64,000 nt of DNA from the NCBI RefSeq assembly GCF_000183725.1, contig NC_014762.1, positions 930,001 through 994,000 of the forward strand, given 5' to 3'. Shown here piece by piece: positions 1 through 64,000 of the stretch. The DNA is from Sulfuricurvum kujiense DSM 16994. Lineage in GTDB: Bacteria > Campylobacterota > Campylobacteria > Campylobacterales > Sulfurimonadaceae. Position 1 is the first letter of the stretch. The number at the start of each line of letters is the position of its first letter. The position numbers and the translations under genes were made by a program. The notes beneath the pieces were generated by a model. That model ran no database searches. It saw nothing but the letters and a program-made list of their open reading frames with translations, and was not told the DNA's origin.

Positions 1-1028
1 AAGGGTATACCATCGTCGGTGCCCATACCGACTCTCCTCACCTGCGTCTCAAACCGAGTCCCCTGACTACTGTTTCGGGCGTCAAACGTCTCGGCGTCGA
101 ACCCTACGGCGGAGTATTGCTGAATCCGTGGTTTGACCGTGATTTGTCATTGGCGGGGCGTATCGTCTATTTAGACGGTGAAGTGCGCAAAGAAACCCTT
201 ATCAATATCGACCGTCCGATCGCCGTGATCCCCTCGCTGGCGATCCATCTCGACCGCGAGGCAAACAGCTCCAGAACGATCAATGCCCAGAGCGATATCG
301 TCCCGATTATCGCGACGGGGGACGTCGAATTTGAGAGCTTTATCCTTTCCCAGATACAAGACGATACCGGTGAGCTGACCCTTTTGGCGCATGAGCTTAG
401 CTTTTATGAGCACCAGAAAGGTTCATTCGTCGGTGTCGAGAGTGAGTTTATCACATCGGCCCGTTTGGATAACCTCCTCAGCTGCTATGTAGGATTGCAG
501 GCACTGCTGGAGACCTCGTATCCGATGATGTGCGCATTTATGGATCACGAAGAGGTGGGAAGCGAGAGCCATGTCGGAGCAGGGGGGACGTTTGTCGAAG
601 AGACGTTGCGCCGCATTGCCGGGAATGATTTTGAGAAGCTGATGCGCCGCTCATTGATGGTCTCGTGTGACAATGCCCATGCCCAGCACCCGAATTTTCC
701 GGGTAAACACGAGTCTGAGCACGCACCGCTGTTAAATCAGGGGGTAGCGATCAAGATCAACTCCAACCAGCGCTATGCGACAAGCTCACGGACGCAGGGA
801 CGGTTTGTGCAGTGTGCCCGAGCGCTTCATATCCCGACGCAGACCTTTGTGACACGCAGCGATACGGCATGCGGATCGACGATCGGGCCGATCACGGCAA
901 CCCGTTTGGGGATCGAGACGATCGATGTCGGTGTACCGACGCTGGCGATGCACTCTATTCGCGAACTTGCAGGAATCAGCGATGCGTTCGGTCTCTATCG
1001 CATTCTGATCCATTTGGGAGATTATTGA
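1..1028 (+). CDS. M18 family aminopeptidase (5' end outside the window)
   Basis: Zinc- or cobalt-dependent aminopeptidase of the M18 (aspartyl aminopeptidase) family, which trims N-terminal residues from peptides in the cytoplasm. The reading frame is open from the first full codon at position 3, so the N-terminus lies upstream. Visible family motifs are GAHTDSPHLRLKP at the very start (metal-ligand His and Asp), DHEEVGSES (catalytic and metal Glu pair), SCDNAHAQHPNF and, near the C-terminus, VGVPTLAMHSIRE (metal-ligand His). About 342 residues are seen, against 430-460 for the family, so roughly 100 are missing. The stop overlaps the next ATG (TGATG), which suggests translational coupling with the kinase gene. 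Confidence 0.9.
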   Translation, partial: GYTIVGAHTDSPHLRLKPSPLTTVSGVKRLGVEPYGGVLLNPWFDRDLSLAGRIVYLDGEVRKETLINIDRPIAVIPSLAIHLDREANSSRTINAQSDIVPIIATGDVEFESFILSQIQDDTGELTLLAHELSFYEHQKGSFVGVESEFITSARLDNLLSCYVGLQALLETSYPMMCAFMDHEEVGSESHVGAGGTFVEETLRRIAGNDFEKLMRRSLMVSCDNAHAQHPNFPGKHESEHAPLLNQGVAIKINSNQRYATSSRTQGRFVQCARALHIPTQTFVTRSDTACGSTIGPITATRLGIETIDVGVPTLAMHSIRELAGISDAFGLYRILIHLGDY

Positions 1029-2014
1029 TGCCTGAGATGATATCCCCCGCCGAACTCAAAGCGCTGATCGATCAGACCTATAAGGTCGAAGAAGAGTATG
1101 TCGCCCTTCGCCAATCGTATGATCATTTACAAAGCACTATCGAGCAGGTGATCGAGTTTCTCCCCAACGCTATTTGGATTGTGGAGACGGACGGGAGCAT
1201 CTTTTTGCAAAACTCGCAAGCCAAAGCGCTGGGAAAACTGTTCGATACGCTGCATCTGGACGAAGAAGACTATGAGATGACCTTCAAAGAACGCTCCTAT
1301 CTCATCAAATCGGCGCAGCATAATGAGAAACGGTTGTTGAGCGCCACCGACATCACCGAACAAAAGCGCAAAGAAAATCTCGCCACGATGGGGCAAATGG
1401 CGGCACATCTAAGCCATGAGATCCGTAATCCGATCGGCTCTATCGCGCTGCTCGCTTCGACATTGATGAAGCGGGTCAAAGAGGAGAACAAGCCGATTGT
1501 GATGGAGATCCAAAAATCGCTCTATCGGATCGAGAGGATCATCAAAGCGACGTTGATGTTTTCCAAAGGCTCAAATGCGCAAAAGAACGCTCTGCGGTGG
1601 TGGCAGATTCGCGAAGCGCTTACCAGCGCTATCGGCTATTACAGCTATGCTAAAAACATAGAGTTCGATTTTCCCGAAGAGGATTTTGAGCTTTACGGTG
1701 ATTTGGATCTGCTGACGATGCTTTTTACGAACTTTGTCTTTAATGCCATCGATGCCATCGAGCTGGATGAAGAGGAGGAGGGAAAAATACAAATCCTCCA
1801 TTCGCTGGAGGGGGAATTCCATGTTTTTGAAATCTATGACAGCGGTATCCCTATCGAGAACAAAAAGTGGCTTTTTGAAGCGTTTAAGAGCACGAAAGAA
1901 CGGGGCAACGGCCTGGGATTGGTACTCTCTAAAAATATCGTCGAGTCCCACGGGGGCGAGATAGCTCTTTGCGAGGGTGAACGCAAAGGGTTCCGTTTCA
2001 CCCTCTCTTCTTAG
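1028..2014 (+). CDS. flgS: FlgS-like cytoplasmic sensor histidine kinase
   Basis: Histidine kinase of 328 residues without a membrane segment. Residues 36-110 resemble a small PAS domain. The H-box AAHLSHEIRNP puts the phosphorylated His near residue 130. The ATP-binding domain has an N-box around NFVFNAIDAI, DSG at about 271 and GNGLGL at about 293. The architecture and the H-box region match epsilonproteobacterial FlgS, which phosphorylates the sigma-54 activator FlgR during flagellar assembly. I chose the ATG at 1028 because it overlaps the preceding stop and gives a sensible N-terminus; an upstream start at 812 would lie inside the aminopeptidase gene. Flagellar genes elsewhere in the window fit. 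A related NtrB-type kinase cannot be excluded. Confidence 0.75.
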   Translation: MPEMISPAELKALIDQTYKVEEEYVALRQSYDHLQSTIEQVIEFLPNAIWIVETDGSIFLQNSQAKALGKLFDTLHLDEEDYEMTFKERSYLIKSAQHNEKRLLSATDITEQKRKENLATMGQMAAHLSHEIRNPIGSIALLASTLMKRVKEENKPIVMEIQKSLYRIERIIKATLMFSKGSNAQKNALRWWQIREALTSAIGYYSYAKNIEFDFPEEDFELYGDLDLLTMLFTNFVFNAIDAIELDEEEEGKIQILHSLEGEFHVFEIYDSGIPIENKKWLFEAFKSTKERGNGLGLVLSKNIVESHGGEIALCEGERKGFRFTLSS

Positions 2015-2019
2015 AGAGG
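2002..2019. terminator. Hairpin spanning two convergent stop codons
   Basis: CCTCTCT and AGAGAGG form a perfect 7-bp stem with a 4-base loop. It covers the stop codons of the kinase gene (+) and of the GGDEF-EAL gene (-), which themselves overlap in the four bases TTAG. Only a short T-run follows on the + strand, so it would be a weak two-way terminator at best. Confidence 0.4.
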
Positions 2020-4215
2020 TTTCGGTTCGCCGAGATAATACCCCTGCAGATAGTCGATTCCCAACTCTTTGCATTTGTGATAGACCGCTTCGGAATGGAC
2101 AAACTCCGCTACGGTTTTTAGCCCTAAGTGTTTTGAGAATTCGGTAATCGCGGTGAGTATCGTTTGTGCATTGCTGTCGGTGTCGATGTTGCGGATTAGA
2201 GAACCGTCGATTTTAAGGAGATCCACATCGAGTTTGATGATGTGGGCAAAGTTGGAATATCCGGTACCGAAATCGTCGATGGCGATGCGGCATCCGAATT
2301 TTTTTACATCGCTGATAAACGTAGAAACTTCCGGATAGTTCTCGATCCCCTCACTTTCCAAAAGCTCAAAGATAATACGCTCTGGGTAAGAAGATTCGCC
2401 AAGTTTTTGGATGATGAACTCTTTGGTATCAAAAATATCATCGACCGATAAATTCATTGAATAGGTTTGAGGAGTCGTTTCTATCATCTTGAAAACTTCG
2501 TCTATAACAAATCGTGTCAAGTGTGGATAGAGACGGGATTGCCGTGCGGCAGGGAGAAAATAGCCCGGAGAAACGATTTCGCCGTTGTTGTCGATCATCC
2601 GGATAAGGGCTTCATACTCAACGATTTCTCGGCTGAGCGCATCAAAGATCGGCTGATAGTAGAGACAGAACTGTTTTTGTTCAATCGCCTCTTTGAGTTT
2701 TTTGCTCCACAAAATATTGTTTTGGTACTCTTGTCTGATTTGCATGGTCTCATCGTAGAGCTGATAGCTAAGACGCCGTTTTTTCGCCGATTTTAGTGCC
2801 ATATCGGCATTGGCGAGAAGATCGATAACATTGCTTTTACGGCTTCGTGCGATGTCCATTCCCATCGTTAAAGTAACGTAGATACTTGCACCTTGCAGGT
2901 CGTAATATTGCGATTGGAGATGATTGACAATTTTGAGTCGGGCAGCTTCCAGTTCAAAAGTGCTCATCGGTTCTCTCAACGCAATCGCATACTCATCTGA
3001 TGGCATTTTATACAGCTGCATCGGAAAATCTGCAATGGCTTCCAGAACAGACTGTGCCAAAGCAAGGAGTGTTTCATCCCCGATGGCGTGGCCGTAAAAG
3101 TCGTTAATCTCTTTGAAATTATCGATATTCAGGAGCATGAGGGCATAAAAACGGTTGGTTCGAATGTCCCGGATAAGAGCATTTCGGTTGGGAAGCGATG
3201 TCAGATGATCGGTATGGAGCTGGTGCTCAAGTTTCAGGTTAAGCTCTTTGGTTATTTGGGTATCCCGCTCGATCCTTCGAATAAGGATGCGAAACCCGTA
3301 GTGCAAAATGGCGGCAACAACTGCCAAGGATAAAAGACTGATGATGAGAAGATTTCGTATCTCTGTTTTGTACTCCGTAACATCTTCGGTAACGTCAAAT
3401 GCGCAGGTCATCATCGCGATAACATCGTTTTTATAGTTGGTCAGCGGACGTGATGCAATGACATAATCGCGTGAATCGACACTGTAGCGGCTGCTTTTAT
3501 TAAAGGTAAACGTTTTAGGCAGATGATCGAACAGAGGGTCGTTCGAGGAAACAATCGAATACCCTTGATAGGTTATATTATTGGATTTTGGAAGTAAAAT
3601 CTTAAGTTTTTTAGTATCGAAAGCGATAGCGCTTTTAATTCCCGAATGGGCATCGAGCCGTTTTTGGACACGGTTGATTTTGGCAACGGTCTGAATGATA
3701 CCGATAAATGTTTTGTTTTTAAAGATCGGTACGATTGTGATGACGGAAACATCGTAGATAGTAACGTCCAGCGTAGAGACGATTTTCCGGTTATTGATGG
3801 CATAGGCTAAAACCGGCCGTTTATTAAGGATATTGTCCCCGTATTTTTTCGGCTCCTGCATACGAAGAAAGTGGGCACCGTCCGCACCGATGAAGCCGCT
3901 CATATCGACCTCGCCGCGGTGTTTGGCTTCATTAAAATACGGCAATGTCAACTGATAGAGTTTTTCACGGTCACGTGCCGCGAATGCATCGACGATTTCA
4001 CGATTTCCCGCAATTTGGCAGGCCAGTTCACTGAGACCTTTTTGGGTATCGAGCATCGCCAAATCAAATGAGTTGCGCAAAAGGGCACGGTGAGCGGAGG
4101 TTTTTTCATCTAAAACATGTTTTTTGTCTTGGATAATAGTGAGGATGAATATGGTGATCAGCAAGACGACAAGAGCAATAGAAAAAAGTGTAGCACGAAC
4201 TTTGATTTTATTCAC
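2011..4215 (-). CDS. Membrane-bound sensory GGDEF-EAL protein, probable c-di-GMP phosphodiesterase
   Basis: A 734-residue inner-membrane protein with one transmembrane helix at about 8-28, a periplasmic sensor region (dCACHE-like) to about 285, a second helix at about 288-311, a GGDEF domain and a C-terminal EAL domain. The GGDEF active-site loop reads PSDEY (405-409), so cyclase activity is probably lost. The EAL domain looks active: EALIR (535-539), DDFGTGYSN, the KIDGS lysine and a TVAEF glutamate are all present. It would therefore degrade c-di-GMP in response to a periplasmic signal. It has its own TATAAT promoter and ends tail-to-tail on the kinase gene. The closest relative in this window is the GAF-GGDEF-EAL gene at 26145. 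Confidence 0.88.
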   Translation of the reverse strand: MNKIKVRATLFSIALVVLLITIFILTIIQDKKHVLDEKTSAHRALLRNSFDLAMLDTQKGLSELACQIAGNREIVDAFAARDREKLYQLTLPYFNEAKHRGEVDMSGFIGADGAHFLRMQEPKKYGDNILNKRPVLAYAINNRKIVSTLDVTIYDVSVITIVPIFKNKTFIGIIQTVAKINRVQKRLDAHSGIKSAIAFDTKKLKILLPKSNNITYQGYSIVSSNDPLFDHLPKTFTFNKSSRYSVDSRDYVIASRPLTNYKNDVIAMMTCAFDVTEDVTEYKTEIRNLLIISLLSLAVVAAILHYGFRILIRRIERDTQITKELNLKLEHQLHTDHLTSLPNRNALIRDIRTNRFYALMLLNIDNFKEINDFYGHAIGDETLLALAQSVLEAIADFPMQLYKMPSDEYAIALREPMSTFELEAARLKIVNHLQSQYYDLQGASIYVTLTMGMDIARSRKSNVIDLLANADMALKSAKKRRLSYQLYDETMQIRQEYQNNILWSKKLKEAIEQKQFCLYYQPIFDALSREIVEYEALIRMIDNNGEIVSPGYFLPAARQSRLYPHLTRFVIDEVFKMIETTPQTYSMNLSVDDIFDTKEFIIQKLGESSYPERIIFELLESEGIENYPEVSTFISDVKKFGCRIAIDDFGTGYSNFAHIIKLDVDLLKIDGSLIRNIDTDSNAQTILTAITEFSKHLGLKTVAEFVHSEAVYHKCKELGIDYLQGYYLGEPKPL

Positions 4216-4250
4216 TCATGAGCCTTGTTTGCGATATTGTAAGGTATACG

Positions 4251-4280
4251 ATTATAACATAGCTTAAACGATTTTGTCAC
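4251..4280 (-). promoter_or_regulatory. Sigma-70-type promoter of the GGDEF-EAL gene
   Basis: Reading the minus strand, GTGACA (4275-4280) and a perfect TATAAT (4251-4256) are separated by 18 bases, about 35 bases upstream of the ATG at 4215. Confidence 0.6.
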
Positions 4281-4309
4281 AAATACGTTACAAATTTTCA
4301 CTCTCAATG

Positions 4310-4984
4310 CTATTTAGGAAAGAGAATTGATCCTAATCGTATCATTGTCGATCCGCACTCGATGGCAAGTTCGAAGTCACTGCTCATCCCCATAGAACAG
4401 ATAGTAGCTTGAGGAAGGGTTTCGAAAATACGGCGTGTCGTCTCAAAGCTTTTGCGGATTAGAACAGGGTCGTCGACGTGTGCTCCGATGGACATTACCC
4501 CCTGAAGCTTCAATCTCGGGCACTCTTGCATAATTTGAGCGTATTTTTCATTGATCTCTTCGGGAAAAAACCCGCTTTTTGATTCTTCGTAGGCGGAATT
4601 GATCTGTACCAATGCACGTAAATACATCTCATCGCGCTCCAAGCGCTCGTTAAGAGCATGAGCCAGCTCGATCGAATCGATGGAATGGAGCAGATGGGGA
4701 CGGACGCTTAAGAGATGATTGATTTTATTTTTCTGCAATGTACCGATAAAATGCCATTCGATCGGTAAATCTTTCAACTGTTCGCTTTTGTTGATGAGAT
4801 CTTGAACTTTATTTTCGCCGAACGCCCGCTGCCCGATGTCATAAAGCGATTTGATCGCTTCTGCATCGACATACTTGCTTGCCGCGACAATTTTGACGAT
4901 ATGGTGGTCGCTAACCCGAAGACGGGCTTTTTCAACCTTCTCAATGATATGGTCAAAGTGCCGTTTTTGCTCTAATAGTGTCAT
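4310..4984 (-). CDS. YggS/PROSC family PLP-binding protein
   Basis: Cytoplasmic pyridoxal-phosphate-binding protein of 224 residues, the usual length of the YggS/PLPBP family, which is thought to buffer PLP and influence amino-acid balance without a known catalytic reaction. The PLP lysine is in VAASKYVD. Other family motifs are FGENKVQDL, IEWHFIGTLQKNK, VQINSAYEESKSGF and CSMGMSSDFELAI. Its ATG overlaps the rseP stop by four bases (ATGA), so it is probably translated from the rseP-pgsA transcript. PLP-synthesis genes pdxA and pdxJ also occur in the window but far away. Confidence 0.93.
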   Translation of the reverse strand: MTLLEQKRHFDHIIEKVEKARLRVSDHHIVKIVAASKYVDAEAIKSLYDIGQRAFGENKVQDLINKSEQLKDLPIEWHFIGTLQKNKINHLLSVRPHLLHSIDSIELAHALNERLERDEMYLRALVQINSAYEESKSGFFPEEINEKYAQIMQECPRLKLQGVMSIGAHVDDPVLIRKSFETTRRIFETLPQATICSMGMSSDFELAIECGSTMIRLGSILFPK

Positions 4985-6033
4985 TGCATCAACCTCGTTA
5001 TATCGTTATAGAGCCCCAGACTCATAAGTCCGAGCAAGAGTACCCAGCCTCCGATGGTAAGCTGAGTGATAACCGCTTCGCTCGGAGCTTTGCGGCGGAT
5101 CATCTCATAGAGATTAAACATGATGTGTCCGCCATCAAGTGCCGGGATGGGGAGAAGATTGAGGACACCCAGATTGACCGAGATAAGTGCCGAGAAAAAG
5201 AAAAGGCTCATCCACCCGTATTCTGCCGCATCGGCGGTGATTTTGGCAATACTGACCACACCGCCTACTTCTTTGGCGGGAACGATGCCGCTAAGGAGCT
5301 TTTGGACACTTTGGAAAATAAGCAAGGAAGAGGTATACGTCTCTTCGGTCGCATACGAGAGGGCGGTGAGCGGAGTGAACTGCAGGGTGTGGGTATCTCC
5401 GGAGGGGGCGATTCCGATCATCCGCTGCTGGATCGTCTCTTTGAAAATATTTTGCGTTTCGGAGATTTTAGGATTGACGGTAAGGATATGAACCGTATTT
5501 CCCCTCTCTATTCGAAAAGTCAGTGTCCCTATAGACGATTTTACGGCGTCGGAGATTTCATTCCATTGGGTAATGCGCTCTTCATTGATGGAGAGGACGA
5601 GATCCCCTTTTTGAAGTCCGGCGATATTCGCGGGAGATTCATGGAGTACGTTGCCGATTACGGGGGAGAGTGCCTGCGGTCCCCCTAATGCAAGAGCATA
5701 GAAAAAAAACCAGGCAAGGGCAAAATTCGCCAATGGGCCTGAGAGGAGGATAATAATACGCTGCCACGGCTTTTTACAGTTGTAACTGTCCGTATCGCAG
5801 CTGATTGCGCCAGGGTCGAGATCATCCTGCCCTTTCATCTTGACATAGCCGCCCAACGGAATAGCGGAGATTTGCCACCGCGTATTCAGCCATTGAAAGG
5901 AGACGAGTCTTTTTCCGAAGCCGATGCTGAAAACTTCGACGTAAACGCCGAATGCCCGTGCTGCAGCAAAATGGCCGAGTTCATGGAAAAAAATAAGTGC
6001 CGAGAGGACAAGAAGGGCGACCAGCCAACTCAT
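4981..6033 (-). CDS. rseP: RseP-type site-2 intramembrane zinc protease
   Basis: Inner-membrane metalloprotease of 350 residues that cleaves transmembrane substrates such as anti-sigma factors or signal peptides. The zinc motif HELGH lies in the first helix (about residue 17). A single PDZ-like domain occupies about 120-200 (GLQKGDLVLSINEERI), and the third zinc ligand is in the conserved LLPIPALDGGH near 290. E. coli RseP has 450 residues and two PDZ domains, so this is the shorter one-PDZ form. Starts and stops overlap by four bases with pgsA upstream and yggS downstream, indicating an operon. No sigma-E or RseA gene is nearby, so the substrate is unknown. Confidence 0.92.
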   Translation of the reverse strand: MSWLVALLVLSALIFFHELGHFAAARAFGVYVEVFSIGFGKRLVSFQWLNTRWQISAIPLGGYVKMKGQDDLDPGAISCDTDSYNCKKPWQRIIILLSGPLANFALAWFFFYALALGGPQALSPVIGNVLHESPANIAGLQKGDLVLSINEERITQWNEISDAVKSSIGTLTFRIERGNTVHILTVNPKISETQNIFKETIQQRMIGIAPSGDTHTLQFTPLTALSYATEETYTSSLLIFQSVQKLLSGIVPAKEVGGVVSIAKITADAAEYGWMSLFFFSALISVNLGVLNLLPIPALDGGHIMFNLYEMIRRKAPSEAVITQLTIGGWVLLLGLMSLGLYNDITRLMQ

Positions 6034-6587
6034 GCATTGCTCCGATTTTGGTAGGCTTTGCTAAACCCGATCAAATACTCGATGCCCGAATAAACGGTTA
6101 ATGCGACGGCAATCCAGAGCAGCATATCGCCAAACGGCCAGTGCATCAGCAAAAATCCGATGGCGATCATCTGTGCGACCGTTTTGACTTTTCCCGCCCA
6201 TGAGGCGCTGATATCGATCCCCTCGGAGAGTGAGAGGGTACGAAGTCCGGTGATAAAGAGTTCGCGGACGATGATGATATAGATCGCCCATGCTGATGCG
6301 GCACCCGCCATCATAAGACCTAAAAAAGCGGCGAGGGTGAGCATTTTGTCGGCTAGCGGGTCGAGGATCTGTCCTACGATGGTGATTTGATCGAGTTCAC
6401 GGGCAATATAGCCGTCAAAAAAGTCGGTAACACTTGCAATCACAAACAGAAGCGATGCCGCATAATAGTTCCAGCTGACGTGCCATCCCATGTCCGTAAA
6501 CACTTGAGGATTGAGAATGATCCAAAACATCACCGGTGCGATGAGAAGTCGCGCGAACGCTAGGAGATTGGGAAGGTTAAACACCAA
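6030..6587 (-). CDS. pgsA: CDP-diacylglycerol--glycerol-3-phosphate 3-phosphatidyltransferase
   Basis: Membrane enzyme that makes phosphatidylglycerol phosphate from CDP-diacylglycerol and glycerol 3-phosphate, the first committed step to phosphatidylglycerol. The 185-residue protein has several membrane helices and the full CDP-alcohol phosphotransferase motif (D..DG..AR........G...D...D), seen as DFFDGYIARE followed by GQILDPLAD. The start is TTG at 6587, with GTG in the next codon as an alternative; an AAGG ribosome site lies 5-8 bases upstream. It overlaps rseP by four bases and is the first gene of the pgsA-rseP-yggS unit. Confidence 0.93.
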   Translation of the reverse strand: MVFNLPNLLAFARLLIAPVMFWIILNPQVFTDMGWHVSWNYYAASLLFVIASVTDFFDGYIARELDQITIVGQILDPLADKMLTLAAFLGLMMAGAASAWAIYIIIVRELFITGLRTLSLSEGIDISASWAGKVKTVAQMIAIGFLLMHWPFGDMLLWIAVALTVYSGIEYLIGFSKAYQNRSNA

Positions 6588-6604
6588 TTTTGCCTTTTAG
6601 GGTT

Positions 6605-6692
6605 TGGTTTTTTAAGCGCGGTAAACTGCGCGTGGGCATCGCGCCGAGCGAAACCAAGTGTTAACGTAGGCTAACGGGCTTTGCCCGTAGCC
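6605..6692. other. GC-rich, hairpin-forming intergenic element
   Basis: This non-coding gap between pgsA and the SDR gene contains two hairpins. One is around 6616-6631 (GCGC arms). The stronger is at 6669-6692, where GGCT-A-ACGGGC pairs with GCCCGT-AGCC across a TTT loop with one bulged A. It sits 10 bases beyond the SDR stop but has no T-tract, so it is not a classic terminator. It may be a processing or attenuation hairpin or a copy of a dispersed repeat. Confidence 0.45.
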
Positions 6693-6701
6693 GTATTAAA
6701 A

Positions 6702-7475
6702 TTACTGAAACGTCGTCCCGCCGTCTACAACGATCGTTTGTCCCGTAAGCCATGAAGAACCGCTTCCGCAGAGGAACAGGCAGGCTCCCGTCAAATCTTC
6801 GGCTTCACCCATACGGCTAAGCGGCGAGCGCGCAACAACTTCGCTTTTGACCTCTTCATAGTTCGGGAACGCTTTAAGTGCATCGGTATCGATCGGTCCG
6901 CCGCTGACGGCATTGACCCGAATCCCTTTTTCTCCCAGTTCGGCCGCAGCGTAGCGCACCATCGCCTCAACAGCCGCTTTGTTGGTTCCGTGACCTGCGT
7001 AATTCGGGGTATAGACGAGATTGCCGGTCGAACTCATCGAGATGATTGAACCGCCGCCCACTTTCTCCATCCGTTTCGCCGCCTCTTGTGCACCGACGAC
7101 AAAGGCGTTGACGGTAGCGGTATAGATATTGTTCAATCCTTTAGGTTTGAGGCGCATGAACGGCCCGAAACCGCCGACTACGGCACGTCCTGAAATGATC
7201 GCATTGGAGATAAAAAAGTCGAGTCGATCGAAATCTTCGTCAAATTTGGCAAAAACCTCTTTGTACTCATCCGGCTCTAAAATGTTAAGGGCATATCCTC
7301 GGCATTTGACACCGTGATTTTTTTCAACATCGTTTGCGATTTCGGCCGCAATCTCGGCATTGGAGTTATAGGTGAAAGCGACGTTGCACCCCTGTGCGGC
7401 GAACGCATAGACAATCGCTTTTCCGATTCCGCGTGTGCCGCCGCTGATGAGTAGTGTTTTTCCTTGCATTGACAA
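6702..7475 (-). CDS. Short-chain dehydrogenase, enoyl-ACP reductase (FabL)-like
   Basis: Cytoplasmic NAD(P)-dependent SDR enzyme of 257 residues. The nucleotide-binding motif is SGGTRGIG (11-18). The catalytic pair is Y159 and K166, separated by six residues. YX6K is the spacing of enoyl-ACP reductases (FabI/FabL), whereas ordinary SDRs such as FabG have YX3K. This supports a role in the last reduction of fatty-acid elongation, although older annotations of apparent orthologues next to dapA in Helicobacter and Campylobacter call them steroid dehydrogenase or oxidoreductase. The start is TTG at 7475, which has AAGGAG six bases upstream; an ATG two codons later is less well placed. It lies one base after dapA in the same operon. 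Confidence 0.8.
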   Translation of the reverse strand: MSMQGKTLLISGGTRGIGKAIVYAFAAQGCNVAFTYNSNAEIAAEIANDVEKNHGVKCRGYALNILEPDEYKEVFAKFDEDFDRLDFFISNAIISGRAVVGGFGPFMRLKPKGLNNIYTATVNAFVVGAQEAAKRMEKVGGGSIISMSSTGNLVYTPNYAGHGTNKAAVEAMVRYAAAELGEKGIRVNAVSGGPIDTDALKAFPNYEEVKSEVVARSPLSRMGEAEDLTGACLFLCGSGSSWLTGQTIVVDGGTTFQ

Positions 7476-7476
7476 A

Positions 7477-8370
7477 TTAAGCTCCTTGTATGGTGTAGTT
7501 TTTCATGACATTTTCAAGCCGTTTCAGGTTTTCGGCACTCGGCGCGACAAGAGGGAGACGGTACTCCAATGTATCGATCAATCCGGCGATGTACATTGCC
7601 GCCTTGATCATGACCGGGTTGGATTCCAAAAACAGTGCTTTGTTGATCGGGAATAGCTCGTCATTGAGTGCTTTTGCGGCCGAAAAATCACCGTCTAGCG
7701 CTTTGGCAACCAACTGAGCTTTCAGATCCGGCAAAAGGTTTGACGTCACCGAAGTGATACCGGCTCCACCGTTGGCAAGAATCGCGTAGTCGATCGCATC
7801 ATCTCCGCTGAAGACTTTAAGCTCTGGACGGCGGGAGAGAAGTTCGATGGTACGTTCGATGCTCCCCGTCGCCTCTTTGATCCCGTAAATATTTTTGACG
7901 TCGTCGAAAAGACGGATAACGGTGTCGGCGCTGATGTCGACTACGGTACGTCCCGGAACGTTATAGAGCATAAATGGAAGCTCTGGAACCGATTCGGCAA
8001 TCGCTTTGTAGTGCTGATAAAGCCCCTCTTGGGATGGTTTGTTGTAATACGGAGCTACGGAGAAGATCGCATCGACGCCGCATGATTGTGCGGTGCGTGC
8101 CGCTTCGATCGCTTCGGCGGTCGAGTTGCTTCCCGCTCCGGCGAGGACTTTGGTGGAGGTCCCTTTGCACACCGCTACCGCGATTTCCATACAGATGCGG
8201 TCTTCATCGTAGGTTAATGTAGCGCTTTCCCCGGTCGTGCCGACCGGACAAACCGCATTGATACCGTTTTTGATCTGTCGTTGAATGAGATCAGCGTATT
8301 TTTGCTCATCTAATTTTCCGTTTTTAAAGGGGGTTATAAGAGCAGTCGTTGAACCGGTTACGAGATTCAT
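7477..8370 (-). CDS. dapA: 4-hydroxy-tetrahydrodipicolinate synthase
   Basis: Condenses pyruvate with aspartate semialdehyde, the first step of the lysine/diaminopimelate branch that feeds peptidoglycan. The 297-residue protein has the family length. It shows GTTGES (44-49), the catalytic Tyr in YNVPGRT (Y136, with substrate-binding R141) and the Schiff-base lysine in GIKEATGS (K165). Its ATG overlaps the stop of the M16 protease gene (ATGA) and the SDR gene follows after one base. The order pyrD, protease, dapA, SDR matches what I know of Helicobacter and Campylobacter. Confidence 0.96.
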   Translation of the reverse strand: MNLVTGSTTALITPFKNGKLDEQKYADLIQRQIKNGINAVCPVGTTGESATLTYDEDRICMEIAVAVCKGTSTKVLAGAGSNSTAEAIEAARTAQSCGVDAIFSVAPYYNKPSQEGLYQHYKAIAESVPELPFMLYNVPGRTVVDISADTVIRLFDDVKNIYGIKEATGSIERTIELLSRRPELKVFSGDDAIDYAILANGGAGITSVTSNLLPDLKAQLVAKALDGDFSAAKALNDELFPINKALFLESNPVMIKAAMYIAGLIDTLEYRLPLVAPSAENLKRLENVMKNYTIQGA

Positions 8371-9668
8371 TTTTTTCCTTTGCGTAGGATTAGTGTAGTG
8401 GATTTTTCGCTGATGAGATATTGCGCGGCAATTTTTTGAATCTCATCGGGTTTAAGCGCTTCGATCGCTTTTTCATAATTCATCAAGGGAGCGATATCAC
8501 CTCGGGCCAGATAGCTTCCGAACAATTCGGCAACCGATGTCGAACTCTCTAAAGAGTAGATGAAATCGGCTTTGGTATTTATTTTTACTTTATCAAGTTC
8601 GGCTTTCTCTACCGGTGTATTTTGGAGATTGTGAATAACGTTCCAAATCTCTTTTTCAACCTCTTCGGCTTTGACACCGTTGTTGCACACCGCTAAAAAC
8701 AAAAAGATGCCCGGATCGATATTCTCCATATTATAGGCATAGATTTGGTTGACTAAACGCTTTTCGTCGACCAATAGGCGGCTTAACCGCGAACTCTTGC
8801 CCGAGCTGAGCATTTCACTGAGTGCGGAGAGTTTCGGCTGATCGGCATGCTGAAAATTCGGTATCGGAAAACTGATGGCGAGCATTTCTACTTCGCTCTC
8901 TTTGTTGACGATAACGCGGCGCGCACCGTCTTGTTCCGGCTCGGTTGTTTTGACCGTCGGGATATCGAGGGTGTTTTTGATCGATCCGAAGTTTTTTTCC
9001 GCTTCGTCAAAAACACTCTGCGGTTTGATATCGCCCGTGACGATCAAAATAGCGTTTGAGGGTTGATAATAGGTCTCATGAAAGGTGCGGATATCGTTTA
9101 ATGTCCATGTCTGAATATCGTTCATAAACCCGATCGGTGTCCAGTGATACGGATGGTAGACATAGGCACTGTTAAAGAGACGGAAATAGAGATACCCCAT
9201 AGGGTTATTGTCGGTTCTCCATCGGCGCTCTTCGGCGACCACGTTGCGCTCGGGTTGGAACTCATCGTCTTTGAGATTGAGGTTTTGCATCAACTCCGCG
9301 AATAAAGAGAGAGATTTGGCGAGATTTTCACTGCTTGATTTGATGTAGTAGTGGGTGAAATCGAATCCCGTCGAGGCGTTGTTCATCCCCCCGATGCTTT
9401 TGACCTCTTCGTCAAACTCACCCGCTTTAAGGTTTTTAGTCGATTTGAAGTTCATGTGCTCGAGCATATGGGCGATACCGCTTTTTCCCATAACTTCGTT
9501 TCGGCTTCCCACTTTATAAAAAATATCGCTAGAGATAACCTGCGAACCGTTTTCCATAGGGATGGCAACAACCTGCAATCCATTGGAGAGGGTTTTGGTT
9601 TCGTAATGAGGCAGTGATGAGGCCATAAGGGTTCCTAAACTCAAAATAAGTGCGGCGAGGATTTTCAT
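8367..9668 (-). CDS. Secreted M16 family zinc peptidase (PqqL/YmxG-like)
   Basis: Zinc peptidase of 433 residues with an N-terminal signal peptide (a hydrophobic stretch ending near MASSLPH), so probably periplasmic. The inverted zinc motif is HMLEH (HxxEH), and the third ligand Glu lies in VVAEERR roughly 75 residues later, as the M16 family requires. A second, catalytically inactive M16 half follows. In this lineage only one such two-domain subunit is usually encoded here. It overlaps dapA and pyrD by four bases each and is co-transcribed with them. The substrate is unknown. Confidence 0.9.
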   Translation of the reverse strand: MKILAALILSLGTLMASSLPHYETKTLSNGLQVVAIPMENGSQVISSDIFYKVGSRNEVMGKSGIAHMLEHMNFKSTKNLKAGEFDEEVKSIGGMNNASTGFDFTHYYIKSSSENLAKSLSLFAELMQNLNLKDDEFQPERNVVAEERRWRTDNNPMGYLYFRLFNSAYVYHPYHWTPIGFMNDIQTWTLNDIRTFHETYYQPSNAILIVTGDIKPQSVFDEAEKNFGSIKNTLDIPTVKTTEPEQDGARRVIVNKESEVEMLAISFPIPNFQHADQPKLSALSEMLSSGKSSRLSRLLVDEKRLVNQIYAYNMENIDPGIFLFLAVCNNGVKAEEVEKEIWNVIHNLQNTPVEKAELDKVKINTKADFIYSLESSTSVAELFGSYLARGDIAPLMNYEKAIEALKPDEIQKIAAQYLISEKSTTLILRKGKK

Positions 9669-10723
9669 CGCCGATCTGCGCCGATCGCTTCAGTGATCGA
9701 GGTAAAGCCATCAGACGCCAAGAGATCGATAAGACCGCTGTTAATCTCTTCGACGACTTCGGGACCTTTGAAGATCAAGGAAGTATAGATTTGTACCAAA
9801 GACGCACCCGCACGGATACGGCGGTAAGCCTCTTCGGGGGTACTGATGCCGCCGACACTGATAAGGGTGGTTTTACCGTACAACTCGCGCGCGATCGCAT
9901 CGAAAATATAGAAGCTTCGCTCGCGCAGCACTTCACCGCTGAGTCCCCCCATATCTTCGGGTTCGGATACCAGAGAATAATCGATGGTCGTATTGGTCGC
10001 GATGATCCCGTCCGCTCCGCTTTCCACGGCATGAACGCAGAGGGCGACTGCCTGATCTTCGGTCATATCCGGCGCGATTTTCAGCAAAATAGGCTTAGTC
10101 GTCAGCGCTTTGGCTTCGGCGAAAAGCTGGCTGATAAACGCTTCATTTTGAAGATCGCGCAAGCCCGGCGTATTCGGCGATGAGATGTTGATGACCATAT
10201 AATCGGCGTATTCGTGAAGCGCTTTGATCAAGGTAGTGTAGTCTTTGATCGCTTTATCATCGGGGGTGATTTTGTTTTTTCCGATGTTTACGCCGATAGG
10301 GGTGCTGAACGGGTAGATGTTTTTAAGACGGTGTGAAATGCGGAACAACCCGTCGTTATTGAATCCCATCGCGTTTTGAAGGCTCTCTTCTTCGATATGG
10401 CGCCATAGGCGAGGGCGGGGATTGCCTTCCTGGGGTTTTGGGGTGAGGGTTCCGATTTCGCTGAACCCGAATCCCAAAGACATGATGCCGTGGAACATTG
10501 TCGCGTTTTTGTCAAATCCCGCAGCCAAACCGACCGGGTTTAAAAACGTACGTCCGAAAAGCTCTTGGGTAAGCGAGGGATGGGTAACAAAATGTTTTGC
10601 CATCCAGCCGTTAAAGAGTGGCGGGCAAAAGCTTGCGCTGCGGAGCACTGCCGCGGCAACCGTATGGGCATTTTCGGGTTGAAGTTTAAAAAGCCAGGGT
10701 TTTAAAGATTCGTAATCAAGCAT
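9665..10723 (-). CDS. pyrD: Dihydroorotate dehydrogenase (quinone), class 2
   Basis: Membrane-associated FMN enzyme that oxidises dihydroorotate to orotate and passes electrons to the quinone pool, the fourth step of pyrimidine synthesis. The N-terminal amphipathic region MLDYESLKPWLFKLQPENAH and the serine base in INISSPNTPGLR identify class 2. FMN-binding motifs include PVGLAAGFDKNA and SVGGI. With the ATG at 10723 the protein is 352 residues, the family length. The frame is open to 10768, but that start would lie upstream of the TATAAT box at 10758, and the chosen ATG has a GAGG site. It is the first gene of the pyrD-protease-dapA-SDR operon. Confidence 0.95.
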   Translation of the reverse strand: MLDYESLKPWLFKLQPENAHTVAAAVLRSASFCPPLFNGWMAKHFVTHPSLTQELFGRTFLNPVGLAAGFDKNATMFHGIMSLGFGFSEIGTLTPKPQEGNPRPRLWRHIEEESLQNAMGFNNDGLFRISHRLKNIYPFSTPIGVNIGKNKITPDDKAIKDYTTLIKALHEYADYMVINISSPNTPGLRDLQNEAFISQLFAEAKALTTKPILLKIAPDMTEDQAVALCVHAVESGADGIIATNTTIDYSLVSEPEDMGGLSGEVLRERSFYIFDAIARELYGKTTLISVGGISTPEEAYRRIRAGASLVQIYTSLIFKGPEVVEEINSGLIDLLASDGFTSITEAIGADRR

Positions 10724-10757
10724 AGTGACCCGCCTCGTCATGGTAAAAGTTGCCGCG

Positions 10758-10763
10758 ATTATA
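10758..10763 (-). promoter_or_regulatory. -10 box of the pyrD operon
   Basis: A perfect TATAAT on the minus strand ends 34 bases upstream of the pyrD ATG. No convincing -35 box is visible, which is common for epsilonproteobacterial sigma-70 promoters. Confidence 0.55.
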
Positions 10764-10786
10764 CTCAAAAAAGGTTGAATGGTTTG

Positions 10787-11887
10787 TTAATCAAGCGAGC
10801 CTTGTGCCGCAGGAGGGAGAGATTGAAGGTGTTGAGTAATTTGTGCCGCCGTCATTTCAGGGGTAAATCCCTGAAGAGATAATGATCGGTCATTTGTCCC
10901 CAATGTTCCATAAAGTGTCGGAGTAGTGGCTTTAAACAAAGCGATGGTAGGGACTCCGGAAGCACTGGCCAAATGCATCGGTCCCGTATCGCCGCACACA
11001 AAAGCATCCATCTGGGAGAGGATAGTGCCTAACAAACGTAAATTAGACTCTATAAGCGTATAAAAATCATCTTCCAGTTTTTCTTTTACGTCTGGAGAGA
11101 GGATATCGACAAATACGGCATTCGGATTGAGCTGTTTCATATGGCGATACCACTCTTTCCACCAACCGTTTTCGATTTTCTTTTCGAAACGGGCGTCACG
11201 GAAAATACCGATGATTTTTGCTTTGCTTCCCCATGCATATCCTTGGAGTGAGAGCCGTTTTTTCAGCTCTTCAAGCCCTTGAATTTTCTCTTCTTTACTC
11301 AGGGCGATATCCATTTTGTGAGGGAAATCGTTTGCATTGTTTCCGAAAGCCTCCATCAAATGCAGAGGTTTCAACGCTTCATGAACCGATTGGTGGGGTG
11401 CGGTGACGACATGTGTCAGGGGAGACCAATTTCCCGATGCGTCAAAGCCGAGTTTGTATATACCGCGTGCCAAAAAAGTTGCTCCGCGGTCACTGGCCGA
11501 ACCGCTGTTTAGGTTAAGAACGAGATCATATTCTGTAGTACGGAGCCGTTGGATATAGCGGTATAAATGAAACGGATTTTTCAGAAGACGACGGGGAAAG
11601 TCAAATATGTTTTCGACCGCTGTGCTTTTGAGAAGAGGCGAGGGGTATTTCGCTCCGATCAGAACATCGATTTTTGCACCGGGAAAACGGTGTTCCAGCG
11701 CACGAAGCAGCGGAGTCGTAAAAAGGATGTTTCCGATGCGGTAATTGATCCGAATGACCAAAATACGGCGGATCGATTCCGTCGGTATCGTCTCATGTTT
11801 GGCGTGAGAAGGAAAAATAAGAGCCAAAAGGGCATTTAAAATAATTTTGGCTTTTTGCCGGATGCGTGAGTGGAGCGGTAATCCCAT
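10787..11887 (-). CDS. Glycosyltransferase family 9 protein (heptosyltransferase-like)
   Basis: Probable lipopolysaccharide or lipooligosaccharide core sugar transferase of 366 residues acting at the inner face of the inner membrane. The GT9 signature is seen as RRILVIRINYRIGNILFTTPLLRAL at about 41-65 and, near the C-terminus, FVCGDTGPMHLASASGVP, which binds the nucleotide sugar. A hydrophobic N-terminal stretch (about 15-30) may anchor it. The start has AAAGGA upstream. It is the last gene of the murJ-cysS-msbA run, and proximity to the lipid A exporter supports a role in LPS core assembly. Donor (ADP-heptose or other) and acceptor cannot be told from sequence. Confidence 0.85.
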   Translation of the reverse strand: MGLPLHSRIRQKAKIILNALLALIFPSHAKHETIPTESIRRILVIRINYRIGNILFTTPLLRALEHRFPGAKIDVLIGAKYPSPLLKSTAVENIFDFPRRLLKNPFHLYRYIQRLRTTEYDLVLNLNSGSASDRGATFLARGIYKLGFDASGNWSPLTHVVTAPHQSVHEALKPLHLMEAFGNNANDFPHKMDIALSKEEKIQGLEELKKRLSLQGYAWGSKAKIIGIFRDARFEKKIENGWWKEWYRHMKQLNPNAVFVDILSPDVKEKLEDDFYTLIESNLRLLGTILSQMDAFVCGDTGPMHLASASGVPTIALFKATTPTLYGTLGTNDRSLSLQGFTPEMTAAQITQHLQSLPPAAQGSLD

Positions 11888-11897
11888 ACTTGTTCCT

Positions 11898-13610
11898 TTA
11901 ACTTTCTGTCAGTGTTTGGCTAAGACGCTGGTACTCTTCCGAAGAGCTCAAAAGATATTGATGCGACCCCTGCGCTACAATTTGCCCGGCTTTAAATACA
12001 AGGATTCTGTTCGCATCTTGAACAGTGCTGAGACGGTGTGCGATCAGGATAGTAATTTTGTCTTTTGTATATTCTTTAAGCGTATTTTGAATTTTGCGTT
12101 CCGTCTCATTGTCGAGAGCACTGGTCGCTTCGTCCAGAATAAGAAGAGACGCATGCTTATAGATAGCTCTGGCTATCGCAATCCGCTGTCTCTGTCCGCC
12201 GGAAAGATTGGCCCCGAACTCCTGCATCACCGTATAAATTCCATCCGGCAATGATTGGGCAAATTCGAGTGCATCCGCCATGTGCAGTGCTTCTTTGACA
12301 CGTGCTTCATCGACGGTATCGCCGTAGGCTACATTGGCTGCCAGAGTGTCTTGAAAGATATAGACCCGCTGGGAAACAAAAGCGATTTGAGAACGGAGCG
12401 AATTTTGTGTATACTCTTTCAGATCATGTCCGTTGATGGAAATAGTTCCCGATATCGGATCGTAAAAGCGCAGAAGCAGATTTACAAAAGAACTTTTTCC
12501 CCCTCCGCTTTGTCCTACGAGGGCGATGGTCTCTCCGGCTTGAATATCGATACTGATGTTCTCCAATGCCGTTTTATCTTCAAATTTGAGCGTTACCTGA
12601 TCAAATTGAATCCGTTTTACCGCCTCGCTTAATGTTGATTTTCCATCCGTTATTTGGTTCTGGATATCGAAAATATGAAAGACCCGTTCGCTTGCGGCCT
12701 GGGCATCCTGTACTCTTCCCAGAATGTTGCTGGCCCCTTTAAGCGGTTGAAACACAAGGCCGAAGGCCGTTAAAAAAGCGGTGAACTCTCCGACGGTCAT
12801 TGCACCTGAATAAACCTGCCTTCCCCCTATAAAGATGACCGCCGCCAGTCCGATTGCCGCGATAATCTCCATCATCGGGGAGATCAATTCGCTGGTATAG
12901 GAAGATTTCATATTGAGTTTGAAAAAATGGTCGTTTTCATGATGAAAACGCTCCAGTTCGTACTGCTCGGTCGCATTGGATTTGATGATTTCGGAATTGT
13001 TGAAAACTTCGGTTAGACGTGTAACGATATCGGCATTTTTTTCTTGTGATCGGTGGGCAAGGCGTTTTAGCCGTTTGGTGATTTGGAGCAACGGAACAAT
13101 GATTGTGGGCATGACGATCAATGCCCAGAATGCAAGGGTGGGATTGAGGTAGATGATATATCCGACGAGTGTTACAACCGTAAGACTTTCACGAATCAGT
13201 TCGGGCATCATCGAAGATACGAAGTACTGGATTCGATTGATGTCGTTTGTAATACGGGAAATAAGTTCGCCGCTACGGTTTAGATAGAGAAATTGCATAT
13301 CCATATTGACCATTTTGGACAGCAGCTCTTCTCGGATTCTTGAAACGATATGCAGACCGATGTAGGTATTGAAAACTGCTTGTATATAGCGCCCGACCGA
13401 TTTTATGATGTAAATCACAATCAAAAGCACCGGAATGATGTAGAGCATCCGGGCTTCTTTGTTGATAAACATATTGTCCATCAGCGGTTTCATGATATGT
13501 GCGGTAGCCGCCGTCGCACTGACGGTGAGAATGATCCCGATCAATACCATCAAAAATTGGAATTTATATTCGCGTATATAAGGCCAGAAGCGTTTATAGC
13601 TCTCTCTCAT
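11898..13610 (-). CDS. msbA: MsbA-like lipid/polysaccharide ABC exporter
   Basis: Half-size ABC exporter of 570 residues. About six membrane helices occupy 1-310, followed by one ATPase domain with Walker A GQSGGGKSS, signature LSGGQRQR, Walker B LLILDEATSALD and an H-loop at IAHRLST. The length and its position between a core glycosyltransferase and cysS/murJ fit MsbA, which flips lipid A-core across the inner membrane using ATP. Its ATG overlaps the cysS stop (ATGA). A general lipid or drug exporter of the same subfamily is the alternative. Confidence 0.85.
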   Translation of the reverse strand: MRESYKRFWPYIREYKFQFLMVLIGIILTVSATAATAHIMKPLMDNMFINKEARMLYIIPVLLIVIYIIKSVGRYIQAVFNTYIGLHIVSRIREELLSKMVNMDMQFLYLNRSGELISRITNDINRIQYFVSSMMPELIRESLTVVTLVGYIIYLNPTLAFWALIVMPTIIVPLLQITKRLKRLAHRSQEKNADIVTRLTEVFNNSEIIKSNATEQYELERFHHENDHFFKLNMKSSYTSELISPMMEIIAAIGLAAVIFIGGRQVYSGAMTVGEFTAFLTAFGLVFQPLKGASNILGRVQDAQAASERVFHIFDIQNQITDGKSTLSEAVKRIQFDQVTLKFEDKTALENISIDIQAGETIALVGQSGGGKSSFVNLLLRFYDPISGTISINGHDLKEYTQNSLRSQIAFVSQRVYIFQDTLAANVAYGDTVDEARVKEALHMADALEFAQSLPDGIYTVMQEFGANLSGGQRQRIAIARAIYKHASLLILDEATSALDNETERKIQNTLKEYTKDKITILIAHRLSTVQDANRILVFKAGQIVAQGSHQYLLSSSEEYQRLSQTLTES

Positions 13611-15004
13611 TCACGTATCTCCCATACCGTTCCCGCAGGGGTATCCATGATTGAGACTCCGAGTGCGGTTAGTTCATCCCGCAATGCATCGGAAGCGGCG
13701 AAATCTTTGGCTTTTTTGGCTTCGCTGCGTTTGGCGATCAGCTCGTTGATTTTGGTTTTAGTCTCTTCATCCAAGCCGAATTGAAAATACTCGTAAGGAT
13801 CTTGCCCTCCGAAGCCCAGCACGGTTTCAACGGTTGCCAAAGAAGAGAGGAGAATTTGGCGATATGCTTTGTCTTTGGGATTAGTATCGAGCGCTTCGTT
13901 CGCCTGCGCTATCAGCTCATCGATCAGCGCATAGGCGCGTGAGACGTTTAGATCGTCCCCCAGCGCTTCGAGGAGATTTTTTTTGAATTCGGTTTCGATT
14001 CCGTCGGTACTGAGTCCGAAGATGCGTTTTTTGAGACGATAGAGACGATCGAGCCGCCGTTTGGATGCGATCAGATCGTCTTCGTTAAAGTTAAAATCTC
14101 CCCGATAATGGGTACTGAGGAGATAAAAACGGAGCACTTCACCATCATAGGCTTTGAGAGCGTCTTTGAGAAAAAAACTGTTCCCGAGGCTTTTGGACAT
14201 TTTCTCACCCGCGATGGTGACAAAGCCGTTATGCATCCAGTATTTGGCCAGTTCATGATTGGTTGCGCAGCGGGTTTGTGCCGCTTCGTTTTCGTGGTGG
14301 GGGAAGAGCAGATCGGCTCCGCCGCCGTGAATGTCGATTGCATATTCTCCCTCGTTCGAGGTAACATAGCGCTCGATCATCGCCGAACACTCCAAATGCC
14401 ATCCGGGGCGTCCCCGTCCGAACGGAGAATCAAATGCTACCCCCTCATCGTGAACCGCTTTCCAAAGGGCGAAATCGGCCTCATTGCGTTTTTCGCCCAC
14501 TTTTTCGACACGGCTGACGTTCTCACTGCTTTGGCGGTTCGAGAGGCTGAGATAGTTTTTGTCGCTGGAGGTATCGAAATAGATATCGCCGTTGCTGATC
14601 GAGTACGCATGGCCTTTGTCCAGGAGTTTTTGGATCATATCGCACATAGCATCGATCGATTCGGTCGCTTTGGGTTCTAAGGTCGGCGCCCTGACACCGA
14701 TGGCCGCCATGTCGCGGTGATAGGCATCGGTATAACGCTCGGCGATCTCGGAGGTAGTGATCCCGAGTTCCTGCGCTTTGTTGATGATTTTATCGTCGAT
14801 ATCGGTGATGTTTCTCGCAAAGAGCACTTCGTAGTCTTCCGCTTCCAATACGCGGCGCAGAAGATCGAAAACCAAAGCGCTTTTGGCATGACCCAGATGA
14901 GCATCGTCATAGACGGTAGGGCCGCAGACGTAGAGGGAAACTTTCCCCTCTCTAAGCGGCTCGAATTTCAGTTTTGTTTTTTTGACGCTGTCGTAAATAG
15001 TCAT
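13607..15004 (-). CDS. cysS: Cysteinyl-tRNA synthetase
   Basis: Class I aminoacyl-tRNA synthetase of 465 residues that charges tRNA-Cys. The zinc-binding Cys and neighbouring motif are in LYVCGPTVYDDAHLGHA, which includes the HIGH-type sequence (here HLGH). The second class I signature is seen as KMSKSLGN (KMSKS). Zinc ligands continue in HLECSAM and HHENE. An AGGA site precedes the ATG at 15004. It lies 15 bases after murJ and overlaps msbA by four bases. Confidence 0.97.
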   Translation of the reverse strand: MTIYDSVKKTKLKFEPLREGKVSLYVCGPTVYDDAHLGHAKSALVFDLLRRVLEAEDYEVLFARNITDIDDKIINKAQELGITTSEIAERYTDAYHRDMAAIGVRAPTLEPKATESIDAMCDMIQKLLDKGHAYSISNGDIYFDTSSDKNYLSLSNRQSSENVSRVEKVGEKRNEADFALWKAVHDEGVAFDSPFGRGRPGWHLECSAMIERYVTSNEGEYAIDIHGGGADLLFPHHENEAAQTRCATNHELAKYWMHNGFVTIAGEKMSKSLGNSFFLKDALKAYDGEVLRFYLLSTHYRGDFNFNEDDLIASKRRLDRLYRLKKRIFGLSTDGIETEFKKNLLEALGDDLNVSRAYALIDELIAQANEALDTNPKDKAYRQILLSSLATVETVLGFGGQDPYEYFQFGLDEETKTKINELIAKRSEAKKAKDFAASDALRDELTALGVSIMDTPAGTVWEIRE

Positions 15005-15019
15005 TCTTGTTCCTAAAAG

Positions 15020-16423
15020 TTATCGTATTAAGTGTAGCAGAAATTGGTTTAGGAGATAAAAAGCCGATCCCAAACTGATCATGCCGAGCAGAAAATAGAG
15101 GCTGTATCTGGTTTTTAAAAGATCAATAAAGACCCCCCAGCCTACTTCACGTACCGTGAGTAACATCTGAACACCGCCGCCGATGCTTCCGGCCAACGCC
15201 AAACCGGCGGCTCCGAGAGGTTTCATCAAAAGGACGGAGAAAATGATATTGACGATAAGCGATATCGCGGCGATCTTGGCCGCTTTGATATGTTTATGCA
15301 TGGCATAGAGGTACAGTGAAAATAGTTTCGCCAACCCGAATGGGAGGAGCCCGATCATATACATCATCAGAACGTCCGCCGTATTGTGCGTATCTTGGAT
15401 ACTAAAGGCGCCCCGTTCAAATAAGAGCCAAATGATCGGTTCGGCAAGAAGCATTCCGCCCAATACCGAGATTCCCAAAAGGGCGTTTAGGAGCCAAAAC
15501 GATTTGTGCAGGTTCCGGTAGGCGAGGTCGTTGTTTTCGTTTTTGATCGCTTTGGCGATAGTCGGAAAAAGTGCCGTGGTGATTGCCAGTGCGATGATGG
15601 CAAAGGGAAGCTGGAAAATGCGGTTTGCGTAAAACAGATACGATACCGATCCTGCCGCTAAAAACGAGGCGAGGGAAGTATCGATAAACGAGGCTATCTG
15701 TGCCGTCGAATTGCCCAAAACGGATGGGAAGAAGAGGGAACTGAATTTTTTCTCTTCGGCTTTGACGTCTTTGGCTTTTCGGTATTTCCAGCCCCCGATG
15801 AGGAGTTTCATAAGCCCTTGCTGACGCATCGAGTAGAGATGTGTGATCACTTGCAGCAATCCCCCGACGAGAATCGAAAAGCTGAGGGCGTAAACGATCG
15901 TTTTCGGGTCGCTATGGGCAAAGAGTAGCAATGTGACGACCATCGCGACATTGAGCCATACGGTTGAAAAAGCGGTCGTAAAAAAGTGTTCTTTGTGCTG
16001 CAGCAGAGTCCCTAAAAAAGTGACGATAAAGATTAGATCCAAATACCAGAAATTGATAGCGGTCAGCGGCGCGGTTTTGGCAATGAGATCGGCATCCCAA
16101 TCCCATGCCAGCAATTTTGTCGAAAATCCCGGAAACAGGGTCACCAGCAAAGAAAAGGCGATGATAACGAGCATAAAACGGATAAAGATGGCGACGGCGA
16201 AAACACTTTTTTGCCGTGAAGCGATGTAAGAGGGCATAAAACTTTGGGTAAATGAACCTTCCGCGAAGATTCGCCGAAAAAGATTGGGAAATTTGAAGGC
16301 CATTAAAAAAATATCGCTCCATACGTTCGCACCCAATACAGACGTCATTAAAATGTCGCGTGCAAGTCCCGTCACACGGGAAATAAGGATACCGAACGAA
16401 TTGGAAAATACCGATTTAAACAT
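15020..16423 (-). CDS. murJ: Lipid II flippase MurJ
   Basis: Integral membrane protein of 467 residues, almost entirely hydrophobic helices, of the MurJ/MviN (MOP) superfamily that flips the peptidoglycan precursor lipid II to the periplasm. The N-terminal motif SRVTGLARDILMTSVLGA and the following FRRIFAEGSFTQSFMP are family hallmarks. It is the first gene of the murJ-cysS-msbA-GT9 run and is divergent from fapA. Cell-wall genes ddl and murF are in the facing operon. Confidence 0.95.
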   Translation of the reverse strand: MFKSVFSNSFGILISRVTGLARDILMTSVLGANVWSDIFLMAFKFPNLFRRIFAEGSFTQSFMPSYIASRQKSVFAVAIFIRFMLVIIAFSLLVTLFPGFSTKLLAWDWDADLIAKTAPLTAINFWYLDLIFIVTFLGTLLQHKEHFFTTAFSTVWLNVAMVVTLLLFAHSDPKTIVYALSFSILVGGLLQVITHLYSMRQQGLMKLLIGGWKYRKAKDVKAEEKKFSSLFFPSVLGNSTAQIASFIDTSLASFLAAGSVSYLFYANRIFQLPFAIIALAITTALFPTIAKAIKNENNDLAYRNLHKSFWLLNALLGISVLGGMLLAEPIIWLLFERGAFSIQDTHNTADVLMMYMIGLLPFGLAKLFSLYLYAMHKHIKAAKIAAISLIVNIIFSVLLMKPLGAAGLALAGSIGGGVQMLLTVREVGWGVFIDLLKTRYSLYFLLGMISLGSAFYLLNQFLLHLIR

Positions 16424-16445
16424 GGTTATTTAGGAAACCTTCTAA

Positions 16446-16472
16446 TAAAGTTTACGCAATTTTAACCGATAT
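16446..16472 (+). promoter_or_regulatory. Sigma-28 (FliA)-type promoter before fapA
   Basis: TAAAGTTT (16446-16453), eleven bases, then ACCGATAT (16465-16472). The FliA consensus is TAAAGTTT-N11-GCCGATAA, so the -35 half matches fully and the -10 half in six of eight positions. A start site near 16480 would give a leader of about 30 bases before the fapA ATG. Confidence 0.65.
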
Positions 16473-16509
16473 GTGATTAAAATAAGGGCAATCATGTAAA
16501 GGATCACGA

Positions 16510-18411
16510 ATGGGGCTGTTTACGAAAGAGGATGAAAAAGGTGCCGCCGCAGCACCCATCTCTCCTGTCATAGTACGTACATCGAATGTCGCCAAAGAGC
16601 TTTTGCAAGTCTCAATGACCTATAAAGTATCTGTCCATTCCCTCGATTTTCACCTTCTCGGTACCCAGACATTAACGAAAGCGGTCGTAGAAGGCTCCCC
16701 GGAAGATTGGGTGGAACTGACGTCCGATGAGGTGAGAGATCTCAAAGAAGAGCATTTTTTAGACCCGAAATTTGAGATCAAACAGGTACATGAAATCGAA
16801 ATTTATTCGATTACCGAACATAGTTCTCTCGAATCGATCGATATGTCGATTGGGGGGAACCATACACTGTGCAAAATCTATCTGACGATAAAAGCGGGAA
16901 GTGTCGCCCGCTATTACAGTAGTTTCAAAGATGATTTCATCCATTTGATCAACAAGAAGAAACTCCGTGCAAACTTGATGATAGGTGTATTCGATTCAAT
17001 GATGATCGAAAATATCAGTGAACTTTTGGCCAAAATCCATGTGGCCGGAAACTATCGTTTCGAGACGCAGGAACGTTATCTTATCGCCCAATCGTACGAG
17101 CCGGTAGAAACGATAAATGACAAGCTGATTCTCCATTATAATTCGAAACGCCAAGCCGAGGACGAACACGGCAGAGTCGATTATTCTAAGCGCGGATATG
17201 TCATCGGCGTGGTGAAAGACGAACTCATAATAGAGTACGTAAAACCGCAAAAAGGGGAGAACGGGCGCAATTGCCGCGGGGAGTTTATTATCCCGAAAGA
17301 GCCGATTATTAAAAATGAGCCTACGTTTTCGGTCGGGGAAAAAATTACGGTGATCGATACCCCTAAATGTATCGAATATCGGGCAGGATCCGGCGGATAC
17401 GTCACTTTCGAAGGGGGTGTATACGATATCCAAACTGAAGTGGAAGTGACCGAAATCAGTTTTAAAACGACCGGATCGATCGATACGCAGCTGGATGCCG
17501 ATGTTTCCATCAATGTCAAAGAAAAAGATTCGATGAAAGATGCGATCGGGCAGGGGATGGAAGTAACCGTCAATGTCATCAACATCGAGGGAAATGTCGG
17601 ACCCAATGCCAAGGTAACGGCACATAAAGCGACAGTTGACGGCCAAGTGCATCAAAGTGCCATCATAAAAGCCGACGAGTTAACGATCAATGTCCACAAA
17701 GGGACGGCATACGGCAAAGAGGTCCATATTACACGATTGGAACATGGAACCGTCGAAGCCGACAAAGTGACGATAACGCAGGCGACCGGCGGAAAAATCA
17801 GAGCGCGCGAAATCGTGATCGAAGTACTGGGATCGCATGTAAAAATGGCGGCATCGCATTTGATCGAGATCCGAAAAATTCAAGGGGGAGAGAATCAGCT
17901 CATGATTGATCCGATGATCGATGAAGCGGATACAAACCTTCTTGAGCGTTCCGACCAGATGGCTCAGGTAAAAACGGCAATGCGCGATATTCAAAAAGAG
18001 CTGGAAGGGTACGAACATACGTGGCGGGAAAATCAACCGATGATGGAAGATTTAAAACGAAAGCTTGCCTATTATAAAAGCAGCGGAGTAAAAATGCCCT
18101 CGGCACTGGTCCAAAAATACCAGCAGAATCAACTTTTCAAAGAGAAACTGGAATCTTTGCGTAACGAACTCAAAAGCAAAGAAGACCAGTATGCGTGGCT
18201 GGCACAAAAACATACGGCGCTTCAGGCGGAAATTTATGACGCGCGGATCATCAACCATGATCGCTGGCATAATCGTAATGAGATTATTTTCAAACTGATC
18301 GATCCTCCGGTAGAAATTTTTTATGTTCCGTCCGAAAATTCGGAAGAAAAAATCTTGGGACTTCACCAAGATGACGACGGAGAATTTTCGATTAAGGTAA
18401 TGGCACAATGA
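16510..18411 (+). CDS. fapA: FapA family (DUF342) protein
   Basis: Cytoplasmic protein of 633 residues of the FapA/DUF342 family, a beta-helix-rich family linked to flagellar assembly or polar protein placement in several bacteria. Visible features are the region GYVIGVVKDELIIEYVKPQKGENGRNCRGEF at about 235-265, repeated short beta-strand units such as GNVGPNAKVTAHKATVDGQV at about 355-430, and a coiled coil at about 475-580. An AAGGA site precedes the ATG. The FliA-like promoter just upstream supports a flagellar connection. Its stop overlaps ruvA by four bases, so a flagellar-regulated promoter may also feed repair and cell-wall genes. The molecular function is not established. Confidence 0.88.
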   Translation: MGLFTKEDEKGAAAAPISPVIVRTSNVAKELLQVSMTYKVSVHSLDFHLLGTQTLTKAVVEGSPEDWVELTSDEVRDLKEEHFLDPKFEIKQVHEIEIYSITEHSSLESIDMSIGGNHTLCKIYLTIKAGSVARYYSSFKDDFIHLINKKKLRANLMIGVFDSMMIENISELLAKIHVAGNYRFETQERYLIAQSYEPVETINDKLILHYNSKRQAEDEHGRVDYSKRGYVIGVVKDELIIEYVKPQKGENGRNCRGEFIIPKEPIIKNEPTFSVGEKITVIDTPKCIEYRAGSGGYVTFEGGVYDIQTEVEVTEISFKTTGSIDTQLDADVSINVKEKDSMKDAIGQGMEVTVNVINIEGNVGPNAKVTAHKATVDGQVHQSAIIKADELTINVHKGTAYGKEVHITRLEHGTVEADKVTITQATGGKIRAREIVIEVLGSHVKMAASHLIEIRKIQGGENQLMIDPMIDEADTNLLERSDQMAQVKTAMRDIQKELEGYEHTWRENQPMMEDLKRKLAYYKSSGVKMPSALVQKYQQNQLFKEKLESLRNELKSKEDQYAWLAQKHTALQAEIYDARIINHDRWHNRNEIIFKLIDPPVEIFYVPSENSEEKILGLHQDDDGEFSIKVMAQ

Positions 18412-18971
18412 TTATAGGATTAGATGGGATTATAGAGTATAAAGAGCCGTCGTCGGTTCATTTGAATGTCAACGGCGTGATTTACGAGGTGTTTATTTCG
18501 TTGCACACCTACAGCAGCATCGGCTCCGAGAAGGTTAAGCTGCACACGCATCATGTGATTCGCGAGGATGCCCAACAGCTTTACGGATTTGAACAAAAAA
18601 GCGAAAAAATTCTCTTTGAGGGGATGCTGAAAATCAACGGAATAGGGCCGAAAGCCGCCCTTGCTATCTGCAGCACCTTTACGCCGGAGCAGTTTGCGGG
18701 TATTATTTCATCTAAAGATATCAATGCGCTCAAAAAAGTTCCGGGGATCGGACCTAAAAGTGCCGGTCGTATTATGGTCGAACTGGCCGGGTTCGATGCC
18801 GTGCTGCTAGGTTCGGGAATAACCGCTACAACGGCTACGACGGAAGCATCGATGGCGTTAGAAGCGCTCGGATTTAAAAAAGAGCAGATCGGCAAAGCGC
18901 TCAGTGCTTCAGGTGCAACCGATACGGCGGCATTGGTGAAAGACGCATTGAAACAACTTCAAAAACTCTAA
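18408..18971 (+). CDS. ruvA: Holliday junction DNA helicase subunit RuvA
   Basis: Tetrameric DNA-binding subunit of the RuvABC branch-migration machinery, 187 residues. The N-terminal OB fold starts MIIGLDGIIEYKEPSSV. Two helix-hairpin-helix motifs follow at LKINGIGPKAALAI and LKKVPGIGPKSAGRIMVEL. The C-terminal domain III (EASMALEALGFKKEQIGKAL), which contacts RuvB, is present. It overlaps fapA by four bases and is followed 13 bases later by ddl. ruvB and ruvC are not in the window. Confidence 0.96.
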   Translation: MIIGLDGIIEYKEPSSVHLNVNGVIYEVFISLHTYSSIGSEKVKLHTHHVIREDAQQLYGFEQKSEKILFEGMLKINGIGPKAALAICSTFTPEQFAGIISSKDINALKKVPGIGPKSAGRIMVELAGFDAVLLGSGITATTATTEASMALEALGFKKEQIGKALSASGATDTAALVKDALKQLQKL

Positions 18972-18984
18972 TAAGGATACTCAA

Positions 18985-20022
18985 TTGAAATTAGCCATTT
19001 TATTCGGCGGAGCCAGTTACGAACACGAAATCAGCATTGTCAGCGCTATCACCGTCAAAGAGAAACTGAGCCGATATGAGCTCAGTTTTATTTTTTGCGA
19101 TCAGGACCATAAATTTTATCTGATCGACGGTACCAAAATGAAAGCGGTCACCTTTTCACGCGGAGAGCATCGTAAAATGCCCCAAATTTTTCTGGCCAAC
19201 GGCGGCTTTGAACAGCGCGGATTATTCGGCAGTAAAAAACATGATATGCCGATACTCAATCTGATCCACGGCGGAGACGGAGAAGACGGTTCTATCGCGT
19301 CGCTTTTGGATTTTTTCCATATCCCTTTCATCGGTCCGCGCAAAGAGGCATCGATGCTCAGCTTTGATAAGCACTACACCAAGTGGCTGGCCAATTCGCT
19401 CGGCATCAAAACATTGCCGTATGAGATCTTGCATAAAGAGGACAAAAGAGCTGTAAAAACAGCCTATCCGTTTATCATCAAGCCTGCCCGTTTGGGAAGC
19501 TCTATCGGGGTCAGTATCGTCCGCGAAGAGCGCGAGCTTGATTATGCTTTGGATGTGGCATTCGAATTTGACAGCGTTGTGCTGATCGAGCCGTTCATAG
19601 CGGGGGTCAAAGAGTATAATTTAGCCGGTTTCAGCGCCCGCGGCGAGATGAATTATTCGATTGTGGAAGAGCCTCAAAAAGCGGAATTTCTCGATTTTGA
19701 GAAAAAATATCTCGATTTCTCCCGCTCGGGAAACGTCGCCGAAGCTTCCGTGAGCGACACATTGGTTCAGCAGCTGCGCGATGCGTTCAAGACGATCTAC
19801 CTGCCGTTATTCGAGGGGGCGCTGATCCGCTGCGATTTCTTCGAGATCGAGGGTGAAGTGTACCTCAATGAGATAAACCCTATTCCCGGATCGATGGCCA
19901 ACTATCTTTTCGACGATTTCGGCGATGCTATCCAAAAACTGCTCGGCTCGTTGCCGGATAAAAAAATGATTCGCGTCAAATATGACTACATCCACTCTAT
20001 CTCCCAAGCCAAAGGGAAATAA
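18985..20022 (+). CDS. ddl: D-alanine--D-alanine ligase
   Basis: ATP-grasp enzyme that makes the D-Ala-D-Ala dipeptide used by MurF. At 345 residues it is a normal-length Ddl. It shows FGGASYEHEISIVSA at the N-terminus, LIHGGDGEDGSI, KPARLGSSIGVSIV in the ATP-grasp region and LNEINPIPGSM at the Mg/ATP site. The start is TTG at 18985, supported by an AAGGA site seven bases upstream. The neighbouring hydrolase and murF keep the order known from Helicobacter and Campylobacter. Confidence 0.96.
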   Translation: MKLAILFGGASYEHEISIVSAITVKEKLSRYELSFIFCDQDHKFYLIDGTKMKAVTFSRGEHRKMPQIFLANGGFEQRGLFGSKKHDMPILNLIHGGDGEDGSIASLLDFFHIPFIGPRKEASMLSFDKHYTKWLANSLGIKTLPYEILHKEDKRAVKTAYPFIIKPARLGSSIGVSIVREERELDYALDVAFEFDSVVLIEPFIAGVKEYNLAGFSARGEMNYSIVEEPQKAEFLDFEKKYLDFSRSGNVAEASVSDTLVQQLRDAFKTIYLPLFEGALIRCDFFEIEGEVYLNEINPIPGSMANYLFDDFGDAIQKLLGSLPDKKMIRVKYDYIHSISQAKGK

Positions 20023-20024
20023 GC

Positions 20025-20759
20025 GTGGCGGTTAAGAGCGTTCAATACAAACAGCATACATTTTCGATCAGTTATGAAATACTCAATCCGGGTGCCCATT
20101 ACGATATTATTTTTCTCCACGGCTGGGGCTCACATAAAAATCTGATGAAGCACGCTTTCGGCGCCCACTTAAAGCAGTTCCGCCATATTTACATCGATAT
20201 GCCGGGATTCGGAAACAGTACCTGCAATATGAGCCTTACGACCGAAGATTACGCAACGATTCTGGAGTCATTTATTTCCATGATCGAAGTGGATAAAATG
20301 ATTATTTTAGGCCACTCGTTCGGGGGAAAAGTAGCTACCCTTTTAAATCCCGAATTTTTGGTGTTGGTCGGTTCTGCGGGGATTTTGGTTCCAAAGCCGT
20401 TTAAAATCCGTGCTAAAATTGCCTTGTTCAAACTTCTTAAATTTACGGGATTATCCTCTTTTCGCCGCTTTTTTGTCGCTCCGGACGCGCAGGGACTGAG
20501 TCAGCCGATGTATGAGACGTTCAAACAGGTCGTTAACGAGGATTTTACCGACAAATTTCGTGCGTACAAAGGGAAAGCTCTTTTGTGCTTCGGGGCTCAG
20601 GATACCGCGACACCGATGTGGACCGCGTATAAAATTTCAGAGCTTATTCCTGCATCGCAAGTCGTGGAATTCGACGGAGACCACTATTTCTTTTTAGAAC
20701 AGGGGCAAACGGTTTCCAAAGAGATTGAAAAAATTGTTTTAAAAAGTTTGAAACACTAA
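20025..20759 (+). CDS. Alpha/beta hydrolase
   Basis: Cytoplasmic alpha/beta-hydrolase-fold protein of 244 residues with a GTG start two bases after ddl. The oxyanion region is FLHGWGSHKNLM, the nucleophile elbow is GHSFGGK (Ser), and the catalytic Asp and His are likely in GAQDTATP and GDHYFFLE. Its conserved place between ddl and murF in this lineage suggests a job connected with cell-wall metabolism, but the substrate is unknown. Orthologues have been labelled as meta-cleavage hydrolases by similarity alone. Confidence 0.88.
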   Translation: MAVKSVQYKQHTFSISYEILNPGAHYDIIFLHGWGSHKNLMKHAFGAHLKQFRHIYIDMPGFGNSTCNMSLTTEDYATILESFISMIEVDKMIILGHSFGGKVATLLNPEFLVLVGSAGILVPKPFKIRAKIALFKLLKFTGLSSFRRFFVAPDAQGLSQPMYETFKQVVNEDFTDKFRAYKGKALLCFGAQDTATPMWTAYKISELIPASQVVEFDGDHYFFLEQGQTVSKEIEKIVLKSLKH

Positions 20760-20768
20760 GGAAAAAAT

Positions 20769-22211
20769 ATGGAATTGACAGAAATAGCTGCATTTTTTAC
20801 GAATATTTTATTTGTTATGACGTTGGGATGGTATTTGATCACCAATTTGCAGTGGTACGATTATCGGATTGAGAGGGTCGTATTACGCCACCATAAAACG
20901 TGGTGGCATTTGATCTATTTTTTATTCCCTTTTATGGTCTATTTTATTATCCATGAATACTTTTGGATCTATTTTTATTTTGCGCTTCTCCCCTCGGTGA
21001 TCATTTGGCACCGCAAACTCGATAAAAAATTGGTTTTGACCTGGCGGGTGAAGAGGTTTTTGATTCTCCTTTTTTCGATTGCTTTTTTATTAGACATTCT
21101 CTTAAAACTCAAAGGATTAGGGACGACGTACAGCGTGTTTCTTCCGATAGTTTTAACTTATTTCGGTTCATGGGGGATCGAGAAATTTTTATTTTTGGCG
21201 TATAAACGTCAGGCGCAGGGTAAAATCGCCTCGATGAAGGATCTGACGATCGTGTGTGTGACGGGAAGCTACGGCAAAACGTCGATGAAAAACTTTATCG
21301 CTCAGGTTTTAGGTCAAAAATTCAATGTATACGCAACGCCGCGCAGCGTCAATACCCTCGGCGGTATTATCCGTGACGTCAACGAATCGCTTCCCGAAAA
21401 CACGCAGGTGTATATCTGTGAAGCGGGAGCGCGCGAAGTGGGCGATATCTACGCTATCGCACAGCTTCTCCATCCGCAGATCGTCGTCGTGGGCAAAGTG
21501 GGGCCGCAGCATCTGGAATATTTTAAAACACTGGAGCGTATCCAGCGCACCAAACTCGAAATCATCCATTCCAATCGTCTGAAAAAAGCGTTTATCCATA
21601 CGTCGGTTACGAACGAGCCGCATGAGAAGGTCACGTTTTTCGGCGATGATGTCCGTAATCTGAAAGCGACGCTGGAGGGGATCGATTTTGATCTCAATAT
21701 TGAGGGCGAAGAGCGCCATTTTCACACGTCGGTATTGGGCGGGTTTCAGACGATCAACATCAATGCGGCGATTTTGATCGCGTCAGAGATGGGGATGAGC
21801 AGTGATGAGATCGTTGGCGCGGTCGAGAAGCTCAAAAGCGTGGAACACCGGTTGGAGCGGATCGATGCGGGGGGCAAAATCATCCTTGATGACGGCTACA
21901 ACGGTAATATCGACGGGATGCTGGAAGGGGTACGGCTGTGCTCTCTTCATCCGGGACGCAAGGTGATCGTAACCCCGGGACTCGTCGAGAGTACCGAGGA
22001 GCTGAATTCGGAGTTGATCAGTGCTATCAACGGTGTATTCGACATTGCAATTATTACCGGTTCTTTGAATGCCGCACAGTTTGACAAGGAGCTAAGAGTT
22101 CCGCAGAAAATTATGCTGGCCGATAAATCGCAGATGGTTAAAACTCTTGGAGAGGTGACGAAAGCGGGAGATATTATCCTCTTTGCTAACGACGCGCCGA
22201 ATTTTATCTGA
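20769..22211 (+). CDS. murF: Membrane-anchored Mur ligase, probable MurF
   Basis: ATP-dependent ligase adding D-Ala-D-Ala to the UDP-MurNAc-tripeptide. The P-loop TGSYGKTS is at 165-172, followed by the central-domain motif CEAGAREVGD and the C-terminal domain with DDGYNGN. The protein has 480 residues. Unlike E. coli MurF, its first 145 residues are strongly hydrophobic, with about four predicted membrane helices instead of a soluble substrate-binding domain. AAGGA precedes the ATG. Position after ddl and the hydrolase supports MurF. The HIT gene begins inside its stop (TGATG). Confidence 0.88.
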   Translation: MELTEIAAFFTNILFVMTLGWYLITNLQWYDYRIERVVLRHHKTWWHLIYFLFPFMVYFIIHEYFWIYFYFALLPSVIIWHRKLDKKLVLTWRVKRFLILLFSIAFLLDILLKLKGLGTTYSVFLPIVLTYFGSWGIEKFLFLAYKRQAQGKIASMKDLTIVCVTGSYGKTSMKNFIAQVLGQKFNVYATPRSVNTLGGIIRDVNESLPENTQVYICEAGAREVGDIYAIAQLLHPQIVVVGKVGPQHLEYFKTLERIQRTKLEIIHSNRLKKAFIHTSVTNEPHEKVTFFGDDVRNLKATLEGIDFDLNIEGEERHFHTSVLGGFQTININAAILIASEMGMSSDEIVGAVEKLKSVEHRLERIDAGGKIILDDGYNGNIDGMLEGVRLCSLHPGRKVIVTPGLVESTEELNSELISAINGVFDIAIITGSLNAAQFDKELRVPQKIMLADKSQMVKTLGEVTKAGDIILFANDAPNFI

Positions 22212-22714
22212 TGGAAAATGTACTCTATGCGCCGTGGCGAACCGAATATGTAAGCGGTGAGAAAGAAGAGGGGTGTGTGTTTTGCAATATCAGCGAACAT
22301 CCGCAATCAGATGAGACGCTCCATGTTCTTTATCGGGATGAACATTGTTTTATCGTCATGAACCGTTATCCCTATACGCCGGGCCATTTTATGATTATTC
22401 CGCATCGCCATACCGATGCTCTTGAAGCGCTAGAACCTAAAACGTGGCTTTATATGAGCGCTTTGGCTCAGAAGGGAGTACGTCTTTTGAAAGAGGGCTT
22501 CGGAGCGCACGGTGTCAACATCGGAATGAATCTCGGACGTGCCGGAGGGGCAGGGATTGCCGAACATATCCATCTGCATTTGGTACCGAGATGGGAGCGA
22601 GATACCAATTTTATTACCTCAATCGCTCAAACTCGCGTATATTCGACCGATTTTGAGGTAATATATAGTCGGTTAAAAGAAAAAAGCTATTATTTCACTT
22701 TAGAAACAGTTTAA
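22211..22714 (+). CDS. HIT family nucleotide hydrolase
   Basis: Histidine-triad protein of 167 residues, of the branch with nucleotide hydrolase or Ap4A phosphorylase-like activity. The triad HIHLHLVPRW is near 125. An N-terminal CVFCNI zinc-type motif near 22 and PYTPGHFMIIPHRH are also typical. It overlaps murF (TGATG), so the two are translated together. Its cellular substrate is not evident. The same gene order occurs in Helicobacter. Confidence 0.93.
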   Translation: MENVLYAPWRTEYVSGEKEEGCVFCNISEHPQSDETLHVLYRDEHCFIVMNRYPYTPGHFMIIPHRHTDALEALEPKTWLYMSALAQKGVRLLKEGFGAHGVNIGMNLGRAGGAGIAEHIHLHLVPRWERDTNFITSIAQTRVYSTDFEVIYSRLKEKSYYFTLETV

Positions 22715-22736
22715 AATTTTAAGAAAGGGAGGATGT

Positions 22737-22994
22737 ATGGACGAAGATAGAAAAAAAATCATTCAATATGCATTGCAGTTTGATATCCATGACATACATA
22801 CCTATTCAGGATATAAGGGTGGTTTATTGGTAAAAATTACGACCCGAAGTCCGCAAGTAGTAGACCAAATCGAAAAATTTGCCCTTTCAATCCCCGCTGT
22901 AGAAGAGGTTGCCGTCAAAAAGAACCATCTGATGCAATTTGAGATATTCTGTGTGACAAAAGATAACAACGTCTACGAATTAAAGCTCAAATAA
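22737..22994 (+). CDS. Small conserved-looking protein of unknown function
   Basis: An 85-residue soluble protein with no family I can name. It begins MDEDRKKIIQYALQFDIH and is rich in charged residues, with an alternating beta-strand pattern in the second half. The gene is convincing because it has a very strong ribosome site (AAAGGGAGG) seven bases before the ATG and is spaced 22 bases after the HIT gene on the same strand, as the last gene of the fapA-to-HIT run. Confidence 0.7.
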   Translation: MDEDRKKIIQYALQFDIHDIHTYSGYKGGLLVKITTRSPQVVDQIEKFALSIPAVEEVAVKKNHLMQFEIFCVTKDNNVYELKLK

Positions 22995-23013
22995 ATAGTT
23001 TTTTTACTGTTTA
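22991..23013. terminator. AT-rich inverted repeat between convergent genes
   Basis: ATAAA-T-AGT and ACT-G-TTTAT flank a T6 loop, and a T-run follows on the + strand. The stem is weak and has one mismatch, so termination is only possible. It overlaps the end of the microprotein reading frame. Confidence 0.3.
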
Positions 23014-23090
23014 TCTTTTTTTCGCGTAAGGACAAATGCGAAAACCGCAATTACCCCTAATAAAATAAAAATATTTCCTTGCTCAATCAT
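23004..23090 (-). CDS. 28-residue membrane microprotein
   Basis: A short frame encoding MIEQGNIFILLGVIAVFAFV followed by a basic tail (LTRKKDKQ). It is one transmembrane helix with an N-terminal outside-like segment and a positively charged cytoplasmic end. It has a GGAG ribosome site six bases before its ATG, and the ATG overlaps the stop of the ferritin-like gene by eight bases (ATGATTGA), the same coupling style used throughout the window. I know no family for it; single-helix subunits such as CcoQ have a similar build but there is no oxidase gene here. Real translation is likely but unproven. Confidence 0.55.
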   Translation of the reverse strand: MIEQGNIFILLGVIAVFAFVLTRKKDKQ

Positions 23091-23916
23091 GTGTTTCTCC
23101 CAATAATTTTTTCATGATTTCAATGTGATAGCTCTCTTGGTAATTGATAAATTCAAAAAAGGCGGAGAGTTTTGAATCGGTGATAGTGGAGGAGAGTTTG
23201 CGGCACTCCTCCTTCGCGTTTTCCTCTTCGATAATACCGTCGCGGAGAAACTTCTCCATATCGGTAATTTCATAGGTACGGGGATGCAGGGTTCTAGGCA
23301 GGGCCAAAATCCCCATCTTGGCCATCATCTCGCCGAATGATCGCAGATGAAAGTGCGATTCGTCGATCAGGTCTTGGAAATGGCTGACCTGTGCTGCACT
23401 CGTAGCCCGGATTTGCCGATAAAAGTAAATCATGATGAGTTCATACTCTTTGTACAGCTCTTCAAATAAAAAGAGGGTGAGAGCATCGATTTCGGCTAGG
23501 CTTAAAAAGGAGTCTGGCCAATGACGGGATCGGTTGAAAGCGCTGAGCGGTTCATCGAGGAGCAGATTCTCCAGATAGCTGTTCAACGTAAAGAGGAGAA
23601 ACTCTTCATCATGACGCATTCGCTCTGTCAGTGGAGTCTGTGCGTATAGTAGATGGAGCGATTGAATTTCGGCAATGGTTGTACGGACAAGATTAAAAAA
23701 CGAATCGCTTTCAATCGTGAAGTCGGGGTTGCGTTCATAGTCATATGCCAGAGTGTTTTCGTAAAGCGATCCGGCGAGCCATTTAAGATGGCGAAATTCG
23801 ATTTGCGAAAACTCGTACAGACGGCTTTTAACCTGCGGATCATTAACCGAGAAGGACATAAAGGCGATTCGAAGCCACAGTTGGTGTTTTGCTCTAAACA
23901 AGGATGTGTCAATCAT
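23083..23916 (-). CDS. Ferritin-like (four-helix) putative metal-binding protein
   Basis: A 277-residue, almost all-helical soluble protein. Two carboxylate/histidine patterns recall diiron ferritin-like proteins: ExxxxExxH near residues 35-43 and ESYHIEIM near the C-terminus, with further E and H in DESHFHLRSF and FEELYKEYE. The repeated layout suggests two four-helix units. I cannot name a specific family. It is translationally coupled to a NifU-like gene upstream (ATGA) and to a 28-residue membrane protein downstream, so a role in iron handling or oxygen/peroxide protection is plausible but inferred. Confidence 0.6.
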   Translation of the reverse strand: MIDTSLFRAKHQLWLRIAFMSFSVNDPQVKSRLYEFSQIEFRHLKWLAGSLYENTLAYDYERNPDFTIESDSFFNLVRTTIAEIQSLHLLYAQTPLTERMRHDEEFLLFTLNSYLENLLLDEPLSAFNRSRHWPDSFLSLAEIDALTLFLFEELYKEYELIMIYFYRQIRATSAAQVSHFQDLIDESHFHLRSFGEMMAKMGILALPRTLHPRTYEITDMEKFLRDGIIEEENAKEECRKLSSTITDSKLSAFFEFINYQESYHIEIMKKLLGETHD

Positions 23917-24344
23917 TCTTCCACCTCACATTCCATATCGATTTCAATCGCATGAAGGTCTTCTTCCGCCCCTTCGGCTCTATGGGCTTCATTGATCAAA
24001 GCCGCTTCGAAAGCACTAAGAACCATTTGCGCGCATGCTTGCTGTTTTAGCGGTCCCAGTGCAACTTTATCTTGTAAGTTTTGAGATGCCATTTGGGCAT
24101 ACTCATGCGATTCGCCCTTTATCATTTCGGTAAACATCGATCCCAGTACGACCGTATCGTGACAGCCGTTGGTGGCATACCCGACGGATTCCAGGATATC
24201 ATTCTTACTTTTAACGTAAAAAATGACGAATTCTCCGCTTTTTTCACTATGCCCGACACCCACGCCTGTTGGGTTTTCGAGAGGACCGTAGTTACGAGGG
24301 TGCATGAGATGCTCAATGATCTCTTGGTTTAGATTGTTTTCCAT
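23913..24344 (-). CDS. NifU/IscU-like protein lacking the first scaffold cysteine
   Basis: A 143-residue relative of the IscU/NifU N-terminal iron-sulfur scaffold. It has the family start HPRNYGPLENPTGVG and C61 and C104, which align by position with two of the three cluster ligands of IscU. The first ligand motif (NPxCGD in IscU) is replaced by HSEKSGE, so normal cluster assembly is doubtful. A further Cys is at 139 in an acidic tail. The ATG at 24344 is chosen because MENNLNQEII starts the family match; the frame is open to 24389. TATAAT ends six bases before this ATG, implying a leaderless mRNA. Confidence 0.7.
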   Translation of the reverse strand: MENNLNQEIIEHLMHPRNYGPLENPTGVGVGHSEKSGEFVIFYVKSKNDILESVGYATNGCHDTVVLGSMFTEMIKGESHEYAQMASQNLQDKVALGPLKQQACAQMVLSAFEAALINEAHRAEGAEEDLHAIEIDMECEVEE

Positions 24345-24350
24345 CCGAAG

Positions 24351-24379
24351 ATTATACCGCAGGTTGAACCTCTTTGTAA
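24351..24379 (-). promoter_or_regulatory. Promoter of the NifU-like gene (predicted leaderless)
   Basis: On the minus strand TTACAA (24374-24379) and TATAAT (24351-24356) are 17 bases apart. Only six bases separate TATAAT from the ATG, which places the expected transcription start on the A of the start codon. Confidence 0.6.
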
Positions 24380-24391
24380 GAGTCCTCACCG

Positions 24392-24397
24392 TACAAT
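24392..24397 (+). promoter_or_regulatory. -10 box of the radical SAM gene (predicted leaderless)
   Basis: TACAAT lies exactly six bases before the ATG at 24404, mirroring the spacing of the divergent gene. No good -35 box is visible and there is no ribosome site in between. Confidence 0.45.
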
Positions 24398-24403
24398 CGC
24401 GTT

Positions 24404-26143
24404 ATGAAAACTATTACACCCGAACATCTCCGTTATTTACCCACAACACGCGCAGAAATGGATGAGCGAGGCTGGGACCGATGCGACGTTATCCTGATCT
24501 CAGGCGATGCCTATATCGATTCGCCGTTTATCGGTGTGGCGGTTGTCGGGCGGATATTGGAGCGGGAAGGGTACCGTGTCGGGATTATCGGACAACCCGA
24601 TATCAACACCGACGATGTGATGCGTCTGGGGGAGCCGAAACTGTTTTGGGGGGTGAGCGGCGGAAGCGTCGATTCGATGGTCTCGAACTATACGGCGACC
24701 AAAAAATTCCGCAACAGCGACGATTATACACCCGGCGGTGTCAACAATGCCAGACCGGACCGTGCGACGCTGGTCTATACCAACCTGATCCGTAAACATT
24801 TTAAAAACACCGTCCCGATCGTCCTGGGGGGGATTGAAGCGAGTTTGCGCCGTGTGACCCATTATGACTACTGGACGAACAAACTGCGCAAACCGATTTT
24901 GTTTGATTCCAAAGCCGACTATCTGATCTACGGAATGGGGGAAGGGGCGATTATCGCCTTGCCAAAAGCGCTGGAGAGAGGCGAATCGCCGAACGATATC
25001 CGAGGCGTATGTTATATCGCCAAAGAGCCGCGTGAGGAATATTTGAAGCTGCCGTCGCATCAGGAATGTTTGGATAACAAAGAGCGCTATATCGATCTGT
25101 TTGATACATTTTACAATAACAACGATCCGATCTCCGCTAAAGGGCTGTGTCAGGAAGTAGACGGGCGCTATGCGATCCAAAACCCTCCCGCCGACTATCT
25201 GGACGAGTCTGAGATGGACGCAGTGAGTTCTCTACCCTTTACCCGGGAACTGCACCCCTACCATCGTCCGAAAGGCTCTGTCAAATGTCTGGAGACGATC
25301 AAATTCTCCATCATGACCCATCAGGGGTGCTGGGGAGAGTGTAATTTCTGTGCCATCGGTGTTCATCAGGGGCGCACCATCCGTACCCGAAGTGAAGAAT
25401 CGATTTTAAAAGAGGCAACGCAATTTACCGAGTACAAAGATTTCAAAGGGATCATCAGCGACGTCGGAGGTCCTACGGCAAATATGTACGGGTATGAGTG
25501 CAATAAAAAGCTTAAACACGGTACGTGTGATCATCAGAGGTGTGTCGATGATACCCATCTGTGCAAATCGATGAAGGTCGATCACACCCGTGTTATCAAT
25601 CTTCTGCGACGGTTGCGTGAAGTGCGGGGGGTCAAAAAAGCGTTTGTCGCTTCGGGGGTGCGCTACGATCTCATCAACGAGGACAAACGGCAGGGGTACG
25701 AGTATCTTAAAGAGATGGTGCGTCATCACATCTCAGGACAGATGAAGGTCGCCCCCGAGCATACCTCCGAACATGTTCTGCATCTGATGAACAAACCGGG
25801 AAAACAGACTCTCGTTGATTTCAAAAAACTCTACGATAAGTTAAACCGCGAAGAGGGAAAAAAACAGTTCTTGACCTACTATCTCATCGCCGCCCATCCG
25901 GGATGCACCGAGAAAGATATGCACGATCTGAAACGTTTTACGAGTGAAGAGCTGAAGATGAATCCCGAACAGGCCCAAGTATTTACCCCGACACCGGGGA
26001 CCTATTCGGCGGTGATGTATTACACTGAGATGGATCCCGCAACCCGCAAAAAAATCTTCGTCGAAAAAGATACGGCGCGAAAAGAGAAGCAAAAACAGAT
26101 CGTCGTCGCCAAAGAGAGTTTTAAAAGCGGGTTTGCGAGTTAA
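24404..26143 (+). CDS. YgiQ family radical SAM protein
   Basis: Cytoplasmic radical SAM enzyme of 579 residues of the YgiQ (UPF0313) family, with unknown reaction. The [4Fe-4S]/SAM motif is HQGCWGECNFCAIG (CxxxCxxC). An N-terminal region with GDAYIDSPFIGVAVVGRIL and QPDINTDD resembles a cobalamin-binding-like domain, and ISDVGGPTANMYG and TPTPGTYSAVMYY are family motifs. Extra cysteines in ECNKKLKHGTCDHQRC suggest a second metal or cluster site. It is shorter than E. coli YgiQ (over 700 residues). It ends one base before the converging GGDEF-EAL gene. Confidence 0.9.
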   Translation: MKTITPEHLRYLPTTRAEMDERGWDRCDVILISGDAYIDSPFIGVAVVGRILEREGYRVGIIGQPDINTDDVMRLGEPKLFWGVSGGSVDSMVSNYTATKKFRNSDDYTPGGVNNARPDRATLVYTNLIRKHFKNTVPIVLGGIEASLRRVTHYDYWTNKLRKPILFDSKADYLIYGMGEGAIIALPKALERGESPNDIRGVCYIAKEPREEYLKLPSHQECLDNKERYIDLFDTFYNNNDPISAKGLCQEVDGRYAIQNPPADYLDESEMDAVSSLPFTRELHPYHRPKGSVKCLETIKFSIMTHQGCWGECNFCAIGVHQGRTIRTRSEESILKEATQFTEYKDFKGIISDVGGPTANMYGYECNKKLKHGTCDHQRCVDDTHLCKSMKVDHTRVINLLRRLREVRGVKKAFVASGVRYDLINEDKRQGYEYLKEMVRHHISGQMKVAPEHTSEHVLHLMNKPGKQTLVDFKKLYDKLNREEGKKQFLTYYLIAAHPGCTEKDMHDLKRFTSEELKMNPEQAQVFTPTPGTYSAVMYYTEMDPATRKKIFVEKDTARKEKQKQIVVAKESFKSGFAS

Positions 26144-26144
26144 A

Positions 26145-27938
26145 TTACTCTAACGGTTCCGGTTTTCCGGTGTAATATCCTTGCGCATAATCGATTCCGT
26201 GTATTTTGATGGAGCGGTAGATCGATTCGTCGCTGACAAATTCGGCAATCGTCTCCGCCCCGATTTTATCGGCAAAATCGATAATCGTATCGACAATAAT
26301 CCGGTGGCGTTCGTTACTGCTGATTCCGCTGATGAGGGAACCGTCGATTTTAATATAATCGACTCCGAGTTTGAGGATATTTTCAAAATTGGAGTAGCCC
26401 GTTCCGAAATCGTCAATCGCTATTTTTGCCCCCAACGCTTTTACCTGTGTAATAAAGCGGGCCACTTCGTCATAGTTTTCGATCCCTTCCGACTCTAAAA
26501 TTTCAAATACTACGCGGGATGCGGTATCGGTTTGGATAATAGTGTTGATAATCTCTTGTACGGTATGGGGATCGCGTATATCGCTGTCGGAGAGGTTGAT
26601 CGAAAATTGCTCACTGCGATTGGAAAAGAGGGTGCATGCCTGATAAACAACTTCGCGGGTAATTTGAGGATAGAGTTTTGTTTTTTTGGCAATCGGAAGA
26701 AATTTCATCGGAGGGATGAGCTCGCCGTTTTCATCAACCATGCGGACAAGTGTTTCGTATTTGTCGATATTTCCGGTCGCCATATTGACGATGGGCTGAT
26801 AATGGCAAATGATCCGTTGGTTGGCTAATGCTTTGCGGATGGTTGCCGTCATGGCGATATTGGTGCGGTAGGTCTCTTCGATGTTCTCTTCTTGCTCATA
26901 CAGAGCGAGGGAAACTTTTTTCTCTTTGGCCCGGTGCAATGCGATATCGGCACGGGTGAGGAGTTTCCCCTCTCCGATGGCGGCACCTACCGTCATTCGG
27001 ATACTTAATACTTCATCTCCGACGACAAAAACTTTTTCTTCAAACAAAGACATCAGCGTCGTGATTCTATGTTTGAGGGTCTTCCATGTCAAATCATCAT
27101 ACAGAAGTATGGCAAATTCGTCTCCCCCCGTCCGATAAGGGGAAAAATTCATTTCATTAAACCATTTCCCCACTTCCTGCAAAATGGCATCACCCGCATC
27201 GATACCGAAAAAATCGTTTACCTCTTTAAAATCGTCAATATTAAAAAGGACACATGCTTTCGGTTTTTTCTCTTCCATATCGTCTACGATTTTTTGGCGG
27301 TTAGGGAGATTGGTGAGCTGGTCAAAGTAGGCGAGGGAAAGGAGCTTTTGCTGATGAGTATCGATTTGAGCCTCGTATTCGGTACGTTTTAACACCATAT
27401 TAACGATAAATGCGCATATTTCAAGCAAACGTTTATGAAAATCGGAAGGGGAACGATGTTCAAACGAACTGAGTGCAAAGCTCCCGATTGCTTCTTTATA
27501 TTGATTGCGAATCGGCATGGACCAGCATGAACATAAATTAAAATCAAAAGCTATTTGACGGATATCGCTCCATCGTTTATCCGTTTTTGTGTCATGAACA
27601 TATTGGGCTTCATTGTGATAGACCGCATTTCCGCATGATCCTCCGCCGTTTCCCGGTTTCAGCCCTTGAAGCGCTTCATGTCCTACCGGGGGAATCGAAG
27701 GGGCTGATATGACATTCATAAGTCCGCTCTCAGGATCGAGGAGCATAATGGAAGCTACGGAGTTGGGAAGCAGTTTTTCAGCTAAGAAACAAAGCCGTTC
27801 AAGAACCTCTTGCTGATTATGGCCGATTATCAGCAATTCGTAAATGTTTTGTTGAATATCAAGAATGACACCGTATTCATAGGGAGAGAGAATGACTTCT
27901 TCTTTAAGTGACAAGTAGACATCTCTATTTTGGCCCAT
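26145..27938 (-). CDS. Cytoplasmic GAF-GGDEF-EAL protein
   Basis: Bifunctional-looking c-di-GMP enzyme of 597 residues without membrane segments. It has a GAF domain at about 30-190 (with SCGNAVYHNEAQYV, typical of redox or small-ligand-sensing GAFs), a GGDEF domain with an intact RTGGDEF loop near 271-275, and an EAL domain with ETLVR (about 395-399), DDFGTGYSN, KIDGS and TIAEF. Both active sites look competent, so it could make or break c-di-GMP. I prefer the ATG at 27938 (GAGGA site) to one at 27968, which sits one base from a TATACT box and lacks a ribosome site. It resembles the gene at 2011 in its EAL half. Confidence 0.87.
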   Translation of the reverse strand: MGQNRDVYLSLKEEVILSPYEYGVILDIQQNIYELLIIGHNQQEVLERLCFLAEKLLPNSVASIMLLDPESGLMNVISAPSIPPVGHEALQGLKPGNGGGSCGNAVYHNEAQYVHDTKTDKRWSDIRQIAFDFNLCSCWSMPIRNQYKEAIGSFALSSFEHRSPSDFHKRLLEICAFIVNMVLKRTEYEAQIDTHQQKLLSLAYFDQLTNLPNRQKIVDDMEEKKPKACVLFNIDDFKEVNDFFGIDAGDAILQEVGKWFNEMNFSPYRTGGDEFAILLYDDLTWKTLKHRITTLMSLFEEKVFVVGDEVLSIRMTVGAAIGEGKLLTRADIALHRAKEKKVSLALYEQEENIEETYRTNIAMTATIRKALANQRIICHYQPIVNMATGNIDKYETLVRMVDENGELIPPMKFLPIAKKTKLYPQITREVVYQACTLFSNRSEQFSINLSDSDIRDPHTVQEIINTIIQTDTASRVVFEILESEGIENYDEVARFITQVKALGAKIAIDDFGTGYSNFENILKLGVDYIKIDGSLISGISSNERHRIIVDTIIDFADKIGAETIAEFVSDESIYRSIKIHGIDYAQGYYTGKPEPLE

Positions 27939-28030
27939 TGGATATATCCTCAATAATTGCTTAGCCATAAGTATAGCTGTATTCTATTGAAAAATGTCGT
28001 GTATAGCATAAATCACAGAGACTTTTTTTT

Positions 28031-28220
28031 ATGAAAAAATTCCCTCTTTTTTAACACCGGTAGTTTTTGGAACAATTTTTGCGCTCTTACCTCTCTTTTA
28101 GCTTTCATTACCTACAATAAACCTACAAAAGTCATCCGGCCCGTCATTGCCGAGGAGGTAAATACGGCCAAACGGGGCATAGCTTCGTTGACGTTCAAAA
28201 ATAAAGTAAACGGAATAATT
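28031..28220 (+). pseudogene. Possible decayed N-terminus of an exported or membrane-fusion protein
   Basis: ATGAAAAAA at 28031 starts MKKFPLFF and stops. Shifting frame gives LTPVVFGTIFALLPLF, and a second shift gives AFITYNKPTKVIRPVIAEEV and further residues down to the S4 start. Joined, these read like a signal peptide plus the start of a periplasmic adaptor (HlyD/RND type). Each frame alone is broken. This is suggestive only; the family was not confirmed and the stretch may be plain intergenic DNA. Confidence 0.3.
28067..28082 (+). promoter_or_regulatory. Sigma-54-like element before the S4-trpD-tsaE-lptB-rpoN run
   Basis: TTGGAACAATTTTTGC has GG and GC exactly ten bases apart, as sigma-54 promoters require, and resembles the Campylobacter-type TTGGAAC-N5-TTGC pattern. 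It overlaps the possible pseudogene, so chance similarity is a real alternative. Confidence 0.4.
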
Positions 28221-28469
28221 TTGCGAATCGATAAATTTCTCAATTCGGTCAATCTGACCAAACGCCGTACCGTCGCTCAGGATATGATCGGAGAGGGGGT
28301 CGTCTATATTAACGGCAAAGCGGTTAAGCCTTCTAAAAATGTGGCAGTCGGAGATATTATCACCTTGATTTATCTTGATAAAGAGATGAAGTACGAAGTT
28401 TTGGCGATTCCGACGATCAAATCGACTCCAAAATCACAGCAGCATCTTTATGTTAAGGAACTTTCATGA
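28221..28469 (+). CDS. S4-domain RNA-binding protein (Hsp15-like)
   Basis: Small RNA-binding protein of 82 residues made of a single S4 domain: RIDKFLNSVNLTKRR, then GVVYINGKAVKPSKNVAVGD. It is related to Hsp15/RlbA and YlmH-type proteins that act on ribosomes or rRNA. I chose the TTG at 28221 because orthologues begin at RIDKFL; the frame also allows a TTG at 28188. Its stop overlaps trpD by four bases, and it is the first intact gene of a six-gene run that ends at 32616. Confidence 0.85.
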   Translation: MRIDKFLNSVNLTKRRTVAQDMIGEGVVYINGKAVKPSKNVAVGDIITLIYLDKEMKYEVLAIPTIKSTPKSQQHLYVKELS

Positions 28470-29446
28470 ATTTTACGAAGTCCGATTTCGAAGCACTATT
28501 CGAACATAAGATGTCTGATGAACAGATGCGGGAGTTTTTGCTCTCACTCACTCTGAATGCCGATACCCCCTCTTCCATGATCGCAACGGCAGCCGAAGTG
28601 ATGAAACGTCACGCTCTGGCTTTGGACGTTGCTTCGGAGCTTAAATCCAAACTGATCGATGTCGTAGGGACGGGGGGAGACAAAAGCGGCAGTTTTAATG
28701 TCAGTTCCACCGTTTCCATCCTCCTGGCGGCATGCGGAGCGCACGTCGCCAAACACGGCAACCGTTCCATCACTTCCAAATCGGGGAGTGCCGACGTATT
28801 AGAACATCTGGGCGTGAAACTCGATTTGAGTCTGGATAACAGCGCAAAGCTTCTCGAAGAGACGGGATTTACCTTTTTGTTTGCCCAATATCACCATCCG
28901 GCAATGAAATTCATTATGCCGATACGCCGGTCAATTCCGGAGAAAACCATATTTAATATCCTCGGGCCGCTGACTAATCCGGTAGGCCTTTCTAAAATTC
29001 TTCTCGGGGTTTTTGATGAGGTGTTCGTTCCGAAAATGGCCGAAGCGGCACGTGAACTGGGAATGACGTCAGCGATCGTGGTCAGCTCACGCGAAAAAAT
29101 GGATGAGATCAGCATCAGCGATATCACTTATGCCGGGCGATTAAAAAATAATGCTATCGAATATTTTGAGATCGATCCGCAAAGTTTTGGGATCAAAAAA
29201 GCTCCGTTCGAAGCGATTTTGGGCGGTGACGTCGAAAAGAACGCAGCAATTTTCAGAGATGTTCTCACAAACCGTGCTACCGATCCTCAACGGGATATGG
29301 TGTTGATCAATGCGGCGTATGCTCTAATCGCCGACGGGATGGCACGTGATGTTCAAGAAGCGCTTGAGATTGCCAGAGACGGACTTTTAAGCGGCAAGGC
29401 GGCAGAAAAACTCAAACAAATCGTATCGGTATCTTCAAAGTTATGA
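28466..29446 (+). CDS. trpD: Anthranilate phosphoribosyltransferase
   Basis: Transfers phosphoribose from PRPP to anthranilate in tryptophan synthesis. The 326-residue protein has VGTGGDKSGSFNVSS (PRPP/pyrophosphate site), KHGNRSITSKSGSADVLE and PVGLSKILLGVF. It stands apart from other trp genes, sandwiched between an S4 protein and tsaE, with four-base overlaps on both sides and an AAGGA site. A separate trpD away from trpEG is known in several Campylobacterota. Confidence 0.95.
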   Translation: MNFTKSDFEALFEHKMSDEQMREFLLSLTLNADTPSSMIATAAEVMKRHALALDVASELKSKLIDVVGTGGDKSGSFNVSSTVSILLAACGAHVAKHGNRSITSKSGSADVLEHLGVKLDLSLDNSAKLLEETGFTFLFAQYHHPAMKFIMPIRRSIPEKTIFNILGPLTNPVGLSKILLGVFDEVFVPKMAEAARELGMTSAIVVSSREKMDEISISDITYAGRLKNNAIEYFEIDPQSFGIKKAPFEAILGGDVEKNAAIFRDVLTNRATDPQRDMVLINAAYALIADGMARDVQEALEIARDGLLSGKAAEKLKQIVSVSSKL

Positions 29447-29853
29447 TGAAGCTGGCTCTGAATGAACTAACACCGTTATGCGAGCGCATTGCGAATGAAC
29501 TTCCAAACGGAGGGGTGGTTATTTTGCAAGGAGACTTGGCAAGCGGGAAAACGACCCTGACTCAGGCTTTTGCGCGGTATCTCGGAATGGAGGATGCGGT
29601 GACGTCTCCTACTTTTTCGCTCCAACAGCGCTACGGCGATAAACTGTACCATTATGATTTGTACAACTACGGATTTGATAAGTTTCTTTCACTGGGGATG
29701 ATGGAAGAGCTTGAACGCAAGGGGTACCATCTGATCGAATGGGGAGATGAAACCCTTGTCGCGTGGCTGAAACGTGCCGCTATTGAGACTGTGATTTTAA
29801 AAATTACCAAATGCGATGAGCAATCGCGATGTTATGAGGTGCAGCATGCATGA
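29443..29853 (+). CDS. tsaE: tRNA threonylcarbamoyladenosine biosynthesis ATPase TsaE
   Basis: Small P-loop ATPase of 136 residues that works with TsaB and TsaD to make t6A37 in tRNAs reading ANN codons. Walker A is GDLASGKTTLTQ near 30, followed by VTSPTFSLQQRY, the YHYDLYN motif and LIEWGD. It overlaps trpD by four bases. The lptB ATG lies inside its last codons, an eight-base overlap. Confidence 0.94.
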   Translation: MMKLALNELTPLCERIANELPNGGVVILQGDLASGKTTLTQAFARYLGMEDAVTSPTFSLQQRYGDKLYHYDLYNYGFDKFLSLGMMEELERKGYHLIEWGDETLVAWLKRAAIETVILKITKCDEQSRCYEVQHA

Positions 29854-30568
29854 ATTGAGAATTGAGAATTTGGTCAAAACGATCAAAAACCACGAAATCG
29901 TCCGTGGAATCAGCATGGATCTTCGTACCGGAGAGGTTGTCGGATTGCTCGGGCCTAACGGTGCGGGTAAAACAACGACATTTTATATGGTTTGCGGTCT
30001 TGTCGAAGCAACGGGCGGGAAAGTTTACATCGACGGCGAAGATGTCTCCGGCCTGCCGCTGCATCAGCGTTCGCGGATGGGGATCGGCTATCTGCCTCAG
30101 GAGGCGTCTATTTTTAAAGATCTTACGGTCGAGGAAAACCTTATTATCGCCGCTCAAGCGGGAAAATTGGATCAGGAGATGGCCGAAAAACGGATAGAGG
30201 AACTGCTCGAGATGTTCAACATCGAGCCGATCCGCAACCGCCGCGGGATCAATCTCAGCGGAGGGGAACGCCGCCGTGCCGAGATTGCCCGTGCGCTGGT
30301 CAACAAACCCCGTTTTTTACTTTTGGATGAGCCGTTCGCCGGAGTCGATCCGATTGCGGTGATGGATATTCAAGGGGTAATTTCGCAGCTTGTCGAATAC
30401 GGTATCGGGGTTTTGATAACCGATCATAACGTCCGTGAAACACTGGCGGTATGCGATCGTGCGTATGTTATCAAAAGCGGTGAATTGCTCGCAAGCGGTT
30501 CAAGCGATGAAATTGCCAACAACCCGGATGTGCGTCAGCACTATCTCGGTGAGTCGTTTAAGTTCTAA
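29846..30568 (+). CDS. lptB: LPS export ABC transporter ATP-binding protein LptB
   Basis: Cytoplasmic ATPase that powers extraction of LPS from the inner membrane by LptFG for transport to the outer membrane. It has 240 residues, the family length. Walker A is GPNGAGKTTTF, signature LSGGERRRAEIARAL, Walker B FLLLDEPFAGVDP and H-loop DHNVRE. The ATG at 29846 is supported by a GAGGTG site and the family start MHELRIENL; an ATG-like start at 29816 lies deeper inside tsaE. lptB next to rpoN is a gene order shared by many proteobacteria. Confidence 0.93.
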   Translation: MHELRIENLVKTIKNHEIVRGISMDLRTGEVVGLLGPNGAGKTTTFYMVCGLVEATGGKVYIDGEDVSGLPLHQRSRMGIGYLPQEASIFKDLTVEENLIIAAQAGKLDQEMAEKRIEELLEMFNIEPIRNRRGINLSGGERRRAEIARALVNKPRFLLLDEPFAGVDPIAVMDIQGVISQLVEYGIGVLITDHNVRETLAVCDRAYVIKSGELLASGSSDEIANNPDVRQHYLGESFKF

Positions 30569-30574
30569 CACCTT

Positions 30575-31843
30575 ATGTTACGGGTCAAAACAAGCGTCGA
30601 GCTAAAAAACAAGCTCTCCAATACCCTTCGCAACTGGCTTCCGATCCTCCAGTCGAGTTTGAGCGATTTGGGTGAAGCGATGGCTCCGTTTGTCGAGAGC
30701 AACCCGCTAATTGATATCAAATCAGGGTATGAAGAGTCTTTTGAATCGAGGATTCCGAAAAAAATCCAATACGGCTATGTCCAAAACTCCCACAGCGAAG
30801 CGATTGAAGCCCTTACGGTTCAGCATAAAAGTTTGTTTGACATTCTCGAAGAACAGATTGACGGTTCACTCTTTCCCACGCCCGTATCACAGCTGATAGC
30901 AAAGCATGTCATCGAAAACCTGGATGAGGGTGGTTACTATGAAGGCGACTGTGATGTTTTTTGCCGGAATGAGGGGATCACTCTAGAGCAATTTGAGAAA
31001 ATTCGCCTCCGTTTTATCCATGTCGAACCGGTGGGAATCGGTGCAAAGTCGGTGAGCGAATCGTTTTTATTCCAGCTAGAGTCTGCAGACATCGACGATA
31101 CGGCCTATTCGCTCGCCCGTGAGATGATTACCCATATGGATGAACTCGGCCGCTATCGTAAAGAGGAAGGATTCGATGAAGCGATGCGGGTGATCGGAAG
31201 TTTTAAAAATCCCCCTGCGATTGATTTCTTGGAAGATTCACAGCAGGTAATTCCCGATTTGATGATCTATAATGATCCCGATGAGGGGATTGAAGTACGA
31301 TTAAACGACCGTTACTATCCGAGCGTGAGCATCGATGCCGAGTACAGAGTCGACCATCCGTTCGTCCGCGAAAAGTTTAAAGAGGCCAAAAGTCTCGTCG
31401 ATGCGTTGGAAATGCGCAAAGCGACGCTGTATAAAGTCGGGCTGATGATTGTCGAGTATCAGTATGACTTTTTTATCGGCGGTGCCATCAAACCTCTTAC
31501 CCTCAAAACCCTCGCCGATGAATTCGGACATAACCCTTCGACGATCTCGCGGGCCATCGCCAACAAATACATCGCGTGCGACCGCGGTATCTACCCGATG
31601 AAAGATTTCTTCACGACAGCGATAGATGAAGACGTTTCCAATGCGGCGATCAAAGACTATGTTGCGGAACTGGTCAGAAACGAATCGCATAAAAAGCCTC
31701 TCAGCGATATGAAACTCCTCGAGATGATCCAGGACAAGTTTAAAATCACGATGGTTCGCCGTACCATCGCCAAATACCGTAAACAGCTTAACATAGCCGG
31801 TTCAAGCGAGCGCAAGCAGCTTTATCTTTTAGGGCGCACTTGA
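30575..31843 (+). CDS. rpoN: RNA polymerase sigma-54 factor
   Basis: Alternative sigma factor of 422 residues that needs an ATP-driven activator such as FlgR. The N-terminal activator-contact region is degenerate but Leu/Gln-containing (LSNTLRNWLPILQSSLSDL). The core-binding region follows, and the -24 recognition RpoN box near the C-terminus reads VRRTIAKYR. In Campylobacterota it controls middle flagellar genes such as flgF and flgG here. No clear ribosome site precedes the ATG, which is six bases after lptB, so coupling to lptB translation is likely. Its stop overlaps the next gene's TTG start. Confidence 0.93.
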   Translation: MLRVKTSVELKNKLSNTLRNWLPILQSSLSDLGEAMAPFVESNPLIDIKSGYEESFESRIPKKIQYGYVQNSHSEAIEALTVQHKSLFDILEEQIDGSLFPTPVSQLIAKHVIENLDEGGYYEGDCDVFCRNEGITLEQFEKIRLRFIHVEPVGIGAKSVSESFLFQLESADIDDTAYSLAREMITHMDELGRYRKEEGFDEAMRVIGSFKNPPAIDFLEDSQQVIPDLMIYNDPDEGIEVRLNDRYYPSVSIDAEYRVDHPFVREKFKEAKSLVDALEMRKATLYKVGLMIVEYQYDFFIGGAIKPLTLKTLADEFGHNPSTISRAIANKYIACDRGIYPMKDFFTTAIDEDVSNAAIKDYVAELVRNESHKKPLSDMKLLEMIQDKFKITMVRRTIAKYRKQLNIAGSSERKQLYLLGRT

Positions 31844-32616
31844 GAGATATCAAAGCCTATCTCGATGCACAGGTAGAAGCACGCAACTGTGCTGACGAAC
31901 TCTGCAATGAGCGCCCCGATCCTCTAATGGTCGCACGACGTTTTAAAGAGGAACATCACTCCCTTACCTGTGCGCTCTTCGCGTACGGCAATGCCAAAGC
32001 GATCGTCTCTTTTCTCTCATCGCTGGAGCAGGATCTGATCGATGCGGATGAAGCACATTTGCGCCGCCGCTTGGAGGGGAAATATTACCGCTTTCAATCA
32101 AATGAAGATATCGTACAATGGTTTATTACCCTCCGCGCACTGAAAGCGGCAGGGGGAGCCGAAAAAGTTTTTATGGACGGGTACACCGATGGATTTATAC
32201 CAGGATTAAATGCGTTGATTACGACTCTTTATGATCTTAATCCCTACCGCTCCAAAGGGTATGAGTTTTTGATCACAAAACCGATAGCTTCCATAGCCAA
32301 AGCCTCAGCGATGAAACGGTGGATGATGTATCTTCGGTGGATGGTACGGAATAACGAACTCGACATGGGACTATGGAGGGGCGTAGATCAGAGCGATTTG
32401 ATTATGCCGCTTGATACCCATACTTTTAACGTTTCCCGCCGTTTGGGTCTTTTAAAACGATCACAATGCAATCTGCAAGCTGCGATTGAACTTACGGAAG
32501 TCTTTAAAAAGTTTGATCCCTATGATCCCGTTAAATACGACTTTGCCCTTTACCGGTTAGGACAGGAAAAATCCTTCTTGGAAAATGAAGCGGAAGATAT
32601 AAAGATTCCGGTCTAA
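31840..32616 (+). CDS. TIGR02757 (DUF2400) family protein
   Basis: Conserved soluble protein of 258 residues of unknown function. The family pattern is seen in NERPDPLMVARRF near 25, ALFAYGNAKAIVSFL and LDTHTFNVSRRLGLLKR near 190. Parts recall helix-hairpin-helix DNA glycosylase-like folds, but I would not assign an activity. It starts with TTG at 31840 overlapping the rpoN stop (TTGA). It ends in a four-base tail-to-tail overlap with the diguanylate cyclase gene. Confidence 0.85.
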   Translation: MRDIKAYLDAQVEARNCADELCNERPDPLMVARRFKEEHHSLTCALFAYGNAKAIVSFLSSLEQDLIDADEAHLRRRLEGKYYRFQSNEDIVQWFITLRALKAAGGAEKVFMDGYTDGFIPGLNALITTLYDLNPYRSKGYEFLITKPIASIAKASAMKRWMMYLRWMVRNNELDMGLWRGVDQSDLIMPLDTHTFNVSRRLGLLKRSQCNLQAAIELTEVFKKFDPYDPVKYDFALYRLGQEKSFLENEAEDIKIPV

Positions 32617-33536
32617 TCTATTAATATCGTTCTGTTTTTCCCTTCTTTTTTTGCACGGTAAAGTGCGTCATCCGCCCGGCCGACAAAATCGTCATAGCTG
32701 TCACCCTGATGATGTACGGTAGCTCCGACACTCACAGTCATTTTTATGGTTTTACCCGAATATATCAATTGGCTTTGTTCGATTTTGGAACGAATCTTAT
32801 CGGCTAAACTGTAAGCCTGTTCTTTATCGGATTGATGCAAAACGACGGTAAATTCTTCTCCGCCGTATCGATAGACTTTGTCACCGGGACGAATAACGGA
32901 TTTAATGCTTTGTGCAAAAAAATAGAGCACCCTGTCACCCGCCAGATGGCCGTGCTGATCATTAATCAATTTAAAGTCGTCGGCGTCAATCATGAGCAGT
33001 ATGATAGAGAGCGCTTTATTTTTGCCGATCTGAAGTGCGTTGTTCAAATCGTCAATTAATCCTTTGCGGTTTGTAACCTTCGTAAGCGGGTCGATAGTCA
33101 GTAATGAAACCGTCTCATTCAGCTCTGTACTCAGTTCGTCAATTTTGCTTTGAGCTTTTTTGAGTTCAACGGACATATTTTTTCCGAGTTCGCTCAGCCC
33201 TTCGAGAAAATTAGCACATCGAACGATACCGTCATCGGCTTCTTTGTTGATATAACGTTCCTGCATCTGCGCAACGTGTGAGATATCGGCATGTGCTTCC
33301 ACAAAAGATGCAATGGTACGATGTGCAATATCAAGATACCGGCTTAATTCAGTGTCTGCAGCCGTTTCGATTTTTTTTCGCTCATTGATAAGTTCTTGAT
33401 TCGCCTGTTCATTAAATATTTCATTGAAACATTTTTCGTAATTGCTGGGGAAGGGGGGGAGAGAAAGTCTTTTAAGCATACTGAGCGTTTGCTCATGAAT
33501 CGAGATGATTTGACTCTTGCTATCGGTTTTACCCAT
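32613..33536 (-). CDS. Diguanylate cyclase (GGDEF)
   Basis: Soluble c-di-GMP synthase of 307 residues. An N-terminal helical, partly coiled-coil region (1-150) of unknown sensory role begins MGKTDSKSQIISIHE and contains FPSNYEKCFNEIF. The GGDEF domain follows with DPLTKVTNRKGL and an intact YRYGGEEF active site. There is no obvious RxxD inhibitory site immediately before it. A 7-5-7 inverted repeat lies between its predicted -10 box and the ATG. It is followed by the convergent TIGR02757 gene and preceded by an EAL-HDOD gene, so synthesis and degradation or sensing of c-di-GMP may be linked here. Confidence 0.92.
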   Translation of the reverse strand: MGKTDSKSQIISIHEQTLSMLKRLSLPPFPSNYEKCFNEIFNEQANQELINERKKIETAADTELSRYLDIAHRTIASFVEAHADISHVAQMQERYINKEADDGIVRCANFLEGLSELGKNMSVELKKAQSKIDELSTELNETVSLLTIDPLTKVTNRKGLIDDLNNALQIGKNKALSIILLMIDADDFKLINDQHGHLAGDRVLYFFAQSIKSVIRPGDKVYRYGGEEFTVVLHQSDKEQAYSLADKIRSKIEQSQLIYSGKTIKMTVSVGATVHHQGDSYDDFVGRADDALYRAKKEGKNRTILID

Positions 33537-33556
33537 TATTTTTCCTGCAAAACTTT

Positions 33557-33593
33557 ATTAGGTACTAAACCTAATCAATTAATATATATTGTA
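33557..33593 (-). promoter_or_regulatory. -10 box with adjacent inverted repeat before the diguanylate cyclase
   Basis: On the minus strand TACAAT (33588-33593) precedes a perfect inverted repeat ATTAGGT-TTAGT-ACCTAAT (33557-33575). The repeat covers roughly +6 to +24 of the expected transcript, where an operator or leader hairpin would act. Confidence 0.4.
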
Positions 33594-33639
33594 GCATTAT
33601 TATCTGAGAGGAAGTAGTTTCACGGACAGAATTTTGACG

Positions 33640-34881
33640 TTATTCTTGAGATTCGTGTAGGGTAGACTCGTAAGCTTTTGAATAGATGTTGTAGAGCTGA
33701 TAAGGACTCAGTTGTAATTTTGGGGCTAAGGTTTCAATAAATGTGGCCAAATTATCGCTTTTCTCCAGCTTTTCGGTGATTAGGAGCAGTTTACCGAAAT
33801 ATCCTTCACGCTTTAGCAGGGCATCGGCAATTAGTTTGTTCAGACGGATTTTTTCAATAATACTGGACATTTCAAGATGCAAATAGGTATCAATCAATGA
33901 AAGGCTTCCGGTTAAAAACGCTTCATCGCACAGCTCGGGTTTGTTTTGTGCTTTCACGAGCTCTCTCATCATATTGGCACGAAACTTTGCGGCATCAAAG
34001 ATCGCTTCCTGAAACATTTGTTTATGTACCCCCGAATACAGAAAAAGCCCCAGCCATGAACGAACTCTTGAGGGCCCTAACAGATTGAGAATTTGTTTTA
34101 TACTGGTTATTTCCTGTCTAAAAGAAAATTCGGCAGAATTTATATAACGCAAAAGGTTGAAAGTGAGTTCCGGATAGATAGAAAATTTTTCGCAGATGAT
34201 ATTCATATCGGTCGTTGCATAGAGTGTATTGATAACATCAATCGTATTAATGACGGAGGGTTCGATCTTGGTACCGCTGATGATGCTCGGCTTTTCGAAA
34301 AAATAGCCTTGGAACAAATCAAACCCGGCATGTTTACACCGTTCGAATATCTCTAAATTTTCTACTTTTTCAGCCAATAACTTAACATTAAGTGCGTTGA
34401 ATTTTTTCGCTATTGCTTCGATACTAAGGTCGGTGGTCGCGAGCAAATCTATTTTGATGACATCGACATAGGGGAAAAGAGGCTTGAAATATTCAATATT
34501 TTCATCGTCGCAGGCAAAATCGTCCAGTGCAAACCGATATCCTAACGTATGCAAATGGCTTATTTTTTCAATAACTTCAGGTGAGACTTTTGTGTATTCT
34601 AAAATTTCAAATACGAATTTTGATTTAGGAAGGGATAAAAAAACATCGCTTAGAATAATTTGTTCATCGACGTTTATGTATCCGATTTTATTGCCGATGA
34701 TGGAAGAGAGCCCAATATTATGAATGAGGTTTAAAATGACACGTGCGGTAGCATTGGCATTATTCGAAAATACCGCAACACTTGAATCCAGTGTGCTTCG
34801 ATAAAGAAGTTCGTAGGAGACACATTTGCCTTCTTTATCGAAAATGGGTTGGCGACCGATAAAAATATCCTCTTCTTTCAT
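33640..34881 (-). CDS. EAL-HDOD domain protein (YuxH family)
   Basis: Cytoplasmic signalling protein of 413 residues with an N-terminal EAL-type domain and a C-terminal HDOD domain. FIGRQPIFDKEG and YELLYRS mark the start of the EAL fold, ALDDFACDDENI its metal loop and LFQGYFFEKP its end. Residues needed for catalysis are only partly kept (YELLYR retains E and R), so it may bind rather than cleave c-di-GMP. The HDOD half includes LLRYINSAEFSFRQEITSIKQ. Proteins of this build regulate motility or virulence in Campylobacterota. I chose the ATG at 34881; a TTG four codons earlier is possible. Confidence 0.85.
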   Translation of the reverse strand: MKEEDIFIGRQPIFDKEGKCVSYELLYRSTLDSSVAVFSNNANATARVILNLIHNIGLSSIIGNKIGYINVDEQIILSDVFLSLPKSKFVFEILEYTKVSPEVIEKISHLHTLGYRFALDDFACDDENIEYFKPLFPYVDVIKIDLLATTDLSIEAIAKKFNALNVKLLAEKVENLEIFERCKHAGFDLFQGYFFEKPSIISGTKIEPSVINTIDVINTLYATTDMNIICEKFSIYPELTFNLLRYINSAEFSFRQEITSIKQILNLLGPSRVRSWLGLFLYSGVHKQMFQEAIFDAAKFRANMMRELVKAQNKPELCDEAFLTGSLSLIDTYLHLEMSSIIEKIRLNKLIADALLKREGYFGKLLLITEKLEKSDNLATFIETLAPKLQLSPYQLYNIYSKAYESTLHESQE

Positions 34882-34913
34882 GATAATGCCCAAATAATGT
34901 TTTAGTTTGTTTT

Positions 34914-34941
34914 ATTATAGCATAGGCATTAATCACGTTAA
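34914..34941 (-). promoter_or_regulatory. Promoter of the EAL-HDOD gene
   Basis: Minus-strand TATAAT (34914-34919) with TTAACG sixteen bases upstream (34936-34941), about 33 bases before the ATG at 34881. Confidence 0.5.
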
Positions 34942-34968
34942 TACTAGTGGAAAAGTTTTATATAATTT

Positions 34969-36177
34969 TTATTTTAGCCCTTCTGAACTGTAGACGTTTC
35001 GAGGATTCCAAAGAATCCATCCACAGCTTCCGAATGCTTCGCTTGCGGCAATCTGTTCACGAATCTCTTTTGCTCCGTAAACCCGTCGGTCGAAGGCGTA
35101 ATCACGAAAGGCTTGCAGCCACGGCCGATAGGCCAACGGCGATGTCCCCGATTTTTCCAGCGCTTTATCGAGAGAGAGTTTGACTATTTCATAATTGGCT
35201 TTTACCGGATCGGGATAGCCTGGGATTCCAGCGTTAAATCCCGACGGATATAACATCGGCGAGAGATAATCGACATACGGCGAGAGGGCATCGACACGTT
35301 GCCCGATCTCGATATCGGCATTATGCCAGCTGACATATCCGAAAATATCGGCTGAAATAAAGACGTTGTACGGAGTGAGTTTTTCCCGTGCCTCTTCCAA
35401 AAATCCCGCAATGGCTTTTACCCGTTCGGCTTGCGTATTTTCGACCGAAAATTTTACCCCTTTACGATCGGGGAAACGGACATAGTCAAATTGGATTTCA
35501 TCAAATCCTGCCGCAGCCGCTTCGGCGGCGATACCGATAATATAATTGCGCGGCTCTTTGCGTGAAGGGTCGATCCAGTAGAGTCCCTCTTTATCTTTAA
35601 ATAAGCCCCCGTCATTAGTACGAACTCCCATCTCCGGATGAGCGGTTACATACGGGGTATCTTTAAACGAGACGATACGGGCAATGACGTAGATCCCCTC
35701 TTTATGCAAATCGGCAACAAATTTTTTAACATCTTTGAATAAAACGATTTCCTGCGCTCCGATAGCGTTGGCGGTCGGATTGGTTGTTTTAAACGCGATT
35801 TGACCGCGATCCATTTTCATATCGATAACCAGCGCGTTAATCTCTGTTGTCTCAAGCAAATGTTTTGCATTCCCCATGATTTTACTGCTGGTAGCCCCGA
35901 AGCTTGAAAGGTAAAGTGCTTTGGGATTAAACGGCTTCAAATACATTTTTCCGCCGCTTTTGTAAAACTTTCGCTCATAACCTACCGCTCGTACGCCGAT
36001 AATTGGGGAAGAGGGAACTTTAAATAAACCGTTACAGTCGCTTCTGTACTCTTTGTTTTGCGAAATAATGATAGCGTTTGCTATCGGTTTTGAGGTTGTT
36101 TTATCTAAAACCGTTCCACTGATGAAAGCCCCCCAACTCAATGTTGCAGATGCGGCTAATACAAGTAATGCTCTCAA
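34969..36177 (-). CDS. Secreted putative glycoside hydrolase (DUF4015-like)
   Basis: Exported protein of 402 residues. A signal peptide (MRALLVLAASATLSWGAF) is followed by a small carboxypeptidase-regulatory-like beta domain (ISGTVLDKTTSKPIANAIII, to about 80). The main domain is a TIM-barrel of the putative glycoside hydrolase type, with INALVIDMKMDRGQIAF, IYVIARIVSFKDTP, DEIQFDYVRFPD and DIFGYVSWHNAD; the Asp-rich strand ends are typical of catalytic sites. The substrate, probably a polysaccharide, is unknown. The start is TTG with GGGG upstream. It is divergent from the DEAD-box helicase gene. Confidence 0.82.
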   Translation of the reverse strand: MRALLVLAASATLSWGAFISGTVLDKTTSKPIANAIIISQNKEYRSDCNGLFKVPSSPIIGVRAVGYERKFYKSGGKMYLKPFNPKALYLSSFGATSSKIMGNAKHLLETTEINALVIDMKMDRGQIAFKTTNPTANAIGAQEIVLFKDVKKFVADLHKEGIYVIARIVSFKDTPYVTAHPEMGVRTNDGGLFKDKEGLYWIDPSRKEPRNYIIGIAAEAAAAGFDEIQFDYVRFPDRKGVKFSVENTQAERVKAIAGFLEEAREKLTPYNVFISADIFGYVSWHNADIEIGQRVDALSPYVDYLSPMLYPSGFNAGIPGYPDPVKANYEIVKLSLDKALEKSGTSPLAYRPWLQAFRDYAFDRRVYGAKEIREQIAASEAFGSCGWILWNPRNVYSSEGLK

Positions 36178-36201
36178 TTCTGTCCCCTGTAAAATAATTA
36201 T

Positions 36202-36276
36202 GGTATCGTAGCAAAAAACAGTCCATAAATAGCAGGCATGAAGCGATAAAATGGTAATATTTTCGAATACGATACC
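36202..36276. promoter_or_regulatory. Divergent promoter region with mirrored TACGATACC elements
   Basis: GGTATCGTA (36202-36210) and TACGATACC (36268-36276) are perfect inverted copies 57 bases apart. Each faces one of the divergent genes (glycoside hydrolase on -, helicase on +). TACGAT could be the -10 box of each gene, with the shared ACC extension being chance or part of a common binding site. Confidence 0.35.
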
Positions 36277-36293
36277 AAAAAGGTAATATTATT

Positions 36294-37670
36294 ATGTCAT
36301 TTACGACTTTAGGGCTTAGTGCCCATCTTTTAGAGACATTAAGCGCAAAAGGGTACAGTGAGCCGACTCCGATCCAAGCGCAGGTGATTCCGCTTGTACT
36401 GCGGGGACGCGATATCCTCGGAGCGGCACAAACGGGGACGGGTAAAACAGCCGCATTTGCTCTTCCAATCATTCAAAAACTAAACGCTTCTTCTGAATCC
36501 GGACAAGCCAGTGCCCGGGCGCTGATCATCGTTCCGACACGAGAACTCGCGTCCCAAGTGGCAGAAGCGATCCGTTCGTATGCCGAGGGACTTGAACTTA
36601 ACTGTATTGCCCTTTACGGCGGTGCCAATATGGCACGTCAGGCGAAAGAGTTATCGGAAGGGGTCGATATCATCGTCGCTACTCCGGGACGTCTGATTGA
36701 GCTGAATAAGCAGGGACATGTTCCGCTGTCGCGAATCGAATATCTGGTATTTGACGAAGCCGATACGATTTTCGATATGGGCTTTATCCGCGAAGTGGGG
36801 CAGATTATCGATCTTCTTCCCCTTAATCGTCAAAATATGCTCTTTTCGGCAACGATGACGGGTGCGGTCAAACAATTAAGCGAGAAAATTCTCAAAAAGC
36901 CTCTTTTGGTTGAGATCGATAATCTCAAAGCCGCCGATATGACATTACGTCAGGTGGTTCATCCGGTGGAAAAAGAGCGTAAAAAGGAGCTGTTGTCATT
37001 TTTGATCGGCTCTAACAACTATCCTCAGGTACTTGTATTTACCCGTACCAAAACCGAAGCGGACGAGGTTAGCGCCGAACTCACCGCAAGCGGATTGAAA
37101 AATGCCGTCATCCACGGCGATAAAAAGCACGGAGCACGGGATCGTGCATTGAGCGAATTTCGTGAAGGGTCTGCCCGTATTCTTGTCGCGACCGATATCG
37201 CGGCCCGCGGTTTGGATATCGAGGGACTCGACGTTGTTATCAACTACGATATTCCCCATGTATCGACCGACTATCTTCATCGTATCGGTCGTACGGGACG
37301 TGCAGGTAATGAGGGGCTGGCGATAACGCTTCTTTCATCTGGAGAGCATATTTCATGGAAGAAAATCATCACGATGCTCGGAAAAAACGTCGAAACGGTA
37401 CTCGTTCCGGGGTTTGAACCGCCAGCCGATAACGCATTGGTCAAAACGCGGGGTAAAAGCCTCTCGAAAGAGGGGGAGAAAAAAGGGAAAACCGCCGGAG
37501 CGTTCGGAAACAAACGCAAAAAAGAGCCGGTACAGCCGAAATTCATCGGCAAGCGCGGACCGCGTGTCGCACGTGACGAACCCGCCGGTAAGAGTGCTTC
37601 AGGCAGAGACAGCGCTTTTGGAAACACTAAAAAACCTTCGCCGAAAAAATCGGGCGGACGGGGGAGATAA
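36294..37670 (+). CDS. DEAD-box RNA helicase (RhlE-like)
   Basis: ATP-dependent RNA helicase of 458 residues used in ribosome assembly, RNA decay or cold adaptation. Motifs in order: Q-motif [20 protein letters not shown], Ia PTRELA, Ib [50 protein letters not shown] basic, Gly/Lys/Arg-rich C-terminal tail (about 380-458) would bind RNA. arfB follows after 14 bases on the same strand, suggesting a small translation-related unit. Confidence 0.95.
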
Positions 37671-37684
37671 TCTCTCGGGTTTTA

Positions 37685-38107
37685 ATGTTGCAAATCTCCC
37701 ACACCGTTAGTATTCCCGACTCTGAGATCGAGATAACCGCTATCCGCTCACAAGGAGCGGGAGGGCAGAACGTCAACAAAGTCTCCACCGCTATCCATCT
37801 GCGTTTTGATATCAACGCCTCGACACTTCCCGACTTTTACAAAGAACGGCTTTTAGAGATCACCGATCACCGTATTACGAAAGAGGGGATCATCAACATC
37901 AAATCCCAAGCATCACGCTCACAGGAAGAGAACAAAGAAGCGGCATTGGAGCGGCTCAAAGAACTGATCAAAAGCGTCACGGTGGTGCAGAAAAAGCGTA
38001 AACCGACCAAACCGACCCGAAATTCGCAGAAAAGACGGATGGACAGTAAGACGAAGCATGGGAATATTAAAAAGATGCGGGGGAAAGTGAGCGGCGGGGA
38101 AGGGTGA
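37685..38107 (+). CDS. arfB: Alternative ribosome-rescue factor ArfB (YaeJ)
   Basis: Small peptidyl-tRNA hydrolase of 140 residues that releases stalled ribosomes. It has the release-factor GGQ motif in [18 protein letters not shown] near 25 and a basic C-terminal tail ([15 protein letters not shown]) that in ArfB enters the empty mRNA channel. Its short length and lack of a stop-codon recognition domain separate it from RF1 and RF2. It lies 14 bases after the helicase gene. Confidence 0.93.
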
Positions 38108-38192
38108 GTTTTTTTTCTTTGCAAGAATAACTGCGTCACAATATTTAAACGCTTTTTTATAAGAGGGTTTCGATTCGGAAATAACTCTGTGC

Positions 38193-38198
38193 TACAAT
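38193..38198 (+). promoter_or_regulatory. -10 box of nspC
   Basis: TACAAT, 33 bases before the nspC ATG, with a weak TTCGAT 18 bases upstream. AGGAATTCCC provides the ribosome site. Confidence 0.45.
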
Positions 38199-38231
38199 CA
38201 CGTCATTAAAACTCCCTCTACAGGAATTCCC

Positions 38232-39377
38232 ATGAGCACTATCGATTTCTCCCTTTTACCCCATACCCCGTGCTATATCTGCGAAGAGGCTTTGTTAGAA
38301 AAAAATCTGCAAGTGATGGAGCGGGTGCAGAGAGAATCGGGTGCAAAAATCATCCTCGCCCTCAAAGGGTTCGCGATGTGGTCGACGTTTCCGCTCGTGG
38401 CAAAATACCTTCACGGATGTACAGCCAGCGGACTGCATGAAGCGAAGCTCGCGCGCGAGAAGATGAACAAAGAGGTCCATACCTACTCTCCGGCTTTTAA
38501 AGACGAGGATATCGACGAAATCGCCCGTATCAGCGACGATATCGTATTCAACTCCCCTGCGCAGTTTCACCGCTATTACGATCGTGTTAAATCAATTAAT
38601 CCGAATATTTCGGTATCGCTTCGTGTCAATCCGGAGTACTCCTCTTCACCCGTCGATTTGTATAATCCGTGCGGAGTGTACAGCCGTTTGGGGACGACAT
38701 TGGCTAATTTCGATGAGAGTATCGTCGGTAAACTCGACGGCCTTAATTTTCATGCCCTTTGCGAGCAGAATGTCGATGCGCTGGAGGGGGTTCTCGAAGC
38801 GTTTGAAGCAAAATTCGGCCCATTTATCGACGGACTCAAATACGTCAATTTCGGAGGAGGGCATCATATTACCCGAGTCGATTATGATGTGGAGCGTCTG
38901 ATCGACGTGATCCGTGCGTTTAAAGCGCGTCATAACGATATCACCGTCTATCTCGAGCCGGGCGAAGCCGTCGGTTGGCAGACGGGCCCGCTGGTCGCAT
39001 CGGTGCTCGATATCGTCCGTAACGGAATGGATATCGCGATTCTCGATACCTCTGCCGAAGCGCATATGCCCGATACCCTCGCGATGCCGTACCGTGCAAT
39101 GGTACGTGGTTCGGGGGAGGCGGGAGAGAAAGCGCATACCTACCGTTTCGGCGGAAATACCTGTTTAGCGGGGGATATTATGGGAGATTATTCGTTTGAT
39201 GAGCCGCTGAAAGTGGGGGACAAAATCATTTTCGAAGATCAAATTCATTATACATTTGTCAAAAATACGACGTTTAACGGAATCAAACTCCCCTCTCTGG
39301 CAATTTGGACCAAAGAGGGAGAGCTCAAAATGGTCCATGCATTCGGTTATGAAGATTATCGGAACCGACTCTCCTGA
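38232..39377 (+). CDS. nspC: Carboxynorspermidine/carboxyspermidine decarboxylase
   Basis: PLP enzyme of 381 residues of the alanine racemase-fold decarboxylases, removing CO2 from carboxy(nor)spermidine to give spermidine or norspermidine. The PLP lysine is in ILALKGFAMWS near 41. Other motifs are NPEYSSSP, NFGGGHHIT, YLEPGEAVGWQTG and GNTCLAGDIMGDY. This route is the usual polyamine pathway in Campylobacterota. The partner carboxyspermidine dehydrogenase is not next to it. It has its own promoter and converges on the chemosensory operon. Confidence 0.93.
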   Translation: MSTIDFSLLPHTPCYICEEALLEKNLQVMERVQRESGAKIILALKGFAMWSTFPLVAKYLHGCTASGLHEAKLAREKMNKEVHTYSPAFKDEDIDEIARISDDIVFNSPAQFHRYYDRVKSINPNISVSLRVNPEYSSSPVDLYNPCGVYSRLGTTLANFDESIVGKLDGLNFHALCEQNVDALEGVLEAFEAKFGPFIDGLKYVNFGGGHHITRVDYDVERLIDVIRAFKARHNDITVYLEPGEAVGWQTGPLVASVLDIVRNGMDIAILDTSAEAHMPDTLAMPYRAMVRGSGEAGEKAHTYRFGGNTCLAGDIMGDYSFDEPLKVGDKIIFEDQIHYTFVKNTTFNGIKLPSLAIWTKEGELKMVHAFGYEDYRNRLS

Positions 39378-39394
39378 GACATAAAAAAGTTCGG

Positions 39395-41122
39395 CTAGAA
39401 AAACTCCAGTTCGCTTTCATCTTCATTCGTGACGGTGGTGAAAAGCGATTCGACGAGTGCACAGTCACTTAGCAAAGAGGCATCAAGATAATGGATATCC
39501 GGACAGTCCTGTGCAATGAAAATATGCATTTTCCAGTTTGCAAGATTATCGAAAATACCTGTTAAATAGGTTTTCAAAGTTTTTTGTTTAGTTTCTTCTA
39601 AACTTTCCACATCGATCGACTGTAGCAGGGTTATCAACGAATTGACCGAATAAGCAAGATCTCTAAATTCTATCGTTTCATTGAAAATATGGGTGTAGTG
39701 GACAAAAGTGACAATAACGGAATCGAGAACAGATGCCGTAAGGTTTTCATCAAAATACAACGCATCTTTGGCATCATTTTCATTTTCATTCAGATCGTCT
39801 ATTAATGCGGTATCGTATTCAAACTCTTCTAAAAACGCTTTGGCGGTAATTTTTTGATGATCTTCATAATGCATACAATTGATAAAGCCCATATCAACCT
39901 GCCGTTGCTTGCATTCAGGCTGTCCGGTATCGGCAAGTGCTGATGTTACGCTACATGCTATCGGATCACTTTCGGGAAATATAGTGGATGGAGCATTATT
40001 CGTTGGGAAAGTATTGTCATCACTTCCATCAAACTTCATACAGGCGAGAAGGCTATATTTGCTGACTTGGAATTCAATGCTTTTATCTTCACAATAGCAA
40101 GTAAGCATGGATGTTGTATGTTCATCGAAAGGGAGAGACTCGCTTTCCAGTGTTGCGCCGATGCAATAAGCCCCATCATCGACGGTGATTTGTGCATAGA
40201 AATTCCCATACTTTACCAACGTATGAAACAATATGTCGCTCAGATGCAAAATATATTTTTCAATTTTTTCAATTTCTCCGCTCGCTTCCCCCAATATCTT
40301 ATTAAGGCGCATGACAAAAACGTAGATGTCATGAGCACAGGCGATATAAATTTTATGGTGCTCGACAGCATCATTTGTGGTCTGTATAATTTCCGCTTCA
40401 AGTGATTCGTACGCTTTGGCTAGAAGAGGGTTCTTGTTGTCATATTCGATTTGCGTCATTGCGGCGATAATGATTTTTTCTTCTACGGTTTTGGGTTTAT
40501 GGTAGTTTTTAAGATAGTCGATTAATAGTGGAGAAAAATCAAAACTTTGTATGAGCTGCAATACCTTTAGAGTCTTCCGTTTTTTCAGTCCGATGGTCAA
40601 TAAGATAACGGCAAGCCTGACATTGGAAGCATTTTCAGCATCGATACGATAATAGCGCAGCAGATAATTTGCCAGATATAGAGCATCGATGATAATAGAG
40701 CGTCCGTCTTCATAGCTTATGAATGCTTTGATAAATTTGTCTCTTTCGCTTCCTACGTGCGGATTGGAACGTGCGAGAACATTATGGGCGCATTCGAGAA
40801 AACGTTTAGATTCGCACCCTTTTTGGATGATTCCCTTGACATTAAATTGATAGAGTTTGAGTCGGGCGATTTCATCCTGCCCGCTGTAATAGGCGATTAC
40901 CGGAAGATCATGGTAGACTTTGTCTTTGGTCAGGTCTGAATAATGTTGATCTTTTTCTGAAAGAAGGATCTCTTCATCTATAATCAGCAATTGCGGCTTG
41001 ATGTGCCGGATCTGATCTATCAGCGGTTGAGACTTGTCTATGACATTTACTTCAAAGTCCGATGCGAAAACATTACGAAGAAATTCGTTTTCGCTACTAA
41101 ATATTAAAAGAGAGTATTTCAT
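39395..41122 (-). CDS. Unrecognised 575-residue protein with receiver-like N-terminus, last gene of the chemosensory operon
   Basis: I do not recognise the family. Residues 1-115 look like a receiver (REC) fold: MKYSLLIFSSEN (strand 1), QLLIIDEEILL (strand 3, with an acidic pair at the phosphorylation position) and LPVIAYYSG (strand 4). The middle (about 130-310) is helical and recalls HD/HDOD-like bundles but lacks an HD pair. A cysteine-containing linker (about 390-440) follows, then a second helical domain and an acidic tail ending DESELEFF. The gene lies four bases after cheB, so it is part of the operon. The similar tail of the 304-residue neighbour suggests both bind the same partner. 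Confidence 0.75.
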   Translation of the reverse strand: MKYSLLIFSSENEFLRNVFASDFEVNVIDKSQPLIDQIRHIKPQLLIIDEEILLSEKDQHYSDLTKDKVYHDLPVIAYYSGQDEIARLKLYQFNVKGIIQKGCESKRFLECAHNVLARSNPHVGSERDKFIKAFISYEDGRSIIIDALYLANYLLRYYRIDAENASNVRLAVILLTIGLKKRKTLKVLQLIQSFDFSPLLIDYLKNYHKPKTVEEKIIIAAMTQIEYDNKNPLLAKAYESLEAEIIQTTNDAVEHHKIYIACAHDIYVFVMRLNKILGEASGEIEKIEKYILHLSDILFHTLVKYGNFYAQITVDDGAYCIGATLESESLPFDEHTTSMLTCYCEDKSIEFQVSKYSLLACMKFDGSDDNTFPTNNAPSTIFPESDPIACSVTSALADTGQPECKQRQVDMGFINCMHYEDHQKITAKAFLEEFEYDTALIDDLNENENDAKDALYFDENLTASVLDSVIVTFVHYTHIFNETIEFRDLAYSVNSLITLLQSIDVESLEETKQKTLKTYLTGIFDNLANWKMHIFIAQDCPDIHYLDASLLSDCALVESLFTTVTNEDESELEFF

Positions 41123-41126
41123 GGTT

Positions 41127-42173
41127 TTATCTCAAATTATTAATCATATCGGCAATCTCTAAGATTGAGAGAGAGCTTTTAACGGCTCCGAATTCCACCG
41201 CTTTTTTTGGCATCCCGTATACAGTACAAGATTTTTCGTCTTGCGCATAGGTAAGTGCACCTGCTTCTTTCATCGCTAACAACTTACTGGCACCGTCTTC
41301 TCCCATACCTGTTAAGATAACGCCTACTCCCATCGGACCGACTTCTTTAGCCATCGAAGCAAACAGTACGTCAACACTTGGTTTGTGGGAACTGACTTTT
41401 GGATAATCCTTTAATGTGATTTCGTAGCCGAAACCTGATTTTTTGACTTCCATATGAAGATCGCCCGGCGCGATCAAGATACGCCCCGGCAGCAGTTTGT
41501 CTCCTTGCGAGGCTTCTTTGATATCCGAATGGGGGACTAACGAATTAAGACGATCCGCAAACGATTTGGTAAATCCCGGAGGCATATGCTGGGTTATAAC
41601 GATGGCCGGGTGGTTTACTTTTAAATGCTGAACAATCTCTTCGATGACCTGAACGCCTCCTGTGGATGAGCCGATAGCGACGATTTTTTTGGATGCGGGA
41701 AGGGCAGAATTCTTTCCGTACTCTTCTTCCGATAAGGTATATTTTCGGGTAGCAATGCGTGAGTTGAAACGAACTTTTGCTTTCGAAGCGGCTCTTACTT
41801 TGTCTAAAAAATCCTCAGTCGCATCGTCGAAGAATTTACCCACATTGATATTCGGCTTATGAACGACATCGACGGCTCCCATCCGCATCGCATCGATAGC
41901 CGCACTGCTTCCCGGACCGGCCATCGTAGAGCAGATAATGACCGGGATCGGCTTTTGCCGGTTAATCAGCTGTAAAAACTCCAAACCGTCCATTTTAGGC
42001 ATCTCGATATCCAAGATAAAAACATCCGGAAGCCCTACGGTTTTAAAAACGTTAAATGCATCGACAGGGTTGGTTGCTTGACCAATCAGCTCTATATCGC
42101 TGGCTTTTTCGAAAATTCGTTTAAAGGCATTTCTAACAACGGCGGAATCGTCAATGACAAATACTTTAATCAT
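41127..42173 (-). CDS. cheB: Chemotaxis methylesterase/glutamine deamidase CheB
   Basis: Receptor-adaptation enzyme of 348 residues that removes methyl groups from chemoreceptor glutamates. The N-terminal receiver has the phosphorylated Asp in FILDIEMPKMDG (D55) and CSTMA and HKP motifs. The C-terminal esterase has the catalytic Ser in IGSSTGG (S170), TQHMP (His) and GMGEDGA (Asp). Both domains are complete, so activity would depend on phosphorylation by the local CheA. Four-base overlap with the 304-residue gene upstream. Confidence 0.96.
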   Translation of the reverse strand: MIKVFVIDDSAVVRNAFKRIFEKASDIELIGQATNPVDAFNVFKTVGLPDVFILDIEMPKMDGLEFLQLINRQKPIPVIICSTMAGPGSSAAIDAMRMGAVDVVHKPNINVGKFFDDATEDFLDKVRAASKAKVRFNSRIATRKYTLSEEEYGKNSALPASKKIVAIGSSTGGVQVIEEIVQHLKVNHPAIVITQHMPPGFTKSFADRLNSLVPHSDIKEASQGDKLLPGRILIAPGDLHMEVKKSGFGYEITLKDYPKVSSHKPSVDVLFASMAKEVGPMGVGVILTGMGEDGASKLLAMKEAGALTYAQDEKSCTVYGMPKKAVEFGAVKSSLSILEIADMINNLR

Positions 42174-43084
42174 TCAAAAAAATCCAATTGGCTTTTATCT
42201 TCCGTCTGTTCCGGAAAAAGATTTAGTTTCATAAATTCGATATTGTTTTCTAAAGAGTGTTCAAAAATATTTACATCCTGAAAAATCCGGTCTACGAACA
42301 TATCCATTAAATTTTTATTTACATCGCTGATGATTTCACATAAATAATCGAATGCTTTCAGCCCCTCTGGTTTTACGGTTGTCAAATCCAAATTGATTAA
42401 AAAGTCACCCAACCCTTTAAATGATGTAGATGCGGTTTTAATAAATTCATTTTTTGAAAAGATATCGGCTATTTCATAGCATTTTTTCCCGATTTGCGAC
42501 AGCAGTTCTTTCGATAACTCACCGTCTTTCAATTTTTGGTTTAATTCGGTCAGTTCATCGACGATAAATAATGAACTTCCCTCATAAAGGTCTAAAAAAT
42601 TAACTAACGTGTTAACACTCGCCGAACCGTTTTTTAAACTGATATCTCTGCGGCCGATCGATAAAACGGCATAAAAAGTACTCAGTACCTGAACCAGTCT
42701 CCCTTTTAATTCATTGAAGGAGAAATTATCAAAAATGATATGGTCGCTCCATTCTATTAAATCCAACATATCATCGTTGATATGTCTATTGATGATAGTC
42801 AGCACGACGATTCGGTTACTGTACGCTTGGAGAGCATTATAAAATAATTTAGCCTGAGCGGCATATTCTGTGGAGTCTAGAATAACCACTTCGATTTTAT
42901 TTGTTATTAGCGTGATATTAATATTTTCAAGTTCGGAATCATGAAGATTTCTTTGGATTGCACTTTCAAAAAAAGTTTCTAATTTATCGTATGCTTCATA
43001 GTGCCTCTCACTGAATAAAAGGATATTATAATTTTGTGCTAAAAACTGCAGGTAGTGACTATGTTGCTTGGTTGTCATATTCAC
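42170..43084 (-). CDS. Unrecognised 304-residue protein of the chemosensory operon
   Basis: No family recognised. Residues 15-135 have a receiver-like pattern (YNILLFSERHYEAYDKL, VVILDSTEYAAQ, IVVLTIINRHINDD), with an Asp at the expected site but no clear acidic pocket. Residues 140-290 are mostly helical and could be a bundle of Hpt-like or scaffold type. The C-terminus is acidic and ends DKSQLDFFE, close to the end of the 575-residue protein. It overlaps the ParA-like gene and cheB by four bases each. An adaptor between the ParA-like ATPase and the array is a possible but unsupported role. Confidence 0.75.
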   Translation of the reverse strand: MNMTTKQHSHYLQFLAQNYNILLFSERHYEAYDKLETFFESAIQRNLHDSELENINITLITNKIEVVILDSTEYAAQAKLFYNALQAYSNRIVVLTIINRHINDDMLDLIEWSDHIIFDNFSFNELKGRLVQVLSTFYAVLSIGRRDISLKNGSASVNTLVNFLDLYEGSSLFIVDELTELNQKLKDGELSKELLSQIGKKCYEIADIFSKNEFIKTASTSFKGLGDFLINLDLTTVKPEGLKAFDYLCEIISDVNKNLMDMFVDRIFQDVNIFEHSLENNIEFMKLNLFPEQTEDKSQLDFFE

Positions 43085-43896
43085 TGCTCCAAAATGGACT
43101 TTAGTTTGCTAAATCCTAACTTTAGCACATTTTCATAATAAGTGTCTGAAGTTTTTTTAATGTAGTTTTTAAAACTGTTCAGTTTGACCTCTTGCTCTTG
43201 ATTGAGATTCGCCATGTTCAATTTCAGCAGGGAGATAAAATCTTTGTTCTGATGCGCTATCTCATAGATCGTTAATCCGAATCTTCGGCTGTATTTGATG
43301 ATATCGTCATCCAGCATCACCAGATAGTTATGATCATTGTCAATGACACAGTTCATAACCGAATTGTTGTTTTCAAAAATGCCTCTGACATCTCCGAAAA
43401 AGTTATCGAACTGATATTCGATATAGCGATGATTTTTAGCACGGTTGAGAACAAAAATGAATTTTAAATCGGGCCTCATATCTTTTAAAATCGAATAGAT
43501 TACTACGGCATTTATACCGTCTTGTTCGCCGTCTAGGAGAGGAATGACCACTAAGTCGACAAAATGTATCATTCCGCTTTCATTGAACGCATTTAATACG
43601 ACTGTCGTCGTTATATTTCCGCCGATATCAAAACAAGCGATTTCGTCTCGTGAAAACATCTCGGTTATATCTTCATGTAAAATAGGAGAAGAGACTTCAA
43701 CGATTTTTCGGTTTGTCAATTTACTGTCGCCATAGCTCAGACAATCATTGTTTTCATCATCAAACTCATAAAAATAGACCGGTTGTTTGTTATTTAATTC
43801 ATATAAAAATGGGGCGATCAGCTGCATTGAAACGGTGCTTTTTCCCACTCCCCCTTTACTTGAAACTACAGCAATTTTTATATTTTTATTTTTCAT
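43081..43896 (-). CDS. ParA/MinD-like ATPase of the chemosensory operon
   Basis: Deviant Walker-type ATPase of 271 residues. Walker A is SKGGVGKST (13-21, with the signature Lys), A' is CFDIGGN and the switch region includes VVIPLLDGEQDG. ParA-like proteins place or segregate large cargos; in chemotaxis, ParC of Vibrio and PpfA of Rhodobacter position receptor arrays, PpfA together with a soluble receptor. Lying between cheR and cheB beside a soluble receptor gene, this protein is a good candidate for distributing a cytoplasmic array. No DNA-binding N-terminal domain is present, and no parB is nearby. Confidence 0.85.
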   Translation of the reverse strand: MKNKNIKIAVVSSKGGVGKSTVSMQLIAPFLYELNNKQPVYFYEFDDENNDCLSYGDSKLTNRKIVEVSSPILHEDITEMFSRDEIACFDIGGNITTTVVLNAFNESGMIHFVDLVVIPLLDGEQDGINAVVIYSILKDMRPDLKFIFVLNRAKNHRYIEYQFDNFFGDVRGIFENNNSVMNCVIDNDHNYLVMLDDDIIKYSRRFGLTIYEIAHQNKDFISLLKLNMANLNQEQEVKLNSFKNYIKKTSDTYYENVLKLGFSKLKSILEQ

Positions 43897-43901
43897 TCGT
43901 G

Positions 43902-44708
43902 TTATCCTTGTTTGCGATATATGGAAGTTTTGATCCGTTCAAGTCCATTTGTATTTATCATATTTAAATTTTCGGTATGAGAAATAAAAAAATACCCGCC
44001 GGGCAGAAGATGGTCCATAACACCATCCACAACTTTTTGCCTTGTTGCGTCATTAAAGTATATTAATACATTACGTAAAAAAATCAAATCAAATTGTCCG
44101 AAATCACTGGGGATATTGAGCAAATTGCCTTCTTCAAATCGCATATTCGGAATTAAGCAGCGGTCAATTAAAAATTTACCCTCGTTAATCCCTTTTCCCT
44201 TTAGGCAGTAGTTTTTACGTAGATAGGCGGGGATTTTTTCAACCCAGCTTTCAGGATAGAGACCTACTCTTGCTTTTTGAATCACATCGGAATTGATGTC
44301 CGTTCCGATTATCTCCCATTTGTTTTTATCTAGCATCGTGTCCAAAAGCATAGCGGCGCTGTATGCTTCCGCACCGACGGACGTGGCTGCGCTCCAGATA
44401 CGAAATTTTGTATGGATCGGATAGGTGGGAATCAGCTCTTTTTGTAAAAACTCGAAATGTTCCATTTCTCTAAAGAAGTAGGTTTCGTTGGTGGTTAAAA
44501 GATTAATCATTTCCACTTTTTCGAGTTGATTGATCTGTACTAAACGGAGATATTCGGTATAGGTTTCAAATTTGTATTTAAGCAGCTGTTTTAGCAACCT
44601 ACTTTGTACTAATAATTTCTTTTTATCATTTAAGTCGATTCCGGCTTCTTGAAAAAAAATTTTTTGGAAAGTTCGAAACTCTGCATCTTCTAATATCGGT
44701 ATAGACAC
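43902..44708 (-). CDS. cheR: Chemotaxis receptor methyltransferase CheR
   Basis: SAM-dependent enzyme of 268 residues that methylates receptor glutamates. An N-terminal helical domain is followed by TNETYFFRE, the SAM-binding region IWSAATSVGAEAYS, IIGTDINSDVIQKA and FDLIFLRNVLIYFN. The local receptor lacks a NWETF-type tether, so CheR must find it by other means. It lies eight bases after cheV and five before the ParA-like gene. Confidence 0.95.
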   Translation of the reverse strand: MSIPILEDAEFRTFQKIFFQEAGIDLNDKKKLLVQSRLLKQLLKYKFETYTEYLRLVQINQLEKVEMINLLTTNETYFFREMEHFEFLQKELIPTYPIHTKFRIWSAATSVGAEAYSAAMLLDTMLDKNKWEIIGTDINSDVIQKARVGLYPESWVEKIPAYLRKNYCLKGKGINEGKFLIDRCLIPNMRFEEGNLLNIPSDFGQFDLIFLRNVLIYFNDATRQKVVDGVMDHLLPGGYFFISHTENLNMINTNGLERIKTSIYRKQG

Positions 44709-44716
44709 ATATTGCC

Positions 44717-45685
44717 TTAGATGATCAATTCATGGATTGCTTCACCAAGCTTAAGCATATTTACTTTTCCGATTATTTTATCGGCACCGGCTGTCGCGAG
44801 ATTTTCTTTCATACTGTCATTGGACATATTCGTGTGGACGATAATCTTGATAGAGTCATAACTCTTATTATCTCTTATAAATTTCATGACTTCTCTGCCG
44901 CCCATCACCGGCATCTCCAAATCGGTTATAAAAAGCCCTATTTCGTCGTCCGGAATGTTTTTGATTCCGTCTATAAGCTCTTTTCCGTTTGTATACATCA
45001 CATAATTCACATTTAATGCATGGAAAAGTTCTACAACCATTTTTCGGATAAAACGGCTGTCGTCAGCAAAAATAACTTTCTTAGTAGTTCTGTCGATAGA
45101 TTTCAGGTCTTTGAAATGCAAACGGCTATCTGTATCGATTTTGTCAAAAACATCCAAAAGCATTTTATCGCTGTCAAAAATGCTGCATAGTTCCTCTTTT
45201 CCTGAAATCAGTACTTTCGTAATGAACGATGTTTTTTCATTGTTTTCGGAGTTATCGATCATTGTTTCGGCCGGGATATTGACAATATATTCAACTTTCT
45301 TAACGACGATTCCCATTTTATGACCGCCGTAATGGGCTAATATTACCAACTCATATTCACTGTCATCCAATACTTTGTTTCCGAACCAGCGGTCAAAATT
45401 GACAATAGTCGTCATATTACCGCGAACATCAGCAGTCCCTATGATTAGTCCGCCCTCAGGATTTCTGGCAATTTTTAAATCACTGTAAACGAGGAGCTCT
45501 TCAATTTTAGATACATTTTTAGCGTAGTATTGGTTGTCACTTCCTACAAAAATAAGATATTGACTGGTGTCATTGGCGTTCGTACTGACGAGTTTGATGA
45601 TATCCAATTCATCTTCATCCTCATCAATATCGGTTAGCCCCATTTTCGTAATGTCTTCCAGCTCATCGGTATTATAAGTTGTCAT
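44717..45685 (-). CDS. cheV: CheV-type CheW-receiver fusion protein
   Basis: Chemotaxis coupling protein of 322 residues. Residues 30-180 form a CheW domain (with IGTADVRGNMTTIVNFDRWFG), and 195-322 form a receiver with FADDSR, phosphorylated Asp in LFITDLEMPVMGG, VHTNM and a Lys in IIGKVN. It would link CheA to the receptor and may act as a phosphate sink or adaptation element. The 30-residue acidic N-terminal extension is unusual. It sits between cheW and cheR. Confidence 0.93.
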   Translation of the reverse strand: MTTYNTDELEDITKMGLTDIDEDEDELDIIKLVSTNANDTSQYLIFVGSDNQYYAKNVSKIEELLVYSDLKIARNPEGGLIIGTADVRGNMTTIVNFDRWFGNKVLDDSEYELVILAHYGGHKMGIVVKKVEYIVNIPAETMIDNSENNEKTSFITKVLISGKEELCSIFDSDKMLLDVFDKIDTDSRLHFKDLKSIDRTTKKVIFADDSRFIRKMVVELFHALNVNYVMYTNGKELIDGIKNIPDDEIGLFITDLEMPVMGGREVMKFIRDNKSYDSIKIIVHTNMSNDSMKENLATAGADKIIGKVNMLKLGEAIHELII

Positions 45686-45694
45686 AACGCCCCT

Positions 45695-46189
45695 TTATTT
45701 TACTACTCGTGACAATTCTTGGATATTCAAAATAGCTTGCGTGTCTAAAATCGCAATGTAATCACCCTGATATTTGCCCATCTTAGATATGAATTTTTTA
45801 TCTACTTTAGTCCCAAACCCCGGGGTCTCTTGGATGAGGTCGCTATCAATATCATCAACTTCGTACACTTCATCGATGATAATTCCGAGCTGTGTCGTCG
45901 TTTCGTCATTTTTTTTGTAGTTGACAACAATAATCGATGTTTTGTTGTTGACCTCTGTTTTGCCTAGATTAAAGCGATCAAGCATATCGATAACAGGGAC
46001 GATATTTCCGCGAATATTCGTTACCCCTTTTACGAAAGAGGGCATCAACGGAACTTTTGTAATGGTCGAATATTCAACTATCTCACTTGTGCTTAAAGCT
46101 CTAATCGCATAGATGTCTCCTCCTACATAAAATAGGAGGTATTGGTCATCTTGCTCTAATTCAGCTTCCAGTGCATCTTCATGATTCAT
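45695..46189 (-). CDS. cheW: Chemotaxis coupling protein CheW
   Basis: A 164-residue scaffold protein that joins CheA to receptors. The CheW fold is visible as QYLLFYVGGDIYAIRAL, then GVTNIRGNIVPVIDMLDRF (the conserved receptor/CheA-binding loop) and TQLGIIIDEVYEVDDI. The N-terminal ten residues are acidic. It is eight bases downstream of the receptor gene and nine upstream of cheV. Confidence 0.95.
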   Translation of the reverse strand: MNHEDALEAELEQDDQYLLFYVGGDIYAIRALSTSEIVEYSTITKVPLMPSFVKGVTNIRGNIVPVIDMLDRFNLGKTEVNNKTSIIVVNYKKNDETTTQLGIIIDEVYEVDDIDSDLIQETPGFGTKVDKKFISKMGKYQGDYIAILDTQAILNIQELSRVVK

Positions 46190-46197
46190 GATAATCC

Positions 46198-48360
46198 TTA
46201 GTAGCGATCAAAGTTTCGTAAATCCAAACCACTCTGATTTCCTGCAATCGCTGATGGACGTGAAGCCGATGAAACTCTCGCTAAAGGATTGTTAGAGGTA
46301 GCATTTCCGGTATTTGAAATTTTAAAGAACTGCATCATTCGAATCAAACTGTTAGCTTGTTCATTGAGCTCTACCGCCGCACTTGCCATCTCTTGCGATG
46401 ATGCTGCATTCGTTTGCGTCACTTGGTCTAACTGTGTCATGGCACTATTAATTTGTCCGATACCGACATCTTGCTCTTTTGCCGCATTGGCGATATCTTT
46501 TACCAGTTTAGCGGTGTTTTGAATTTTAGGAACCACTTCGCTGATCAAAGATCCTGCACGTTGGCTTACTTTGACGCTTTCACTCGCAGTCTGAGAAATC
46601 TCTTGAGCCGCTATTTGAGAACGTTTCGCCAATTTTCGAACTTCTGCGGCGACAACGGCGAATCCTTTACCGTGCTCGCCTGCACGAGCCGCTTCGATCG
46701 CCGCATTGAGGGCGAGAAGGTTTGTTTGATATACGATGTCTTCGATGATACCGATTTTTTCGCTGATGCTTTGCATGGCTTGCACGGTTTTGACGACGGC
46801 ATCTCCCCCTTCGATCGCCATAGAGGCCGCTTCTTCAGCCAATTGATTGGTTTGTTGAGCGTTTTTAGCCGATTCGCTGATGCTTGCGCTCATCTCTTCC
46901 AATGCGGCACTCGTCTCTTCCAATGAAGACGCTTGCTGTGTAGCTCCGGCTGAAAGAGATTGGGATGAAGAACTGACTCCCCCTGATGCACTTGTAATTT
47001 CATACGCGGCACCATTAATTTGTGCAACCATGTTCTCCAACTGTGTTCCCAAATTATTTGCCGTTTGTTTCACCGTATCATAATCACCTTTGTACTCTTT
47101 TGTGATTCTGTACGTTAAATTCCCTGCTTCTAACTCTTTTAATGCGTTGATCACTTCTGCAAAGCCACCGTCAACATCTCTAAGAAGGCTGTTGACCGCA
47201 TTGATTATGGTCATGTATCCGCCGATCAAACCTTCTTTTTTTACTTGAGTTTTTAGGTCTCCGACCGCAACAGCCGCTCCGGCTTCTTCAAAATTGGAGA
47301 GCATCAGTTCCATCGTCGCGGCAACGTTGTTGATCGCTGTTTTGGTGACGTTATAGTCCCCTTTGTATTCATTTGTGATTTTATCGACGAAGTTTCCGTT
47401 TACCAGACGTTCCATACCGCCGTTTACTTCTTTAAAGGCTGTTTCGACATCGTGAAGGAGATTATTGACGGCGGTTATAATGGTTTTATATCCCCCCTCA
47501 AGCCCTTTGTCATCCACTCGGGTTGATAGCTCACCGACAGTTACGGCTGCACTGGCTACTTCAAAGTTAGAGATCATGCTTTTGAGATTATCGATGGTAT
47601 GAGTCGTATAGACGGACAATGCGCTAAATGTTTTGTTAGCATCAATCAAATCGGCATCTTGGGTCGGCATTGGAACGTAGTAGGTATTGAGTTCCCCTTT
47701 CGCCACATTGTCCAAAATGGTTTGTAATTCTTTGATCTCATTATTGGTATAAGACATGATTTTATCGATTTCTCTCGTTTTTTCTTGAGCATCGGTTTGA
47801 TCCAAGATATATTCAAAAGAACCGACAATGACACCGTTTGTATCTTTTAGAGGCGAACCGAAATATTTGATGTCTAACGTTTTAGTTAGGCCGACCGGTT
47901 TGGCTTGACATTCATGATCGCACATTTTATCCGTTCGCATAGCCATATCGCATGCACATGATGTCGTATTACAATCGTCGGCATGAAACTGGTTATAACA
48001 TTTTGTCCCGACCATTCCCCCTTTTGGACTTCTCGTAATTGTTTCAGATAGAGCATTCGCCCATTTAATGGTAAAGTTCTTATCAAAAGCGACAGCCGGG
48101 ATCGGCAATCGGTCCATAAACCCTGTGTACACATCCGCCATGGCGTTGACAGATTGAGCTACCTCTTTGTAGACTCCTTCGTAACGGGTAACGTCGAGTC
48201 TGGTATTTAAAGAACCTGCGGAAATTTCATTTAAAACGGTGAAAGAATCTTTATTTAACGTTGAGAGATTTTTCTCACATTCAAGACCTAGGCGAATATA
48301 CTTTGCAACATCAGCTTCAGCGATACCGAACTCTGTCACGTCTAGATTTAGGTTGTTCAT
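46198..48360 (-). CDS. Soluble poly-HAMP methyl-accepting chemotaxis protein with Cys-rich PAS domain
   Basis: A 720-residue chemoreceptor without any membrane helix, so cytoplasmic. Residues 84-190 form a PAS domain with six cysteines (121, 130, 135, 137, 147, 151), a possible haem, metal or redox sensor. Residues 201-445 contain repeated HAMP units, recognisable by VGELSTRV / [17 protein letters not shown] / KEYKGDYDT and AVNNLL / AVNSLL. The signalling domain follows, with the conserved tip [20 protein letters not shown] at about 544-563. The C-terminus (NFDRY) lacks a NWETF-like CheR tether. It is encoded between cheA and cheW and is the obvious receptor for this operon's CheA. Confidence 0.95.
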
Positions 48361-48374
48361 TTTCTTTCCTTTTT

Positions 48375-50468
48375 TTAATTAATTTGTCTCATTTTTTGTT
48401 CTATCAACTTCGGAATATCAAAGATTAGTGCGATTTCTCCACTCCCTAAAATAGTTCCGCCGCTGATACCCGCGACGTTTACGAATACATCCCCTAACGG
48501 TTTAATTACCGTTTGAAATTCACCATACAGTTCATCTACCTGGAGCCCCATTTTGTACTCCCCGTACCGGAGCACAACAACGTTTTCACGTCCACTTCTG
48601 CTCTCTCCCTCGTTGAAATGGGTACGTATATCCAAAAGCGGTAAGATGGAATCTCTTAGATTAATAAAATGGTTCCCTTTCATATGTTCTTTGTATGCCG
48701 GACTCAATTCGATACACTCTTGAATCATTTCTAAAGGGATAATGTATTTGGTATCTCCGGACTGAATCAAAAACCCATCGATAATAGCGAGCGTTAATGG
48801 TAAGCGAATGGTAAATGTAGAGCCTTCTCCTTCTTTGGAATCAATTTCGACAGTTCCTCTGAGTTCTTCAATATTGCGTTTGACGACATCCATGCCGACT
48901 CCACGGCCTGAAATATCCGAAACTTGGTCTGCTGTTGATAAGCCTGCTGCAAAAATAAGGGTAAAAATCTCTTTATTTGTTAGGGTTTGATTTTTATTGA
49001 CGATTCCTTGCGCAATCGCCTTTTCCAAAATTTTATCTTTATCTAGTCCTTTGCCGTCATCGACGATTTTAATGACGATTGTTCCGGCATCGGGATAGGC
49101 GCTGAGAGTTACGGTCCCTTTTTCAGGCTTGCCTGCTGCGATCCTCTCTTGAGGAGTTTCGATACCGTGGTCAATAGAATTTCTCAGCATATGCATCAAC
49201 GGATCTGAAATTTTTTCAACCACCGTTTTGTCGAGTTCGGTTTCTCCGCCGTTGATGATAAATTCGATCTCTTTGCCTAGTTTTTTAGCGGCATCATTAA
49301 CAATTCTTCTAAATTTAGTAAAACTGTCTCCGACTTGAACCATTCTAATGTTCATGACACTGGATCGGACAGATTCGAGCATATCGCTCATAATGGCACT
49401 GGATTCGCTTAATTCAGCGTCATCGAGTATATCTGCCCGCTGAGCTATTTTGGCATTGGCGATAACCATTTCGGACATTTGATTGATCAACTGATCAATT
49501 TTACTGGACTCAACCCGAAGTGAAAAACTTTTATGCTGCTCTTTCTTAGCTGATTTGGTTTCTTCTTGCGTAACTTTATTTTCATCTCGTGTCTCGATGC
49601 TTTTGAGCGGGCTTTGTATGACCGGAGATTCTTCTTCAGTGACAAAATCTGCTTTGGTAAAAAAACCGTTAGAAATGAGGAATTTAACCTTGCTTTGCTT
49701 CTCTTCTAAGGTGTCGATCCAATTGAGAAGTTTTTGCTTATCATCCGTTTCGAAAATGACAAGGTCGATGTCATCTAGCACAAATTCAAATACCTCTTCA
49801 ATCTCTGAGGCGCTGCTTCTTGAAGAAAACTGTAGCTCAAATCCGATATAGGCTTCAATAGGGTTATAATGTTCTAATGTCGGAATATGGTCGGTAACGA
49901 TAGCTTTTTTAATCACTTTCCCCAATCTGTTCAGAAAAGCGATTAAATTTAAAACATCCATCCCGGTACTGAAAAAGTCTACTTTTAGACCAAGGCTAAT
50001 GTGCCAGAGGGTTTCTTCCGAAACTCCATCCGAAGAGACGGATGTTTCGGTGAAAAGAGAGCTGTCTGTGCCGCTTTCGGAACTTCCGGGTGTAAATTTG
50101 AGAAGCTGGGCTACTAAACGATCGTTTGTTTCTCTTATCTCATCGTCAATCGGTTTTTGATCTATTGATGCGCTTATCAGGGATTCCGTATGATCTTTGC
50201 ACAACAAAAACAGACTGATAAGTTCGGGAGTCAATTCTACTTTTTGGGCTCGTACTTCCGATAATAAATTTTCGGCAATGTGTGCGAAACTGACGACATC
50301 GTCAAAGTTAAACATACCGGCTGTTCCTTTGATCGTATGCATAGCTCTAAACAAAGCGCCGATATCCTCTTCATTGACCCCTTGATCTTGCATATTGATC
50401 AAAGCACTCTCCATGAAATTGAGCTGTTCGTCGCTGTCTTCTAAAAAGAGTTTGAGTTCTTCAGTCAT
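48375..50468 (-). CDS. cheA: Chemotaxis histidine kinase CheA
   Basis: Core kinase of 697 residues. P1 (Hpt) has the phosphorylated His in [11 protein letters not shown] (H44). A P2-like region lies at about 155-260. The dimerisation domain follows (about 335-395), then the ATP-binding domain with [41 protein letters not shown] and [10 protein letters not shown], and a CheW-like P5 domain at the end. Unlike the CheA-Y fusion typical of the main chemotaxis system in this phylum, there is no C-terminal receiver. The ATG at 50468 overlaps the STAS stop by eight bases and has an AAGG site; the frame is open to 50504. Confidence 0.95.
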
Positions 50469-50739
50469 GCAGAGAACCTTTAAAGAGAGTATCGCACCCG
50501 GCAATGCGCATAGAATTTTGTACTTCAGCAGATAAGTTTTTCAATATGAATTCAGTTGATTTTTTTTCACATGTTTTTTGAGCTGCGATGAGAAGTTGTA
50601 TAGCCGCAATGTCTATGGTATTGATACTCCCCAAATCGAGTATTAATTCCTTATCACTCTTCTCGCACCATTCTAATAAACTTTTATGCAGTGATTCGAC
50701 TTCGTAAATCGTGAGCTTTTCAAATTCAAGTTTATACAT
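50461..50739 (-). CDS. STAS-domain protein
   Basis: A 92-residue single STAS domain, of the anti-sigma-factor-antagonist type. The strand LILDLGSINTIDIAAIQLLIA contains the conserved loop, but the usual phosphorylated Ser (D-S motif) is replaced by TIDIAA, so regulation by phosphorylation is less certain. Single STAS proteins occur in some chemosensory operons, where they are thought to act as regulators or scaffold parts. It lies between cheY and cheA and overlaps cheA by eight bases. Confidence 0.85.
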   Translation of the reverse strand: MYKLEFEKLTIYEVESLHKSLLEWCEKSDKELILDLGSINTIDIAAIQLLIAAQKTCEKKSTEFILKNLSAEVQNSMRIAGCDTLFKGSLHD

Positions 50740-50752
50740 ATTTTTACTTTGG

Positions 50753-51112
50753 CTACATTAGTTTTTGAAGAACCATAAAGAACTTCTCTTTATTGAAAGG
50801 TTTGAGCATCCACGCTTTAACCCCAAGCGCTTTGCCTCTCTCTTTTAACAGAGGATTGCTTTCTGTAGTAAGCATGATTACCGGGATGAATTTGTAATTG
50901 GGATTGGCTTTAATATTCTCTACCATATCTAGACCGCCCATAATCGGCATGTTTACATCCGAAAAAACGATATCGATGTGCTGCTGCTCTAGCATCATTA
51001 AACCTTCTTGACCGTTTGTTGCTACTACCGGATTGTGACCGGCCTCTTTAATAGCTGATGTGGCGACACTCCTGATCAAACTTGAGTCGTCCACAATTAA
51101 AACATTAGCCAT
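50753..51112 (-). CDS. cheY: CheY-type response regulator
   Basis: Single receiver domain of 119 residues. The acidic pocket is IVDDSS, the phosphorylated Asp is in VFSDVNMPIMGG (D52), the switch Thr is in MLTTES and the Lys is in AWMLKPF (K104). It is the first gene of the operon, with a good AAGGAG site before its ATG. The output may be the flagellar motor or, given the unusual partners, something else. Confidence 0.95.
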   Translation of the reverse strand: MANVLIVDDSSLIRSVATSAIKEAGHNPVVATNGQEGLMMLEQQHIDIVFSDVNMPIMGGLDMVENIKANPNYKFIPVIMLTTESNPLLKERGKALGVKAWMLKPFNKEKFFMVLQKLM

Positions 51113-51124
51113 TGATTCTCCTTA

Positions 51125-51168
51125 CATTTAATGCATCTTAATCTAAATTAGATTAAATGGAAATTATA
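51125..51168 (-). promoter_or_regulatory. Chemosensory operon promoter with 19-bp palindrome
   Basis: On the minus strand TATAAT (51163-51168) is followed by a perfect palindrome, TTAATCTAA-T-TTAGATTAA (51138-51156), which covers the expected start of transcription. A second inverted pair, CATTTAAT/ATTAAATG (51125-51132 and 51152-51159), overlaps it and could form an alternative structure. No -35 box is clear. Confidence 0.55.
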
Positions 51169-51249
51169 TTCGTCTTTAAGATTGAACTCTTTTTTGACAC
51201 TTTGAAAAGAGAAAAAAAATGTGTGTAAAATAACTAAATACGTTAATTC

Positions 51250-52023
51250 TTACCGATAATAACTTTTAATAAGTTCATAGGAATGTTGTAATGTTTGAAA
51301 TTTATCTGTATATTCTTTTACTTTTTCAAAACCGTCAGTATAGACGTTATCAGGATGAAATTGAATCAAAAGTTTTTTATAACGTGCTTTTATCACGTCA
51401 AAATGTTCATCCTGATGCGAATTTAAAAGTTTTAACGCATCCAATAATAGATCATTTTCTTGAGTGCTTTCAAAAACACGATCCAAGTGACTTTTGTCAC
51501 ATTGAAAGATAACATGGTTATTGTCAATTTGTTTCTGATTCAAAAGAGCATTTATTGTATGTTTAATGCCGTCCGTACGGATGGCGATTTCAAAAAAATT
51601 GTTTTCATAGGATATTTTTTCAATTTCTGACGTTAGTCGGCAAATCAATCCCTTTAATAATTTGTCATTTTTTTCAAGAAGCTGAAATCGGATTTTGTCA
51701 TTTAAAATATGTATGACAACCGTATTGATCCTTTTGATCTCATTTTTAGTGATGATCTTCACAGGTTTTTCGATTCGGTTCACAAGAACCTCTTTAAAAT
51801 GCAAGATATCTTTATTATGCGTTTTTCTGTGAATCGAGTAGAGCCATTTGATCAAAAAAATATGTTTATAATGATTTTCCTGCGAATAATGGAGTAGAAG
51901 ATGGTTTTTGTGAATATGATAGGATGAAAATTGATTTTCTATAAAGTGAAAAAGATTGTAAGTACTCATTTTCGATTCGTCAACATAGATAAGAGTATGT
52001 TGCGGACCCATTAAAATCTGCAT
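51250..52023 (-). CDS. Protein with C-terminal DnaJ (J) domain
   Basis: A 257-residue protein whose last 70 residues form a J domain (helix II, then LLIQFHPDNVYTDG with the HPD motif), so it should stimulate a DnaK-type ATPase. The J domain is at the C-terminus, unlike DnaJ itself, and no zinc-finger or Gly/Phe region is present. The first 185 residues, rich in His, Lys and Asn, are not recognised and may be a cargo-binding domain. The ATG at 52023 has GGGA upstream; the frame is open to a TTG at 52062. It follows the unknown coiled-coil gene and precedes the cheY promoter. Confidence 0.75.
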   Translation of the reverse strand: MQILMGPQHTLIYVDESKMSTYNLFHFIENQFSSYHIHKNHLLLHYSQENHYKHIFLIKWLYSIHRKTHNKDILHFKEVLVNRIEKPVKIITKNEIKRINTVVIHILNDKIRFQLLEKNDKLLKGLICRLTSEIEKISYENNFFEIAIRTDGIKHTINALLNQKQIDNNHVIFQCDKSHLDRVFESTQENDLLLDALKLLNSHQDEHFDVIKARYKKLLIQFHPDNVYTDGFEKVKEYTDKFQTLQHSYELIKSYYR

Positions 52024-52117
52024 AATCAATCCCATTCGAGGTAGTTGATTATTCGATAGCAATGTTCATTCCAGCTTATTCACATAAAAATTTTAATGTG
52101 CTGTACGGAAATGAAGA

Positions 52118-53614
52118 TTATCGTTTTGTCAAAACTGTCGCTAACGCTTGTGCAATGTTTTCGTATGTCTCTAATATAGCAGCCATCTGTTCCAAATACG
52201 TCTGCAGTGATTTTTTTTCATAATCCAGCTTTCGTTGTCGTCGCGTAAGTTCACTGATTTTATTGGCGATTTTATTCTTACAGAGTTCAATTTGGTTTAC
52301 GGTCTTTTTTTTCAGATCCAAAAGTTCTGTTTGGTGATAATTGAGTCTGTTGATCTGTGATTTTAAGGATACTTTTTCTTCAGGTGTCGTTCCGATTTGA
52401 TTTTTGAGCCGTAAGACGGCTGCATCATTTTCCGCCAGAGTTTCTTGCAGATCGGCTAGTTTCTCGGCGACAACGTCTTTATTGCTTTTTTCAATACTGA
52501 CTTCATTCTGACAGTCATTGAATTCATTTTCCGCAATTTGTATTGTTTCTCTTTGGGAGATGATTTTCAGTTTGACCTGTTTATACTGCATCATGATTGA
52601 AATAACGGCACTAAAATTCCATTTTTGCTGTTTGGAATCGGTAATGGCATATTTTTGAACTTTATTACCGTTGACATCAATAACAACTTCATCAGCGAAA
52701 TATTTGATAAACGCTTCGGCATTTTTATCCCGATTCTCGACATATTGTAAAAGGTTTTTTGCCGTATAGAGGAGAATCTGGTGAAAATACTGCCGAAGTA
52801 CATATCCGCTGAATCCCTCGACTTTGTTTCTATCTTCCGGTTTTATGATTTCAAGTAATATGATTTCGATCATAGAACGGAATACCGGGATAAATGTTCG
52901 GGTAAAGGTGATGTTGTCAATAAGTGAAAAATTTAGTTTTTCAGCAAGGACTTCTCCTAAAATCGGTTCGATATTGCTCCATGCGCCTTCAGGAAAATAG
53001 GCATTGTACATAGCTTCCATATCTTCAATCGATTCACCGGCAAAGCGTTTGTCCGCACCTTCCGCAAATTTTCTAGGCGGTGTGTAATGGCGTATAGTGA
53101 TACGGCCTCGTAAAAAAAAGACAATGTCGCGCATGTCGAGATTAAATATCTGTTCAATCTGTTGCCGTGTCACTTTTCGGGCCATGTCTATATCGTTATT
53201 AAATTTCAGGAAATTCTCTAATATGTCTTCACGTATTTTTTCCGGGATCGAAACCAGATAGGGAATCGGGGAAAAATCGGTTTTTCGTTCTAATATGTCG
53301 AGGAACGTAACGGTATTTTGATGAAGCATCCGGTCATACGCTTCAGACTTTGACGGGTCTGTAAAATGTTTTTTAAGGGCAAATGAGGCAAAAGTAACCT
53401 GTACTTCGATCTCCTGATAACTTTTGGAAAAGTATTTGATCAATGCTTTTCGAATGGAGCCTTTTTTTTCATCAAAAAGCTCTTCATTATTCTCAATCAA
53501 AAGTTTACTGAGAATATTTTTGTACTGTTCCGTCGTAAAGTCCAGGGCATAGAGATACTTGGGTAAATTCTCTTCCAAAATGGTGACGATATCTAAAATA
53601 ATCCGGGGATTCAT
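52118..53614 (-). CDS. Unrecognised 498-residue protein with long C-terminal coiled coil
   Basis: No family recognised. Residues 1-330 are mixed helical, with motifs such as FFLRGRITIRHYTPPRKFAEG near 165-185. Residues about 340-480 form a long charged coiled coil (SQRETIQIAENEFNDCQNEV and following heptads). No signal peptide or membrane segment is seen, so it is probably a cytoplasmic structural or scaffold protein. It overlaps pdxA by four bases and thus hangs on the tgt-pdxJ-pdxA transcript, 55 bases or so before the J-domain gene. Its codon use is more AT-rich than the pdx genes. Confidence 0.7.
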   Translation of the reverse strand: MNPRIILDIVTILEENLPKYLYALDFTTEQYKNILSKLLIENNEELFDEKKGSIRKALIKYFSKSYQEIEVQVTFASFALKKHFTDPSKSEAYDRMLHQNTVTFLDILERKTDFSPIPYLVSIPEKIREDILENFLKFNNDIDMARKVTRQQIEQIFNLDMRDIVFFLRGRITIRHYTPPRKFAEGADKRFAGESIEDMEAMYNAYFPEGAWSNIEPILGEVLAEKLNFSLIDNITFTRTFIPVFRSMIEIILLEIIKPEDRNKVEGFSGYVLRQYFHQILLYTAKNLLQYVENRDKNAEAFIKYFADEVVIDVNGNKVQKYAITDSKQQKWNFSAVISIMMQYKQVKLKIISQRETIQIAENEFNDCQNEVSIEKSNKDVVAEKLADLQETLAENDAAVLRLKNQIGTTPEEKVSLKSQINRLNYHQTELLDLKKKTVNQIELCKNKIANKISELTRRQRKLDYEKKSLQTYLEQMAAILETYENIAQALATVLTKR

Positions 53615-54536
53615 GATTCACCGCGCTTTATTTGAATAAAGTCTAACGCTGAAGAAACGGCATTGATATAGCTTGACAGGGAAGCTTTGTTTTTGTACGC
53701 GATATCAAATGCTGTCCCGTGATCGACGGAGGTCCGGATGATAGGCAACCCTAAAGAGACATTAATCCCCTCATCAAAATAGAGCGCTTTGAGCGGAGCA
53801 AGTCCTTGATCGTGATACATCGCTGCAATCATCGAGTAGTTTTGGCGAAAACGGGGGGTAAATGCAATATCGGGGACGACAGGACCCACAAAAACTTCAC
53901 GTCCGAGTTGAGCGTTGGCACGTTCGATAGCCGCTGCGATAATCTCTTCTTCATCCCCAAGTACACCGTGATCTCCAGCATGGGGGTTAACTCCTAAAAC
54001 GGCGATAGGTTCATGCACTGTCTCAGAAAAAAGCTGGAGTAAAAAGGCTACTAACGGATCGAGCTGAATATGGGAAACGACTTCACGTAACGGAATGTGT
54101 TCAGTATAAAGTGCAACGTAGAGTTTTTCGCATCCGAGCATCATAATCGCATTACAGCTGAAAAGATCACGTAATGCATCGGTATGGCCTACATATTCGA
54201 TTCCCGCCTTCATCCATGCTTCTTTGTGGATGGGGAGGGTGACGATAGCATCAACGGATTTAGATTTGGCCAGTTCTGCCGCCGAGATAAAAGAATCATA
54301 GCTGTATTGTCCGCTTGAAGCCGATACTTTTCCAGGTTCAATGGTGAATTCTCCCGAAACTTTATACATATGAAAGTCATTGGGAATTTGAGTATGCAAT
54401 AAATGTGCTGCCTGATGTGCCATAGTGTAGTTGATACAATAAAGCGGATCACAGACTTGTTTAATCTGATTATGGGCTTTTAGTATTATCTCAAATCCTA
54501 CGCCGTTTAGATCACCGACGCTGATAGCAATGCGTT

Positions 54537-54549
<13 letters not shown>
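53611..54549 (-). CDS. pdxA: 4-hydroxythreonine-4-phosphate dehydrogenase
   Basis: Metal- and NAD-dependent enzyme of the pyridoxal-5'-phosphate (vitamin B6) pathway, 312 residues. Motifs are SVGDLNGVGFEIILKA at the N-terminus, LPIHKEAWMKAGI, GHTDALRD (metal His), VNPHAGDHGVLGDEE and AMYHDQGLAPLK (metal His). Its product is used directly by PdxJ, encoded next to it with a 13-base gene overlap. The unknown coiled-coil gene starts within its stop. Confidence 0.95.
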
Positions 54550-56463
<1,914 letters not shown>

Positions 56464-56465
56464 TT

Positions 56466-56494
56466 ATTTTACCGTACATTAGGTTTATAGGCAA
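56466..56494 (-). promoter_or_regulatory. Promoter of tgt
   Basis: Minus-strand TTGCCT (56489-56494), 17 bases, TAAAAT (56466-56471), 23 bases before the tgt ATG. Confidence 0.5.
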
Positions 56495-56513
56495 CTCCAA
56501 AGCATTAACATTC

Positions 56514-56519
56514 TATAAT
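56514..56519 (+). promoter_or_regulatory. -10 box of hemL
   Basis: Perfect TATAAT, 27 bases before the hemL ATG; GCAGGA forms the ribosome site. No -35 box is evident. Confidence 0.5.
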
Positions 56520-56546
56520 ACTGAAAACAATTATGCAGGATATTTT

Positions 56547-57830
56547 ATGAGTATCGAACACTCTCAAACAGCTTTCGAAAAAGCCCAGCAACTTATTCCG
56601 GGGGGTGTCAATTCACCGGTTCGCGCGTTTAAAAGCGTCGGCGGAATTCCCCGTTTTATTTCCAGAGGTGAGGGCGGTTATTTGATCGATATCGATGAAA
56701 ACCGCTACATTGACTACGTTCAAAGCTGGGGACCGTTAATTTTCGGTCATCGTGACGAGAGTATCGAAAATGCGGTGATCGAAGCGGTAAAACACGGGCT
56801 TAGTTTCGGTGCCCCTACCGAAGCGGAGTCCGAACTTGCAGAGCTTATTATCTCGATTTACGATTCGATTGAAAAAATCCGTTTTGTCAGCAGCGGAACC
56901 GAAGCGGTTATGAGCGCTATCCGTCTTGCACGCGGCTTTACGGGGCGTGATGATATTGTTAAATTTACGGGGTGCTACCACGGGCACAGCGATGCGCTTC
57001 TTGTCCAAGCGGGTTCAGGTGCCGTGACGTTCGGAACACCGAGTTCACCTGGGGTTCCTGCCGATTTTACCAAACACACGTTATTGGCCGAATACAACAA
57101 TATCGAAAGTGTTAAAAAATGCTTCCAAGACAGCCCGGGGATTGCCTGCGTTATTATCGAACCGATTGCCGGAAATATGGGACTCGTTCCCGCGAACAAA
57201 GATTTTCTTTCCGAACTGCGCGCAGTGTGTGATCAATACGGTGCATTGCTGATTTTCGACGAAGTTATGAGCGGATTTCGTGCGTGTCTGCACGGTGCTG
57301 AGAGCATTACGGGAACCAAACCTGACCTTGTGACTTTGGGTAAAGTGATCGGCGGCGGTATGCCAGTCGGCGCGTTCGGCGGACGTCGTGAGATTATGGC
57401 GCATCTCTCACCAGAGGGAGGCGTCTATCAGGCTGGAACCCTCAGCGGTAATCCGGTAGCGATGGCGGCAGGATTGGCTTCGATCAATAAACTCAAAACC
57501 AATGCACGAGTTTTTAATGTCCTCGAAGAGCGCGCCAAACGGTTGATGAACGGCTTTGCCGAAGCGGCTGCTAAACACAATATAGGCTTGCAAACGGATG
57601 TACGCGGTTCTATGTTCGGATTTTTCTTCAGCGGTGAGTCTGTAACCAATTTTGCAGAGGCATTGAAAAGTGATACGGCTCGGTTTGCCAAGTTTCATGC
57701 GGCAATGCTCGACGCGGGATTCTATTTTGCCTGCTCACAGTTCGAGACGGGCTTTATCTCTACCGCAACAACCGATGCGATGATCGAAGAGACGATTGCC
57801 GCCGCGAACAAAATTTTCGGAGAACTGTAA
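56547..57830 (+). CDS. hemL: Glutamate-1-semialdehyde 2,1-aminomutase
   Basis: PLP enzyme of 427 residues that converts glutamate-1-semialdehyde to 5-aminolevulinate in haem synthesis. Motifs are [16 protein letters not shown] at the start, [36 protein letters not shown] and the PLP lysine in [17 protein letters not shown]. Its stop and the next ATG share one base (TAATG). The following small membrane-protein genes are probably on the same transcript. Confidence 0.97.
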
Positions 57831-58132
57831 TGGAAGAAAATACGCAAGAAAAACCCCGCTTAAAACCGATTATCGAAGGGGCGGAAACTTTATCCCTCGG
57901 CATTTCGATGGTCGTTGCCGTATTGATCGGTGTGGCTATCGGATTGGGGCTTAAAAAGCTAACCGGTATTACATGGCTTCTATGGGTCGGGGTCGGGATC
58001 GGAATCGCCGCAGCGATTATGAATGTCTACAAAGCCTACAGCAAACAATACAAAGAATTCGAAAAGCTGGCAAAAGACCCCCGGTATAATATGGGACAAT
58101 CTCAAAAAGACGATGATGAGGACGAAGATTGA
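57830..58132 (+). CDS. AtpZ/AtpI family small membrane protein
   Basis: A 100-residue protein with two membrane helices (about 24-45 and 50-70) and a charged C-terminal tail. The pattern SLGISMVVAVLIGVAIGLGL, with glycine-rich helices, fits the AtpZ/AtpI family, which in other bacteria helps F-type ATP synthase assembly or Mg/Ca uptake. No atp genes are in the window, so that role is not proven here. It overlaps hemL by one base and the next gene by four. Confidence 0.8.
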   Translation: MEENTQEKPRLKPIIEGAETLSLGISMVVAVLIGVAIGLGLKKLTGITWLLWVGVGIGIAAAIMNVYKAYSKQYKEFEKLAKDPRYNMGQSQKDDDEDED

Positions 58133-58572
58133 TGTTGAGCAGTTTTCTAGTCGCGATGATTTCATCGATGCTGATCGTTACGGGATCGCTCTATTCGTAT
58201 CGCAACATGATTCGAAGCCGTATCGGTGACGTGAATGTAGAGGATATGAAAGACAGCATCGATATGATGGATGATCCGTATGATCTATACGAAGAGGATC
58301 GTGAACAGGAAATTACCGATATCAAGCAGATGATTAAAGAAGAGAAAGCGCGCCAAAAAGGCAATGTACTCAAAAATACGACCCAAAATGCTTCAGCGAT
58401 GGTATCCGTTTATCGCCTAATTCCCTATGCAGTACTGGTGCTCGGGTTTATCGCATTGAGTAACACACATGCATTATCGGTATTACCGTATTTAATCGGT
58501 TTGGCGGCGGGAATACCTGTAGGATACCTGCTTGCTAAAAAGCTGTTTATTTCACGATCATCGGAACGTTGA
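58129..58572 (+). CDS. Small membrane protein of unknown function
   Basis: A 147-residue protein with an N-terminal membrane helix (4-24), a strongly acidic cytoplasmic or periplasmic stretch rich in Asp, Glu and Met (33-80, including MKDSIDMMDDPYDLYEEDRE), and two C-terminal membrane helices (about 95-115 and 120-140). I do not recognise the family. It is coupled to the AtpZ-like gene (ATGA), and its last 26 bases overlap the convergent PAS-like gene. Confidence 0.75.
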   Translation: MMLSSFLVAMISSMLIVTGSLYSYRNMIRSRIGDVNVEDMKDSIDMMDDPYDLYEEDREQEITDIKQMIKEEKARQKGNVLKNTTQNASAMVSVYRLIPYAVLVLGFIALSNTHALSVLPYLIGLAAGIPVGYLLAKKLFISRSSER

Positions 58573-59233
58573 TCGTAATCTTATTCTCTTTGTGATCGAT
58601 AAAGAGATTATTCTCTTCTGCTAAATGGGTGATTTCAGGGAGATATTTGCGTGTAACCGAGTCTGCGGATATTTCGATGGAAAAGAGCGAATATTTTTCA
58701 CCCTCAAATTTGATATGCTCTCCGACGCGAAAAAACAATCGGGTTAAAATCTTTTCATTGTTTGCCATAGAGATATAGATCTTATTGAGAAGTTTGATAA
58801 AAATTTCGGTGTGAAGACGGATTTCTGGGATGGTCGGATCGAGTTCTTTGAGATATTTAGTGGATGAACCGATCGAATTTGAACTGATGCATAAATCGAT
58901 CAGCGTATAGACATTAACCAACTGCCCGTCAGGTTTTTGTGCCGTAAATTGAAAAGAGGGGAGCTGATAGAGTCGGATGCCGATTTGTTCTTCGTCTTCG
59001 TAACCGACCGTAATTCCGAAAAATTTGAACCGCCCGAACTCGAGTTCCAAAAAGGTTGTTTTGAATCCGAACGACGAATTGGCATAGGTAGTCGCTATTT
59101 TATAGATAGCGGAAGCGTCTATTGCACCGAGGAGGTATTGTGCCTCGGTATTGAGGGACACGATCTTACCGTTGGAATTAAAAAGGATAAACGGATTAAA
59201 ATCGTACTCAATCCATTGCTGATCAAACGTCAT
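58547..59233 (-). CDS. PAS-like protein of unknown function coupled to rpoD
   Basis: A 228-residue soluble protein. The first 110 residues look like a degenerate PAS domain (FNPFILFNSNGKIVSLNTEA, then beta strands), and the remainder is reminiscent of a histidine-kinase dimerisation/ATPase-like region but without a phosphorylated His or ATP motifs. Its ATG shares one base with the rpoD stop (TGATG), which suggests co-regulation with, or action on, the main sigma factor or its transcripts. Function unknown. Confidence 0.7.
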   Translation of the reverse strand: MTFDQQWIEYDFNPFILFNSNGKIVSLNTEAQYLLGAIDASAIYKIATTYANSSFGFKTTFLELEFGRFKFFGITVGYEDEEQIGIRLYQLPSFQFTAQKPDGQLVNVYTLIDLCISSNSIGSSTKYLKELDPTIPEIRLHTEIFIKLLNKIYISMANNEKILTRLFFRVGEHIKFEGEKYSLFSIEISADSVTRKYLPEITHLAEENNLFIDHKENKITINVPMIVK

Positions 59234-61095
59234 CAGTCCTCGATGTAGTTTTTAAGTTTACGACCCACTTTCGGGTGTTTCAGTTTTTTGATCGCACTGC
59301 TTTCGATTTGGCGAACACGTTCACGGGTAACGTTAAGCTCTTTACCGATCTCTTCGAGTGTGCGGTCACTCTCGTCATCCATGATTCCGAAACGCATTTT
59401 AATAACCGCTTTTTCACGTTCATTAAGCTGCTCGAGAACACTTTCGATTTGAACCTTCAAATCGTCTTTCAAAATGGCATCGCTCGGAGAGAGAGACATT
59501 TTATCTTCGATGAAATCTCCGAAACGTCCGTCTTCTTCGTTACCGATAGGAGCTTCGAGAGAGATCGGCTCTTTGGTGATTTTGATGACGTTTTTGACTT
59601 TTTCAACTGAAAGCCCCACTTCTTCTGCGATGGTTTCGACATCCGGCTCTTTTCCGTGCTCTTGGAGGTGTTTACGCATGATTTTGTTGATACGGTTGAT
59701 TGTTTCGATCATATGGATCGGGATACGGATGGTACGTGCCTGATCGGCAATCGCACGGCTGATTGCCTGACGAATCCACCATGTCGCATAGGTCGAAAAT
59801 TTGTACCCTTTTTGGTACTCGAATTTATCGACCGCTTTCATTAAGCCGATATTTCCTTCCTGAATCAAATCGAGGAAAGGGAGACCGCGGTTGGTATAAC
59901 GCTTCGCAATCGAGACAACGAGACGGAGATTCGATTTTGCCATACGGGTTTTAGAGACTTCAGAGATATTTTTACCCCGTTTGATCTGCTCCAAAATGTC
60001 GGCCAGTTTTTCCGGCTCCATATTGAAGCCCCCTTTGGACGCCTCTTTGGTCTGGATCAGTTTTTTGATCTCCATATAGGTGCTGACCATCGTCGCTTCG
60101 GGAACTTTCGTCGCGATCTCTTCTTTGGTCAAATCGCAGATTTTATTGAGAATCAATGTGTGATTCTTTTTAAGCTGATCGTTGAATAGCGGAAGCTTGT
60201 ATTCCAAACGTTTCAACTCACGGTCAAACCCTTCGTCACTGCGCAATGCCGTTTCCATGGAGCGGACAAGTTCGTTGATCAGTTTAGAGGTCGGTCCGAG
60301 GTCGAGCAATGCCTCTTTCAGCATTTTTTTCTTGAAGCTGACATTGAGGAAGAATAGTACGTACTCCGCATCCATCTCATCGATAGAGCGTTCTTCCAAC
60401 ATTTTTTCTGTCGCTTTTACCCACTCTTTTTTCGCTTTTTCAAGCGCTTTAAAAGAAGTTACGACTTTTTCTACCCGTTTTTTATCTTTTACCGACGGGG
60501 CTTTTTCGGTTGATTCATCATCATCGCCCTCGTCATCGCTATCATCTTCACTGTCATCTTCGTTCTCTTCTTCAAAGCTTTTGAAAAGTTCTTTGACACG
60601 GCGTTCGCGATTGATCAGCGGATCTTTATAGTCAAGGATGAAATCGATCAGATAGGGAACCGAGCAGATCGCATCGATGATAATCCCTTCCCCCATCTCC
60701 ATCCGTTTGGAAATCTCAACTTCTTCTTCTTTGGTGAGAAGAGGGATCTGACCCATTTCGCGAAGATACATACGTACGGGAGAATCAGAACGCGACCACT
60801 CGAGCAATTCATGCTGCTTAAGAATGTCGAACTCGTCTCCGCTGGCTTCTTCGATGTATTTCAGTTGTGCGGCACGCTTAGCGGCGGCTTCTTGCTGATT
60901 GAGCATTTTGGCATGTTCAGAAGAAGTAAATAGGCAAATTTTATGTTTCTGTGCCAATTTAAGGATGTTTTTTGCTTGTGCAAGGGTAGGCTGTTTGTCA
61001 AAAGGATCGACAATTGTTTCATACGTGAGACAATTTTTAGATTTATGTTCGGAAAATAGGGTTTCGAGATGTTTATTTAGATCTTTGACACTCAT
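59233..61095 (-). CDS. rpoD: RNA polymerase primary sigma factor RpoD
   Basis: Housekeeping sigma-70 of 620 residues. Region 1.1 is at the N-terminus. Region 1.2 is [20 protein letters not shown] non-conserved region carries a highly acidic run of Asp, Glu and Ser at about 180-195. Core-binding region 2 has [20 protein letters not shown] and [20 protein letters not shown] (2.3-2.4, -10 recognition). Region 4.2 has [20 protein letters not shown] (-35 recognition). It has its own TATAAT promoter and is divergent from flgF. Confidence 0.97.
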
Positions 61096-61129
61096 ACGAG
61101 GAGGACTCCCTTAACGTTAAAAGAGTTGG

Positions 61130-61135
61130 ATTATA
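61130..61135 (-). promoter_or_regulatory. -10 box of rpoD
   Basis: Minus-strand TATAAT 34 bases before the rpoD ATG. Between them lies a 10-bp palindrome, TTAACGTTAA (61111-61120), in the leader. No clear -35 box. Confidence 0.5.
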
Positions 61136-61191
61136 CCGAAATTTTTCTTAAAGAGTGTTATTTTATGAGTGTCTTTAAAATTTGCATAGAG

Positions 61192-61207
61192 TGGAACACT
61201 TGTTGCT
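61192..61207 (+). promoter_or_regulatory. Sigma-54 promoter of flgF-flgG
   Basis: TGGAACACTTGTTGCT has GG (61193-61194) and GC (61205-61206) exactly ten bases apart and matches the consensus TGGAAC-N5-TTGCT. The expected start near 61218 leaves a 22-base leader with an AAGGA site before the flgF ATG. Confidence 0.88.
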
Positions 61208-61239
61208 AACAAAACCGTAACACTCCACAAGGATGATGA

Positions 61240-62052
61240 ATGCAGACCGGATATTATGCGGCAACAGGCGGGATGGTAGCGCAGTTTAATCGTATGGACA
61301 CGATTGCGTCAAACCTTGCCAATGCCAATACTGCTGGCTATAAAAGAGATCAATTGATTACGGGAGACTTCGCACGTCTGTATAAAACGGCGCAAAGTGA
61401 GCTTCCGATTGCCAATCAAACGGAGGCGGCGGCGCAGTATTTCAATCGTGCACTTTCCCGTGTCCCTCAAATAACCGATGCGTATACGGACCAAAGTCTG
61501 GGTGCGATGCAGCGGACGGATAACACGTTTGACCTGGCCCTTTCCAAAGAGGGTCAGTTTTTTGCAGTCAATACACCGCAGGGGATACGTCTTACCCGTG
61601 ACGGCTCATTCACTTTGAATGATGAGGGGAAACTGGTCAATAAACAAGGGCACGAGGTTCTTGCGGCTGATAAAACACCGATAACTTTCAATCCGCAGGA
61701 CAGTGTAATCACACTCGATAAAAACGGTCAGTTTTCAACCAATGTCCCGGGGACGACACAGATGGTTGCCAATAAAAGACTTTTAGTGGTAGAACCTCAA
61801 AATATCAGAAATATTATGAAAGAGGGAAATAACCTTTATTTGCCAGAAGCGGCTGATCCTCTTACGCCGTTGGCGGAAAGCGGAAGCGTTATGCAGGGAT
61901 TTATTGAAAAAAGTAATGTCAATGCCGTCAATGAGATGATCGCTTTGGTCGAAGCAAACCGTTTGGTGGGGATGTATCAAAAAGCGATGGATTCGCAAAT
62001 GAATGATCTAAATAAAGACGCGATTGAAAAACTCGCGGTAACACGTCGATAA
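61240..62052 (+). CDS. flgF: Flagellar basal-body rod protein FlgF-like
   Basis: Proximal-rod protein of 270 residues exported by the flagellar type III system. It has the N-terminal rod motif NRMDTIASNLANANTAGYKRDQ, the FlgF/FlgG-type middle region (TRDGSFTLNDEGKLVNKQGHEV) and the C-terminal helical motif VEANRLVGMYQKAMDS. It lies behind a sigma-54 promoter and 17 bases before flgG. Distinguishing FlgF from a second FlgG-like rod protein rests on order and length. Confidence 0.9.
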   Translation: MQTGYYAATGGMVAQFNRMDTIASNLANANTAGYKRDQLITGDFARLYKTAQSELPIANQTEAAAQYFNRALSRVPQITDAYTDQSLGAMQRTDNTFDLALSKEGQFFAVNTPQGIRLTRDGSFTLNDEGKLVNKQGHEVLAADKTPITFNPQDSVITLDKNGQFSTNVPGTTQMVANKRLLVVEPQNIRNIMKEGNNLYLPEAADPLTPLAESGSVMQGFIEKSNVNAVNEMIALVEANRLVGMYQKAMDSQMNDLNKDAIEKLAVTRR

Positions 62053-62069
62053 GATAAGGAAATAAGACT

Positions 62070-62858
62070 ATGATGCAATCACTTTATACCAGCTCAACGG
62101 GGATGCTCTCTATGCAAACCCAAATCGATACCACTGCCAATAATATTGCCAACGTTAACACTATGGGATATAAAAAATCCCGTGCCGAATTTGCCGATTT
62201 GATGTATAAAGTCATGACCTATGCCGGAACCTCCACCAGCGATACGACCAAATCACCGACGGGGATCGAAGTGGGGCTTGGGGTACGTCCTACATCAATC
62301 AATAAAATCTTTACCGAGGGGAGTCTAAAACAAACGGATAATTCTCTTGATTTGGCGATTACCGGAAAAGGTTTTTTCAAACTTGAACTGCCGAACGGAA
62401 CCGAAGTCTACAGCCGCAACGGTTCTTTTAAAATAGATGAAAACGGAACGATCGTAAACTCTGACGGGTACAAACTGGTTCCGGAAGTCGTTATTCCCGA
62501 AGATGCAACCAACATCAGCATCGGTACCGACGGTATCGTCAGCGTTACCCAATCGGGGCAGGCCCAAGCAACCCAAGTGGGGCAAATCTCTTTGACCAGC
62601 TTTATCAATCCGGCCGGTTTGCATGCGATGGGAGATAACCTTTTTGTTGAAACCGACAGTTCAGGTCAGCCGATCGAGGGGACTCCCGGTGAGAACGGGA
62701 TCGGAAATATCCGACAAGGGTTCGTGGAACTCTCAAACGTACAATTGGTTGTCGAGCTTACCGATTTGATTACGGGACAGCGTGCCTATGATGCCAATTC
62801 CAAAGTGATCACCACGAGTGATGAAATGCTTGCGACAACGAACGGCTTGAAACGTTAA
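62070..62858 (+). CDS. flgG: Flagellar distal-rod protein FlgG
   Basis: Distal-rod protein of 262 residues, the canonical FlgG length. It starts MQSLYTSSTGMLSMQTQIDT with the ANNIANVNTMGYKKSRAEF rod motif, has LAITGKGFFKLELPNG and ends with RAYDANSKVITTSDEML. AAGGA precedes the ATG. It is expressed with flgF from the sigma-54 promoter and is followed by a good terminator. Confidence 0.96.
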   Translation: MMQSLYTSSTGMLSMQTQIDTTANNIANVNTMGYKKSRAEFADLMYKVMTYAGTSTSDTTKSPTGIEVGLGVRPTSINKIFTEGSLKQTDNSLDLAITGKGFFKLELPNGTEVYSRNGSFKIDENGTIVNSDGYKLVPEVVIPEDATNISIGTDGIVSVTQSGQAQATQVGQISLTSFINPAGLHAMGDNLFVETDSSGQPIEGTPGENGIGNIRQGFVELSNVQLVVELTDLITGQRAYDANSKVITTSDEMLATTNGLKR

Positions 62859-62869
62859 TAAATCTTCCT

Positions 62870-62901
62870 AATCAGTGCCATTATGATGGCTTCTGATTTT
62901 T
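62870..62901 (+). terminator. Intrinsic terminator after flgG
   Basis: AATCAG-GCCAT pairs with ATGGC-CTGATT across a TATG loop, followed by a short T-run, 11 bases after the flgG stop. Confidence 0.8.
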
Positions 62902-63013
62902 AAATTCTACTTTACTGTAATCTTACTCGTTTATAACTCATTTACTATTTATTCCAGCTAATTTTTTATTGTTCCAAAGTATTAAATAAAAGGAATCATA
63001 AAGAGAAAGGGAA

Positions 63014-63019
63014 TATAAT
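63014..63019 (+). promoter_or_regulatory. -10 box of the chemoreceptor gene at 63054
   Basis: TATAAT, 34 bases before the ATG; a strong AGGAGG ribosome site lies seven bases before it. The rest of the gap from 62902 is AT-rich with nothing else recognised. Confidence 0.5.
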
Positions 63020-63053
63020 CGTTTTCAATTGTGAAATGATAGGAGGGTATATC

Positions 63054-64000
63054 ATGAGTTTTGGAACTATCAAGAGTAAATTAACGCTTTTTTTTACGCT
63101 ATTAATTTTAGGATTTTCAATCATTGCGTATCTGACTTTCAAAGGGAATGCCGATGCCGATAGAGCTATAAAAAGAGTTGGCGACATAGGAAGTTTGGAA
63201 ACCTCAGAAGCAAAACTTATGATGAATTTAAGAGGATATCAGCTCTTATTTGATGAGACATATGCACAAAACTATGAAGATGAGTATGTATCAATTGTCA
63301 AAAATTTAAATTCCCTTCTTAAACAATCCCGTGCAGAAATGGCAAAAACTCAAATTAAAGAGATATTAGTATTAATAAAAGAGTGGAAGGAGAGTAATGA
63401 TGAGAGGGTTAAGCTAATTAAACAGTACAAAAAAGAGATCAATAGTGACGCTTTTTCTGTTTCTGAAAATGGAAAAAGACTAGCTGCCCTCACACTCTTG
63501 TCTGCTGATAGATACAAAATCATAGAAGAAAAAATTTCTATTTTTAAAGAAGGTGTAGAGAAAAGAAATCTTAAATATATAAGAGATAGCTCTGTATTCT
63601 CAGAACTAATGATAGCTCTTATTGTACTACTCTCTATCGGAACTTTTTTACTACTTTTGAAGTCTATAAACTTTTCCATTTCAGCAGCAAAAAAAGGGTG
63701 TGAGGAGATTAAGAACAGTAAGGATTTAACAAAAAAAATTGTGACCGGGACTAAAGATGAAATTGCTGAAACAATGGACTATGTTAATGAACTTTTAGGC
63801 GATCTTGCCAAAGCAATAGACGATGCAAAAAAATCGGCAACAGAAAATGCTTCAGTAGCGGAAGAATTATCTGCGACAAGTCTACAGATAGGAAAACGCA
63901 CTGAAGATACTTCAATTGTTGTAGATGAGACAAAACAAAGTTCAAATGATGTTTCTGAATTGCTAAGCAATAGTGAAGATGAGTCCAAAAAAGCTGAAGA
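63054..64000 (+). CDS. Transmembrane methyl-accepting chemotaxis protein (3' end outside the window)
   Basis: The frame is open from the ATG to the window edge (315 codons). An N-terminal membrane helix (about 8-28) is followed by a helical, probably four-helix-bundle sensor domain (29-185), a second membrane helix (about 187-207), a HAMP-like region and the start of the signalling domain (NASVAEELSATSLQIGKRTE). It would sense a periplasmic ligand. Base use is clearly AT-richer than in the neighbours, with many AGA and ATA codons that are rare elsewhere in the window, which hints at acquisition from another Campylobacterota strain. It has its own promoter after the flgG terminator. Confidence 0.9.
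   Translation, partial: MSFGTIKSKLTLFFTLLILGFSIIAYLTFKGNADADRAIKRVGDIGSLETSEAKLMMNLRGYQLLFDETYAQNYEDEYVSIVKNLNSLLKQSRAEMAKTQIKEILVLIKEWKESNDERVKLIKQYKKEINSDAFSVSENGKRLAALTLLSADRYKIIEEKISIFKEGVEKRNLKYIRDSSVFSELMIALIVLLSIGTFLLLLKSINFSISAAKKGCEEIKNSKDLTKKIVTGTKDEIAETMDYVNELLGDLAKAIDDAKKSATENASVAEELSATSLQIGKRTEDTSIVVDETKQSSNDVSELLSNSEDESKKAE

Follow-up and report, generated by a model that had tools for sequence, protein, structure and literature searches.

Does a chemosensory operon that carries its own ParA-like ATPase and two novel proteins owe its character to the ATPase or to the two proteins? The question is raised by eleven contiguous genes at positions 39395–51112, all on the minus strand, among the open reading frames of the 64-kb window (by which we mean the whole stretch of DNA analysed). 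An earlier note had read them as a self-contained operon that may build a receptor cluster in the cytoplasm and partition it actively, by a PpfA-like mechanism with lineage-specific adaptors. Our analysis shifts the emphasis: what is new here are the two novel proteins, U304 and U575, which, judged by sequence, look like new partners of CheY. Published work is cited below for the extracts that bear on each comparison.

Operon layout and chemosensory class

The genes overlap or are closely spaced, with gaps of at most 14 bases, as the earlier note described, and 11/11 reading frames are intact (Table 1). Pfam calls for CheY, STAS, CheA, the receptor, CheW, CheV, CheR and CheB lie above the model cut-offs, and those of CheA confirm that it has no receiver. 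CheA most likely starts at ATG 50468, which gives 697 amino acids as in its L040 homologue, in a frame that opens at TTG 50504; for U304, ATG 43078 is favoured over GTG 43084. CheW is a bare domain (residues 16–156 of 164, Pfam), and CheV has 45 residues ahead of its CheW domain and a receiver at its end (Pfam), with an acidic N-terminus that is present also in operons without ParA. The receptor ends in NFDRY, which fits x-[aromatic]-x-x-[aromatic], a motif that we take to be of the CheR-tether type. ‘Self-contained’ is a fair description of this gene set, except that no CheZ-like gene is found among the eleven.

Table 1 Coordinates and basis of assignment of the operon's features in the window
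Feature	Position	Strand	Basis
CheY	50753..51112	-	Pfam Response_reg 1.8e-22
STAS domain protein	50461..50739	-	Pfam STAS 1.4e-12
CheA without receiver domain	48375..50468	-	Pfam Hpt, H-kinase_dim, HATPase_c, CheW
Soluble PAS/poly-HAMP chemoreceptor, class 34H	46198..48360	-	Pfam MCPsignal, HAMP_2 x2; PAS_4 below cut-off
Receptor C-terminal pentapeptide, presumably CheR-tether-like	46201..46215	-	sequence and motif
CheW	45695..46189	-	Pfam CheW 2.6e-32
CheV (CheW + receiver), acidic N-terminal extension	44717..45685	-	Pfam CheW, Response_reg; N-terminal sequence
CheR	43902..44708	-	Pfam CheR 1.6e-45, CheR_N
ParA-type ATPase, an optional member	43081..43896	-	KGGVGKST, FEFDDEN, FDIGG; NCBIfam ParA_partition 1.1e-10, below cut-off; tree
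U304: predicted degenerate receiver, helical C-terminal domain, LDFFE tail	42170..43078	-	alignment of 9, AlphaFold model, VIA-align
U304 tail EDKSQLDFFE, predicted CheY-docking	42173..42202	-	family alignment of 9
CheB with receiver	41127..42173	-	Pfam CheB_methylest 8e-59, Response_reg
U575: predicted degenerate receiver, helical middle, low-confidence stretch, U304-type C-terminal domain, LEFF tail	39395..41122	-	AlphaFold, VIA-align, hhalign
U575 tail NEDESELEFF, predicted CheY-docking	39398..39427	-	sequence

The receptor had been called soluble, and hydropathy bears this out: no membrane span was found, the highest 19-residue value being 1.01. Receptors without a span also characterize the operon type (7/7 U304 operons with an unsplit receptor), and receptors with a span occur in 3/3 untruncated operons with a CheZ-like gene; this count leaves out the L045 and L053 receptors, which are cut short where their contigs end. 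In L040 the receptor is split over two reading frames, only its C-terminal piece being measured for heptads and span, and L039 has no receptor. Relative to Tsr, the 36H reference, the signalling domain has a 7-residue deletion in each arm and is 14 residues shorter in total, making it 34H, the length found also in 12/12 tested relatives of the operon type. By heptads, the other clusters tested in the same genome are 36H (L071, L072) and 40H (L070); measured as arm lengths against Tsr, its own F3-like cluster is at +14/+14 (40H) and its second cluster at 0/0. The 36H clusters of the genome are two others, not the window operon.

In the extracts of Mo et al. 2022 (PMC9321776), 34H receptors are tied to chemosensory class F8, and F8 is listed for Campylobacterota. 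The window operon most likely encodes a class-F8-type (34H) system of a Sulfuricurvum-like bacterium, a membership taken from the heptad count alone, and its array would probably lie in the cytoplasm. Like F8, it combines a 34H receptor within the cluster with an F3-like cluster elsewhere in the genome; it differs in that its receptor is soluble, whereas those of two described F8 cases span the membrane (PMC7184735, PMC11253619), and the portions of the F8 descriptions compared make no mention of U304 or U575. The cytoplasmic class F9, with features as described in extracts of PMC9321776, was dropped because the receptor has a single signalling domain and is 34H and CheW has a single domain (Pfam). 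We also set aside F7/Aer2: Aer2 is the best NCBIfam match of the receptor, far under the cut-off, and the signalling domain is shorter than that of Tsr by the two 7-residue gaps.

U304 stands directly before CheB in 9/9 operons. In a tree of Campylobacterota CheAs only (L125 was omitted as a duplicate of L161, the same genome stretch), the CheAs of eight of these operons form a clade with support 100/99; the ninth operon, L039, has no CheA on its contig.

The ParA-type ATPase and its distribution

Membership of the ATPase in the ParA family, as claimed in the earlier note, stands. Its Walker motifs are intact, with K14, G15, G16, K19, D46 and D90 invariant in 12/12 ParA sequences aligned, and it matches ParA, AAA_31 and CbiA in Pfam, all below cut-offs. 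A plasmid search returned a single match, on a Helicobacter cetorum plasmid, at 30.7% identity. We took a single weak PADLOC match to an HNH model (E 8.5e-4) as chance. On the tree the ATPase clusters with further ParAs of the phylum that are linked to che genes, which agrees with the earlier reading, but the branch has support 87/88 and includes three rows without che neighbours.

The earlier note had held that absence of this gene from the same operon in close relatives would speak against its reading, and such absence is found in part. ParA occurs in 3/9 U304-type operons (the window, L039 and L040), there directly adjoining U304, and L039 and L040 are the two operons closest to the window. 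It is missing from 6/8 others, including G129, the nearest ParA-less operon by CheA (65% identity). Genome-wide, no ParA homologue at E<=1e-10 was found in 5/6 of the ParA-less U304 genomes; in the sixth, G044, a homologue lies on a different contig. ParA is therefore not core to the operon but an optional member, most likely added in one sublineage.

The arrangement is also of a known kind, since ParA in che operons has already been published as common: extracts of PMC2829493 give ParA/ppfA-like homologues in che operons of 77/206 species. As in CheOp3 of R. sphaeroides, with PpfA and TlpT (extracts of PMC3964821, PMC2829493, PMC5706961), a soluble receptor and a ParA-family ATPase share one che operon; the window CheA, however, is single and whole, whereas R. 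sphaeroides has the split CheA3/CheA4 (extracts of PMC6829392). A che-linked ParA-family ATPase is shared with Vibrio ParC/ParP (extracts of PMC5706961), but no ParP-like protein was recognised among the operon's own proteins. According to the literature extracts, known partners of such ATPases have a positively charged N-terminus, and TlpT contacts PpfA through its N-terminus. The first 30 residues of the window receptor carry a net charge of −3, a difference from the R. sphaeroides system, and none of the ten non-ParA operon proteins is net positive over this span. A PpfA-like mechanism thus retains the soluble receptor and the intact Walker motifs, but neither a core ParA nor a basic receptor N-terminus; partitioning of the array by ParA may nonetheless occur where the gene is present.

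U304, U575 and the terminal FF tail

That the operon holds two proteins of no recognised family proved correct: neither U304 nor U575 has a Pfam match at E 0.01, and in NCBIfam U304 has none and U575 one, at E 0.078. In the titles and abstract openings of the literature matches listed, with most subscription journals outside the scope, we found neither protein, nor the tail described below. AlphaFold models (pLDDT 78 for U304, 74 for U575) align to receivers in VIA-align with Z about 14 and 16.5, respectively, and the C-terminal halves form one family (hhalign probability 96.4%, E 1.1e-9). By model and profile, the two are degenerate receiver folds joined to one common un-named helical domain. 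U304 lacks the full residue set of a phosphorylatable receiver (acidic pair, beta-3 Asp, beta-4 Ser/Thr, beta-5 Lys), the beta-5 Lys being present in 0/9 family members and the beta-3 Asp in 4/9. The C-terminal domains gave no usable fold match, the VIA-align tables being taken up by the receiver domain.

Both proteins finish in an acidic [LIVM]-x-F-F tail; 9/9 U304 family members end in [LMV][DE]FF, to which the window's adds one further E. The strict tail occurs in 31/64 profile members and in 1/1120 other open reading frames, at loci chosen around che genes and with profiles seeded partly with the same proteins, their tails cut off first. Among genomes, 20 with the domain gave 46 pattern matches against 9 for the control, and 20 without it gave 10 against 14; G378 has the domain and no exact match. 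The profile members that lack the strict tail number 33: 20 are found only by the 358-aa profile, to which ordinary receivers match as well, 3 are CheZ-like proteins with a longer peptide and 10 are found by the U575-domain profile. Of these ten domain-bearing proteins, eight have a looser form (FELF, DLILF, AEFF and the like) and two (L055, L160) have none. Some proteins with the tail are encoded at places without che genes nearby (L122, L162, a GGDEF-like protein); the match C4:1341697 is this GGDEF-like protein, and two others are REC proteins from the second cluster. The matches C3:41752 and C4:96011 were dropped, as they are not ends of called reading frames.

Sister operons encode CheZ-like proteins of 136–139 aa whose C-termini carry either the short FF tail or, in the same place, a longer peptide; the comparison with the U304 and U575 tails was made by eye, and L047 and L048 lie outside the CheZ-like search. 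D-x-x-x-Q is present in 13/13 aligned CheZ-like rows. The one CheZ-like protein scanned, from L045, has no Pfam CheZ (PF04344) match at E 0.05, and the QxxD[IV]xxQ of these proteins aligns with the genome's F3 CheZ candidate, itself under the Pfam cut-off. U304 and U575 share the kind of terminal peptide of CheZ-like proteins but not the catalytic motif (U304 has D270-x4-E275, U575 D-x4-D), and hhalign gave no profile match, with probabilities of 1.8 and 0.6% against a CheZ-like profile whose 4 rows are too few for a firm negative. We provisionally set aside U304 as a CheZ by homology, and phosphatase activity gains no positive support. The tails are predicted to be CheY-docking peptides of the CheZ type. 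U304 and a CheZ-like gene occur together in no operon examined, and CheZ may have been replaced by U304 and U575 in these operons; the swap is not strict, since the L054 operon has neither.

Weighing the explanations

To a reading in three parts, a class-F8 cytoplasmic array, CheY handled by U304 and U575, and a ParA gained by a single sublineage to position the array, we give about an even chance. Also on its side is the Trp that CheYs of such operons carry where others have Tyr (counts below). The array would be built from the soluble PAS/poly-HAMP receptor, CheA and CheW and served by its own CheR, CheB and CheV, with the operon's CheA phosphorylating the operon's CheY. U304 and U575 would stand in for a CheZ-like phosphatase, holding CheY by their tails and dephosphorylating, sequestering or relaying CheY-P; ParA, as a later addition, would probably space or partition the array in a PpfA-like manner.

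Were ParA instead the centre, with U304 and U575 as the adaptors that link it to an actively partitioned cytoplasmic array, its place beside U304 and among che-linked ParAs would fit. The receiver fold of U304 scores Z 13.9 to TadZ, tied with other receivers; TadZ/CpaE pseudo-receivers are functionally linked with ParA-like ATPases. But unlike TadZ/CpaE, U304 has no fused ATPase and is kept in the six ParA-less operons, most of them in genomes without a homologue, and no other operon protein is net positive over its first 30 residues. We consider this reading unlikely, and the adaptor role proposed in the earlier note does not hold up well, because U304 persists without ParA and both proteins bear the CheZ-like peptide. 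Doubtful, but with a little more in its favour, is an arrangement in which the ParA-less operons anchor their receptor on DNA through a basic N-terminus and the window lineage uses ParA. The model would be FrzCD, a soluble receptor whose basic N-terminus binds the nucleoid (extracts of PMC5716589). A local basic stretch lies near the N-terminus in 5/6 receptors of ParA-less operons, with a maximum net charge per 12 residues (first 40) of +4 to +6, against +1 in the window receptor and the L040 N-terminal piece. The window thus departs from FrzCD in having no such stretch, and its CheA has no receiver. However, the five basic receptors reach only 0 to +4 over their first 30 residues, the measure is weak since the window CheR reaches +5 by it, the G393 receptor (+1) has neither basic stretch nor ParA, and just two receptors with ParA are readable.

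It is about equally doubtful that U304 and U575 serve the array as phosphate sinks or scaffolds instead of regulating CheY, with tails that dock to CheV, CheB or CheA. Both begin with a receiver fold and other proteins of the shared-domain family carry receivers that Pfam recognises, which places them in the world of CheA phosphotransfer; but U304, without the receiver lysine in all nine members and without the beta-3 Asp in five, probably does not act as a general phosphate sink, and the tail resembles the CheZ-like peptide. Finally, an ordinary accessory operon, acquired by transfer and without a role of its own in localisation, would fit the patchy distribution (U304 in none of 8 other sampled genomes of the same genus code, yet in a MAG named Sulfuricurvum), the G+C of 0.398 against 0.457 in the rest of the window, low likewise in two upstream genes, and the split L040 receptor. 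The open state of all eleven window genes and a gene order largely kept over three family codes (f1, f4, f7) and two MAG loci make this highly improbable. The operon family offers a natural comparison for array positioning, one array type occurring with ParA, with a basic receptor N-terminus and no ParA, or with neither.

A question for bacteria that run three or more chemosensory systems is how their CheYs are kept separate. We tentatively entertain, as a possibility, a docking code in which the acidic-[LIVM]-x-F-F tail of F8/F7-type proteins is read by Trp-CheYs, and F3 and other systems use a longer CheZ/FliM-like peptide with Tyr. Such a code would insulate parallel Campylobacterota pathways, with U304 and U575 in place of CheZ in cytoplasmic F8 arrays and the same tail wiring other outputs, such as the GGDEF-like protein. 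If so, a six-residue tail would mark the partners of one CheY class, and peptides would offer a way to test CheY separation. Where E. coli CheY has Tyr106, the window operon's CheY carries Trp (GVKAWMLKPF, matched by eye), as does the operon's own CheY in 17/17 readable STAS-bearing 34H and 36H-type operons; Tyr stands there in 13/13 CheYs from F3-like genes and from operons of family code f8. This count excludes single receivers other than the operon's CheY (for example, L045:3792, L053:3164, L127:7577, L129:6109, L136:5234 and L067) and the Arcobacter-type L057, L058 and L078 (Tyr); L126 has no CheY in its stretch. The split follows phylogeny and may not reflect independent events. Of the 17 Trp-CheY stretches, 12 hold a strict-tail protein, L129 one with a loose tail, and L055, L154, L157 and L159 none.

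The operon and its receptor class

The eleven-gene chemosensory operon described in the earlier note was borne out, with all named genes present on the minus strand. The genome that carries it comprises 2.82 Mb in five contigs and has 12 places encoding CheW domains. Two named records encode a relative of U304, one of the operon's two unknown proteins: a metagenome-assembled genome of Sulfuricurvum, at 65% identity, and one of Campylobacterales, at 63%.

Positions of the operon, its surroundings and related genes in other fetched neighbourhoods (L numbers)
Feature	Position	Strand	Remarks
Upstream gene	window:51250-52062	as operon	137 bases away; 270 aa; G+C 0.304; C-terminal J-domain match below cut-off
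Operon	window:51112 to 39395	-	CheY, STAS, CheA, receptor, CheW, CheV, CheR, ParA, U304, CheB, U575
Receptor	window:46198-48360	-	cysteine-rich insertion in PAS region; perhaps metal or redox sensor
U304	window:42170-43078	-	
U575	window:39395-41122	-	
Downstream gene	window:38232-39377		convergent with operon
Receptor homologue	L040:4370-6896		Lac Pavin MAG; two overlapping reading frames (frameshift or assembly error)
GGDEF-like protein	L073:14698-15450		own genome; ends ..NEELDFF; no che genes recognised beside it
GGDEF-like protein	L195:1501-2259		genome G129; same tail as chemosensory proteins
Kinase-like protein	L045:4199-5035		
Kinase-like protein	L053:3562-4377		
Kinase-like protein	L054:7266-8522		
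Kinase-like protein	L055:4772-5656		
Kinase-like protein	L071:7055-7864		
Kinase-like protein	L072:13951-14898		
Kinase-like protein	L133:4066-4962		
Kinase-like protein	L134:14057-14950		
Kinase-like protein	L135:1996-2889		

In an alignment with Tsr, a 36H receptor, each arm of the window receptor's signalling hairpin is shorter by exactly seven residues, and no membrane span was found in the receptor's sequence. The same pair of gaps is present in 12/12 receptors tested whose operons are broadly alike in make-up (STAS, CheA, receptor, CheW, CheV, CheR and CheB), four of them with an extra insertion of 1-4 residues. The 36H receptors of this genome's clusters L071 and L072 have no such gaps relative to Tsr, nor has the receptor of L135; the 40H receptor of the genome's F3-like cluster (L070) has 14 extra residues per arm. 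The C-terminus of the window receptor, NFDRY, fits the CheR-tether pentapeptide. The 34H receptor class is tied to chemosensory class F8 (PMC9321776; PMC8429497, PMC11253619).

The operon's own CheY is distinguished by its switch position, matched by eye to Tyr106 of Escherichia coli CheY, which is described as reorienting upon activation and so raising FliM binding (PMC7012829). This position is Trp in all 17 readable STAS-bearing operons, namely 13 of 34H type, the window's among them, together with L055, L071, L129 and L135. It is Tyr in 10/10 CheYs from operons of family code f8, in 3/3 F3-like CheYs encoded in this genome and in three receivers of Arcobacter type.

Distribution of the ParA-like gene

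Homologues of ParA occur in 59 of 397 Campylobacterota genomes (E<=1e-10), at 67 places counting the window's own. Neighbourhoods were examined for 31 of the other 66 places and for L039 and L040; within 6.5 kb, two or more che markers were found at 16 of these 33 places, one at 4 and none at 13. In the ParA tree the 16 che-linked places group with the window (87/88), apart from a seven-member clade without che neighbours (100/100). The window's group also takes in three rows that lack che markers (L066, L076 and, within a che-linked clade, L052), so the split between linked and unlinked genes is not clean.

U304 is a better marker of the operon type than ParA. Of 397 genomes, 7 have a full-length match to it and 10 a match of any kind at E<=1e-3; L039 and L040 add two more, and in 9/9 operons it lies directly before CheB. 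The window, L039 and L040 are the only ones of the nine with ParA between CheR and U304; elsewhere U304 directly follows CheR. The earlier note had proposed a cytoplasmic array operon with its own ParA: the gene is indeed part of the window operon, but it is absent from six of the nine U304 operons and is not a fixed trait. Close relatives were expected to share it; the operon of G129 lacks it, and the sister L040, like L039, keeps it. The eight CheAs of U304-type operons fall in a single clade (100/99), in which window and L040 are sisters (98/95) and ParA-less G129 comes next (99/95). The simplest reading is a single ParA gain in the window's sublineage. ParA is also found within three operons of the same family code that carry CheD (L045, L053, L054) and beside a different che operon in family code f8, so it appears to be mobile among che operons. 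Cytoplasmic arrays that have a ParA of their own are an already described kind, and the frequent occurrence of ppfA-like genes in che operons is published (77/206 species; PMC2829493).

This operon of family code f8 (L041-L044, L046-L052) encodes a CheZ-like protein, CheA, CheW, a CheV-like protein, CheY and two MCP-like proteins in which no membrane span is clear, and ParA lies just downstream on the opposite strand in 10/11 stretches. Separately, all six ParA-less U304 operons (L121, L123-L127) encode a 280-296 aa protein between CheA and receptor, which window and L040 do not have there; the L121 copy has PAS and, just below cut-off, a CZB match.

U304, U575 and their shared tail

U304 and U575 form a family that, together with its CheY-docking-like tail, appears new to us. 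The U304 model (pLDDT 78) comprises a receiver fold at about residues 17-138 (VIA-align Z ~14, for example with PleD, TadZ and NtrX), a five-helix domain (160-289) and a disordered tail; the receiver lysine is absent in 9/9 family members and the beta-3 aspartate present in 4/9. In the U575 model (pLDDT 74) a receiver fold (Z 16.5) is followed by a helical middle, a helical domain (427-560) and a disordered tail, with very low confidence over 327-418. The two C-terminal domains belong to one family (hhalign probability 96.4%, E 1.1e-9), most members of which have the pattern D-[IV]-x-x-x-[DE]-x-S-[LF]. U575 matches occur in 50/397 genomes, mostly to the C-terminal domain alone, several behind a Pfam-recognised receiver.

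The C-terminus is [LMV][DE]FF in 9/9 U304 proteins, that of the window having one further E, and U575 and its domain relatives end the same or nearly so (FF last in 13/18 aligned rows). The strict form of this tail occurs on 31/64 profile members versus 1/1120 others (1184 non-redundant ORFs, 67 loci). Across 20 genomes that have the domain, the DNA pattern was hit 46 times, many of these hits being the domain proteins themselves, and the reversed pattern 9 times; across 20 genomes that lack it, the counts were 10 and 14. Among the 17 Trp-CheY stretches, 12 encode a strict-tail protein and L129 a looser one; L055, L154, L157 and L159 have none. In the lone non-member with the strict tail, inspection by eye shows a GGEEF-type motif, and a G129 protein resembling it shares the ending; these GGDEF-like proteins are a possible c-di-GMP output of the chemosensory pathway.

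Candidate roles in CheY control and array tethering

The CheZ C-terminus binds CheY. The motif Q-x-x-D-[IV]-x-x-Q is present in 13/13 aligned CheZ-like rows from three system types. Their C-termini are of two kinds: some have a longer peptide (DIEALLASFGQK in this genome's F3 CheZ candidate, NDVDDILKSYGL and similar in eight of family code f8), others a short FF tail at the same place. In sister operons the last residues of the CheZ-like protein are FF or FFE in 4/4 cases, and the 358-aa proteins between the CheB and CheZ-like genes end the same or nearly so in 4/4. No CheZ-like gene was found in the nine U304 operons, as far as the stretches were read, and no U304 in the four operons whose CheZ-like protein bears the tail (L045, L155, L156, L158); L054 has neither. 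The receptor has no membrane span in 7/7 U304 operons with an unsplit receptor, nor has the C-terminal piece in L040, and spans the membrane in 3/3 CheZ-like operons with an untruncated receptor. U304 thus goes with the cytoplasmic branch of this chemosensory class and, judged from this distribution, probably does for its own CheY what the CheZ-like protein does elsewhere. Dephosphorylation is one way in which it might do so, although the catalytic D-x-x-x-Q of CheZ is absent from the U304/U575 domain and profile comparison of that domain with a small, four-row alignment of CheZ-like proteins gave no match.

The TlpT N-terminus engages PpfA (PMC3964821, PMC5706961), and an N-terminus that is disordered and positively charged is described as common to partners of such ATPases (PMC10241942). 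None of the operon's proteins, ParA itself excepted, has a positive net charge in its first 30 residues. In the ParA-less operons, 5/6 receptors reach +4 to +6 in a 12-residue stretch of the first 40, with only 0 to +4 over the first 30; the sixth, from G393, does not, and the window CheR reaches +5 by the same 12-residue measure. FrzCD binds the nucleoid through a basic tail (PMC5716589). Sequence comparison suggests two possible alternative modes of array tethering, by ParA or by a basic receptor N-terminus.

Beside CheD in sister che operons lie nine histidine-kinase-like proteins with Asn (8) or Ser (1), and in no case His, at the position of the histidine in the canonical H-box; they constitute a predicted His-less kinase family linked to chemosensory systems.
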